A stretch of 37,403 nt of DNA from Elusimicrobiota bacterium (GTDB taxonomy: Bacteria; Elusimicrobiota; Elusimicrobia; Elusimicrobiales; UBA9959), in contig JAJUJA010000007.1 in NCBI GenBank assembly GCA_029267355.1, forward strand, positions 1 through 37,403. The letters run 5' to 3'. The notes under the pieces were generated by a model. It worked only from the letters and a program-made list of their open reading frames with translations. It was not told the origin of the DNA and did no database searches. Positions 1-37,403 of this stretch are shown here, piece after piece. The first letter of the stretch is position 1, and each line of letters opens with the position of its first letter. A program made the translations under genes and the position numbers.

Positions 1-56
1 AAATACTTAAAAACGGCAAATCCAAGTTTATATCAACAGATTATATTTTTTAGTCT

Positions 57-698
57 ATGGACATAAAAAAACTTCTCAAAGAGCTTAAGAAGCATTATCC
101 GGAAGCCAAATGTTCTCTGGACCATAAAAATCCTTTTGAACTGCTCATAGCGACGATACTTTCAGCCCAATGCACGGACAAAAGGGTGAATATGGTAACT
201 CCGGGTCTTTTTGAGAAGTTTCCCAACGCTTCCGCTATGGCCAAGGGCGACATTGAAGAAATAAAAAAAATCATAAGATCAACCGGCTTTTATAACTCCA
301 AGGCCGCCTCCATAAAAGAAGCTTCAAGAATCATATCAGAAAAATTCGGCGGGCATGTTCCCGGCAATATGAAAGACCTTCTGATTTTGCCCGGAGTTGC
401 AAGGAAAACAGCCAATGTGGTGCTTTCATCAGCTTTCGGCAAAAACGAAGGCGTTGTGGTTGACACCCATGTCAAGAGACTAGCCTTCCGGCTGGGGCTG
501 AGCAAACATTCAAATCCGGAAAAAATAGAAAAAGATTTAATGAAAGTCCTGCCCCGAAAAGACTGGGGATTTTTCTCGCATGCGCTGGTCTTTCACGGAA
601 GAAGCTTATGTTCTGCCGGAAATCCGAAATGTTATGAATGTTTTCTTAAAGGCGTTTGCCCGCAAAAAGGCGTAAAAACCGGCAAGAACAAAGTTTAG
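57..698 (+). CDS. nth: Endonuclease III
   Basis: 213 aa; HhH-GPD region (LLILPGVARKTANVVLSSAF...VVDTHVKRLAFRLGL) and C-terminal 4Fe-4S motif C-x6-C-x2-C-x5-C (CSAGNPKCYECFLKGVC). Confidence 0.95.
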   Translation: MDIKKLLKELKKHYPEAKCSLDHKNPFELLIATILSAQCTDKRVNMVTPGLFEKFPNASAMAKGDIEEIKKIIRSTGFYNSKAASIKEASRIISEKFGGHVPGNMKDLLILPGVARKTANVVLSSAFGKNEGVVVDTHVKRLAFRLGLSKHSNPEKIEKDLMKVLPRKDWGFFSHALVFHGRSLCSAGNPKCYECFLKGVCPQKGVKTGKNKV

Positions 699-1543
699 AT
701 CGAAGTTATATCCTGAAAAATTATTCCGGCTCCGTTAATCTGGCCATCCACGGTCTTAAGCGTTATTGTGCTGTATCCTATTTTTCTGCTTTGTCCGGCC
801 GCCAAAATACTGGTCTCAGCTCTTTTTATCTGAGTTTTTTCCCTTAGCGTTTTATATAGAGCTTCTTTTATTTCAGCCGGCATATCTGATAAAGAAATGC
901 TTTTTCCGGCCTGAGATTTAACGGAAAGTATCTGCTCTGCCTTGGGATTGAAAAAAATTATTTTTTCATCAAGGTCAGCCCCTATAAAACCGCCTGAAAG
1001 ATTATTGACCGCGTAATCAGCCCTTGATGAAAGTTCTTTCAGCGTAAATTCAAGCTTATGTATGTAGGCAATTTTTGAAAAAAAGGCGAAAACTGAATAT
1101 GCAAATGAAAAGTCCTTTTCTTCAAAAGAATCTTTTTCGGCCGGATTAATGAATTCGGCCACGCCTGAAAGTTTTGAGGCGCAAAAACACGGAAGCGCGA
1201 TTATGCTTTTTGTCTTATAACCGCTGGCATAATCCACTTTCACGGTGAACAGCGGATTATTAGAAACATCTTTTATCAGGACAGCCTTTTTTTGACCGGC
1301 GCACCAGCCTGCCGCTCCCTCATAAGAAAAGCTTATTCCTTTTAACTCCTCTGATTTGGGGCCTATTACGGTTTCAAAAGTAAGAAATTTTCTTTCTTCA
1401 TCAGCAGAGAAATAAGTTGCAGATTGCGCTCTAATAGCTTTAGACACAGTATTCAGGGCGTATGACCAGATTTCAATCTCGCTTGAAAAGGAAACATCCG
1501 AAGCTTCTCTAACTATTTTTTCCAGTTCTTTTATTTCTTCCAT
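695..1543 (-). CDS. GAF-PAS domain sensory protein without a recognisable output domain
   Basis: ORF 695..1588; internal start MEEIKELEKIV at 1543 is preceded by a GGGGGAAAA SD. GAF-like N-terminal half and PAS-like C-terminal half (GGFIGADLDEKIIFFNPKAEQIL...GAGIIFQDITSI). Confidence 0.7.
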   Translation of the reverse strand: MEEIKELEKIVREASDVSFSSEIEIWSYALNTVSKAIRAQSATYFSADEERKFLTFETVIGPKSEELKGISFSYEGAAGWCAGQKKAVLIKDVSNNPLFTVKVDYASGYKTKSIIALPCFCASKLSGVAEFINPAEKDSFEEKDFSFAYSVFAFFSKIAYIHKLEFTLKELSSRADYAVNNLSGGFIGADLDEKIIFFNPKAEQILSVKSQAGKSISLSDMPAEIKEALYKTLREKTQIKRAETSILAAGQSRKIGYSTITLKTVDGQINGAGIIFQDITSI

Positions 1544-3332
1544 TTTTCCCCCTGCCGGCCTCTTTTGCTTCCTGTTTCTTTTCAACACTAAAATATGACA
1601 AAACGCCGTCGCAAATAGACTGGGACAATTTTTCTACTCCTTCCGTACTTCTTAAAAACTCATCATGCTCCGGAATTATCATATAGGCGTTCTCTATCAA
1701 AACCGCAGGCATAAATGTCTGCCTTATAACATGATAATCACCGTATCTCAACCCTTCATCCGGAAGATTTATGTTTTTCAGGAAAGAGGAATGTATAGCT
1801 TTGGCCAGAGGCATGGAATTCGGGTGATAGTAATAAACGGAAAAGCCTCTCGGCTTTGAAAAGGGGTCCTCTCCGTCAGGCAGGGCATTATTGTGTATGC
1901 TTATAAAAATATCTCCGCCGAACTTCTTTGCTAAAACCGGTCTCTGCGTAAGGGCGACAGTATCATCACCATTTCTGGTGAGATAAACCTCCGCCCCCAG
2001 ATTTGAAAGTTTTTCCTTCAGTTTAAGCGCTATGGCCATATTCGCCTCATACTCAAAATAAAAAGACGGGCTTACGGAGCCGTCAAACGGAGGCGTTCTT
2101 TTTGGGGAATGGCCGGGGTCCAAAACTATTTTGACGCCCTCAAGGGGCTTTGGATATTTGCCTGAATACTTCGGGGCGAACTTAAAATTAATAACAAGCA
2201 TGTTAGTTGAATACTCAATATCATAGCCCCTTATCTCCTGTGAAAAAGACATCATAAAAGAGGCAGTATCCATCGGATTTTGCCTGAAAAAGGCTGATAG
2301 CGTATAGGGATCTGAGGAATCATATATCACCCAGTTTGTTCTCAAATCGCAGTAATACAGGTCAAGATAGAAGTTATTGCCGGCGGCATAAGCCGAGTAG
2401 GGTACATTGTCCCATATTGAAAGTCTGGCTGAAACAGTATTTTGAGAAGACGCGAAAACCAGATTGCCGGTTTCAGCGTCATTTTTCTTTGGATACGGCG
2501 AATAAAATACAGCCTTCGAGTCTTCAACCCAAAGCTCTTTGCCTCCTATCTGTGTTCTATAATTCCCCCCGATCTTTCCTGTGGCTTTCAGCACCACATC
2601 TTTCGGCAAAAACATGCTGTATCCGCCGCCAGGAGAATTTTTCAGAACTACGTAATCGGTTGAAGTTTTTATCTGATAAGAGTTGGACAGGACCTTTACT
2701 GAAACTGAAGGCTCCAGAACTGAATTATGGGAAAAAATTCCTTTTTTGAATTTAAAAGACAGCTTAAGCTCCTTTCCCGCCTCTCTCTCTTTGATTGTAT
2801 AAACTCCATAATAATTTCCGGACATTGACGGCGTCTCTTTCATAATCAAATTTGCATCTCCGGAAACTTTGCATAAAAGAGTAAGCCCGGGAGTGGCTCT
2901 GGCATAAACAATAAAGCTCTCGCCTGGCATAAGCTCCATATTTTTAGCCGGAGAAAGAAGTTCTATGAAAAGCCTGTCTTTCGGCGCTGTCTCCTGTTTA
3001 GGCACTGAAACTTTCCTCAAATAGGTATGCGTTGAATATCCGTCAAAAAGCTGGGCGGAAAATGAGGCGTCTTTTACGCTTACATAAGCCAGAAAACTTC
3101 CATTTTTGTAAACCTGCACCTTTTCCCCGTTTATCGAAAAAATTCCGGTTGACGGCGAAACTGTTCCAAAAACGAAAGTTTTGCTCAAATTCTGCATCGG
3201 CATATTTTCATAAGGATAGGTAATATTTATCCTTGCTGAAGCGTCATAATAGGGCGAAGAGGAAACGGACAGATTTTCCTGCGCATAAAGGTTCAGGCAG
3301 AAAAAAACAAAGGACAGAGCTGAAAATCTCAT
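1509..3332 (-). CDS. Exported N-acetylmuramoyl-L-alanine amidase (Amidase_3 family) with a long N-terminal region
   Basis: 607 aa; signal-peptide-like N terminus; C-terminal VKIVLDPGHS...EYEANMAIALKLKEKL...DIFISIHNNA...PAVLIENAYM carries the Amidase_3 zinc/catalytic motifs. Confidence 0.88.
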   Translation of the reverse strand: MRFSALSFVFFCLNLYAQENLSVSSSPYYDASARINITYPYENMPMQNLSKTFVFGTVSPSTGIFSINGEKVQVYKNGSFLAYVSVKDASFSAQLFDGYSTHTYLRKVSVPKQETAPKDRLFIELLSPAKNMELMPGESFIVYARATPGLTLLCKVSGDANLIMKETPSMSGNYYGVYTIKEREAGKELKLSFKFKKGIFSHNSVLEPSVSVKVLSNSYQIKTSTDYVVLKNSPGGGYSMFLPKDVVLKATGKIGGNYRTQIGGKELWVEDSKAVFYSPYPKKNDAETGNLVFASSQNTVSARLSIWDNVPYSAYAAGNNFYLDLYYCDLRTNWVIYDSSDPYTLSAFFRQNPMDTASFMMSFSQEIRGYDIEYSTNMLVINFKFAPKYSGKYPKPLEGVKIVLDPGHSPKRTPPFDGSVSPSFYFEYEANMAIALKLKEKLSNLGAEVYLTRNGDDTVALTQRPVLAKKFGGDIFISIHNNALPDGEDPFSKPRGFSVYYYHPNSMPLAKAIHSSFLKNINLPDEGLRYGDYHVIRQTFMPAVLIENAYMIIPEHDEFLRSTEGVEKLSQSICDGVLSYFSVEKKQEAKEAGRGKNGRNKRTGKNS

Positions 3333-3400
3333 TGTATCTCCCGAAAGGTTAAAATTTTTGTAATATAAACTTAACCTGCAAAGTATTATAATATCAAATT

Positions 3401-4705
3401 ATGAGAGCCAAAATATTTGCCGCTCTGCTGATTTTTCTCCCTTTTTGCGCGCAGCTCGGTGCTTCGGATTTTACCCATCTCTATCCCGGAGCCAGAGCAA
3501 ATTCAATGGGCAGCGCTTTCGCCTCTCTGGCGGACGACCCTTATGGAATTTTTTATAATCCGGCCGGCCCTGTGCAGTTAAGGACCGCTCAGCTTTCCTC
3601 AGGACTGGCCAGAAGAATAACAGGGTTGGGCGACATGGCCGATTTTTCAATCGCCTACAGCAGGCCATTGCCTTTCAGAGAGCGCGGGGTTTTTGGATTC
3701 GGCTATGACGCTATCAGGCATGCTCAACTCGGCAACAGGGATACTTTTCTTTTCGGCTATTCAGACACCGTAACACTGAAGTATCTGCAAATGCCTATGC
3801 TCTGGGGTTCAAACTTCAGGATAGTAAGTCTCAGGTACCCAAAGAAAAGCCATTTCGGCCTTGGAATTGACGGCGGAGTTATTTTCAGGTCTTTTGCCGG
3901 CTTGAGGACGGGACTGGTATTATCAGACCTTAATACCGGAATGGGCAGATCTTTTGCCACATTGACAATAGCAAATTCATACAGGCATGAAGATACTGTT
4001 TTTGCCATGGATTTAAGGATAAGAGGCGGCTATGCCGAGTTTTTTCCCGGTATAGAAAGTTCTTTTTACAATGACCTTTTCAGGGCGCGTATAGGCAAGG
4101 GCATAAACATAAACGGCAGGGACTATCTTGCTTTAGGCTTCGGCTACAATCTTGATCCTCTTGTATGCAATTTCACCTATTCTCTGCCGTGGGACGGGTT
4201 CAAATCTCAGGCCGGGACTTATGAGATTTCGCTTACCTACAAGCTTGAGGCCCCCTCTTTCAGCCAGAAGATGGTGATAGAGGCCTCGCAAAGGCTGGCT
4301 GAGCTTAACTCAAGAATAGAAGAGCTCAATAAACAGAAGAACTCGCTTGAAGTTGAGATAACAAAATATCAAACCGGCAAGGGCATTCTGGAAGGCGACC
4401 TTGCCATAATGCAAAACAGGCTTATAGAATTGCAGGATAAAGTCAAAACTCTTGAAATAGAAGCCGTGGATGCGCAGTTTAAGAAACAATCTCCGCCGCC
4501 GGCCAGAAAAGTAGTCAAGCCTCCGGAAGTCTGGCCCAAATACCACAAGGTTAAAGCCGGAGATACTCTGCGCTCAATAGCGGGGCAGTATTACGGAAAT
4601 CAAAATCTGTGGCAGATAATATACGACGCCAATCAGGACAAGATCTTCAAGGGGCTGCCGGCAGAGGGATCAGTTTTGAAAATTCCGCCGGCTGTGGGAA
4701 AATGA
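3401..4705 (+). CDS. PorV/UPF0164-like outer-membrane beta-barrel protein with coiled coil and C-terminal LysM
   Basis: 434 aa; signal peptide, PGARANSMGSAFASLADDPYGIFYNPAG (PorV/UPF0164-type N terminus), heptad-like region RLAELNSRIEELNKQKNSLEVEITK, C-terminal LysM YHKVKAGDTLRSIAGQYYGNQNLWQIIYDANQD. Confidence 0.8.
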   Translation: MRAKIFAALLIFLPFCAQLGASDFTHLYPGARANSMGSAFASLADDPYGIFYNPAGPVQLRTAQLSSGLARRITGLGDMADFSIAYSRPLPFRERGVFGFGYDAIRHAQLGNRDTFLFGYSDTVTLKYLQMPMLWGSNFRIVSLRYPKKSHFGLGIDGGVIFRSFAGLRTGLVLSDLNTGMGRSFATLTIANSYRHEDTVFAMDLRIRGGYAEFFPGIESSFYNDLFRARIGKGININGRDYLALGFGYNLDPLVCNFTYSLPWDGFKSQAGTYEISLTYKLEAPSFSQKMVIEASQRLAELNSRIEELNKQKNSLEVEITKYQTGKGILEGDLAIMQNRLIELQDKVKTLEIEAVDAQFKKQSPPPARKVVKPPEVWPKYHKVKAGDTLRSIAGQYYGNQNLWQIIYDANQDKIFKGLPAEGSVLKIPPAVGK

Positions 4706-5823
4706 ACAGGGAAATAATAGTCCTTTGCGCAGAAAGCGAGATTTCAAAGCTCAAGACTCTTTTCATTCTTGCCGGAGCATCAGCCGTTTATCCCAGAGAT
4801 TTAAATGAAGCTTTTGAGCTGCTTGAGAGAACGGAGCCCTCGGCTTTTTTCATTTCACAGAAAAGCGAGCCCTCCGCGGAGATTTGCCTGAGGGAATTAA
4901 AAAGACACAGTCCTTCTCTTCCAGTATGCGTGCTTTTGGAAAAAAGAGACGATGAAACGGAAAGATTTTATCTCAGGATGGGCGCTTTTTCATGCATAAA
5001 GCCCCCCTGGACGCCGGAAGAGGCGGCGGAGGTTTTCAAGCTTTCCAGACAGCCTCTGCTTAAAAATTTTGTTTTTAAGGAAAAAAAGAAAAGCAGGGCG
5101 CCGATGATTCTTTTACTGTCTCTTCTTTTCATTTTGCTTTCTTTTGCTTCCTACAAATACGGCGCAGGCGCTTCAGCAAGAAAATTTGCTCAAAAAGAAA
5201 AAAATTTTTCAATAAAACTTCCGGGCTCAAATCCTTCCGGCATATTTTTTTCAGAAAATAAGGTAAATGTTTACGACTGGCTGCTTCAAACGGTCTTTTC
5301 CTATTCGATGAAAGATAAATTGCCGGGGCCGGCGGTTAAAACAGGCGGAGAAATTTACACTTATGTCTCAGATTTTATAACTCAGGCGGTCTTCCTGTCA
5401 GATGAGGGCTATTTACACAGAAGAGCCAAGGACGGTCAGCTTACGCTTTTGGAAAAAAACGGCCCATTCAGGGATTTTTCGCAATTCTGCTTTGACGGCG
5501 TTTATGTATGGACTTTGGATGAAAAAAACAGGATTCTTTCAAAAAGAATGAATAATTCTTCTCTTGAAAAGCTGAAAGACTTTGAGCTTTCAAAATCTCC
5601 GGTTTTATTTGCCTGCGACAAAAAAAACCTCTATTATCTTTACCAGGGAATTTATGAAGCTGCAGGGCTGAACGATCCGGAAAAGATTATATACTCGCTA
5701 AAGTATGAAGTTTCAGGAAAACCGGCGGCTTTCGCAGCCGGCGAAAACAGCCTGTGGCTGGTTCATGGAGAAAAAAGCGAATACTTCCTGTCGCGTTTTG
5801 ATTTGCCTGAAAACGCTCAATAA
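4702..5823 (+). CDS. Degenerate receiver-like domain, single TM segment and a large C-terminal sensor-like (possibly beta-propeller) domain
   Basis: ORF track starts at 4609, but MNREIIVLCAESE at 4702 overlaps the upstream stop (ATGA). Receiver-like fold pattern lacking the phospho-acceptor Asp, TM segment APMILLLSLLFILLSFASYKYG, then repetitive beta-rich sequence. Confidence 0.6.
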   Translation: MNREIIVLCAESEISKLKTLFILAGASAVYPRDLNEAFELLERTEPSAFFISQKSEPSAEICLRELKRHSPSLPVCVLLEKRDDETERFYLRMGAFSCIKPPWTPEEAAEVFKLSRQPLLKNFVFKEKKKSRAPMILLLSLLFILLSFASYKYGAGASARKFAQKEKNFSIKLPGSNPSGIFFSENKVNVYDWLLQTVFSYSMKDKLPGPAVKTGGEIYTYVSDFITQAVFLSDEGYLHRRAKDGQLTLLEKNGPFRDFSQFCFDGVYVWTLDEKNRILSKRMNNSSLEKLKDFELSKSPVLFACDKKNLYYLYQGIYEAAGLNDPEKIIYSLKYEVSGKPAAFAAGENSLWLVHGEKSEYFLSRFDLPENAQ

Positions 5824-6836
5824 TGCAAGGTGCTTTCATCCTGCGGATTTACCTTGTGATTGAGCAGTCTGTAAACCCATATCTGATACCCTATCACAAC
5901 CGGCACAAAGACCAGAGCCACAGCTGACATTATTTTAAGCGTATATAGGCTTGAGGAAGAATTGAAAGCGCTGACATTAAAAGCCGGATCCAGCGACGGC
6001 AGAATATTCGGGTACTGTCCCGCAAAGCCTCCTGCAGACCAGAAAACTATAAATGAAAAGGAGAACATGAAAGAGGCAAAGGTCCGCCCCTTATCAAGAG
6101 CCTTTTTTACCGCTATGAAAGATATTATTGAAAGCGCGTAAAATATCGTTGACAGCAATCCGTTGACGGAACTCCTGTCAAAATTAGGATTTTTGGAAAG
6201 AGGCAGAAATATCAGAAAAAGAGCCAGACATAAAAAGGCCGCGTACCAGAATCTTCTGGATACCGCGGCTATTCTCTCCTTAAAGCTGCCGTCTATCTTA
6301 TGCAGAAGCCACAAAAGGCCGTGCATACAGAAAAAAACGGTCAGGCATATGCCTGTAAGTATTCCATGGAAATTAAGCAGCCCCGCCAGGCCGGCGGTAT
6401 AACCCTGCGAACTTAAAGGAAGCCCGGCCCAGATATTTCCAAAAGCCGTTCCCAGAAGAAATGAAGCCAGAAAGCTTCCGGCGAAAATAAATATGTCCCA
6501 TATCTTTTTGTTTTCAGTTTTTCCCCTTAACTCAAAAGAAACGCCTCTTATTATCAAGGCCGTCAAAAGCAGAAATAGAGGAACATACAGCCAGCTAAAC
6601 ATGTCGGCATATGCCGAAGGGAAGGCCGCAAAGGTAGCCCCGCCGGCTGTTATAAGCCATACCTCATTGCCGTCCCAAAACGGGCCTACAGAATTTATTA
6701 CAGCCCTTTTTTCTCTGTCGCTTGAAGAAATGAAATTCATGAGCGCGCCGGCGCCCAGGTCAAAGCCGTCAAGGGCAAAATACACTGTCCACAATACAGC
6801 CCATAAGCAATACCATAATATCTGAAATCCTTCCAT
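5817..6836 (-). CDS. cydB: Cytochrome bd ubiquinol oxidase subunit II
   Basis: 339 aa; LWTVYFALDGFDLGAGAL...NSVGPFWDGNEVWLITAGGATFAAFP is diagnostic of CydB; GAGGAGG SD upstream. Confidence 0.96.
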   Translation of the reverse strand: MEGFQILWYCLWAVLWTVYFALDGFDLGAGALMNFISSSDREKRAVINSVGPFWDGNEVWLITAGGATFAAFPSAYADMFSWLYVPLFLLLTALIIRGVSFELRGKTENKKIWDIFIFAGSFLASFLLGTAFGNIWAGLPLSSQGYTAGLAGLLNFHGILTGICLTVFFCMHGLLWLLHKIDGSFKERIAAVSRRFWYAAFLCLALFLIFLPLSKNPNFDRSSVNGLLSTIFYALSIISFIAVKKALDKGRTFASFMFSFSFIVFWSAGGFAGQYPNILPSLDPAFNVSAFNSSSSLYTLKIMSAVALVFVPVVIGYQIWVYRLLNHKVNPQDESTLHY

Positions 6837-6845
6837 AGCGCCTCC

Positions 6846-8153
6846 TCAATTCTCTATCCCTTTGACAGCGTTTTTTATCATAAGGTAAAAACCCGCAAAA
6901 CCAAGAAAAGAATAAACGATAAAATAGCCGGCAAAAGAAAACAGAACATCGCCGGCGGTCAAATTAGCGCTTACTGATTCGCTTGTCCTTAAAAGCCCGT
7001 AAACCGCCCACGGCTGCCGGCCTACTTCCGCCACTATCCAGCCCAATTGCATTGCCAGATACGGCAGGGGTATGGATAATATCATAAGTTTAAGGAACAG
7101 TGGATTATCCAGCTTTTTTTTCCAGGAAAGCCAGGCCGCCAGCATAGAAACAGCTATAAAAAGCATTCCAAGTGCCACCATAAGCCTGAAGCTTATAAAA
7201 GTCAGAAATACCGGAGGTCTATCTTCTTTGGCAAAATCTTTAAGGCCCTTAACCTCGCCCATAGGATCATATGTGGCCAGTATGCTCAAAAGATACGGAA
7301 GCTTTATTGCCTCAACGGCGTTTTTTTCGTTCTTTTCGTCAGGCAAGACCAGAAGAGGATATGCGGCTCCTTTTTGAGTTTCCCACACAGATTCCATGGC
7401 CGCAAATTTGGACGGCTGATATTTGGAGATGTCTTTTGCGTGGAAATCCCCGAACACAAAAACCATCAGACAGGACAAAGCGCCGAAATATGCAGCCAGT
7501 TTGAAAGCCCTGCCGAAAATTTCCGGCTTATTTTTCTTGAGCATATGATAGGCGCAAACTCCCATGACAAAAAAAGCTCCTACGCTGTAAGCGGCAAAAA
7601 TGGTGTGGAAAAATTTAACCCAGGCATAAGGATTGGCCATAAAGGCGGCAAAATCAATAAGCTCAACCCTGCCTGCCGCGATAGAATAGCCGACAGGCCT
7701 TTGCATAAAGGCATTGGCAAAAAGTATCCACAAAGCCGAGAGGTTTGAGCCAAGAGCCACCATCCAGATTGAAATCAGGTGAATTTTTCTGCTGACTTTA
7801 TCTGCGCCGAAAATCCACAGTCCCAGGAAAACGGATTCAAGGAAAAAGGCCGCAGTGGCTTCTATGGCCAGAGGCACGCCGAAAATATCGCCGACATACT
7901 TTGAATATCTAGCCCAGTTCATTCCAAACTGGAATTCAAGAGAGATGCCGGTAACTACGCCTATGGCAAAGTTTATAAGAAAAAGTTTGCCGAAAAACCT
8001 TGAAAGTTTCAGCCAGTCATCCTCTCCTGTTTTGTACCATAAGGTCTGCATGATAGCAACAAGAACAACTACGCCGAGCGTCATAGGAACAAACAAAAAA
8101 TGAAAAGCCGCCGTAGCCGCAAACTGAAGCCTTGAAAGAAGCAAAACATCCAT
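6846..8153 (-). CDS. cydA: Cytochrome bd ubiquinol oxidase subunit I
   Basis: 435 aa; LSRLQFAATAAFHFLFVPMTLG, GWIVAEVGRQPWAVYGLLRTSESVS; GGAGG SD. Confidence 0.96.
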   Translation of the reverse strand: MDVLLLSRLQFAATAAFHFLFVPMTLGVVVLVAIMQTLWYKTGEDDWLKLSRFFGKLFLINFAIGVVTGISLEFQFGMNWARYSKYVGDIFGVPLAIEATAAFFLESVFLGLWIFGADKVSRKIHLISIWMVALGSNLSALWILFANAFMQRPVGYSIAAGRVELIDFAAFMANPYAWVKFFHTIFAAYSVGAFFVMGVCAYHMLKKNKPEIFGRAFKLAAYFGALSCLMVFVFGDFHAKDISKYQPSKFAAMESVWETQKGAAYPLLVLPDEKNEKNAVEAIKLPYLLSILATYDPMGEVKGLKDFAKEDRPPVFLTFISFRLMVALGMLFIAVSMLAAWLSWKKKLDNPLFLKLMILSIPLPYLAMQLGWIVAEVGRQPWAVYGLLRTSESVSANLTAGDVLFSFAGYFIVYSFLGFAGFYLMIKNAVKGIEN

Positions 8154-8223
8154 ATTATTCCTCCGAACTTATCGCGCCGAGCATAAATTTTATATTATTT
8201 GCCTTTTTTAATACAATTTTAGT

Positions 8224-9420
8224 ATGGGAAAAAAAGGCAAAATATTTTTTTCAATTTCAGCCATCCTCATCTTTTCAATTTTTTTCTCCTTGTACATTTA
8301 TCTGAAAAAAAGAGGCGACGCCGCAGCGCTTAAAGCCGCCGCCTATATTTCCATGAAAACTGGCAGAAAAACTGAGATAGCCTCGGCTTCATATTCCATA
8401 ATGGACGGCTTGGTACTGAAAAATGCGGCGATAAAAGAAAAGGACGGGAAAACGGATTTTTTCAGATTTGAAAGGGCCGAGATTAAATTGAATGAAAAAG
8501 AGCTGATAAAAGGCAATTTGCTTTTTGAAAAAGCGGAGTTTTATAACGGCCGCATGCGAATCGTAAAAGAAGGGCCTTCATGGAATTTCAAAGATCTGAT
8601 TGACCTTATGCCCGCTTCAAAAAAGCCGGCGCACCTTTTGTGGAACGCCAAAACTCTGGATTTTAATAACTTTGACTTCTACATAGCTTTTGACCCTTCA
8701 AAAAGCGAATTCTCTGCCTCAGGCGCGGATTTTTCCATAGAACACAGATCTTCGCTCGGCGGTAATTTTTCCGCCCATCTCGGCGGCTCCTTTGCCGGAC
8801 TTATCGAAGGCAAGCTGATTTCATTCAAAATGAAATCCGCCGCAGATGTTGTTTTCGATTACGCAAAGGCCGGAAGCGCCAAAGCTGACATCGTGCTGGA
8901 AAACATCTCCTATGACCAGATTTCAGCGTCAAGAGCCGCCTTGAACGGAGAATTTTTCCGCCTGGAAAACTCTTCTGGAAAGAGTTTTAAAGTTAATTTT
9001 TCCCTAAAAGATCTTTTCATTCCGGCGTCCGACAGCTCAGCGATTGAAATATTTTCCATTCTTGATAAACTGCAAAGGGCCATGGGCAAAAATATTTCAT
9101 CTCACAAAGAAGTATCTGTTGAAAGCCTTAACCTGCAGGCAAACTCAAAGAACGGCCTTGCCGAATTAAATTTTTCCGTTTCATCCAATATTCTGTCGCT
9201 TGAGTTAAAATCAAATTCTTCGCTCAATCCGAAGCAGGATAAAATCAAAGCCTCAATCGAGGCCGGAGATTTCAAGCTGAGTATTGACGCCGAATCCGAC
9301 TTTTCAAAAATTCATCTTAAACAGGATTTATCTGAAACTTCTTCAAAAGCTGTCAAAGAGCTGATTCTTAAATTTGAAAAAGATCTTTTGCTTAAATTTT
9401 TCTTTGAGGAGGAATTATGA
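8224..9420 (+). CDS. AsmA/DUF748-like single-pass membrane protein
   Basis: 398 aa; N-terminal TM, then AsmA-like pattern (SIMDGLVLKNAAIKEKDGKTDFFRFERAEIKLNEKELIKGNLLFEKAEFYNGRMRIVKEGPSWNFKDLID). Confidence 0.55.
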   Translation: MGKKGKIFFSISAILIFSIFFSLYIYLKKRGDAAALKAAAYISMKTGRKTEIASASYSIMDGLVLKNAAIKEKDGKTDFFRFERAEIKLNEKELIKGNLLFEKAEFYNGRMRIVKEGPSWNFKDLIDLMPASKKPAHLLWNAKTLDFNNFDFYIAFDPSKSEFSASGADFSIEHRSSLGGNFSAHLGGSFAGLIEGKLISFKMKSAADVVFDYAKAGSAKADIVLENISYDQISASRAALNGEFFRLENSSGKSFKVNFSLKDLFIPASDSSAIEIFSILDKLQRAMGKNISSHKEVSVESLNLQANSKNGLAELNFSVSSNILSLELKSNSSLNPKQDKIKASIEAGDFKLSIDAESDFSKIHLKQDLSETSSKAVKELILKFEKDLLLKFFFEEEL

Positions 9421-10757
9421 AAGTTATAGTCATAGGAGCAGGGCCAGGAGGCTATCCGGCAGCCTTAAAACTTAAAGCACTGGGCGCTGATGTGTCAATA
9501 GTAGAAAAAGGCGATTTCGGCGGGACATGTCTTAACAGAGGATGCATACCATCAAAAGCCCTGCTTGAAATAGGCCACAGAAAACATTCTTTTGAAGAGC
9601 TTTCTAAATTTTTGCAAACTCAGCATCAAAGTTTCGATTTCTCATGGGAGAAGATAAAAGAGCATAAGAAAACGGTAGTCTCATCTTTAAGGTCATCTCT
9701 TGAGAAGCTTTTCGCAATGAAAAAAATAGAGATAATAAGGGGAGAAGCCTCTTTTGAAAGTCCCTCATCTTTGCGTATAAAAACTCAGCAGGGAGACAGG
9801 ATTGAAAACTTTGATTATGCCGTCGTGGCCTCAGGGACAAAACCTTTTTATCCTCCCCCTTTTGAAGCCTTCAAAGACAAGCTTTGTGATTCAGACAGCG
9901 TTTTTGACCTTGAAAATTTTCCTCAAAAGCTGGCCGTAATAGGCGCCGGCGTTATAGGACTGGAACTAGCCTGTTTTTTCAACTCTTTGGGATCTGAGGT
10001 GGAGATAATAGAATTGATGAATGAAATACTGCCTTTTGAAGACCCTCAGGCCGCGGCTGTGCTGAGAAAGTCTCTTGAGAAAAGAGGCGTAACTTTCAAA
10101 CTGGGAGAGAAAATTTCATCCCTGTCTTTTGAAAACGGCAAAAAAATTCTTTTAACGGAAAAGGGCGAAAAAATAGAGGCCGATGAAGTGCTTGTCGCAG
10201 CAGGCAGACAAGCCGTTCCCCATGAGCTTGCTGTTGAAAAGGCAGGCATCGAGGCCGGACGCTGGATAAAGGTCTCGCAGGACCTTAAAACATCAAATCC
10301 AAGAGTTTATGCTGTCGGGGATATAAACGGCATTTCGCTTCTTGCCCACAGCGCTGAGAAGCAGGGAGAACTTGCGGCAGAAAATATTCTTGAGCCCGCT
10401 AAAAACTTTGATTTATCCATTGTGCCGTCCTGTATCTATACCTGGCCTGAAATAGCTTCAGTGGGCCTTACAAAGAAAAAAGCTGAGGAAAAAGGAATAA
10501 AAGTCAAAGCAAGGAAAGCTTTTTATCAGGTTCTCGGCAGGGCGGCGGCAAGCATGAACACCGAGGGTTTTTGCCAGATAATTTCCGATGAAAAAGACGT
10601 AATTATCGGCGCGCAGATAGCCGGCGGGCCGGCGACTGAGATAATACATCTTCTCGCTTTCGCCGTTAAAAATAAAATCCCTCTAAAAGATCTTCATGAA
10701 ATGATTTTTGCCCACCCGACCATGAGCGAGATAATAAAGGAAGCTGTTTCAAAATGA
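9417..10757 (+). CDS. lpdA: Dihydrolipoyl dehydrogenase
   Basis: 446 aa; GAGPGGYPAALKLKALGADVSIVEKGDFGGTCLNRGCIPSKALL redox-active disulfide motif; HPTMSEIIKEA C terminus. Confidence 0.95.
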   Translation: MKVIVIGAGPGGYPAALKLKALGADVSIVEKGDFGGTCLNRGCIPSKALLEIGHRKHSFEELSKFLQTQHQSFDFSWEKIKEHKKTVVSSLRSSLEKLFAMKKIEIIRGEASFESPSSLRIKTQQGDRIENFDYAVVASGTKPFYPPPFEAFKDKLCDSDSVFDLENFPQKLAVIGAGVIGLELACFFNSLGSEVEIIELMNEILPFEDPQAAAVLRKSLEKRGVTFKLGEKISSLSFENGKKILLTEKGEKIEADEVLVAAGRQAVPHELAVEKAGIEAGRWIKVSQDLKTSNPRVYAVGDINGISLLAHSAEKQGELAAENILEPAKNFDLSIVPSCIYTWPEIASVGLTKKKAEEKGIKVKARKAFYQVLGRAAASMNTEGFCQIISDEKDVIIGAQIAGGPATEIIHLLAFAVKNKIPLKDLHEMIFAHPTMSEIIKEAVSK

Positions 10758-11518
10758 AATTCATTTCCTGGAACGTAAACGGATACAGAGCCGTGATGAA
10801 AAAAGGCTTCATGGATTTTCTTTCAAAAAACAGCCCGGACATCATGGCTGTTCAGGAAACGAAGGCCTGCCCGGAACAGCTTAAAGAGGATGAGCTTTCT
10901 CCTCATGGATATATAAGCTTTTTCTCCTGCGCCGAAAGGAAGGGCTACAGCGGAACGGCTTTATTCGTCAAAAAAAAGCCTTTGAAATTTTACGGCGGAC
11001 TTGGAATAAAAAAATTTGACTGCGAGGGAAGAATTGCCGCGGCCGAATACGAGAACTTCCATATCCTGAATGTCTATTTCCCAAACGGCGGCATGGGCCC
11101 TGAAAGGATAAAATACAAGCTTGATTTCTATGAGGCCTTTCTCTCCTTCATCGAGGATTTGAGAAAAAAGGGCAAGCCTGTCATATTCTGCGGAGACGTG
11201 AATACGGCTCACAATGAAATTGATCTGGCCAGACCCAGAGAAAACGAGAATAATACCGGCTTTTTAAGGATAGAACGCGACTGGCTGGACAAGCTGACGG
11301 GAAAAGGCTGGATAGACGCCTTCAGATATCTTCATCCGCAAAAAATTGAGTATACTTGGTGGGATTACAAGACCAGAGCAAGAGAAAGGAATGTAGGCTG
11401 GAGAATAGATTATTTTTTTCTTTCGCCAGGCTGCGGAAAGTTCTTAAAGAAGGCCGGTGCATTGGCGGAAGTTTTAGGATCAGATCACTGCCCTCTTGAG
11501 ATGGAAGCGGACATCTGA
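10754..11518 (+). CDS. xth: Exodeoxyribonuclease III (AP endonuclease)
   Basis: 254 aa; MKFISWNVNGYRAVMKKGF, MAVQETKA, FCGDVNTAHNEIDL, TWWDYKTRARERNVGWRIDYFF, GSDHCPLE. Confidence 0.95.
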   Translation: MKFISWNVNGYRAVMKKGFMDFLSKNSPDIMAVQETKACPEQLKEDELSPHGYISFFSCAERKGYSGTALFVKKKPLKFYGGLGIKKFDCEGRIAAAEYENFHILNVYFPNGGMGPERIKYKLDFYEAFLSFIEDLRKKGKPVIFCGDVNTAHNEIDLARPRENENNTGFLRIERDWLDKLTGKGWIDAFRYLHPQKIEYTWWDYKTRARERNVGWRIDYFFLSPGCGKFLKKAGALAEVLGSDHCPLEMEADI

Positions 11519-11541
11519 CAATTCCCCCGCCTGCCTTGATA

Positions 11542-11569
11542 TTGACACAAACTTTTTATAGCATATAAC
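11542..11569 (+). promoter_or_regulatory. Predicted sigma70-type promoter for the gcv operon
   Basis: TTGACA (11542-11547), 16-nt spacer, TATAAC (11564-11569), followed by AGGAGG SD and gcvT ATG at 11591. Confidence 0.7.
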
Positions 11570-11590
11570 TTTAAGCAATCAGGAGGAAAA

Positions 11591-12718
11591 ATGCAATCTG
11601 CCGCTTTAAGAAAAACAGCTTTGAACGAAACCTGCCGTAAATACGGCGGAAAGATGGTTGATTTCCACGGCTGGGAATTGCCGATACAGTTTGAAGGAAT
11701 AACAAAGGAGCATAATACTGTAAGGAACGGCGCCGGGGTTTTTGATGTTTCCCATATGGGCCAGATTTTTGTCACAGGCAGGGATGCGGCCTCTTTTCTG
11801 GATTATGTCAATGCCAATGACGTAAAAAAGCTTGAAAATAATCAGGGCTGCTATTCCCATCTGCCCAACGGCAGAAAGGGCATAGTTGACGATGTTATAA
11901 ACTTCTGCCTGAATAAATCAGAAGGCAGATATCTGGTTATAGTGAATGCTACCACCACGATCAAGGATTATGAATGGTTTTTGAAGAACTCTCAGGGCTT
12001 TGACATAAAGATAGAAAACAAAAGCGATGACTATTCAATGATAGCCATACAGGGTCCGAAAACCATACCCATAATGAAAAGATTTGAGCCTGCCATACTC
12101 AAATTTCCGAGATTCTCCATAGTTGAATCGTCTTTTATGGGAGAGAAAATATTCGTAAGCAGAACAGGCTATACCGGCGAAGACGGCTTTGAAGTCGCCG
12201 CACCGCACAAGGTCATAAACCAGATTTGGGAAAAATTTTTCGAGCTGGGCAAATCTGAAGGGATAATACCATGCGGTCTCGGGGCCAGAGACACCTTAAG
12301 GCTTGAGAGCGGATATCTTCTTTATGGAAATGACATAGACGATGAGCACACCACTTATGAGGCCAATTACGGCTGGGTGGTCAAGCTCAAGAAGGAAAAA
12401 TTCATAGGCAAGGATATCTACGAAAGACAAAAAGCTGAAGGTCTTAAAATAAGGCTCACCGGGCTTGTGACGCAAACAGGGATACCAAGGGAAGGCTGCG
12501 CGGTTTTCAAAAATTCAAGGCAAATAGGAACCCTTCAAAGCGCCACTTTCTCCCCCACGCTTAAAAAAGGCATAGGAGTCGGCTATTTTGACGTTCCCGA
12601 CCTCAAACCAGGTGATGAGCTTGAGGTTGAAATAAGGGATAAAAAAGTCAAGGCTTTCGTTCATGAAGTGCCTTTTTACAAAGGCGGAGCTTTCGGAAAG
12701 GTTTATATTGAATCCTGA
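11591..12718 (+). CDS. gcvT: Glycine cleavage system T protein (aminomethyltransferase)
   Basis: 375 aa; GGKMVDFHGWELPIQFEGI, GVFDVSHMGQ, SRTGYTGEDGFE, GLGARDTLRLESGYLLYGND. Confidence 0.96.
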   Translation: MQSAALRKTALNETCRKYGGKMVDFHGWELPIQFEGITKEHNTVRNGAGVFDVSHMGQIFVTGRDAASFLDYVNANDVKKLENNQGCYSHLPNGRKGIVDDVINFCLNKSEGRYLVIVNATTTIKDYEWFLKNSQGFDIKIENKSDDYSMIAIQGPKTIPIMKRFEPAILKFPRFSIVESSFMGEKIFVSRTGYTGEDGFEVAAPHKVINQIWEKFFELGKSEGIIPCGLGARDTLRLESGYLLYGNDIDDEHTTYEANYGWVVKLKKEKFIGKDIYERQKAEGLKIRLTGLVTQTGIPREGCAVFKNSRQIGTLQSATFSPTLKKGIGVGYFDVPDLKPGDELEVEIRDKKVKAFVHEVPFYKGGAFGKVYIES

Positions 12719-12767
12719 GCTTTGTAAATGCGGGCTGAAAGATATAGAATATAATTACGGAGGAAAA

Positions 12768-13151
12768 ATGAAACCTGAAGAATTAAAATACACAAAGACC
12801 CATGAATGGATAAAGATAGACGGAGATACCGCCGTGATCGGTGTTTCCGACCATGCCCAGCATCAGATGGGAGATATCGTTTTTGTTGATTTGCCTAAGG
12901 TTGGGGACAGGAAAGAGAAAGGCAAACAGGCCTGCGTTGTTGAATCTGTAAAATCCGCCTTTGACATCTACGCTCCAGTATCTGGAGAAATAATTGAGGT
13001 CAATTCAAAACTTTCAGATGAACCAGCTCTTGTGAATCAGTCGCCTGTTGAAAACGGCTGGCTTTTCAAGATGAAAATATCCAATCCCGACACATCTGAC
13101 CTCATGGATTGGAACGCTTACAGCGAATTTGCCAAAAACGAAGTTCACTAA
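12768..13151 (+). CDS. gcvH: Glycine cleavage system H protein
   Basis: ORF track starts at 12663, but MKPEELKYTKTHEWIKIDGDTA at 12768 has an AGGAAAA SD; lipoyl-lysine motif VVESVKSAFDIYAPVSG. Confidence 0.95.
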   Translation: MKPEELKYTKTHEWIKIDGDTAVIGVSDHAQHQMGDIVFVDLPKVGDRKEKGKQACVVESVKSAFDIYAPVSGEIIEVNSKLSDEPALVNQSPVENGWLFKMKISNPDTSDLMDWNAYSEFAKNEVH

Positions 13152-13165
13152 AAATCCCCGTAAAT

Positions 13166-13190
13166 AAGCCGCGCTTTCACAGCGCGGCTT
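13166..13190 (+). terminator. Perfect 10-bp hairpin between gcvH and gcvPA (attenuator/processing element candidate)
   Basis: AAGCCGCGCT-TTCAC-AGCGCGGCTT; not followed by a strong U-tract. Confidence 0.5.
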
Positions 13191-13218
13191 CGGCATTTAA
13201 AAACTCAAAAGAGGACCT

Positions 13219-14550
13219 ATGTATATTTCAAACACTGAACAGGAAAAAAAGGAAATGCTTGAAAAAATCGGCGTCTCCAGTTTTGCCGAGATAATTTCAT
13301 GCGTCCCCAGGGAATTTCTAAACCCTGAAGTAAATCTCCCCAAAGCCCTCAGCGAAATAGAAATTTCAAAAAGAATGAGAGAACTTTCCGGCAAAAACAG
13401 GAGAATCTTAAGTTTTGTCGGAGCCGGCGTATATGACAGATATACTCCAGCCGCCATGAAAGCCATACTTTCAAGGGGAGAATTTTTAACGGCATACACG
13501 CCGTATCAGCCGGAAGCCAGCCAGGGGATACTTCAGACCATTTATGAGTATCAAAGCTCCATGTGCGCGCTTTACGAGATGGATTGCTCAAACGCTTCAA
13601 TGTATGACGGTTCAACTTCCTTTGCCGAGGCTGTCAAAGCCTGTCTGAGAATAAGCGGAAAGAAAAAAATCCTTTATTCCGCCGGCATCAATCCAAGATA
13701 CATAGAAACGGCAAAAACATATCTGGCCGAGGACAAGCAGTATATCTTTGAGGAAATTCCTCTGAAAGACGGAATTACAGACATAAAGTCATTGTCTGAA
13801 AAAGCTGACGGAGAAACAGCCTGCTTTCTGGTTTCAAATCCCAACTATTTGGGCATAATAGAGGATATAGAATCTCTAAATAAAGCCGCCAAGGAAAAGG
13901 GAATTCTTACGGTATGCTCAGCCGACCCATTTGCTCTCGGCGCGCTTAAAACTCCCGGCTACTGCGGATTCGATTTTGCAGTTGGAGAAGGACAGTCGCT
14001 GGGACTGCCTATGTCATACGGCGGCCCCTATCTTGGAATTTTTACATGCAAAAAAGAGCATGTGAGGCAAATGCCCGGCAGAATATGCGGCATGACAAAA
14101 GACAAAGACGGAAAAAGAGGATTTGTCCTTACGCTTCAGGCCAGAGAACAGCATATAAGAAGAGATAAGGCCGCCTCAAATATATGCTCCAATCAGGCGC
14201 TTTGCGCGCTTGGAGCCGCCATATACTGCGCTCTGCTCGGCCCCAAAGGACTTAAAGAGGCCTGCATGATAAACAACAGTCTTGCCGTAAAGGCTTCTAT
14301 TGAACTTTCAAAAATAAAAGGCGCAAAGCTTAAATACTCTAAACCGTTCTTCAACGAATTCGTTCTGGACCTACCGGTAAGGTCCCTTGAGTTAAGGAGA
14401 AAGGTCTCAGAAAAATTTTCCATAGATCCCGGCCTTGATCTCGGCCATCTGGGAAAAGAATTTGAAAATTCGCTCTTGATCTGTCTTACGGAAAATAAAA
14501 ACGAGAGCGACATAGAAAACCTTAAAAAAGCCATAGAGGCCTGCATATGA
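13219..14550 (+). CDS. gcvPA: Glycine dehydrogenase (decarboxylating) subunit 1
   Basis: 443 aa; RILSFVGAGVYDRYTPAAMKAILSRGEFLTAYTPYQPEASQGILQTIYEYQSSM is diagnostic. Confidence 0.96.
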   Translation: MYISNTEQEKKEMLEKIGVSSFAEIISCVPREFLNPEVNLPKALSEIEISKRMRELSGKNRRILSFVGAGVYDRYTPAAMKAILSRGEFLTAYTPYQPEASQGILQTIYEYQSSMCALYEMDCSNASMYDGSTSFAEAVKACLRISGKKKILYSAGINPRYIETAKTYLAEDKQYIFEEIPLKDGITDIKSLSEKADGETACFLVSNPNYLGIIEDIESLNKAAKEKGILTVCSADPFALGALKTPGYCGFDFAVGEGQSLGLPMSYGGPYLGIFTCKKEHVRQMPGRICGMTKDKDGKRGFVLTLQAREQHIRRDKAASNICSNQALCALGAAIYCALLGPKGLKEACMINNSLAVKASIELSKIKGAKLKYSKPFFNEFVLDLPVRSLELRRKVSEKFSIDPGLDLGHLGKEFENSLLICLTENKNESDIENLKKAIEACI

Positions 14551-15992
14551 ACGACATAATGAAATTTGACAATGAACTCAGCATAGAAAAATCCCGCCCC
14601 AGCAAGAGAGGCCTGCATTTCAACTGCCCTGCCTGCCAAACAAATATACCCGCCTCGCATCTGAGGAAAAATGAGCCGAAACTCCCGGAGCTTTCTGAGT
14701 TTGACGCGGTAAGGCATTTCACCAGACTGTCAAAATATAATTTCTCGGTTGACACCCATTTCTATCCTCTCGGCTCATGCACTATGAAATACAATCCGAG
14801 AATAAACGAAGAGGTAAGCGCCCTTGAAGGCTTTACCTCCCTTCACCCTATGGCTATGGATGAGAACGCCCAAGGCACGCTGGAAATAATTTATGACGCG
14901 CAGGAAAGACTTTGCAGATTATGCGGCATGGATGATGCCACCCTCTGGCCTGTGGCCGGAGCGCACGGCGAATACACCGGGATTCTGCTTGCCAAAAAAT
15001 ATTTTTCTGTCAGAGGAGAGGAAAGAGACGAAATAATAGTTCCGGATTCCGCTCACGGCACAAATCCGGCAACAGCCTCCATGGCCGGATTCAAAACAGT
15101 GAATCTGCAGTCAAATGCTCAGGGACTTCTGGACCTTGAAAACTTGAGAAAAAGCCTCAATCCTAAAACGGCCGTAATAATGATGACTGTTCCCAACACT
15201 CTGGGCATATTTGAGAAAAACATAAAAGCAATATGCGATATGGCCCATCAGAACGGAACACTGGTTTATATGGACGGCGCAAATTTGAATGCGCTGATAG
15301 GAATTATAAAGCCGGGAGATTTCGGCATAGACATGATGCATTTGAATTTGCATAAAACCTTCTCCACTCCGCATGGCGGCGGCGGCCCGGGCGCCGGCGG
15401 CATACTTGTCAAAAAGATCCTGTCTCCCTACCTGCCGAAGCCGAAAGTTGAAAAGAAGGACGGGAAATATTTCTTGAGCGACGATATTCCGCACTCCATA
15501 GGCAGGATCAAGGCTCATTTCGGCAATACCCAGGTGCTTTTGAGGGCTTATGCCTATCTTCTTAAGCACGGGCCGGAAGAATTTGCCCAAATAGCTGAAA
15601 ACGCCATACTGAACGCCAATTATGTAAAGGCGTCTCTTGAAAAAATCTTCCCCCCTTATTCCAGCCAGTACTGCATGCATGAATGCGTTTTAACGCCGCC
15701 GGAGGAATTGCTGAAAAATGGCATAAGGACCCTTGATATAGCCAAAAGGCTCCTAGATTACGGCTTTCATGCCCCTACAATTTACTTTCCTCTCATAGTG
15801 CATGAAGCCATAATGATAGAGCCGACTGAGACCGAAAGCAAGGAAACCTTGGACGCCTTTATAGCGGCCATGAAGAAGATAAAAGAGGAAGCGGACAAAG
15901 ACCCTGAAATTCTTAAGAACGCTCCTCACACCATGCCTGTTAAGCGTCTTGACGAAGTTTTGGCTGCAAGGCAGCCTAACATAAAGTGGTGA
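14547..15992 (+). CDS. gcvPB: Glycine dehydrogenase (decarboxylating) subunit 2
   Basis: 481 aa; FYPLGSCTMKYNPRINE, PDSAHGTNPATASMAGF, PLP-lysine motif HLNLHKTFSTPHGGGGPGAGG. Confidence 0.96.
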   Translation: MNDIMKFDNELSIEKSRPSKRGLHFNCPACQTNIPASHLRKNEPKLPELSEFDAVRHFTRLSKYNFSVDTHFYPLGSCTMKYNPRINEEVSALEGFTSLHPMAMDENAQGTLEIIYDAQERLCRLCGMDDATLWPVAGAHGEYTGILLAKKYFSVRGEERDEIIVPDSAHGTNPATASMAGFKTVNLQSNAQGLLDLENLRKSLNPKTAVIMMTVPNTLGIFEKNIKAICDMAHQNGTLVYMDGANLNALIGIIKPGDFGIDMMHLNLHKTFSTPHGGGGPGAGGILVKKILSPYLPKPKVEKKDGKYFLSDDIPHSIGRIKAHFGNTQVLLRAYAYLLKHGPEEFAQIAENAILNANYVKASLEKIFPPYSSQYCMHECVLTPPEELLKNGIRTLDIAKRLLDYGFHAPTIYFPLIVHEAIMIEPTETESKETLDAFIAAMKKIKEEADKDPEILKNAPHTMPVKRLDEVLAARQPNIKW

Positions 15993-16025
15993 AAGCGCTC
16001 AGAAGGGCTTAAACTTCTCGATCTT

Positions 16026-16721
16026 ATGGAAGAGGGATTCATTATAAAAACTCCTCCGCTTGATGTTTTTGAGCAAATGGCGGCGGATGAGTATTTCTGC
16101 CAGGTCATGCCGAGAAAATATCTGCTGAGATTTTTCAATTGGTCAAAGCAGGGAATAACGTTCGGTTTTTCTCAAAAAAAATCCGAGGTTCAATCCAAAA
16201 TCTCCGCTGATGATTTATTGATTGACATAACCAGAAGGCCGACGGGAGGCGGTATAGTTTTTCATAAAACTGACCTGACCTTCTCTTTCATATTTTACAA
16301 TCCGGGAGAATTTAATCCCTATTCCATTTATGAAAAACTTCACAGAGCAGCGTTCGAATCCTTTTCAAAAGAAAATATACGCCTTGAAATATTAAACTCA
16401 AAAACTGATGACTACAAGGTCAGCGGTCCGGCCATGGACTGTTTTTCAAAGCCGGTTGAAAAGGATCTGCTTATATCAGGCAGAAAGGTGCTTGGCGGGG
16501 CTCTCAGGAAATTTTCCGATTATATGCTTTATCAAGCCTCATTTCAGATGCCCGACGCAAGAAAGAGGGCCAAATTTTACTCCCTTGTCTTTGCGAGGGC
16601 TTTTTCCCAAAACTATTCAATTGACTGGAAAACATATGAAACCGGACCTGCCGATATGGAAAAAATAAGGGAAATTGCCTATAATAAATACTGTAAGGAA
16701 GAATGGATAGGAAGGATTTAA
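16026..16721 (+). CDS. Lipoate-protein ligase A / LipM-type octanoyltransferase family protein
   Basis: 231 aa; RRPTGGGIVFHKTDLTFSF and MDCFSKPVEKDLLISGRKVLGGALRK; located directly after gcvPB. Confidence 0.82.
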   Translation: MEEGFIIKTPPLDVFEQMAADEYFCQVMPRKYLLRFFNWSKQGITFGFSQKKSEVQSKISADDLLIDITRRPTGGGIVFHKTDLTFSFIFYNPGEFNPYSIYEKLHRAAFESFSKENIRLEILNSKTDDYKVSGPAMDCFSKPVEKDLLISGRKVLGGALRKFSDYMLYQASFQMPDARKRAKFYSLVFARAFSQNYSIDWKTYETGPADMEKIREIAYNKYCKEEWIGRI

Positions 16722-16741
16722 ATTTTTAAAACGGAGGACAG

Positions 16742-16972
16742 ATGATAGCTTTCATACTTTGCAAGCTCGTAGCGGGTCTTGAGCAGAAAGCCATAGGCCA
16801 GATAAAAAGCATAAGAGGCGTAAAGGATGTATATCTGACTTTCGGCGCATGGGACGCCATACTTGTGGCCGAAGCCGACACAATGGACAAGCTTAGCGGC
16901 CTTATAGTCAGAGAAATCCGCGGCATACACGGCGTTCAGACCACGGAAACGCTTGTTACAACAAATCTGTAA
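16742..16972 (+). CDS. Stand-alone Lrp/AsnC ligand-binding (RAM) domain protein
   Basis: 76 aa; MIAFILCKLVAGLEQKAIGQIKSIRGVKDVYLTFGAWDAILVAEADTMDKLSGLIVREIRGIHGVQTTETLVTT; no HTH; GGAGG SD. Confidence 0.85.
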   Translation: MIAFILCKLVAGLEQKAIGQIKSIRGVKDVYLTFGAWDAILVAEADTMDKLSGLIVREIRGIHGVQTTETLVTTNL

Positions 16973-16973
16973 T

Positions 16974-17381
16974 ATGCAGGAAAATCTATCCAGACCCCAG
17001 GACAAGCTGGTTTTGATAGTTGACGATGATGACAGCATAAGGGAACTCATTGATTTTATCGTCAAGAAAGAAGGATTCAGGACAGAAAAAGTCTCAGACG
17101 GCAAGACAGCTCTTGAAAAGGCGAAAAACCTGAATCCGGATCTCATTCTTCTGGACCTTATGCTCCCGGGATACGGCGGTTTTGAGATCCTCAGAGAGCT
17201 TCAGGCATATGAAACGGCTTCCATACCGATAGTGATCATAACCGGACGCTATGCCGACAGGACCACAGTAGAACTCATAAAACAGGAACCCAATGTAAAA
17301 GAGTTCGTGGAAAAACCCATAAAGGTGAATCTCCTTTCGGCGACAATACACAAAATTTTAAAAACCAGGCCGATTAAATAA
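16974..17381 (+). CDS. Single-domain response regulator receiver protein
   Basis: In-frame start at 16974 just after the RAM stop; LVLIVDDDDSIREL, DLILLDLMLPGYGG, FVEKPIK; no output domain. Confidence 0.88.
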   Translation: MQENLSRPQDKLVLIVDDDDSIRELIDFIVKKEGFRTEKVSDGKTALEKAKNLNPDLILLDLMLPGYGGFEILRELQAYETASIPIVIITGRYADRTTVELIKQEPNVKEFVEKPIKVNLLSATIHKILKTRPIK

Positions 17382-18079
17382 TGCAATGGGCGCTGACAAT
17401 GCTTCTTTCTCTGCTTTTCATTCCCGTTAATTTGGCAGTGCTTTTCTCTTTTTCCTGTTTTGCGCCGGTATTTTCTCTCAAAAAAGAGCCTGTATTTTTT
17501 GGAATTGGCATTTTTGCCTTTACAGCGGTTTATTTCAAATTTTCACAGCTTTTTGACAAGCCTTACATACTGGCCCATGAATTAAGCCATGCCCTGGCTG
17601 GATTGGCAAGAGGAAACAAAATAAAAAAAATAAAGGTCGGCTCCAAATCAGGGTATGTTGCCTTCGGCTCAAAGACCGATTTTTGGACCTCCATAGCCCC
17701 GTATATACTGCCCTTTTATTCAATCGCCGCAGCCCTCATATACTTTCTTCTTTCTCTTTTAGCTGACATGGGGCCATGGCGCCCGTTCTTTCTATGCTTA
17801 CAGGGATTTCTGATATCTTTTCACGCTGTAAACACGCTGTCGGTTATGAGCAGCGGCGTGCAAAGCGATTTTAAAAAAACAAAGTCAGTTTTTTTTTCCT
17901 ATATGCTTGTAATATTTCTGAATATGCTTCTGATTGCAATTCTCATAAAGCTTCTCTTCCCGCACTCGGCAGATTTAACTTTATTTCTAAGGAAGTCAGT
18001 TAACAATTTTATTGACATAATCGGTTACGCCGTATTTTACGCCAGAAAAATTTATTTTGCGGCAAAGGGATTGAAGTGA
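17381..18079 (+). CDS. M50-like (site-2-protease-like) integral membrane protein
   Basis: 232 aa; HExxH motif ILAHELSHALAGLARGNKIKKIKVGSKSGYV between hydrophobic segments; later FHAVNTLSVMSSGVQSDFKKT. Confidence 0.6.
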   Translation: MQWALTMLLSLLFIPVNLAVLFSFSCFAPVFSLKKEPVFFGIGIFAFTAVYFKFSQLFDKPYILAHELSHALAGLARGNKIKKIKVGSKSGYVAFGSKTDFWTSIAPYILPFYSIAAALIYFLLSLLADMGPWRPFFLCLQGFLISFHAVNTLSVMSSGVQSDFKKTKSVFFSYMLVIFLNMLLIAILIKLLFPHSADLTLFLRKSVNNFIDIIGYAVFYARKIYFAAKGLK

Positions 18080-20229
18080 AAACAACCAGGAACATTTTAC
18101 GTTACTTTTATCACGGACTGAAATTCCTTTTTATTCTGGCCTGTTTCATAGGCGTTTTTTCATACCTGACATTTTACTATCTGGTAAATCATTATTTTTC
18201 AAGACAGGAAATAAAAGCCATGGTAACAGGTCAGCTTCAGCAGGAGTTTATGAGACCGGCGACCATAGACAGCGTTTTCTTTGACGCCTACGGAAGGATA
18301 CAGATAAAAGGCCTGAAAATATATTCCAAAGACAAGAGCAAATATTTCATATCCTGCTCAAGAATAACCGGAAATTTTTCCCCCTACTCAATGATTTCAG
18401 GCAAGGTCGAAATAAAAAACATAAAGATGATATCGCCTGAAATATTTCTGCGCAGGGACGAGGACGGCAAATGGAGATTTGAAGACATAATAGAGAAATG
18501 GAAAAGCAAAAAAAGCATAGGCGCCATAAGAGTCAACAGCATTTCCGTTGAAGACGGCAACATAACGGTGGATGACATGAAAAACGGGTTGAATCATCAT
18601 TTTGAAAAAATAGATTTTTACGCCGATTTCTCTCAGGATTCTTCCTACTCCAACTTTACCATTTCAACAGAATTTGACAGCGCCTATATTAAAACAAGAA
18701 AAAAGGCTTCCTTTTATCTAAACGCTGATTTTATACGCGCTGGCTCTCTCAAGGACTGTTCTCTGGAAAATATAGAGGCCTCTGTTACGCTGGACGATAA
18801 GATATACTCAGCAAAAGGCGAAATAAAAAATCTTGCCGTCCCGCAGGGCTCGCTGACAGCCGAGTTTCCGTCAACCGACCTTAAAGAGCTGATTTCAATA
18901 AAGGATGAAATATACATACCCAAAACCCAGGCCTGGATAAAATTCTTCTTTACGCCGGATCTCAAAACGTTTAATTTTAATGCCTACTCTCAGAAACTGA
19001 AAACATCCGTCAGCGGCTACTATTCTCTGGGCGATAAAAAGACAGGCTATGATTTCACCTGCAAGGTTGAGAAACTGCCGGCTGAAAAAATAAGAGTTAC
19101 CCTCGCTCCCTATATAAAGAATCCGGCGGGGCTTCTTGACCTGGACATGAGATTCCTTAAGAAAGACGGCGAAAAAAAATGGAACATAAGCGCTTTTTTT
19201 TATGACTCCTCATTTTCAGACCTTGAGAATATAGCCCGCTTTTCAAAAATAAAAGGCAAACTGATACTCAATGACTCATTCAAAGCTTTAAATGTGCTTG
19301 AAGGAGAGGCCGGCGCCGGCAAGTACAAATTCAACAGAATAAACTTCAAGTGGGAGTCGCAGGGAATCAAGGAAAATTTTTATGGTTCTGCGCTTTTTGA
19401 AGGCAAAAAAACGGTTTTTAAGGGAACTATAAAAAACAATGAAAAGCCGGAAAGAAGCGGAGAGTTTTCAATATACTCTCAAAAAGCCGATATTCAGGAA
19501 ATTTCTGGAATGCTGTTTTATATAGCTGAGGCAAAGAAGAAGGCAAATTTAAAGAAGAATTCCGGCAAATATAATTTTATAGGCAAAAAGATGGATATTT
19601 ATTTTTACTCAGATAACTTTGAAAACGCCTACGGCCGCGCCGAAAAAGTATTTTTTCAGGGAATTTTTTCCTCTTTTTCCCCGGACTTCAAGCATATAAC
19701 AGGAGACTTTGCCCTTAAGGCTGAGAAGGGCACGTTTTCAGATGTTCAGGCCAATGCTGAAAAAAACGGCATCTACAATCTTATATCTCTGCCTATTACC
19801 ACTATATACAAGATGAACAGGGCCGGCGTATTCAAGCTTGACTCGCATATAAAAAACATAGATTTTTCGCAGGTCGGCGCGGATTGTTCCCTAAATAATG
19901 GTAAAATAGTATTGAGAAGCTTCTATATAGACGGCAAGGACTTTATGGCTCACACTAGAGGCGAGATGGACTTTCTGGAAGAAAAAACTGATCTTTATGT
20001 GTATGTGCTTAACAACAAATTCAACGCCATGGGCGGCTTGCCGGAGGCCCTTACAGACGCCAAGGGAAGGCCTGCTCTGGCTTTCAGATTAAAAGGCAAA
20101 TTTAAAAACAATGCAGCAAAAATTTTAGACCCGAACGACAATCCTGATATAATAAGAAAGGCCGTTGAAAACGGAGTGAATATCAGAAAGGATAAGTTTT
20201 TATTTTCGGAGGGAAAATGGCAAAAATGA
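18076..20229 (+). CDS. AsmA-like membrane-anchored protein
   Basis: 717 aa; GTG start overlapping the upstream stop; N-terminal TM, early IKGLKIYSKDKSKYFISCSRITGNFSPYSMISGKVEIKNIKMISPEIFLRRDEDGKWRFEDII, AsmA-type C-terminal layout. Confidence 0.7.
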   Translation: MKTTRNILRYFYHGLKFLFILACFIGVFSYLTFYYLVNHYFSRQEIKAMVTGQLQQEFMRPATIDSVFFDAYGRIQIKGLKIYSKDKSKYFISCSRITGNFSPYSMISGKVEIKNIKMISPEIFLRRDEDGKWRFEDIIEKWKSKKSIGAIRVNSISVEDGNITVDDMKNGLNHHFEKIDFYADFSQDSSYSNFTISTEFDSAYIKTRKKASFYLNADFIRAGSLKDCSLENIEASVTLDDKIYSAKGEIKNLAVPQGSLTAEFPSTDLKELISIKDEIYIPKTQAWIKFFFTPDLKTFNFNAYSQKLKTSVSGYYSLGDKKTGYDFTCKVEKLPAEKIRVTLAPYIKNPAGLLDLDMRFLKKDGEKKWNISAFFYDSSFSDLENIARFSKIKGKLILNDSFKALNVLEGEAGAGKYKFNRINFKWESQGIKENFYGSALFEGKKTVFKGTIKNNEKPERSGEFSIYSQKADIQEISGMLFYIAEAKKKANLKKNSGKYNFIGKKMDIYFYSDNFENAYGRAEKVFFQGIFSSFSPDFKHITGDFALKAEKGTFSDVQANAEKNGIYNLISLPITTIYKMNRAGVFKLDSHIKNIDFSQVGADCSLNNGKIVLRSFYIDGKDFMAHTRGEMDFLEEKTDLYVYVLNNKFNAMGGLPEALTDAKGRPALAFRLKGKFKNNAAKILDPNDNPDIIRKAVENGVNIRKDKFLFSEGKWQK

Positions 20230-20792
20230 AATTCGACATAGTTTCGGTGCTGGAAGAACACGGCGCTATACTTTCGGGGCATTTCCAGCTTCCTAACGGT
20301 TTCCACTCTCAAACTTATATACAAACTTCAGCGGTGCTGCAATACCCGCATATAGCGCAGAAAATAGCCAAGGAAATGGCGGAGAAATTCCCTCAGGAAG
20401 TTAATGTCGTAATATCATCATCGCCGGCTTCTCTCGCTCTTGGACAGGAGATAGCGAGAATAAAAAAGGCAAGGTCTATCTTTGCGGAAAGGTCCAACGG
20501 GGTGACTGTTCTTAAGCGCGATTTTAAAATAAATGAAGGCGAAAAAGTGCTGGTCGTTGACGATGTCTTTAATACGGGAAAACTCTGCAATGAGGCGATC
20601 TCTCTGGCCAGAAACTTCAAGGCCAAGGTCATAGGCATAGCCGCAATAGTAGACCGCTCTGACGGAGAGCCGACCGTATCCGTTCCTCTCAGGGCGCTTA
20701 TATCCTATCCGCTTGAGCTTTATCATCCGGATAACTGCCCGATGTGCGCTCAAAAAATTCCACTGACGGTAATACAGAGCAATAACAGGTGA
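20217..20792 (+). CDS. pyrE: Orotate phosphoribosyltransferase
   Basis: 191 aa; EEHGAILSGHFQLPNGFHSQTYIQTSAVLQYP; PRPP-binding VLVVDDVFNTGK. Confidence 0.93.
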   Translation: MAKMKFDIVSVLEEHGAILSGHFQLPNGFHSQTYIQTSAVLQYPHIAQKIAKEMAEKFPQEVNVVISSSPASLALGQEIARIKKARSIFAERSNGVTVLKRDFKINEGEKVLVVDDVFNTGKLCNEAISLARNFKAKVIGIAAIVDRSDGEPTVSVPLRALISYPLELYHPDNCPMCAQKIPLTVIQSNNR

Positions 20793-20793
20793 T

Positions 20794-21573
20794 ATGAAAG
20801 CATCTCATATCGCTTTAATAAGCGATTTTGGAACCAATGACCCTTTTGTAGCCGCCATGAAAGGCGTTATTCTGTCAAAAAATCCGAAAGTTTCAATAAT
20901 AGATATAACTCACAATATCCCGCCTCAGGATATTAAAACTTGCGCTTTTTACCTTATGGTAACGCTTGAGTATATGCCCAAGAACACGCTTTTTCTGGCC
21001 GTGGTTGACCCGTATGTCGGGACAGGAAGAGCTTCTCTTTGGATAAAGACAAAAAATTACCAGTTCATAACTCCAGACAACGGGATAATAAGCTGGATAG
21101 AAGAAAAGGAAAAAATAGAGCAGGCAAGAGCCCTGAACAATTCCTCAATGTTTCTTGAAAAAATAAGCATGACCTTCCACGGCAGAGACATACTGGCTCC
21201 TGCCGCTGCTGTCATAGCAAAAGGCATAAGGGAAGAAAAGATAGGCCCTGTTTTCCCGCATTATAGGAAGTTTCCATATCCCCACCCGCAAAGGACCGGC
21301 AATAAGGTAAGCGGAGAAGTCATAGCCATAGATCATTTCGGCAATGCCATAACGAACATAACAAGGGAATACATAACTATAAATTCGGTTTTTACGCTGG
21401 CCGGCAAAACAATTATCGGTCTGAAACCCAATTATGCTTCAGTTGAGGAAAAAACGCCTTTGTGTCTCATCGGCGCTTATGATTTCCTGGAATTCTCGGT
21501 AAGAAACGGCAGTTTCTCAAAGCAGTATAATGTAAAAAGCGGCGACAAGGTAGAAGCGATAGTTGAGATTTGA
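20794..21573 (+). CDS. SAM hydroxide adenosyltransferase (DUF62 family)
   Basis: 259 aa; ALISDFGTNDPFVAAMKGVIL, DITHNIPPQDIKTCAFYL, VDPYVGTGR, PDNGIISW, DHFGNAITNI. Confidence 0.92.
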   Translation: MKASHIALISDFGTNDPFVAAMKGVILSKNPKVSIIDITHNIPPQDIKTCAFYLMVTLEYMPKNTLFLAVVDPYVGTGRASLWIKTKNYQFITPDNGIISWIEEKEKIEQARALNNSSMFLEKISMTFHGRDILAPAAAVIAKGIREEKIGPVFPHYRKFPYPHPQRTGNKVSGEVIAIDHFGNAITNITREYITINSVFTLAGKTIIGLKPNYASVEEKTPLCLIGAYDFLEFSVRNGSFSKQYNVKSGDKVEAIVEI

Positions 21574-21639
21574 CAAGCGCCGTATTGCCATTAAACCCCA
21601 AAATTTTGTTTAATACTATTATCGGCTAATAGCCGTGTT

Positions 21640-21711
21640 GCCGCGGTAGCTCAGTGGTAGAGCACTGGTCTGAAAAACCAGGTGTCGTTGGTTCGATCCC
21701 AACCCGCGGCA
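21640..21711 (+). tRNA. tRNA-Phe (GAA)
   Basis: Cloverleaf: GCCGCGG...CCGCGGC acceptor + A discriminator, anticodon arm CTGGT-CTGAAAA-ACCAG, TPsiC GGTTCGATCCC; 3' CCA not encoded. Confidence 0.96.
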
Positions 21712-21725
21712 ACTTTAATTTTCTT

Positions 21726-22091
21726 ATGGAACACAAGATTCTTATAGCAGATGACGACTCGGACATGCTTGATCTTTTGTCTGAGATGCTTTCCGGCGAG
21801 GGCTATCTGGTCATTAAAGCCGGCGACGGAGATGAAGCTATTTTGAAAGCAAAAAAAGAGCTTCCTTCTCTTATAATGCTGGATATACATATGCCTAATA
21901 AAAACGGCATACAAACCCTGAAAGAAATTAAATCAGATCCCATGTTAAAAAGTATCCCCGTCATTATGCTGACGGTGGAAGGAAGCCCATCGGACATACA
22001 GCATTGCATGATTTACGGCGCCAATACCTATATAACAAAACCGGCAAAAAAAGAAGACATACTTAAAACGGTAAAAAACCAGCTTATATAA
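21726..22091 (+). CDS. Single-domain response regulator receiver protein
   Basis: Longest ORF starts at 21654 inside the tRNA; MEHKILIADDDSDMLDLL at 21726 is the plausible start; SLIMLDIHMPNKNG; YITKPAKKED. Confidence 0.88.
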   Translation: MEHKILIADDDSDMLDLLSEMLSGEGYLVIKAGDGDEAILKAKKELPSLIMLDIHMPNKNGIQTLKEIKSDPMLKSIPVIMLTVEGSPSDIQHCMIYGANTYITKPAKKEDILKTVKNQLI

Positions 22092-23269
22092 TGGAAACTC
22101 TCAAGCTTAAAAATCCGTTCAATAACCGGCTCAAGGGCGGGCATTGGTGGATTTTTTCAAATGAGCTTGAAAAAGTCAGAACCGACATAAAGCCCGGGGA
22201 GATATGCCGCTTTGAATATTCTTCAGGCGCGCCTTGCGGCATCGGTTTTTTTAATCCGCACAGTCTTATAAGCGGCAGACTGCTTATAAAAAACTCATAC
22301 TCTCTTGACGAAAACTTCGTAAAAGACAGAATAGCCGCGGCCTTTGAATACAGAAAATCTCTTGGGCTTGAAAAATATTGCAGACTATTCTTTGGCGAAT
22401 CGGACTTCATAGGCGGCCTTGTCATAGACAGATACGGCGATGTCTTTTGCGTTCAGCTCATTTCCGCAGGAGCCGACCTTTTAAGCGAAAAGATTGTAAA
22501 AGCTATCAATGAGCTTTTTTCCCCAAAAGCCGTTATAGTAAAAAGAGACCATCAATACAGGCATCTTGAAGGCATTGAAAAAAAAGAAGAAGAAATACAC
22601 GGCAAACTGCCCAAAAAAGTAGTTATAGAAGAAAACGGCTGCAAATATCATGTAGATTTGGCCGCAGGACAGAAAACCGGCTGGTATTTTGATCAAAGAG
22701 AAAACAGAGAATTTCTGTCGCCCTTTTTCAAAGGGAGAAAAGTGCTGGACCTCTACTGCTACACCGGCTCCTTTTCAATACTTGCCGCTAAAAGCGGCGC
22801 TGAAATAGTCTGGGGCGTTGATTCAAGCGAAAAAGCCGTAGAGCTGGCTAGAGAAAACGTCAAACTGAACAAATTGAATGAAGATAAAGTAATTTTTGAG
22901 AAATCAGACGCGGAAAAAATGCTTTCAGCGCTGGAAAACGGCGAACTGCCGGAAAAGCCGGATTTTATACTTCTGGACCCTCCAAATTTTATAAGAAGCA
23001 AAAAAAATTCAGCTCAGGCAGAAAAGCTTTATGCCAGGCTTCTTTCCAAGGCCTTAAAAGCCCTGCCCTCGGGCGGATATGCCGCATTTTCAACCTGTTC
23101 ACAGCATATTTCCCCTTTTACCTTTGAGGAGATAATAAAAAACGCCGCAGCCATAGCTTCCAGAAAAACTTTTCTGCTTGAAAGAAGATATCAGTCAAAA
23201 GACCATCCCATACTGGCCGGAATGGAAGAAACCAGATACCTTAATTTTTCTCTCTTAAAGGTCAGATAG
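22091..23269 (+). CDS. Class I rRNA (cytosine-C5) methyltransferase, RlmI-like (PUA + SAM-MTase)
   Basis: 392 aa; PFNNRLKGGHWWIFSNELEKV, DLAAGQKTGWYFDQRENREFLSPFFKGRKVLDLYCYTGSFSILAAKSGA, DFILLDPPNF, FSTCSQHI. Confidence 0.92.
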   Translation: METLKLKNPFNNRLKGGHWWIFSNELEKVRTDIKPGEICRFEYSSGAPCGIGFFNPHSLISGRLLIKNSYSLDENFVKDRIAAAFEYRKSLGLEKYCRLFFGESDFIGGLVIDRYGDVFCVQLISAGADLLSEKIVKAINELFSPKAVIVKRDHQYRHLEGIEKKEEEIHGKLPKKVVIEENGCKYHVDLAAGQKTGWYFDQRENREFLSPFFKGRKVLDLYCYTGSFSILAAKSGAEIVWGVDSSEKAVELARENVKLNKLNEDKVIFEKSDAEKMLSALENGELPEKPDFILLDPPNFIRSKKNSAQAEKLYARLLSKALKALPSGGYAAFSTCSQHISPFTFEEIIKNAAAIASRKTFLLERRYQSKDHPILAGMEETRYLNFSLLKVR

Positions 23270-23366
23270 AACTCATCTGGGCCTTTTGGCCCTTGCCGGT
23301 CAATCCGCAAAAGGTAGAATATAATTATAATTATGCCGTTTTACTCATCAAAATTCGGAGAAATCT

Positions 23367-24602
23367 ATGAATAAACAAACTTCCCTGATCCCGCTGTTTT
23401 TATTGACAATGTTTTCAGTCTCTTTCTCAGCCGATATTTCCAAGCCTTTGCCGAACTGGATAGATCCCAACAGGGAAACGCCTGACGGGAAAGGCCCCTT
23501 TCTCCTTGATAGAAGGCTCGCCGTGCCGGCAAGTTTCAGAATTCCCGCGGAATATGAACCGGTATCTGCGGTGGTCCTTTCATGGGCGGGATATACAGAT
23601 ATGCTGGCCAAAATAGCAAGAGCTGCCTGCGTCAACGGAAAAGCCTCTGTGTGGATAAATGCCGCGCCGCAATCAATAAGCGGGCTTGATTCACAATGCT
23701 GGCAAAAAATACCGGCTCCTGTGGACACCGTCTGGGTCAGAGATTACGGTCCTTTCGGCCTTTCAGATGCCGGCACAAAACCCGGCATAGTTGATACTGT
23801 TTACAGGCATTATCAGTACAGGAGAAATGATGACGCTATTCCCATGGCGGTCGGCAAAGCCAAAAATATACCCGTCTATCAAACCGAGTTGATACTGGAC
23901 GGCGGGAATTTTATGGTGGATTCATACGGCAATCTGTTCATGACTGAAAGAACATACATCTGGAACTCAGGGATGAGCAAAGAGCAGGTTGATGAAGAGT
24001 TGAAAAAAGCTTTCAAGGTAAAAAATATATATGTCTTTGAATATGCCGGCTTTCCAAAGGAGCCCAAAGACGGCACAGGACACATAGATATGTTTATGAA
24101 GCTCTTAAATGACCATACGGTACTTATCGCCATAGCCGAACAGGAGCCCTTTAAGAGCAATTCTCAAAAAGCAATTAATTTTTTCAAAAACAAAACAGCT
24201 CCGGACGGACATCCTTACAAAGTTATAACTGTCAAGGGCTGGTATGAAGACTCCGGCTGGAGCGGCGGAACATGGTACACTTATACGAATTCCCTGATAG
24301 TTAATTCAACGGTCATAATGCCGGCCTACTCAGGCCATGATCAGGAAAATGCGGCCGCCGAAAATGCCTATAAGCAGGGCATACCCGGCGTGACTGTGGT
24401 GCAGGTAAATTCCGACGATTCCATAGTTTCAGGCGGCTCCATACACTGCGTAACGCAAACAATACCAAGGTATTCGGCAAAATCTGTTCCCCCTTCGATT
24501 TTGCTCAATAATCCTGAAGGCGAAGCTTACGATATGCAGCCTGAAATAGGAGAGTTTTCCCAATCAGAGCTTTTGAGAAAATTGACGGAATTTAAATTCT
24601 AA
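23367..24602 (+). CDS. Exported agmatine deiminase / bacterial peptidylarginine deiminase family protein
   Basis: 411 aa; signal peptide MNKQTSLIPLFLLTMFSVSFSA; WVRDYGPFG, LDGGNFMVDSYGN, GTGHIDMFMK, GGSIHCVTQTIP (catalytic Cys context). Confidence 0.88.
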   Translation: MNKQTSLIPLFLLTMFSVSFSADISKPLPNWIDPNRETPDGKGPFLLDRRLAVPASFRIPAEYEPVSAVVLSWAGYTDMLAKIARAACVNGKASVWINAAPQSISGLDSQCWQKIPAPVDTVWVRDYGPFGLSDAGTKPGIVDTVYRHYQYRRNDDAIPMAVGKAKNIPVYQTELILDGGNFMVDSYGNLFMTERTYIWNSGMSKEQVDEELKKAFKVKNIYVFEYAGFPKEPKDGTGHIDMFMKLLNDHTVLIAIAEQEPFKSNSQKAINFFKNKTAPDGHPYKVITVKGWYEDSGWSGGTWYTYTNSLIVNSTVIMPAYSGHDQENAAAENAYKQGIPGVTVVQVNSDDSIVSGGSIHCVTQTIPRYSAKSVPPSILLNNPEGEAYDMQPEIGEFSQSELLRKLTEFKF

Positions 24603-25618
24603 ATTCCAGGATGCTGCAATTTTGACATATTGCCCATAAGGACTTTGTATTCTTCCTGCCCGATATTGTTTTGCCATAAGTTTGATTTCACGGCATAAAT
24701 TTTCAGTAAAGCAAAAACTGCGGCGATGAAAAAAGGAACGATAAAGGGGCTGATTTTTAATGAAGAAACACAATTCCCCAATAAAAGGGATTTTCTTGAA
24801 GAGCATGCCGAAACACACATAAGACAAGACGAGCAGTCATCGGAAAAAACAAAGGCGTTCTTCATGGGATCTATTCTGTGAGGGCATGAAGCCCTGCAGG
24901 CCTGACAGGACGAGCAGGTCTGCTTTTCTCTTTTAATTCTGAAAGGCGAAAAAAAACCGGCCAAAGCCATCAGCGCGCCGTAAGGGCATAAATATCTGCA
25001 CCAGAAGAAATTAAAGAAAAAGCTCAAAATTATAAGAGAAACAATGACTGCCGCGGCAAAAAATGAAATCTTGGCGAAAAAATAATACATCTTTATATCC
25101 GAGATCTTATTGTACGGAGAATCCAAAAAAGAAACGAGCGAAATCAAATCCATGGAGACAAAAATGACATAAACAAAAAAGAAGAGAATGAGATACTTGA
25201 AGGATCTCAAAAAATAATCTAGCGGCCGCGGTATTTCAAAATCTCTTTTCAAAATCAGCTTTCTTAAATTGAGCAGAATTTCAGACAGAAAACCGAAAGG
25301 GCATACCCAGCCGCAAAAAGATTTCGCGGCAAACCATGAAACAAATAAGGCGCCTGCCAGAAAGAAAAATCCAGCCGGATGAGCCCTATGGACTTCTCCG
25401 TAAGAAAGAAAATACCTGATATTCATAAGAGAACTTATAGGCAGGAAGGAGTCAGCTCCAGGCGGTCTTGGAAAAAATTTCCCGGTTTCTAGTGAACTCA
25501 AAAACAGGCGGAACTCATAGCCAGCCCATACTGCCAGAAATGAAAAGGAGCAAAGAGAGATTATTCTCAAAAGCTGAAGCCTATTGAAGTAAAACAGGTA
25601 AAAAGAATTTTTATGCAT
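24599..25618 (-). CDS. NapH-like 4Fe-4S membrane protein
   Basis: 339 aa; several TM helices, CGWVCPFG and CRYLCPYGA motifs, two ferredoxin clusters CSSCQACRASCP and CSSCLMCVSAC. Confidence 0.85.
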   Translation of the reverse strand: MHKNSFYLFYFNRLQLLRIISLCSFSFLAVWAGYEFRLFLSSLETGKFFPRPPGADSFLPISSLMNIRYFLSYGEVHRAHPAGFFFLAGALFVSWFAAKSFCGWVCPFGFLSEILLNLRKLILKRDFEIPRPLDYFLRSFKYLILFFFVYVIFVSMDLISLVSFLDSPYNKISDIKMYYFFAKISFFAAAVIVSLIILSFFFNFFWCRYLCPYGALMALAGFFSPFRIKREKQTCSSCQACRASCPHRIDPMKNAFVFSDDCSSCLMCVSACSSRKSLLLGNCVSSLKISPFIVPFFIAAVFALLKIYAVKSNLWQNNIGQEEYKVLMGNMSKLQHPGI

Positions 25619-25845
25619 TAAAACTCAATATCAAAGCCGGCTTTCAAAAATTCCTCTTTGACTTTCTCAAAAGATATGCCCAGATGTCCGCAGCCTTTGC
25701 GTAAAGTCATGATTTTGGCATGCGTGGCCCTCATAGCCGGATTCTTAACGCCTGCAAAGCCGAGCGAGTACAAAACATCTTCCAAGTGAGGATTTTTCTC
25801 AAGTATCTGATACAAAGTTTCATCGGGATTTATTTTTTTGTTCAT
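25618..25845 (-). CDS. DUF1858-domain small protein
   Basis: 75 aa; INPDETLYQILEKNPHLEDVLYSLGFAGVKNPAMRATHAKIMTLRKGCGHLGI. Confidence 0.8.
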   Translation of the reverse strand: MNKKINPDETLYQILEKNPHLEDVLYSLGFAGVKNPAMRATHAKIMTLRKGCGHLGISFEKVKEEFLKAGFDIEF

Positions 25846-25855
25846 ATTACGCCTC

Positions 25856-27010
25856 TCAATCAGCCAGTCTTTTTTCTCCCTCTATTTTCTTTATTTCCGT
25901 TATATCCTGAGTTACTTCCAGAATTCCCATGAAGGAGCCGAACTCGTCTCTTACCGGGAAATATCTTATGTATATGAGACGCCCTTTCATATTCAGCCAG
26001 AAATCATGCGAATTCCTGAGTCCGTTCTTGAGATCTTCTATAACTTTTTCCACGGCAGGCAAGCTCTGGGGAGGATGACAGTTTTTCACTTCCCGGCCTA
26101 TTACCGAAGGAGACCTTAAAAAAACTCTGTGCGAAGAATTTGAAAAATAAGCAACCTTGCCGCTGGAATCGACAAAAGTTATATCAATGGGCAGACAGTC
26201 AAATATCTTTCTTATCTGCTCAAGGGTGACCCTTCCGGTAGGGAAATTTACAAATCCGCCTTCAAAGCCGCTTTTTGCCGTTTTTTTCTCGATATCTTTG
26301 GCCTCAAAAACCTCGGGCGGCGCTTCTATAAAAGCGTATCCTGAGCCGGAGCTATGCTTGAAAATTTCGCTCCATTGCGAAGAAGACAGCTTTTCCAATG
26401 CCGTGGGGAAAAGAACATTTTCCTCCTTAAATATCATTGATTCTATTTCCTCAAAAAGCGCTGAAAGGCGGGCATTAAAGTCTGCGGAATTTAAAGCTTC
26501 AAAAGCTTTCCTAAAAAGATCCCTTACCTCATTATCCTTGCCCCACATTACTTTTGAAGGACCGAAAAAACCCTGTTTCTCAAGATAAGGGAAAAGTATC
26601 TGCTCCTTTCTCTCATAATGAAGATTAACGCCTTTTTTAAGCTCTTCAAGGCCCGCCTCCACAGCTTTAGCATCCCCTTTTTCAGCGGTCTGTTTCAAAA
26701 GGTTTATTTTCTCCCTTATCTTTGCATTCTCCGCTTTGAACAGATTTACGGGATGAGCCGGATTGGAAGAGTCTGAAACTCTGTTTTCAAACATGCCTTC
26801 AAAAAGCAGAGCGTGCACATTGCAAAATCTCTTTATTTCATCGGGGGGAATGCCCTCGTTTATAAGTTCCTGCTCTATAGCAAACAGCTCGGCTGATTCT
26901 ATATTGCCTATTTTGGAAACCACTTCTTTCTTGGCCTCTTCAAAGGACAGCCCTTGCGAAAGTTTCTTCAAAATCTCCTTTATGAACTCCTTTTTGCTGA
27001 TTCCGCCCAT
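25856..27010 (-). CDS. DUF438 - hemerythrin (HHE) - PAS protein
   Basis: 384 aa; DUF438-like N terminus, HHE segment (HPVNLFKAENAKIREKI...HYERKEQILFPYLEK), C-terminal PAS (LPIDITFVDSSGKVAYFSNSSHRVF...GILEVTQDITEIK). Confidence 0.88.
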   Translation of the reverse strand: MGGISKKEFIKEILKKLSQGLSFEEAKKEVVSKIGNIESAELFAIEQELINEGIPPDEIKRFCNVHALLFEGMFENRVSDSSNPAHPVNLFKAENAKIREKINLLKQTAEKGDAKAVEAGLEELKKGVNLHYERKEQILFPYLEKQGFFGPSKVMWGKDNEVRDLFRKAFEALNSADFNARLSALFEEIESMIFKEENVLFPTALEKLSSSQWSEIFKHSSGSGYAFIEAPPEVFEAKDIEKKTAKSGFEGGFVNFPTGRVTLEQIRKIFDCLPIDITFVDSSGKVAYFSNSSHRVFLRSPSVIGREVKNCHPPQSLPAVEKVIEDLKNGLRNSHDFWLNMKGRLIYIRYFPVRDEFGSFMGILEVTQDITEIKKIEGEKRLAD

Positions 27011-27019
27011 TTAACCTCC

Positions 27020-28462
27020 TTAAAATGACTCCTGTGTTTTGAACGGGTCCTTAAATTCTGCGCTTCTGTCAAAATTAAGCTTTTTCTCGCCCCTTGAGCT
27101 GAGATATTTTTCAAGCTCAAGGTCTATTTTCTCAGGCAGCTCTATTCCCGCTTTTTGAGCCGCCTGCCTTAGCAAAGCTTCGCTTTTTGAAGCGTATACC
27201 GCGGCATCGGCCAGAACCCGCATTGTCTCCTGAGGATTATGAAACCCGACGGAGTTTTCAGCGCCTATAAAAACCACTCTGTAAAAAGCCTGCTCATAAT
27301 ACTCTCTGGCTTTTTGATAAAGGGCCGAATCAATTTTTTTGCCTTGAGAAGCGGCAATATTCAATTTTTCAAAGATCTTCGCCGCGGCGGCTGCGGCATA
27401 GCCTGAGCGCATTAAAAGAGAAATTGTCCTGTCCTGAGTGAATTTAATCCTGTCTCTGAGCCAGTCTTCTCCCTGGGCATGGCATTGAATGCAGGCTCTC
27501 AAAGAATTCTTGAGAGGGCTTACAACCCTGTGATCCGACACTTTATATGAGCCGTATCTCACATAAGGCATATGGCAGTCTGCGCAGGAAAGGCCGGCTT
27601 TCCAGTGCGTACTCTGATTGCTGAACAGCTCAAATTCCGGGTGCCTTATGAAGCCCAGTTTAAAACCTGTGACAGCTTGCGTCCATTCAAGATTTGCCGG
27701 ATCGCTTTTTATGGTTTTTATTATGTCCTCAATGGCAATATTTCCGTACTTTGAGTTTTTCCAGGGAAAGAAAACATCCATGGACTTCATATCTTTGTCT
27801 TTTTTGACTACATAGGTGACATGGCACTGCGCGCAGACAAGGCTTCTCATGTCCTGATGCGAAGCTTTATTCTGGTCAAAACCAATTGAGTGCAGAGCCT
27901 TGCCCAGAGTAAAGTCATTAAGCAATCTGAGAGAAGCGTCTTCGCCGTTATGGCAGGAAATGCAGGCGACGCCCATTTTTTGATGATTTTTGGGTATCCA
28001 TGAATGAACCTCGTCAAAAGCTTTTGAAAAATAATCCCTGCCGTGCTCCTGCTGCAATTGCTGGGCATAAGGCGTCTTGCAGGTAAGACAGGCGCCCCCC
28101 GCCTTCCGCCTTGACGGGTCCACTTCCAGGACATCTTCAAGCATATGATAATGGCCTCTCGGCTCATTGTATTCTATGCCGAAGCCCCAGCCCTTGAACA
28201 AAAGCGCCATATAAGGGAATTCCGACAGTTTATCATATACCTTGCCGTCAGTATCCCATCCCTTTTTATAAAAACTTTTACCCGCAGGAGTAGGCTCTTT
28301 TGTCTTTTCCCAAAGTTCGTATTCAGCAGGATAATTGGCCGCCCATTTTTGCGGCTCATATTCATTTTTGTCTATTTTGGCCACCTTTATGGGGTCTGCG
28401 CTTTTTGAACAGGCCGCAATGGCCAGCAAGAGCGGTATCAAAATTATTCTGTTTATTCTCAT
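27020..28462 (-). CDS. nrfA: Ammonia-forming cytochrome c nitrite reductase (pentaheme)
   Basis: 480 aa; lipoprotein-like N terminus; catalytic CLTCK plus four CXXCH (CISCH, CAQCH, CADCH, CIQCH). Confidence 0.95.
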   Translation of the reverse strand: MRINRIILIPLLLAIAACSKSADPIKVAKIDKNEYEPQKWAANYPAEYELWEKTKEPTPAGKSFYKKGWDTDGKVYDKLSEFPYMALLFKGWGFGIEYNEPRGHYHMLEDVLEVDPSRRKAGGACLTCKTPYAQQLQQEHGRDYFSKAFDEVHSWIPKNHQKMGVACISCHNGEDASLRLLNDFTLGKALHSIGFDQNKASHQDMRSLVCAQCHVTYVVKKDKDMKSMDVFFPWKNSKYGNIAIEDIIKTIKSDPANLEWTQAVTGFKLGFIRHPEFELFSNQSTHWKAGLSCADCHMPYVRYGSYKVSDHRVVSPLKNSLRACIQCHAQGEDWLRDRIKFTQDRTISLLMRSGYAAAAAAKIFEKLNIAASQGKKIDSALYQKAREYYEQAFYRVVFIGAENSVGFHNPQETMRVLADAAVYASKSEALLRQAAQKAGIELPEKIDLELEKYLSSRGEKKLNFDRSAEFKDPFKTQESF

Positions 28463-28941
28463 TTTTTTACCTCCGTATTTTTAAAGCAATAGGCCGCGGT
28501 ATTTTTATGCGTCAATGACCTGTGGCAATCTATGCAATTTCTTTTTGAATCCACATGAGAAACAATATCGTTATGACATCTGATGCAGTTTCGCTGCAGC
28601 ACTTTCTTGCCGTGCGGGGAAAGAACTATTTCATCTTCTTCCTTCAAGCCCAAGGTCTGGCTTATAACATCCTTTGTTCCGTCTATCCCTTTCCAAAGGA
28701 AATGCTCAGGGATATTATCATTGGGCAAATGGCAATCTACGCATTTTAGCGTTCTATGTCTTGAATTGCTCCATGTCAAATGCTGAGATTTCATTGAGTG
28801 ACAACTAGCGCAAAATTTAGGACTTTCGGAATACTCAATGACTCTGGGCAAAATGACAATGGATATTGAAACTATAAAAATTGACGCCCAGAATAAGGGA
28901 AAGATATTTTCAAGAATAATTTTTTTCGTCTTTTTAAGCAT
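28459..28941 (-). CDS. nrfH: Tetraheme cytochrome c nitrite reductase small subunit
   Basis: 160 aa; N-terminal TM; CASCH, CVDCH, CIRCH, CIDCH. Confidence 0.94.
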   Translation of the reverse strand: MLKKTKKIILENIFPLFWASIFIVSISIVILPRVIEYSESPKFCASCHSMKSQHLTWSNSRHRTLKCVDCHLPNDNIPEHFLWKGIDGTKDVISQTLGLKEEDEIVLSPHGKKVLQRNCIRCHNDIVSHVDSKRNCIDCHRSLTHKNTAAYCFKNTEVKK

Positions 28942-29749
28942 AACTGTGCAATCCGCTAAGCAGGTAATTTACGCCAAAGTAAGTAAACACAACTATAAGC
29001 AATCCTATGAAAAGCGACATATAAAAGGTTTTCGCCGAAAATCCCGTCCTCTTCATATGAAGCAAAGCCGCATAGTAAAGCCAGCATATTAGAGACCATG
29101 TCTCCTTGGGATCCCAGCTCCAGTATCTGTTCCAGGCATTTTCAGCCCAAATAGCGCCGGTTATTATTGCTATTGTAAGCATGACAAAACCCGCCTTTAC
29201 CAGTTTAATACAGTAATCCTCTTTTTCAATCTCCTTCTTTACAAAGTAAAACAGCCCTCTCAAACCGGCTATGGCAAAAAATGAATAAGCAAGCATAGCG
29301 GTAAAGACATGAAAGAAAAGCCAGTTGGACCTCAGAGCGGGCATAAGAGGCCTTACTGCGGGGTCAAGCAAATTCAAAAGAGAAAACAGAGCAGGGGCCA
29401 GTACGGCGGCCGGCAGGATGAAAGCCGGCTTTAATTCCCTGAAAAAATAAACATAAAGAGAAATCATCAGAATGAACTGGGTTAAAAGCAATACAGATTC
29501 ATATTGGTTTGAAAGAGGCAATCTGCCGGCCTTGAAAGAAAAAATTGCAGTGTGAGCCGCAGACAAAAGCCATGAGAAAAGCAAAAGCAGAGAAGAAATT
29601 AAAAAAACTCTTTCCTTTTTTAGTATATAAGCATAAACATAGGAAGAAAGTGCCAGCAGAGAAAAAAACAAAGCCGCATTTATCATAATATCCATCCTAT
29701 AACTCCGGCTGCAAGAACAAAAAAACCGAGAAAAACAAGCCACAGCCAA
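28934..29749 (-). CDS. ccsA: Cytochrome c biogenesis protein CcsA/ResC
   Basis: WAENAWNRYWSWDPKETWSLICWLYYAALLH signature; multiple TMs. The true start may lie inside the ORF (e.g. MDIMINAALFF). Confidence 0.92.
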   Translation of the reverse strand: MAVACFSRFFCSCSRSYRMDIMINAALFFSLLALSSYVYAYILKKERVFLISSLLLLFSWLLSAAHTAIFSFKAGRLPLSNQYESVLLLTQFILMISLYVYFFRELKPAFILPAAVLAPALFSLLNLLDPAVRPLMPALRSNWLFFHVFTAMLAYSFFAIAGLRGLFYFVKKEIEKEDYCIKLVKAGFVMLTIAIITGAIWAENAWNRYWSWDPKETWSLICWLYYAALLHMKRTGFSAKTFYMSLFIGLLIVVFTYFGVNYLLSGLHSYA

Positions 29750-30594
29750 TTGTCTTTTTTGACGGTCAATACGGAAGACTCGCCCGCTGAAGGCTCATAG
29801 CTTGTCTGATATATTTTGTAGCCATTGAATTTAGCCGGAGAATTAACTGAAACTTCAGCTTTTTGCTGAGAACCCCTGTAGAGAATTGAAATCACGCTTT
29901 TATAATCCTTTATGTCCGCATTCTCAATTATAAGCTTAAAAGGTAGAGAATTCCCGTTATGCGAAGAAAGATTTGCAAAAATCCAGGCGCTTTCTTTTTT
30001 GCCGGCTTTCTTGCAGCCAATTTTGACGGCTGGATTATTAAAAAAGGAGCTTCTATTAAGCGCTTTTCCCGACTCGTTTAAAACAAAGTCATTTAGAAAC
30101 TCCTCAACCCTGCAATCCAGGCCGGCCTTCCTTATAACAGATGAAGGAACGGCCTCAAGGCGCGAGCCGTCCTCAAGGACTATATACGGACTGGGCTGAT
30201 TGTAATACTCAATATAAAAATTTTCAAGCCTTATTCTGAACGGGATTTTGTATACGGCGTCCGAGTTTGAAACCATATTGCTCTCCTGGCCCTTGTAAAG
30301 GAAAATCTCCCCTTCAAAACCGTAAAAAGAGCTCATAATAAAACCAAAAATGCATATTATCACGCCTGAATGAATCAAGACAAACGAAATCTTAGGCCAG
30401 GGTTTGCGGGATAATCTTAAAGCGAGGCAGGATGATATATTGGCCAGGAGAAGAAAAACTGAAAAATAGAAAAAGGATGAATGACCGGAAAAGAAATCCT
30501 TTTGAATGAGAGTTTCATAAGCAAGAGCAGCCGCTGCTATGGAAACTGCAGCAAAAAAAACTTTCAACGAAGCAAGCGCTTTTAAAATTTTCAT
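29683..30594 (-). CDS. resB: Cytochrome c biogenesis protein ResB
   Basis: 303 aa; LRLSRKPWPKISFVLIHSGVIICIFGFIMSSFYGFEGEIFLYKGQ; FNGYKIYQTSYEP; paired with ccsA. Confidence 0.88.
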   Translation of the reverse strand: MKILKALASLKVFFAAVSIAAAALAYETLIQKDFFSGHSSFFYFSVFLLLANISSCLALRLSRKPWPKISFVLIHSGVIICIFGFIMSSFYGFEGEIFLYKGQESNMVSNSDAVYKIPFRIRLENFYIEYYNQPSPYIVLEDGSRLEAVPSSVIRKAGLDCRVEEFLNDFVLNESGKALNRSSFFNNPAVKIGCKKAGKKESAWIFANLSSHNGNSLPFKLIIENADIKDYKSVISILYRGSQQKAEVSVNSPAKFNGYKIYQTSYEPSAGESSVLTVKKDNWLWLVFLGFFVLAAGVIGWIL

Positions 30595-30633
30595 GTTTTC
30601 CCTATTCTACATAAAACAGTGAGCAAATAAAAC

Positions 30634-30662
30634 TTGACATACCCTTTCAAAAATGATACATT
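30634..30662 (+). promoter_or_regulatory. Predicted promoter towards rrf2-hcp
   Basis: TTGACA (30634-30639), 17-nt spacer, TACATT (30657-30662, 4/6). Confidence 0.45.
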
Positions 30663-30674
30663 TTTAGTATCATT
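30652..30674. promoter_or_regulatory. Candidate Rrf2/NsrR-type operator (perfect inverted repeat IR1)
   Basis: AATGATAC-ATTTTTA-GTATCATT, 8-bp arms, 23 bp total. Confidence 0.6.
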
Positions 30675-30681
30675 AAGTCAA
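30653..30681 (-). promoter_or_regulatory. Predicted divergent promoter towards resB-ccsA-nrfHA
   Basis: Minus strand TTGACT (30681-30676), 17-nt spacer, TATCAT (30658-30653, 5/6). Confidence 0.5.
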
Positions 30682-30735
30682 TAGCTCTCTAAAAACAGGA
30701 TGATTCACGGAGCCCTGAGTTTGTTTTTTTCCTTA

Positions 30736-30761
30736 TAAATTGGTATTATGAAGCCAATTTA
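30736..30761. promoter_or_regulatory. Second inverted repeat (IR2) directly upstream of rrf2
   Basis: TAAATTGG-TATTATGAAG-CCAATTTA, 8-bp perfect arms; contains a TATTAT box. Confidence 0.5.
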
Positions 30762-30782
30762 GCTCATATCAGAGGAAAAAAC

Positions 30783-31178
30783 ATGAAACATCTGCTTAAG
30801 ATTTCTGAAGCTTCCATAATAGCCATTCACGCGGTCAGGCATTTAAATTCCAAAAACGGCCGCGCCATGGGAGCCAGCAGTCTTTCAAAAGAACTGAAGG
30901 TCTCCTATAATCATCTCAGCAAGGTCCTGCAAAAGCTTTCCGCGGCCGGAATTCTGGCGTCGGAAAGAGGACCGCGCGGAGGGTATTATCTCACTCAAAA
31001 AGGGCAAAACTGCCTTTTGATGGATATACTTTCCGCCATAGAAGGCGATCTCAATTATTCCAATTGCCTGAGAAACGGCTTCAGATGCCGCGCCGGCAGT
31101 TGTGAAATAAGAAGCTTTCTTTCTTCGCTCAACAGCGCCTTCAATGAACTTATTAAGAAAAAGGTGAATCAATTATAA
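30783..31178 (+). CDS. Rrf2-family transcriptional regulator with putative Fe-S cysteines
   Basis: 131 aa; Rrf2 HTH (ASSLSKELKVSYNHLSKVLQKLSAAGILASERGPRGGYYL); cysteine set CLRNGFRCRAGSC. Confidence 0.92.
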   Translation: MKHLLKISEASIIAIHAVRHLNSKNGRAMGASSLSKELKVSYNHLSKVLQKLSAAGILASERGPRGGYYLTQKGQNCLLMDILSAIEGDLNYSNCLRNGFRCRAGSCEIRSFLSSLNSAFNELIKKKVNQL

Positions 31179-31187
31179 GGAGAATAT

Positions 31188-32843
31188 ATGCAAGAAGAAA
31201 AAATGTTTTGCTATCAGTGCGAACAGGCCAAAAACGGCAAGGGATGCGACAGCATAGGGATATGCGGCAAAGACCCGGAAACAGCCTTAATGCAGGATTT
31301 GCTGGTTTATCAGACTAAGGGAATTTCTTTTTATGCAAATGCCTTGAGAAAAAAAGGCTTTAAAACTGAAAAGGCCGACAAATTTGTCATAGAAGCCCTT
31401 TTTACTACGGTAACAAATGTGAATTTTGACTCCGCAAAAGTTAAGGGAATGATAGATAAAGGACAGGAAATAAAGGAGGAATTAAAAAATAACTTCAAGG
31501 AGAACGGACTTTCCCAAAAAGATATTCCCCCTCATGCCGCCTGGCAGCCCTCTGAAAAACTTCCGGATTTAATAAAGTTTGCCTCAGAAAACGGAATTAT
31601 TGCTTCCAAAAAGAGCAGCGGAGAGGATATTACTGCTCTGCGAGAACTTCTTATATACGGTCTTAAGGGCACGGCGGCCTATGCAGATCATGCCATGATA
31701 CTTGGCCAAACTGATGATAAGGTTTTCGCCTTTTTCCATGAGGCGCTTTCTTTTTTGACAAGACCGCAGCATACAGCAGACGAATTGTTTGCTATGAATA
31801 TGAAATGCGGAGAAGTGAATTTAAGAGTTATGGAACTTCTTGATCTCGCCAATACAGGCGCCTACGGCCATCCCGTGCCGACAAAAGTCAGGATCACTCC
31901 CGTCAAAGGTAAAGCCATACTGGTATCAGGACATGACCTTAAAGACCTTGAGGAACTGCTTAAACAGACGGAAGGCAAGGGGATAAACGTATACACACAC
32001 GGCGAAATGCTTCCGGCCCACGGCTATCCGGGCCTTAAAAAATACAGGCATCTAGCCGGCAATTACGGCGGCGCCTGGCAGGATCAGCAGAAGGAGTTCA
32101 AATCTTTTCCGGGGGCCATTCTGATGACCACCAACTGCATACAAAAGCCGTCAGGATATGAAAACAGGATTTTCACAAGCGGCCTCGTTCAATGGCCGGG
32201 CGTAAAACATGTAAATAATTCTGATTTTTCGCCTGTAATAGAGGCAGCCATGGCTGAGGAAGGATTTAAGAAAGACGGAGAAGAAAAGTACATAACCGTC
32301 GGTTTCGCCAGAAATGCGGTCATATCAGTTGCCGATACTGTAATAGACCATGTGAAGAAAGGAAAGATAAAGCACTTTTTCCTTGTCGGCGGCTGCGACG
32401 GGGCCAAGCCGGGCAGGAATTATTATACCGAGTTTGCCGAGAAAGCGCCGAAGGATACTGTCATACTGACTTTGGCTTGCGGCAAATTCAGATTCAATAA
32501 AATGGAGTTTGGCGAAATAGAAGGCATACCGAGACTGCTTGACGCCGGACAATGCAATGACGCTTACTCAGCAATACAAATAGCTCTGGCTCTTTCAAAC
32601 GCTTTTAAACTGCCTGTAAATGAGCTGCCTTTATCTCTTGTTCTTTCATGGTATGAGCAGAAAGCTGTATGCATTCTCCTTACACTTCTGCATCTGGGCA
32701 TAAAGAATATAAGGATAGGGCCTTCGCTGCCGGCCTTCATAACTCCGGCCGTGCTGAAAGTTCTTGTTGAAAAATTCAATATAATGCCTGTAAAAAATGC
32801 AGAGCAGGACCTGAAAGATATACTTAAACTCAGCAAAGTATAA
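31188..32843 (+). CDS. hcp: Hydroxylamine reductase / hybrid cluster protein
   Basis: 551 aa; MFCYQCEQAKNGKGCDSIGICGKDPETALMQDLLVYQTKG; C-terminal GIKNIRIGPSLPAFITPAVL. Confidence 0.96.
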   Translation: MQEEKMFCYQCEQAKNGKGCDSIGICGKDPETALMQDLLVYQTKGISFYANALRKKGFKTEKADKFVIEALFTTVTNVNFDSAKVKGMIDKGQEIKEELKNNFKENGLSQKDIPPHAAWQPSEKLPDLIKFASENGIIASKKSSGEDITALRELLIYGLKGTAAYADHAMILGQTDDKVFAFFHEALSFLTRPQHTADELFAMNMKCGEVNLRVMELLDLANTGAYGHPVPTKVRITPVKGKAILVSGHDLKDLEELLKQTEGKGINVYTHGEMLPAHGYPGLKKYRHLAGNYGGAWQDQQKEFKSFPGAILMTTNCIQKPSGYENRIFTSGLVQWPGVKHVNNSDFSPVIEAAMAEEGFKKDGEEKYITVGFARNAVISVADTVIDHVKKGKIKHFFLVGGCDGAKPGRNYYTEFAEKAPKDTVILTLACGKFRFNKMEFGEIEGIPRLLDAGQCNDAYSAIQIALALSNAFKLPVNELPLSLVLSWYEQKAVCILLTLLHLGIKNIRIGPSLPAFITPAVLKVLVEKFNIMPVKNAEQDLKDILKLSKV

Positions 32844-32855
32844 AGCGGCATTTCA

Positions 32856-32885
32856 AAGGGGCGGGCTATAAATGCCCGCCTCTTT
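32856..32885 (+). terminator. Rho-independent terminator after hcp
   Basis: GGCGGGC-TATAAAT-GCCCGCC followed by TCTTT. Confidence 0.65.
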
Positions 32886-32887
32886 GC

Positions 32888-32893
32888 TATAAT
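32888..32893 (+). promoter_or_regulatory. Extended -10 box for a leaderless-type start
   Basis: TGCTATAAT, then 6 nt, then ATG at 32900; no SD. Confidence 0.5.
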
Positions 32894-32899
32894 CTCCAT

Positions 32900-33658
32900 A
32901 TGCCTCCGGCCAAATCTTTTTTTGAAAATCTCTACAAAAAATACAATAAAAGGGATTACGCTTTCAGCGACCCGATAAGTCTTGTTTATCTGTATGAAAG
33001 AAAGCCTTCAGACTGCGAAATAGCGGGGCTGATAGCTTCCTCGCTGGCCTACGGCAATGTGAAGCAGATAATAAAATCCGTGAACGGAGTTTTTTCCGTT
33101 ATGGGAAATAATCTGAGACTTTACCTGGAGAAAAAGTCCCCCGCTCAAATAGCAAAAGATTTCCTGAATTTCAAGCACCGGTTCACAACAGGCGCCGAGC
33201 TGGCCGTATTTCTGATAAATATAAAGAAAGCCGTAAAAAAACACGGCTCCCTGGAGAATTTATTCCGCAAAAGCACAAAAAAGGAAGAAGAGGATTATTC
33301 AAATGCCGTTTACCGCTTCATAGACGAGCTGAATTTCTCAGTCTGCGCCCCGACTCTAACCCCCTGCACAGAGAAAAAAAGTTCTTTTAAGAGATTCAAT
33401 CTTTATCTGAGATGGATGATAAGAAAAGACGCGGTGGATATGGGAATATGGAAAGGAATATCTCCCTCAGGCCTGATAATCCCGCTGGATACGCATATGC
33501 TTTCAATTTCCCAAAAGCTGGGCATAACATCAAGAAAAGACAGCTCAATGAAAACTGCCCTTGAAATAACATCTTTCTTCAGGTCAATAAACCCTGATGA
33601 CCCGGTAAAATACGATTTTTCAATAACGAGAACAGGCATACTTAAAAATTTTAAATGA
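32900..33658 (+). CDS. TIGR02757 family protein
   Basis: 252 aa; RDYAFSDPISLVYLYERKPSDCEIAGLIASSLAYGNVKQIIKSV...RWMIRKDAVDMGIWKGISPSGLIIPLDTHM. Confidence 0.85.
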   Translation: MPPAKSFFENLYKKYNKRDYAFSDPISLVYLYERKPSDCEIAGLIASSLAYGNVKQIIKSVNGVFSVMGNNLRLYLEKKSPAQIAKDFLNFKHRFTTGAELAVFLINIKKAVKKHGSLENLFRKSTKKEEEDYSNAVYRFIDELNFSVCAPTLTPCTEKKSSFKRFNLYLRWMIRKDAVDMGIWKGISPSGLIIPLDTHMLSISQKLGITSRKDSSMKTALEITSFFRSINPDDPVKYDFSITRTGILKNFK

Positions 33659-33683
33659 CTTGCTTATCGCAAATTGCTAAAAT
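33655..33683 (+). promoter_or_regulatory. Predicted promoter for the rubrerythrin operon
   Basis: ATGACT (33655-33660), 17-nt spacer, extended -10 TGCTAAAAT (TAAAAT 33678-33683). Confidence 0.5.
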
Positions 33684-33743
33684 ATGCTCAAGGGAAAAAT
33701 CGGTATAAGAAGAGTGTTCTACTTTGATTGATATGGAGGAAAT

Positions 33744-34325
33744 ATGCCTTCTATAAAAGGTACAAAAACTGAAAAAAATCTTCTCACAGCCTTCGCCGGA
33801 GAGTCTCAGGCAAGGAACAGATACACCTTCTACGCTTCAGCGGCAAAGAAGGAGGGCTACGTGCAGATTTCCAAAATTTTTGAGGAAACTGCCGAACAGG
33901 AAAAAGAGCATGCAAAAAGATTTTATAAATTTCTGGAAGGCGGAGAGCTTAATCTTAATGTCAATGCCGCCTTCCCCGCCGGCATAATAGCCGACACGAA
34001 AACAAATCTTATACATGCCGCCGAAGGAGAGGGTTATGAATGGGGACATATGTATCCCGATTTTTCCAAAATCGCGAAAGAGGAAGGTTTTGACGCTATA
34101 GCCAAAGTTTTTGAGGCTGTGGCAGTGGCCGAAAGACAGCATGAAAAAAGATACAGGGATTTGGCCGCCAACATAGAGGCCGGCAGAGTTTTCAAAAGAG
34201 AAAAAAATCAAAAATGGAGATGCCTGAACTGCGGCTATGTGCATGAAGGCAATGAAGCTCCTGCTTCCTGTCCAGCTTGCGCTCATCCCAGGGATTATTT
34301 TGAGCTTCTCGGCGAAAACTGGTAA
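33744..34325 (+). CDS. rbr: Rubrerythrin
   Basis: 193 aa; diiron domain (TAFAGESQARNRYTFYA, EETAEQEKEHAKRF, VAVAERQHEKRY) and rubredoxin-like C terminus CLNCGYVHEG...CPACAHPRDYFE. Confidence 0.96.
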   Translation: MPSIKGTKTEKNLLTAFAGESQARNRYTFYASAAKKEGYVQISKIFEETAEQEKEHAKRFYKFLEGGELNLNVNAAFPAGIIADTKTNLIHAAEGEGYEWGHMYPDFSKIAKEEGFDAIAKVFEAVAVAERQHEKRYRDLAANIEAGRVFKREKNQKWRCLNCGYVHEGNEAPASCPACAHPRDYFELLGENW

Positions 34326-34334
34326 GGAGATAAA

Positions 34335-34895
34335 ATGGAAGAGAACTTGAACGAGCAGAATGAACAGCAGCAGATTGTCAAAAGAACCGTGATGATGAAG
34401 GGAAGGCCTATGGATCTTCACGGTCATCTTCCCCAAACAGGCGCGCCGGCTCCCGATTTCAAGGCAACGGCGAATGATATGCTTCCAATGAAGTTCAAAA
34501 GGACTTATGCCGGCAAAACCGTGCTCATAAGCTCCGTTCCTTCTCTGGATACGCCTGTTTGCGACATTGAAACAAGAAAATTCAATTCAGAAGCTGAAAA
34601 GCTTTCCCCTGAGATTGAAATAGTCACGATAAGCATGGATCTGCCATTCGCGCAGGCCAGGTGGTGCGGAGCCGCCGGAATAAAGAGGGTAAAGACTTAT
34701 TCTGATTATATCAAGGCTGAATTCGGCAAAACCTACGGCGTGCTTATAAAGGATTTGCGTCTTCTGGCGCGCGCCATATTCATAGTTGATAAAGACTTCA
34801 ATCTCAGATATGTTCAAGTAGTGCCGGAAGTCACTCAGGAGCCGAATTATGAGGAGGCTCTTAAGGCGCTTAAGGAAGCGGCTGAATCAAATTAA
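34335..34895 (+). CDS. tpx: Thiol peroxidase
   Basis: 186 aa; SVPSLDTPVCDIETRKFN (peroxidatic Cys), DLPFAQARWCGAAGI (resolving Cys). Confidence 0.94.
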   Translation: MEENLNEQNEQQQIVKRTVMMKGRPMDLHGHLPQTGAPAPDFKATANDMLPMKFKRTYAGKTVLISSVPSLDTPVCDIETRKFNSEAEKLSPEIEIVTISMDLPFAQARWCGAAGIKRVKTYSDYIKAEFGKTYGVLIKDLRLLARAIFIVDKDFNLRYVQVVPEVTQEPNYEEALKALKEAAESN

Positions 34896-34904
34896 GGAGG
34901 AGAC

Positions 34905-35282
34905 ATGACACAAATGAAAGGCGTTTATAAATGCGAAGTGTGCGGCAATATAGTTGAGGTATTGCATACCGGAGCGGGCGCTCTGGTGTGCTGCGGAAAA
35001 GAGATGAAATATTTCAAGGAAAATACAACAGACGGCGCCAAAGAAAAGCATGTCCCCGTCATAGAAAAGACAAATGACGGCTATCTTGTTAAAGTAGGCT
35101 CCATAGCCCATCCCATGGAGGACAAGCATTATATAGAATGGATAGAGCTTATAGCCGACGGCGTTTCCTACAGAAAATTTCTGAAACCCGGAGAAAAGCC
35201 TGAAGCCTTTTTTTGCGTAAAGGCCGAAAAGGCGGAAGCCAGAGAATACTGCAATCTCCATGGTTTGTGGAAAGCTGCATAA
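34905..35282 (+). CDS. dfx: Desulfoferrodoxin (superoxide reductase)
   Basis: 125 aa; [58 protein letters not shown]. Confidence 0.95.
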
Positions 35283-35295
35283 CAGGAGGCCATAA

Positions 35296-35466
35296 ATGAG
35301 CGAAATGAAAAGATATGTATGCAAAGTATGCGGTTATATATATGACCCTGCCGTCGGAGACCCCGACAGCAATATAGCCCCCGGCACGCCTTTTGAAAAA
35401 ATACCTGAAACCTGGGTATGCCCGGTTTGCGGAGTGACAAAGGCGGACTTCGAGCCGGAAAATTAA
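35296..35466 (+). CDS. Rubredoxin (missed by the ORF track, 56 aa)
   Basis: [64 protein letters not shown]. Confidence 0.96.
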
Positions 35467-35486
35467 GCGGAAGCTTGAAAAGATAT

Positions 35487-35518
35487 AAAGGCCGGCGATT
35501 AAAAAACGCCGGCCTTTT
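35487..35518 (+). terminator. Rho-independent terminator after rubredoxin
   Basis: AAAGGCCGGCG-(9 nt)-CGCCGGCCTTTT; perfect stem plus T run. Confidence 0.85.
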
Positions 35519-35524
35519 CAATTT

Positions 35525-35553
35525 CTGACTTGGGCCTTTCAAAATGTTATAAT
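35525..35553 (+). promoter_or_regulatory. Predicted thrS promoter (extended -10)
   Basis: CTGACT (35525-35530), 17-nt spacer, TGTTATAAT with TATAAT at 35548-35553; ATG at 35560. Confidence 0.7.
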
Positions 35554-35559
35554 TTACTT

Positions 35560-37305
35560 ATGGAAAACGAAAAACTTCATAAAATAAGACACAGCTTTTC
35601 TCATGTAATGGCGCAGGCCGTAAAAGAGCTTTTTGGCCCGGTAAAACTGGGCATAGGCCCCGCCACGGAAACAGGTTTTTATTATGATTTTGACTGCCAG
35701 CACCGTTTTGTCCCGGAAGATTTGCCTTTGATAGAAAAGAAAATGAAGCATATAATCGCTCAAGCGCAAAAATTTGAGGCCAGAGAGATAGGCAGAATGG
35801 AGGCCATTGATTATTTCTCGAAACAGGGCGAGACATATAAGGTGGAGCTGATAAAAGATCTGCCTGAAAACGAAAAAATAACCATATACAAGAACGGAAA
35901 TTTTGAGGACCTCTGTAAAGGTCCTCATGTTGAGCATACCGGACAGCTCAAGCATTTTAAGCTTATGTCCATAGCCGGAGCGTACTGGAGAGGCAGCGAA
36001 AAAAATCCTATGCTGCAGAGGATATACGGCACAGCTTTTGAAAGCAAAGAGGAACTTGACGAATACTTGAAAAGGCTTGAGGAAGCCGACAGAAGAGATC
36101 ACAGGAAAGTCGGCCGGCAGCTTGATCTATTCTCGGTAAGCGAAACCGTAGGCCCGGGCCTTATATTATGGCATCCCAAAGGAGCCAGGATAAGGCATGA
36201 AATAGAAAATTACTGGAAGCAGGAGCATTTCAAGGGCGGCTATGACCTGATATATACGCCTCATATAGGAAGAGCCAATCTCTGGCAGACATCCGGGCAT
36301 CTGGATTTTTACAAAGAGTCAATGTATTCGCCTATGGATATAGACCAGATACAGTATTTTGTGAAACCGATGAACTGTCCTTTTCATATACAGATCTATA
36401 AAAGCGCTTCGCGCTCATACAGGGATCTGCCTTTAAGATGGGCTGAACTTGGAACGGTTTACAGATTTGAAAAAGCCGGCGTCCTTCACGGCCTTTTAAG
36501 AGTAAGGGGCTTTACGCAGGATGACGCCCACATAATATGCTCTCCCGAGCAGGTTGAGGAAGAGACGCTCAGAGTGCTGAGATTCAGCCTGAATATATGG
36601 AAAACTTTCGGCTTCTCAGAAATAAAAGCGTATATAGCGACAAGGCCCAATGACGCGGTGGGCGAGCCGGAAAGATGGCAGGAAGCGCAAAAAAGCCTTA
36701 TGAAGGCTGTTGAGAAGGAAGGTCTCGCCTATGAAATAGACGAGGGCGGCGGCGCTTTCTACGGACCGAAGATAGACTTAAAGATAAAAGACGCCATAGG
36801 AAGGGAATGGCAAACCACGACAATACAGTTTGATTTCAATCTGCCCGAACGCTTTGAAATGGAATATACCGGCCAGGACGGAAAAAAACACAGGCCGTAT
36901 ATGATACACAGGGCTTTACTCGGCTCTCTGGAAAGATTTTTCGGCGTTCTGACCGAGCATTATGCCGGTAATTTCCCTCTCTGGCTGGCGCCTGTGCAGG
37001 TGAAAATACTTAATATAACTTCGCAGGAAGAAGATTATGCCATTTCCATCAAGGAAAAGCTTTCTTCGCAGATGATAAAGGCCGAAGTTGACCTATCAAA
37101 TGACACCATAAACGCAAAGATAAGGAACGCCTCGGCTGAAAAAATACCTTATCTCGTTATAGTTGGTAAAAAAGAAAAGGAAAAAGGCACAATCTCGCTG
37201 AGACTTAAAGGCAATAAAAATGTATTTGATGTAAATCCTCAGGATTTTATAGAGTCGCTTAAAAAAGAAATTGAAACAAGAAGCCTTGCGCCGTCTTATC
37301 AATAA
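35560..37305 (+). CDS. thrS: Threonyl-tRNA synthetase lacking the N-terminal TGS domain
   Basis: Starts directly in the editing domain (HKIRHSFSHVMAQAVKELFG); FVKPMNCPFHIQIYKS, RWAELGTVYRFEKAGVLHGLLRVRGFTQDDAHI. ORF track uses TTG at 35530; ATG at 35560 is preferred. Confidence 0.95.
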   Translation: MENEKLHKIRHSFSHVMAQAVKELFGPVKLGIGPATETGFYYDFDCQHRFVPEDLPLIEKKMKHIIAQAQKFEAREIGRMEAIDYFSKQGETYKVELIKDLPENEKITIYKNGNFEDLCKGPHVEHTGQLKHFKLMSIAGAYWRGSEKNPMLQRIYGTAFESKEELDEYLKRLEEADRRDHRKVGRQLDLFSVSETVGPGLILWHPKGARIRHEIENYWKQEHFKGGYDLIYTPHIGRANLWQTSGHLDFYKESMYSPMDIDQIQYFVKPMNCPFHIQIYKSASRSYRDLPLRWAELGTVYRFEKAGVLHGLLRVRGFTQDDAHIICSPEQVEEETLRVLRFSLNIWKTFGFSEIKAYIATRPNDAVGEPERWQEAQKSLMKAVEKEGLAYEIDEGGGAFYGPKIDLKIKDAIGREWQTTTIQFDFNLPERFEMEYTGQDGKKHRPYMIHRALLGSLERFFGVLTEHYAGNFPLWLAPVQVKILNITSQEEDYAISIKEKLSSQMIKAEVDLSNDTINAKIRNASAEKIPYLVIVGKKEKEKGTISLRLKGNKNVFDVNPQDFIESLKKEIETRSLAPSYQ

Positions 37306-37314
37306 GGAGAAAAA

Positions 37315-37403
37315 ATGAAAACCGCAATAACGATTCTGTTCTTATCCTTGCTGTTCATTAACTTGAAGGCAAATTATGTAGAAATAGAAAAAATTTCGCT
37401 GCC
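37315..37403 (+). CDS. Partial exported protein cut by the window end
   Basis: AAGGAG SD, ATG at 37315, signal-peptide-like MKTAITILFLSLLFINLKANYVEIEKISL. Confidence 0.6.
   Translation, partial: MKTAITILFLSLLFINLKANYVEIEKISL

Follow-up and report, generated by a model that had tools for sequence, protein, structure and literature searches.

The window, i.e., the whole stretch of 37,403 nucleotides from an Elusimicrobiota bacterium that we analyzed (source genome G000; 1.93 Mb, 94% complete), contains the two divergent gene clusters named in the original prediction: the minus strand carries resB-ccsB-nrfH-nrfA-hemerythrin/PAS, the plus strand rrf2-hcp (Table 1). The Rrf2 protein encoded beside the intergenic site is referred to as RrfA. 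The true start of ccsB probably lies inside the open frame listed, and the DUF438-hemerythrin-PAS gene is the probable end of the nrf operon. Downstream of this operon, positions 24599-25618 encode a NapH/NosR-like membrane ferredoxin, which scores well below the NapH cut-off and is a possible quinol-linked electron donor. The protein encoded at 23367-24602 has a PAD_porph fold (96.9 bits; agmatine deiminase cut-off, 381.8) and a signal-peptide-like N-terminal stretch, and is possibly a secreted relative. Downstream of hcp, genes for rubrerythrin, a redoxin-type peroxidase and desulfoferrodoxin (33744-35282) form an oxidative-stress cluster adjoining the nitrosative one.

A promoter scan assigned 10/12 consensus matches both to TTGACA-17-TACATT on the plus strand (30634-30662) and to TTGACT-17-TATCAT on the minus strand (30681-30653). 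As originally proposed, both -10 hexamers lie within a perfect 23-bp inverted repeat, AATGATAC-ATTTTTA-GTATCATT, whose 8-bp arms match without mismatch and flank a non-palindromic 7-bp center. The span first given for it, 30652-30681, holds for the start; the repeat itself ends at 30674, and the extension to 30681 includes the minus-strand -35 hexamer. Its dyad is organized as 8-7-8, and as 9-5-9 in relatives, instead of the 11-1-11 layout that had been assumed.

Table 1. Genes and predicted regulatory features around the rrfA/resB intergenic region (window coordinates).
Feature	Position	Strand	Basis or remark
DUF438-hemerythrin-PAS protein	25856..27010	-	conserved neighbor in G002 and G012
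nrfA, cytochrome c552 nitrite reductase	27020..28462	-	Pfam Cytochrom_C552, 2.7e-145
nrfH, nitrite reductase small subunit	28459..28941	-	TIGR03153, 124.5 bits, below cut-off of 134.2
ccsB, cytochrome c biogenesis	28934..29749	-	TIGR03144, 188.2 bits, cut-off 187.6
resB, cytochrome c biogenesis, first gene of divergent operon	29683..30594	-	Pfam ResB, 1.3e-16
-35 hexamer TTGACA, rrfA-hcp promoter P1	30634..30639	+	promoter scan; kept in G002
Predicted operator (RrfB box), AATGATAC-N7-GTATCATT, perfect inverted repeat	30652..30674	no strand	family-wide consensus; identical in G002
-10 hexamer TATCAT, ccs-nrf promoter	30653..30658	-	inside repeat; promoter scan
-10 hexamer TACATT of P1	30657..30662	+	inside repeat; promoter scan
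-35 hexamer TTGACT, ccs-nrf promoter	30676..30681	-	1 bp from repeat; geometry as at rrfB promoters
Possible second promoter P2, TTGTTT-17-TATTAT	30721..30749	+	weak, inferred; read from sequence; over RrfA-type box
Decayed RrfA-type box, TTGGTATTATGAAGCCA	30740..30756	+	4 mismatches to YTGGTATANTAATACCA; 26 bp upstream of rrfA
rrfA, Rrf2-family regulator	30783..31178	+	Pfam Rrf2, 3.8e-22; clade A
hcp, hybrid cluster protein (hydroxylamine reductase family)	31188..32843	+	NF003658, 828.8 bits, cut-off 367

Recurrence of the repeat in the genome and the phylum

Taken alone, a single repeat of this kind is unremarkable: the whole window holds four perfect 8-7-8 repeats and 22 perfect 8-bp-arm repeats with gaps of 0-12, and 8.6% of shuffles of the rrfA/resB intergenic region contain a perfect 8-bp-arm repeat. 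Since such repeats are common by chance, the meaning of this one must come from comparison, and it is recurrence that gives it significance. A scan of G000 for AATGATAC-N7-GTATCATT and footprinting in relatives had both been proposed as checks. With at most one mismatch, the genome contains exactly three copies, all upstream of gene starts; matches with three mismatches were disregarded because the control gave more of them. One of the two copies outside the window lies on contig C78, where it stands 5 bp ahead of the start codon (ATG) of another rrf2 gene, which we call rrfB (G000:C78:156561-156953) and which is followed by a gene for an FrdX-like 277-aa two-[4Fe-4S] ferredoxin. The other is perfect (G000:C20; L001/L010 231-253), lies over a TTGACT-17-TATAAT promoter right after a HesB-like Fe-S gene, and precedes a secreted-protein gene cut off by the contig end.

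Among the 295 phylum genomes scanned, the family of the source organism (f1) has 44 copies with at most one mismatch in 31 genomes, compared to none in the reversed-pattern control; outside this family the five copies found do not exceed chance (six in the control). The family consensus is AATGATACY-N5-RGTATCATT. The repeat is conserved in the syntenic relatives G002 and G012. Alignment with the congener G002 shows no difference across 31 consecutive columns, which span the repeat and the minus-strand -35 hexamer, while the flanks have diverged, and the divergent hcp/nrf arrangement with the repeat recurs in G012. This conservation supports the earlier proposals that the operator is placed to block both divergent promoters and that it links Hcp with NrfHA.

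In about 20 genomes, the repeat lies 5-11 bp before the rrfB ATG, nearly always with a ferredoxin gene following rrfB; such a position is typical of, and suggests, autoregulation. Furthermore, a TTGACN -35 hexamer precedes the repeat by 0-2 bp in 48 of 60 rrfB promoters. The ccs-nrf promoter of the window shares this layout, with the -10 inside the repeat, and the rrfA-hcp promoter has its -35 placed 12 bp before the repeat, as it does in G002 and G012. With the -35 abutting it, the repeat takes up both the spacer and the -10, as expected for a repressor that keeps RNA polymerase off the promoter. Despite the frequency of such repeats in shuffled sequence, a chance palindrome or a hairpin devoid of any regulatory role is contradicted by the recurrence in the family and by the fixed position at rrfB promoters, and we consider it negligibly probable. 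The repeat is best read as a genuine, conserved repressor operator.

Several copies were found in other settings. In the sister genus g4, the repeat lies near a gene for a small protein without a Pfam match, followed by pyruvate kinase and ABC ATPase genes (L048 5208, L062 5245, L063 5546, L068 5445), an unexpected further target. At a contig end of G001 (C34; L069 1-60), a copy is flanked by TTGACTT directly adjoining it and, on the opposite side, by a TTGACA in divergent orientation, resembling the divergent promoter of the window; neither hcp nor nrfA was detected in G001. G010, which is 98% complete and has no RrfB, carries a one-mismatch copy before the TRAP transporter gene dctM (L049 5337), which may reflect chance or another regulator.

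RrfA and RrfB as candidate regulators of the repeat

According to the original prediction, the adjacent Rrf2 protein, as a candidate NO/nitrite sensor, could bind the repeat and control both promoters. The distribution of the site does not bear this out, since the site travels with the paralogue RrfB. For this comparison, genes of relatives were located by tblastn, since antisense frames gave misleading longest-ORF calls in the GC-rich ones. Among 37 family genomes, 20 have both RrfB and the repeat, 14 have neither, two have RrfB only and one has the site only, so that presence agrees in 34 of 37 (Fisher p = 2.7e-7, for related genomes and uncorrected for kinship). Both RrfB-only genomes carry degraded copies of the repeat before rrfB. 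The window site shows all three features by which we define the class of RrfB-clade operators, namely a near-exact repeat, an abutting -35 and RrfB in the genome.

The two paralogues are also distinct as proteins. In a tree of 71 proteins, the Rrf2 of the window falls into clade A (99/97), and the Rrf2 proteins encoded beside a repeat, all but one, form part of another group (88/85). RrfB and its homologues carry the recognition helix RPFLRK versus SYNHLSK in clade A including the RrfA of the window, and the cysteine spacing is x6/x5 in RrfB versus x6/x4 in RrfA (C95-x6-C102-x4-C107).

Where family genomes have hcp, an RrfA orthologue is in most cases encoded ahead of it, and the RrfA orthologues appear to have an operator of their own. 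The dyad YTGGTATANTAATACCA, allowing up to three mismatches, is present in 23 of 27 distinct rrfA upstream regions (0.07 in shuffles) and covers the -10 of rrfA promoters in relatives. RrfA was dropped as the cognate regulator of the repeat once these boxes had turned up. Genome-wide, a scan for the RrfA box at up to two mismatches gave similar numbers in controls and is too unspecific, yet it picks out rrfA-hcp promoters. In the window, the corresponding box is decayed and lies within an imperfect dyad, AAATTGG-N10-CCAATTT (30737-30760); the G002 box has three mismatches to YTGGTATANTAATACCA and an intact left half. The alignment shows TTTGTTTTTTT and TTGGTAT conserved in G002 at P2 and the RrfA-type box. 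The box remnant and P2 are suggestive features.

The genus of G012 and G020 presents an apparent regulator swap at one gene, hcp. In G012, hemerythrin/PAS-rrfB-frdX and hcp-resB-ccsB-nrfHA are divergent with one repeat between them (L050 5335) and no rrfA at the locus. Its congener G020 is without RrfB, and here an RrfA-type box, TTAGTATTATTATACTAA (L097 1903-1920, L124), stands before hcp; this box resembles the one before the rrfA gene of G020 itself. The box at hcp therefore follows the regulator that is present in the genome.

The gene position of rrfA next to the repeat speaks for binding by RrfA, and a change in its specificity is conceivable because the RrfA of the window sits on a longer branch (0.88) and its box has decayed, with four mismatches in G000; such a diverged protein could have taken over the RrfB site. 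However, its recognition helix is unchanged (SYNHLSKVLQ), RrfB retains the repeat at its own promoter in G000, genomes with RrfA and without RrfB (G017, G020) lack good copies of the repeat, and in G012 it is RrfB that is found at the locus where the repeat adjoins hcp. We regard control of both promoters by RrfA as unlikely, and the cognate repressor of the repeat is most likely RrfB, encoded elsewhere. Among the observations that count against RrfB are that it is encoded away from the window site and that G010 has a one-mismatch site without RrfB.

Another arrangement, compatible with binding of RrfB to the repeat, is a two-input control of rrfA-hcp in which RrfB, bound to the repeat, governs P1 and the ccs-nrf promoter, and RrfA acts at the decayed box over P2. 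The RrfA box is widespread in relatives, and its left half is kept in G002 together with a T-tract whose hexamers are 17 bp apart. On the other hand, the right half-site is degraded and the P2 hexamers are weak and were missed by the consensus promoter scan. Such dual control is a tentative option, to which we give somewhat less than even odds.

Relation to known regulators

RrfA and RrfB both belong to the Rrf2 superfamily (PF02082, 79.3 and 82.5 bits, respectively; cut-off 30). With TIGR00738 (cut-off 73.3 bits), RrfA scores 76.6, the RrfB of G000 falls just below at 72.7, and RrfB homologues reach 95-108. Their AlphaFold models (pLDDT 85.3 and 88.4) have a winged-helix fold with RsrR, NsrR, CymR, and IscR as best PDB matches; for each of the two, the closest solved structures are Fe-S Rrf2 regulators (RsrR, NsrR), the best matches of RrfB being RsrR, NsrR, and IscR. 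Three cysteines are invariant in each protein: C91, C98, and C104 in RrfB, and C95, C102, and C107 in RrfA. Asp8 is a further ligand in ScNsrR; D9 is invariant in RrfB, whereas RrfA has no invariant Asp at position 9. In NsrR, three cysteines ligate the NO-sensitive cluster (PMC2577008, PMC9338935). RrfB is probably an Fe-S-binding three-cysteine Rrf2 repressor and may sense NO or nitrosative stress via its conserved cysteines. A nitrosative signal is the natural guess because the predicted targets are hcp, nrfHA, ferredoxin and hemerythrin genes; sensing of iron, oxygen or redox state would leave the same traces.

The operator had been likened to NsrR sites, and this holds for its being an Rrf2-type operator of 23 bp, the length also of the ScNsrR operator (PMC9338935). 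Its half-site and spacing are not NsrR-like, since GATAC-N7-GTATC here, and likewise the family consensus, differ from the NsrR consensus gATGyAT-N5-ATrCATc (PMC1274295). The system shares with NsrR, the Rrf2 NO-sensing repressor of hmp, hcp, nirK and others, the fold, the three cysteines, hcp as target and the operator over the promoter, and it may well work in a similar way. Assignment to NsrR itself finds no support in the curated profile: against NF008240 (cut-off 182 bits), RrfB scores 40.7 and RrfA 34.9 bits, and the cysteine spacing of E. coli NsrR is x4/x5 rather than x6/x5. Both proteins also fall below all curated equivalog cut-offs for NsrR, IscR, RirA, CymR, and SUF regulators. They resemble IscR, RirA, and SUF regulators in superfamily and in having three cysteines, but they miss those cut-offs and the cysteines of E. 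coli IscR are spaced x5/x5. RisR of Myxococcus xanthus is an Rrf2 repressor of isc and suf whose core palindrome GAC-N7-GTC overlaps -10/-35 hexamers (PMC9973013). The AC-N7-GT spacing is shared, whereas the half-site bases differ and the RisR targets are Fe-S assembly operons; here, the sites were compared by description only.

In other anaerobes, hcp, frdX, nrfHA, and hemerythrin-type genes are controlled by the CRP/FNR-type regulator HcpR (PMC1274295). This regulon is nearly the same as the one described here, so that a nitrosative regulator of this type (HcpR) or some other factor might bind the repeat. The regulator proposed here is an Rrf2 protein, i.e., of a different family and with a different operator. 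The repeat fits none of the published HcpR consensuses (wTGTGAnnnnnnTCACAw, wyTTGACnnnnGTCAArw, GTAACnnnnGTTAC; PMC1274295) and tracks an Rrf2 gene in many genomes, which makes binding by such a factor highly improbable.

Proposed regulon and its reach

We favor, with a probability of roughly 0.78, the interpretation that the repeat serves as operator for RrfB, whose gene lies on another contig and which would block both divergent promoters and thereby couple ccs-nrfHA, rrfA-hcp, and its own ferredoxin operon. With an RrfB dimer on the repeat, both -10 hexamers would be masked, silencing resB-ccsB-nrfH-nrfA and rrfA-hcp at once; via its own copy of the repeat, RrfB would also repress its ferredoxin operon. 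If the RrfB cluster were damaged, with NO or related nitrogen species as the most plausible cause, the operator would be freed and nitrite ammonification, Hcp, and ferredoxin would be induced jointly. RrfA probably acts, if at all, via a separate box, partly decayed, that lies 26 bp ahead of rrfA. Binding and repression by RrfB, its Fe-S cluster and its signal are what we infer from sequence comparison.

Most relatives have the repeat at rrfB only and an RrfA box at hcp, which confines RrfB control of hcp/nrf to G000, G002, and G012 (possibly also G001, at the contig end). Within about 1.5 kb of nrfA, no RrfB box is present in G005, G006, G014 and G022, four further members of the family, and control of nrf is thus not family-wide.

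An exact-pattern scan of 84,980 species found the repeat in at least 117 stretches, and 80 matches were listed and examined. An RrfB-like gene lies directly downstream at 50 of these 80 listed matches, 35 of them with frdX and 19 with hcp, and at three more frdX or hcp follows straight after the repeat. The remaining 27 listed matches are unexplained, and roughly 15 are expected from base composition alone. Listed matches outside the phylum belong mostly to Omnitrophota, others being labelled Aminicenantes, Auribacterota, Sumerlaeota, Saganbacteria, Planctomycetes, and Anaerolineae; these labels may be wrong because the genomes are metagenome bins. A typical order at these matches is repeat-rrfB-frdX-hcp.

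It seems somewhat more probable than its opposite, taking all parts jointly, that RrfB and its operator represent a previously undescribed Rrf2 subfamily and regulon (rrf2-frdX-hcp) common to Elusimicrobiota, Omnitrophota and several other uncultured lineages, which does the job of HcpR/NsrR, and that in Elusimicrobiota the control of hcp changed hands between two Rrf2 paralogues, each with an operator of its own, and was extended to nitrite ammonification in the genus of the window. Our literature search, which covered few subscription papers and did not extend to RegPrecise, returned no study that connects Rrf2 with hcp in either Omnitrophota or Elusimicrobiota, and within the literature searched nothing has apparently been published on regulation in these lineages. 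The locus cautions that a regulator gene adjoining an operator need not encode the protein that binds there, and it presents two paralogous repressors that appear to exchange control of one target gene in a way readable from sequence. For lineages almost without cultured members, it provides a concrete operator and a candidate regulator for nitrosative-stress and nitrite-ammonification genes.
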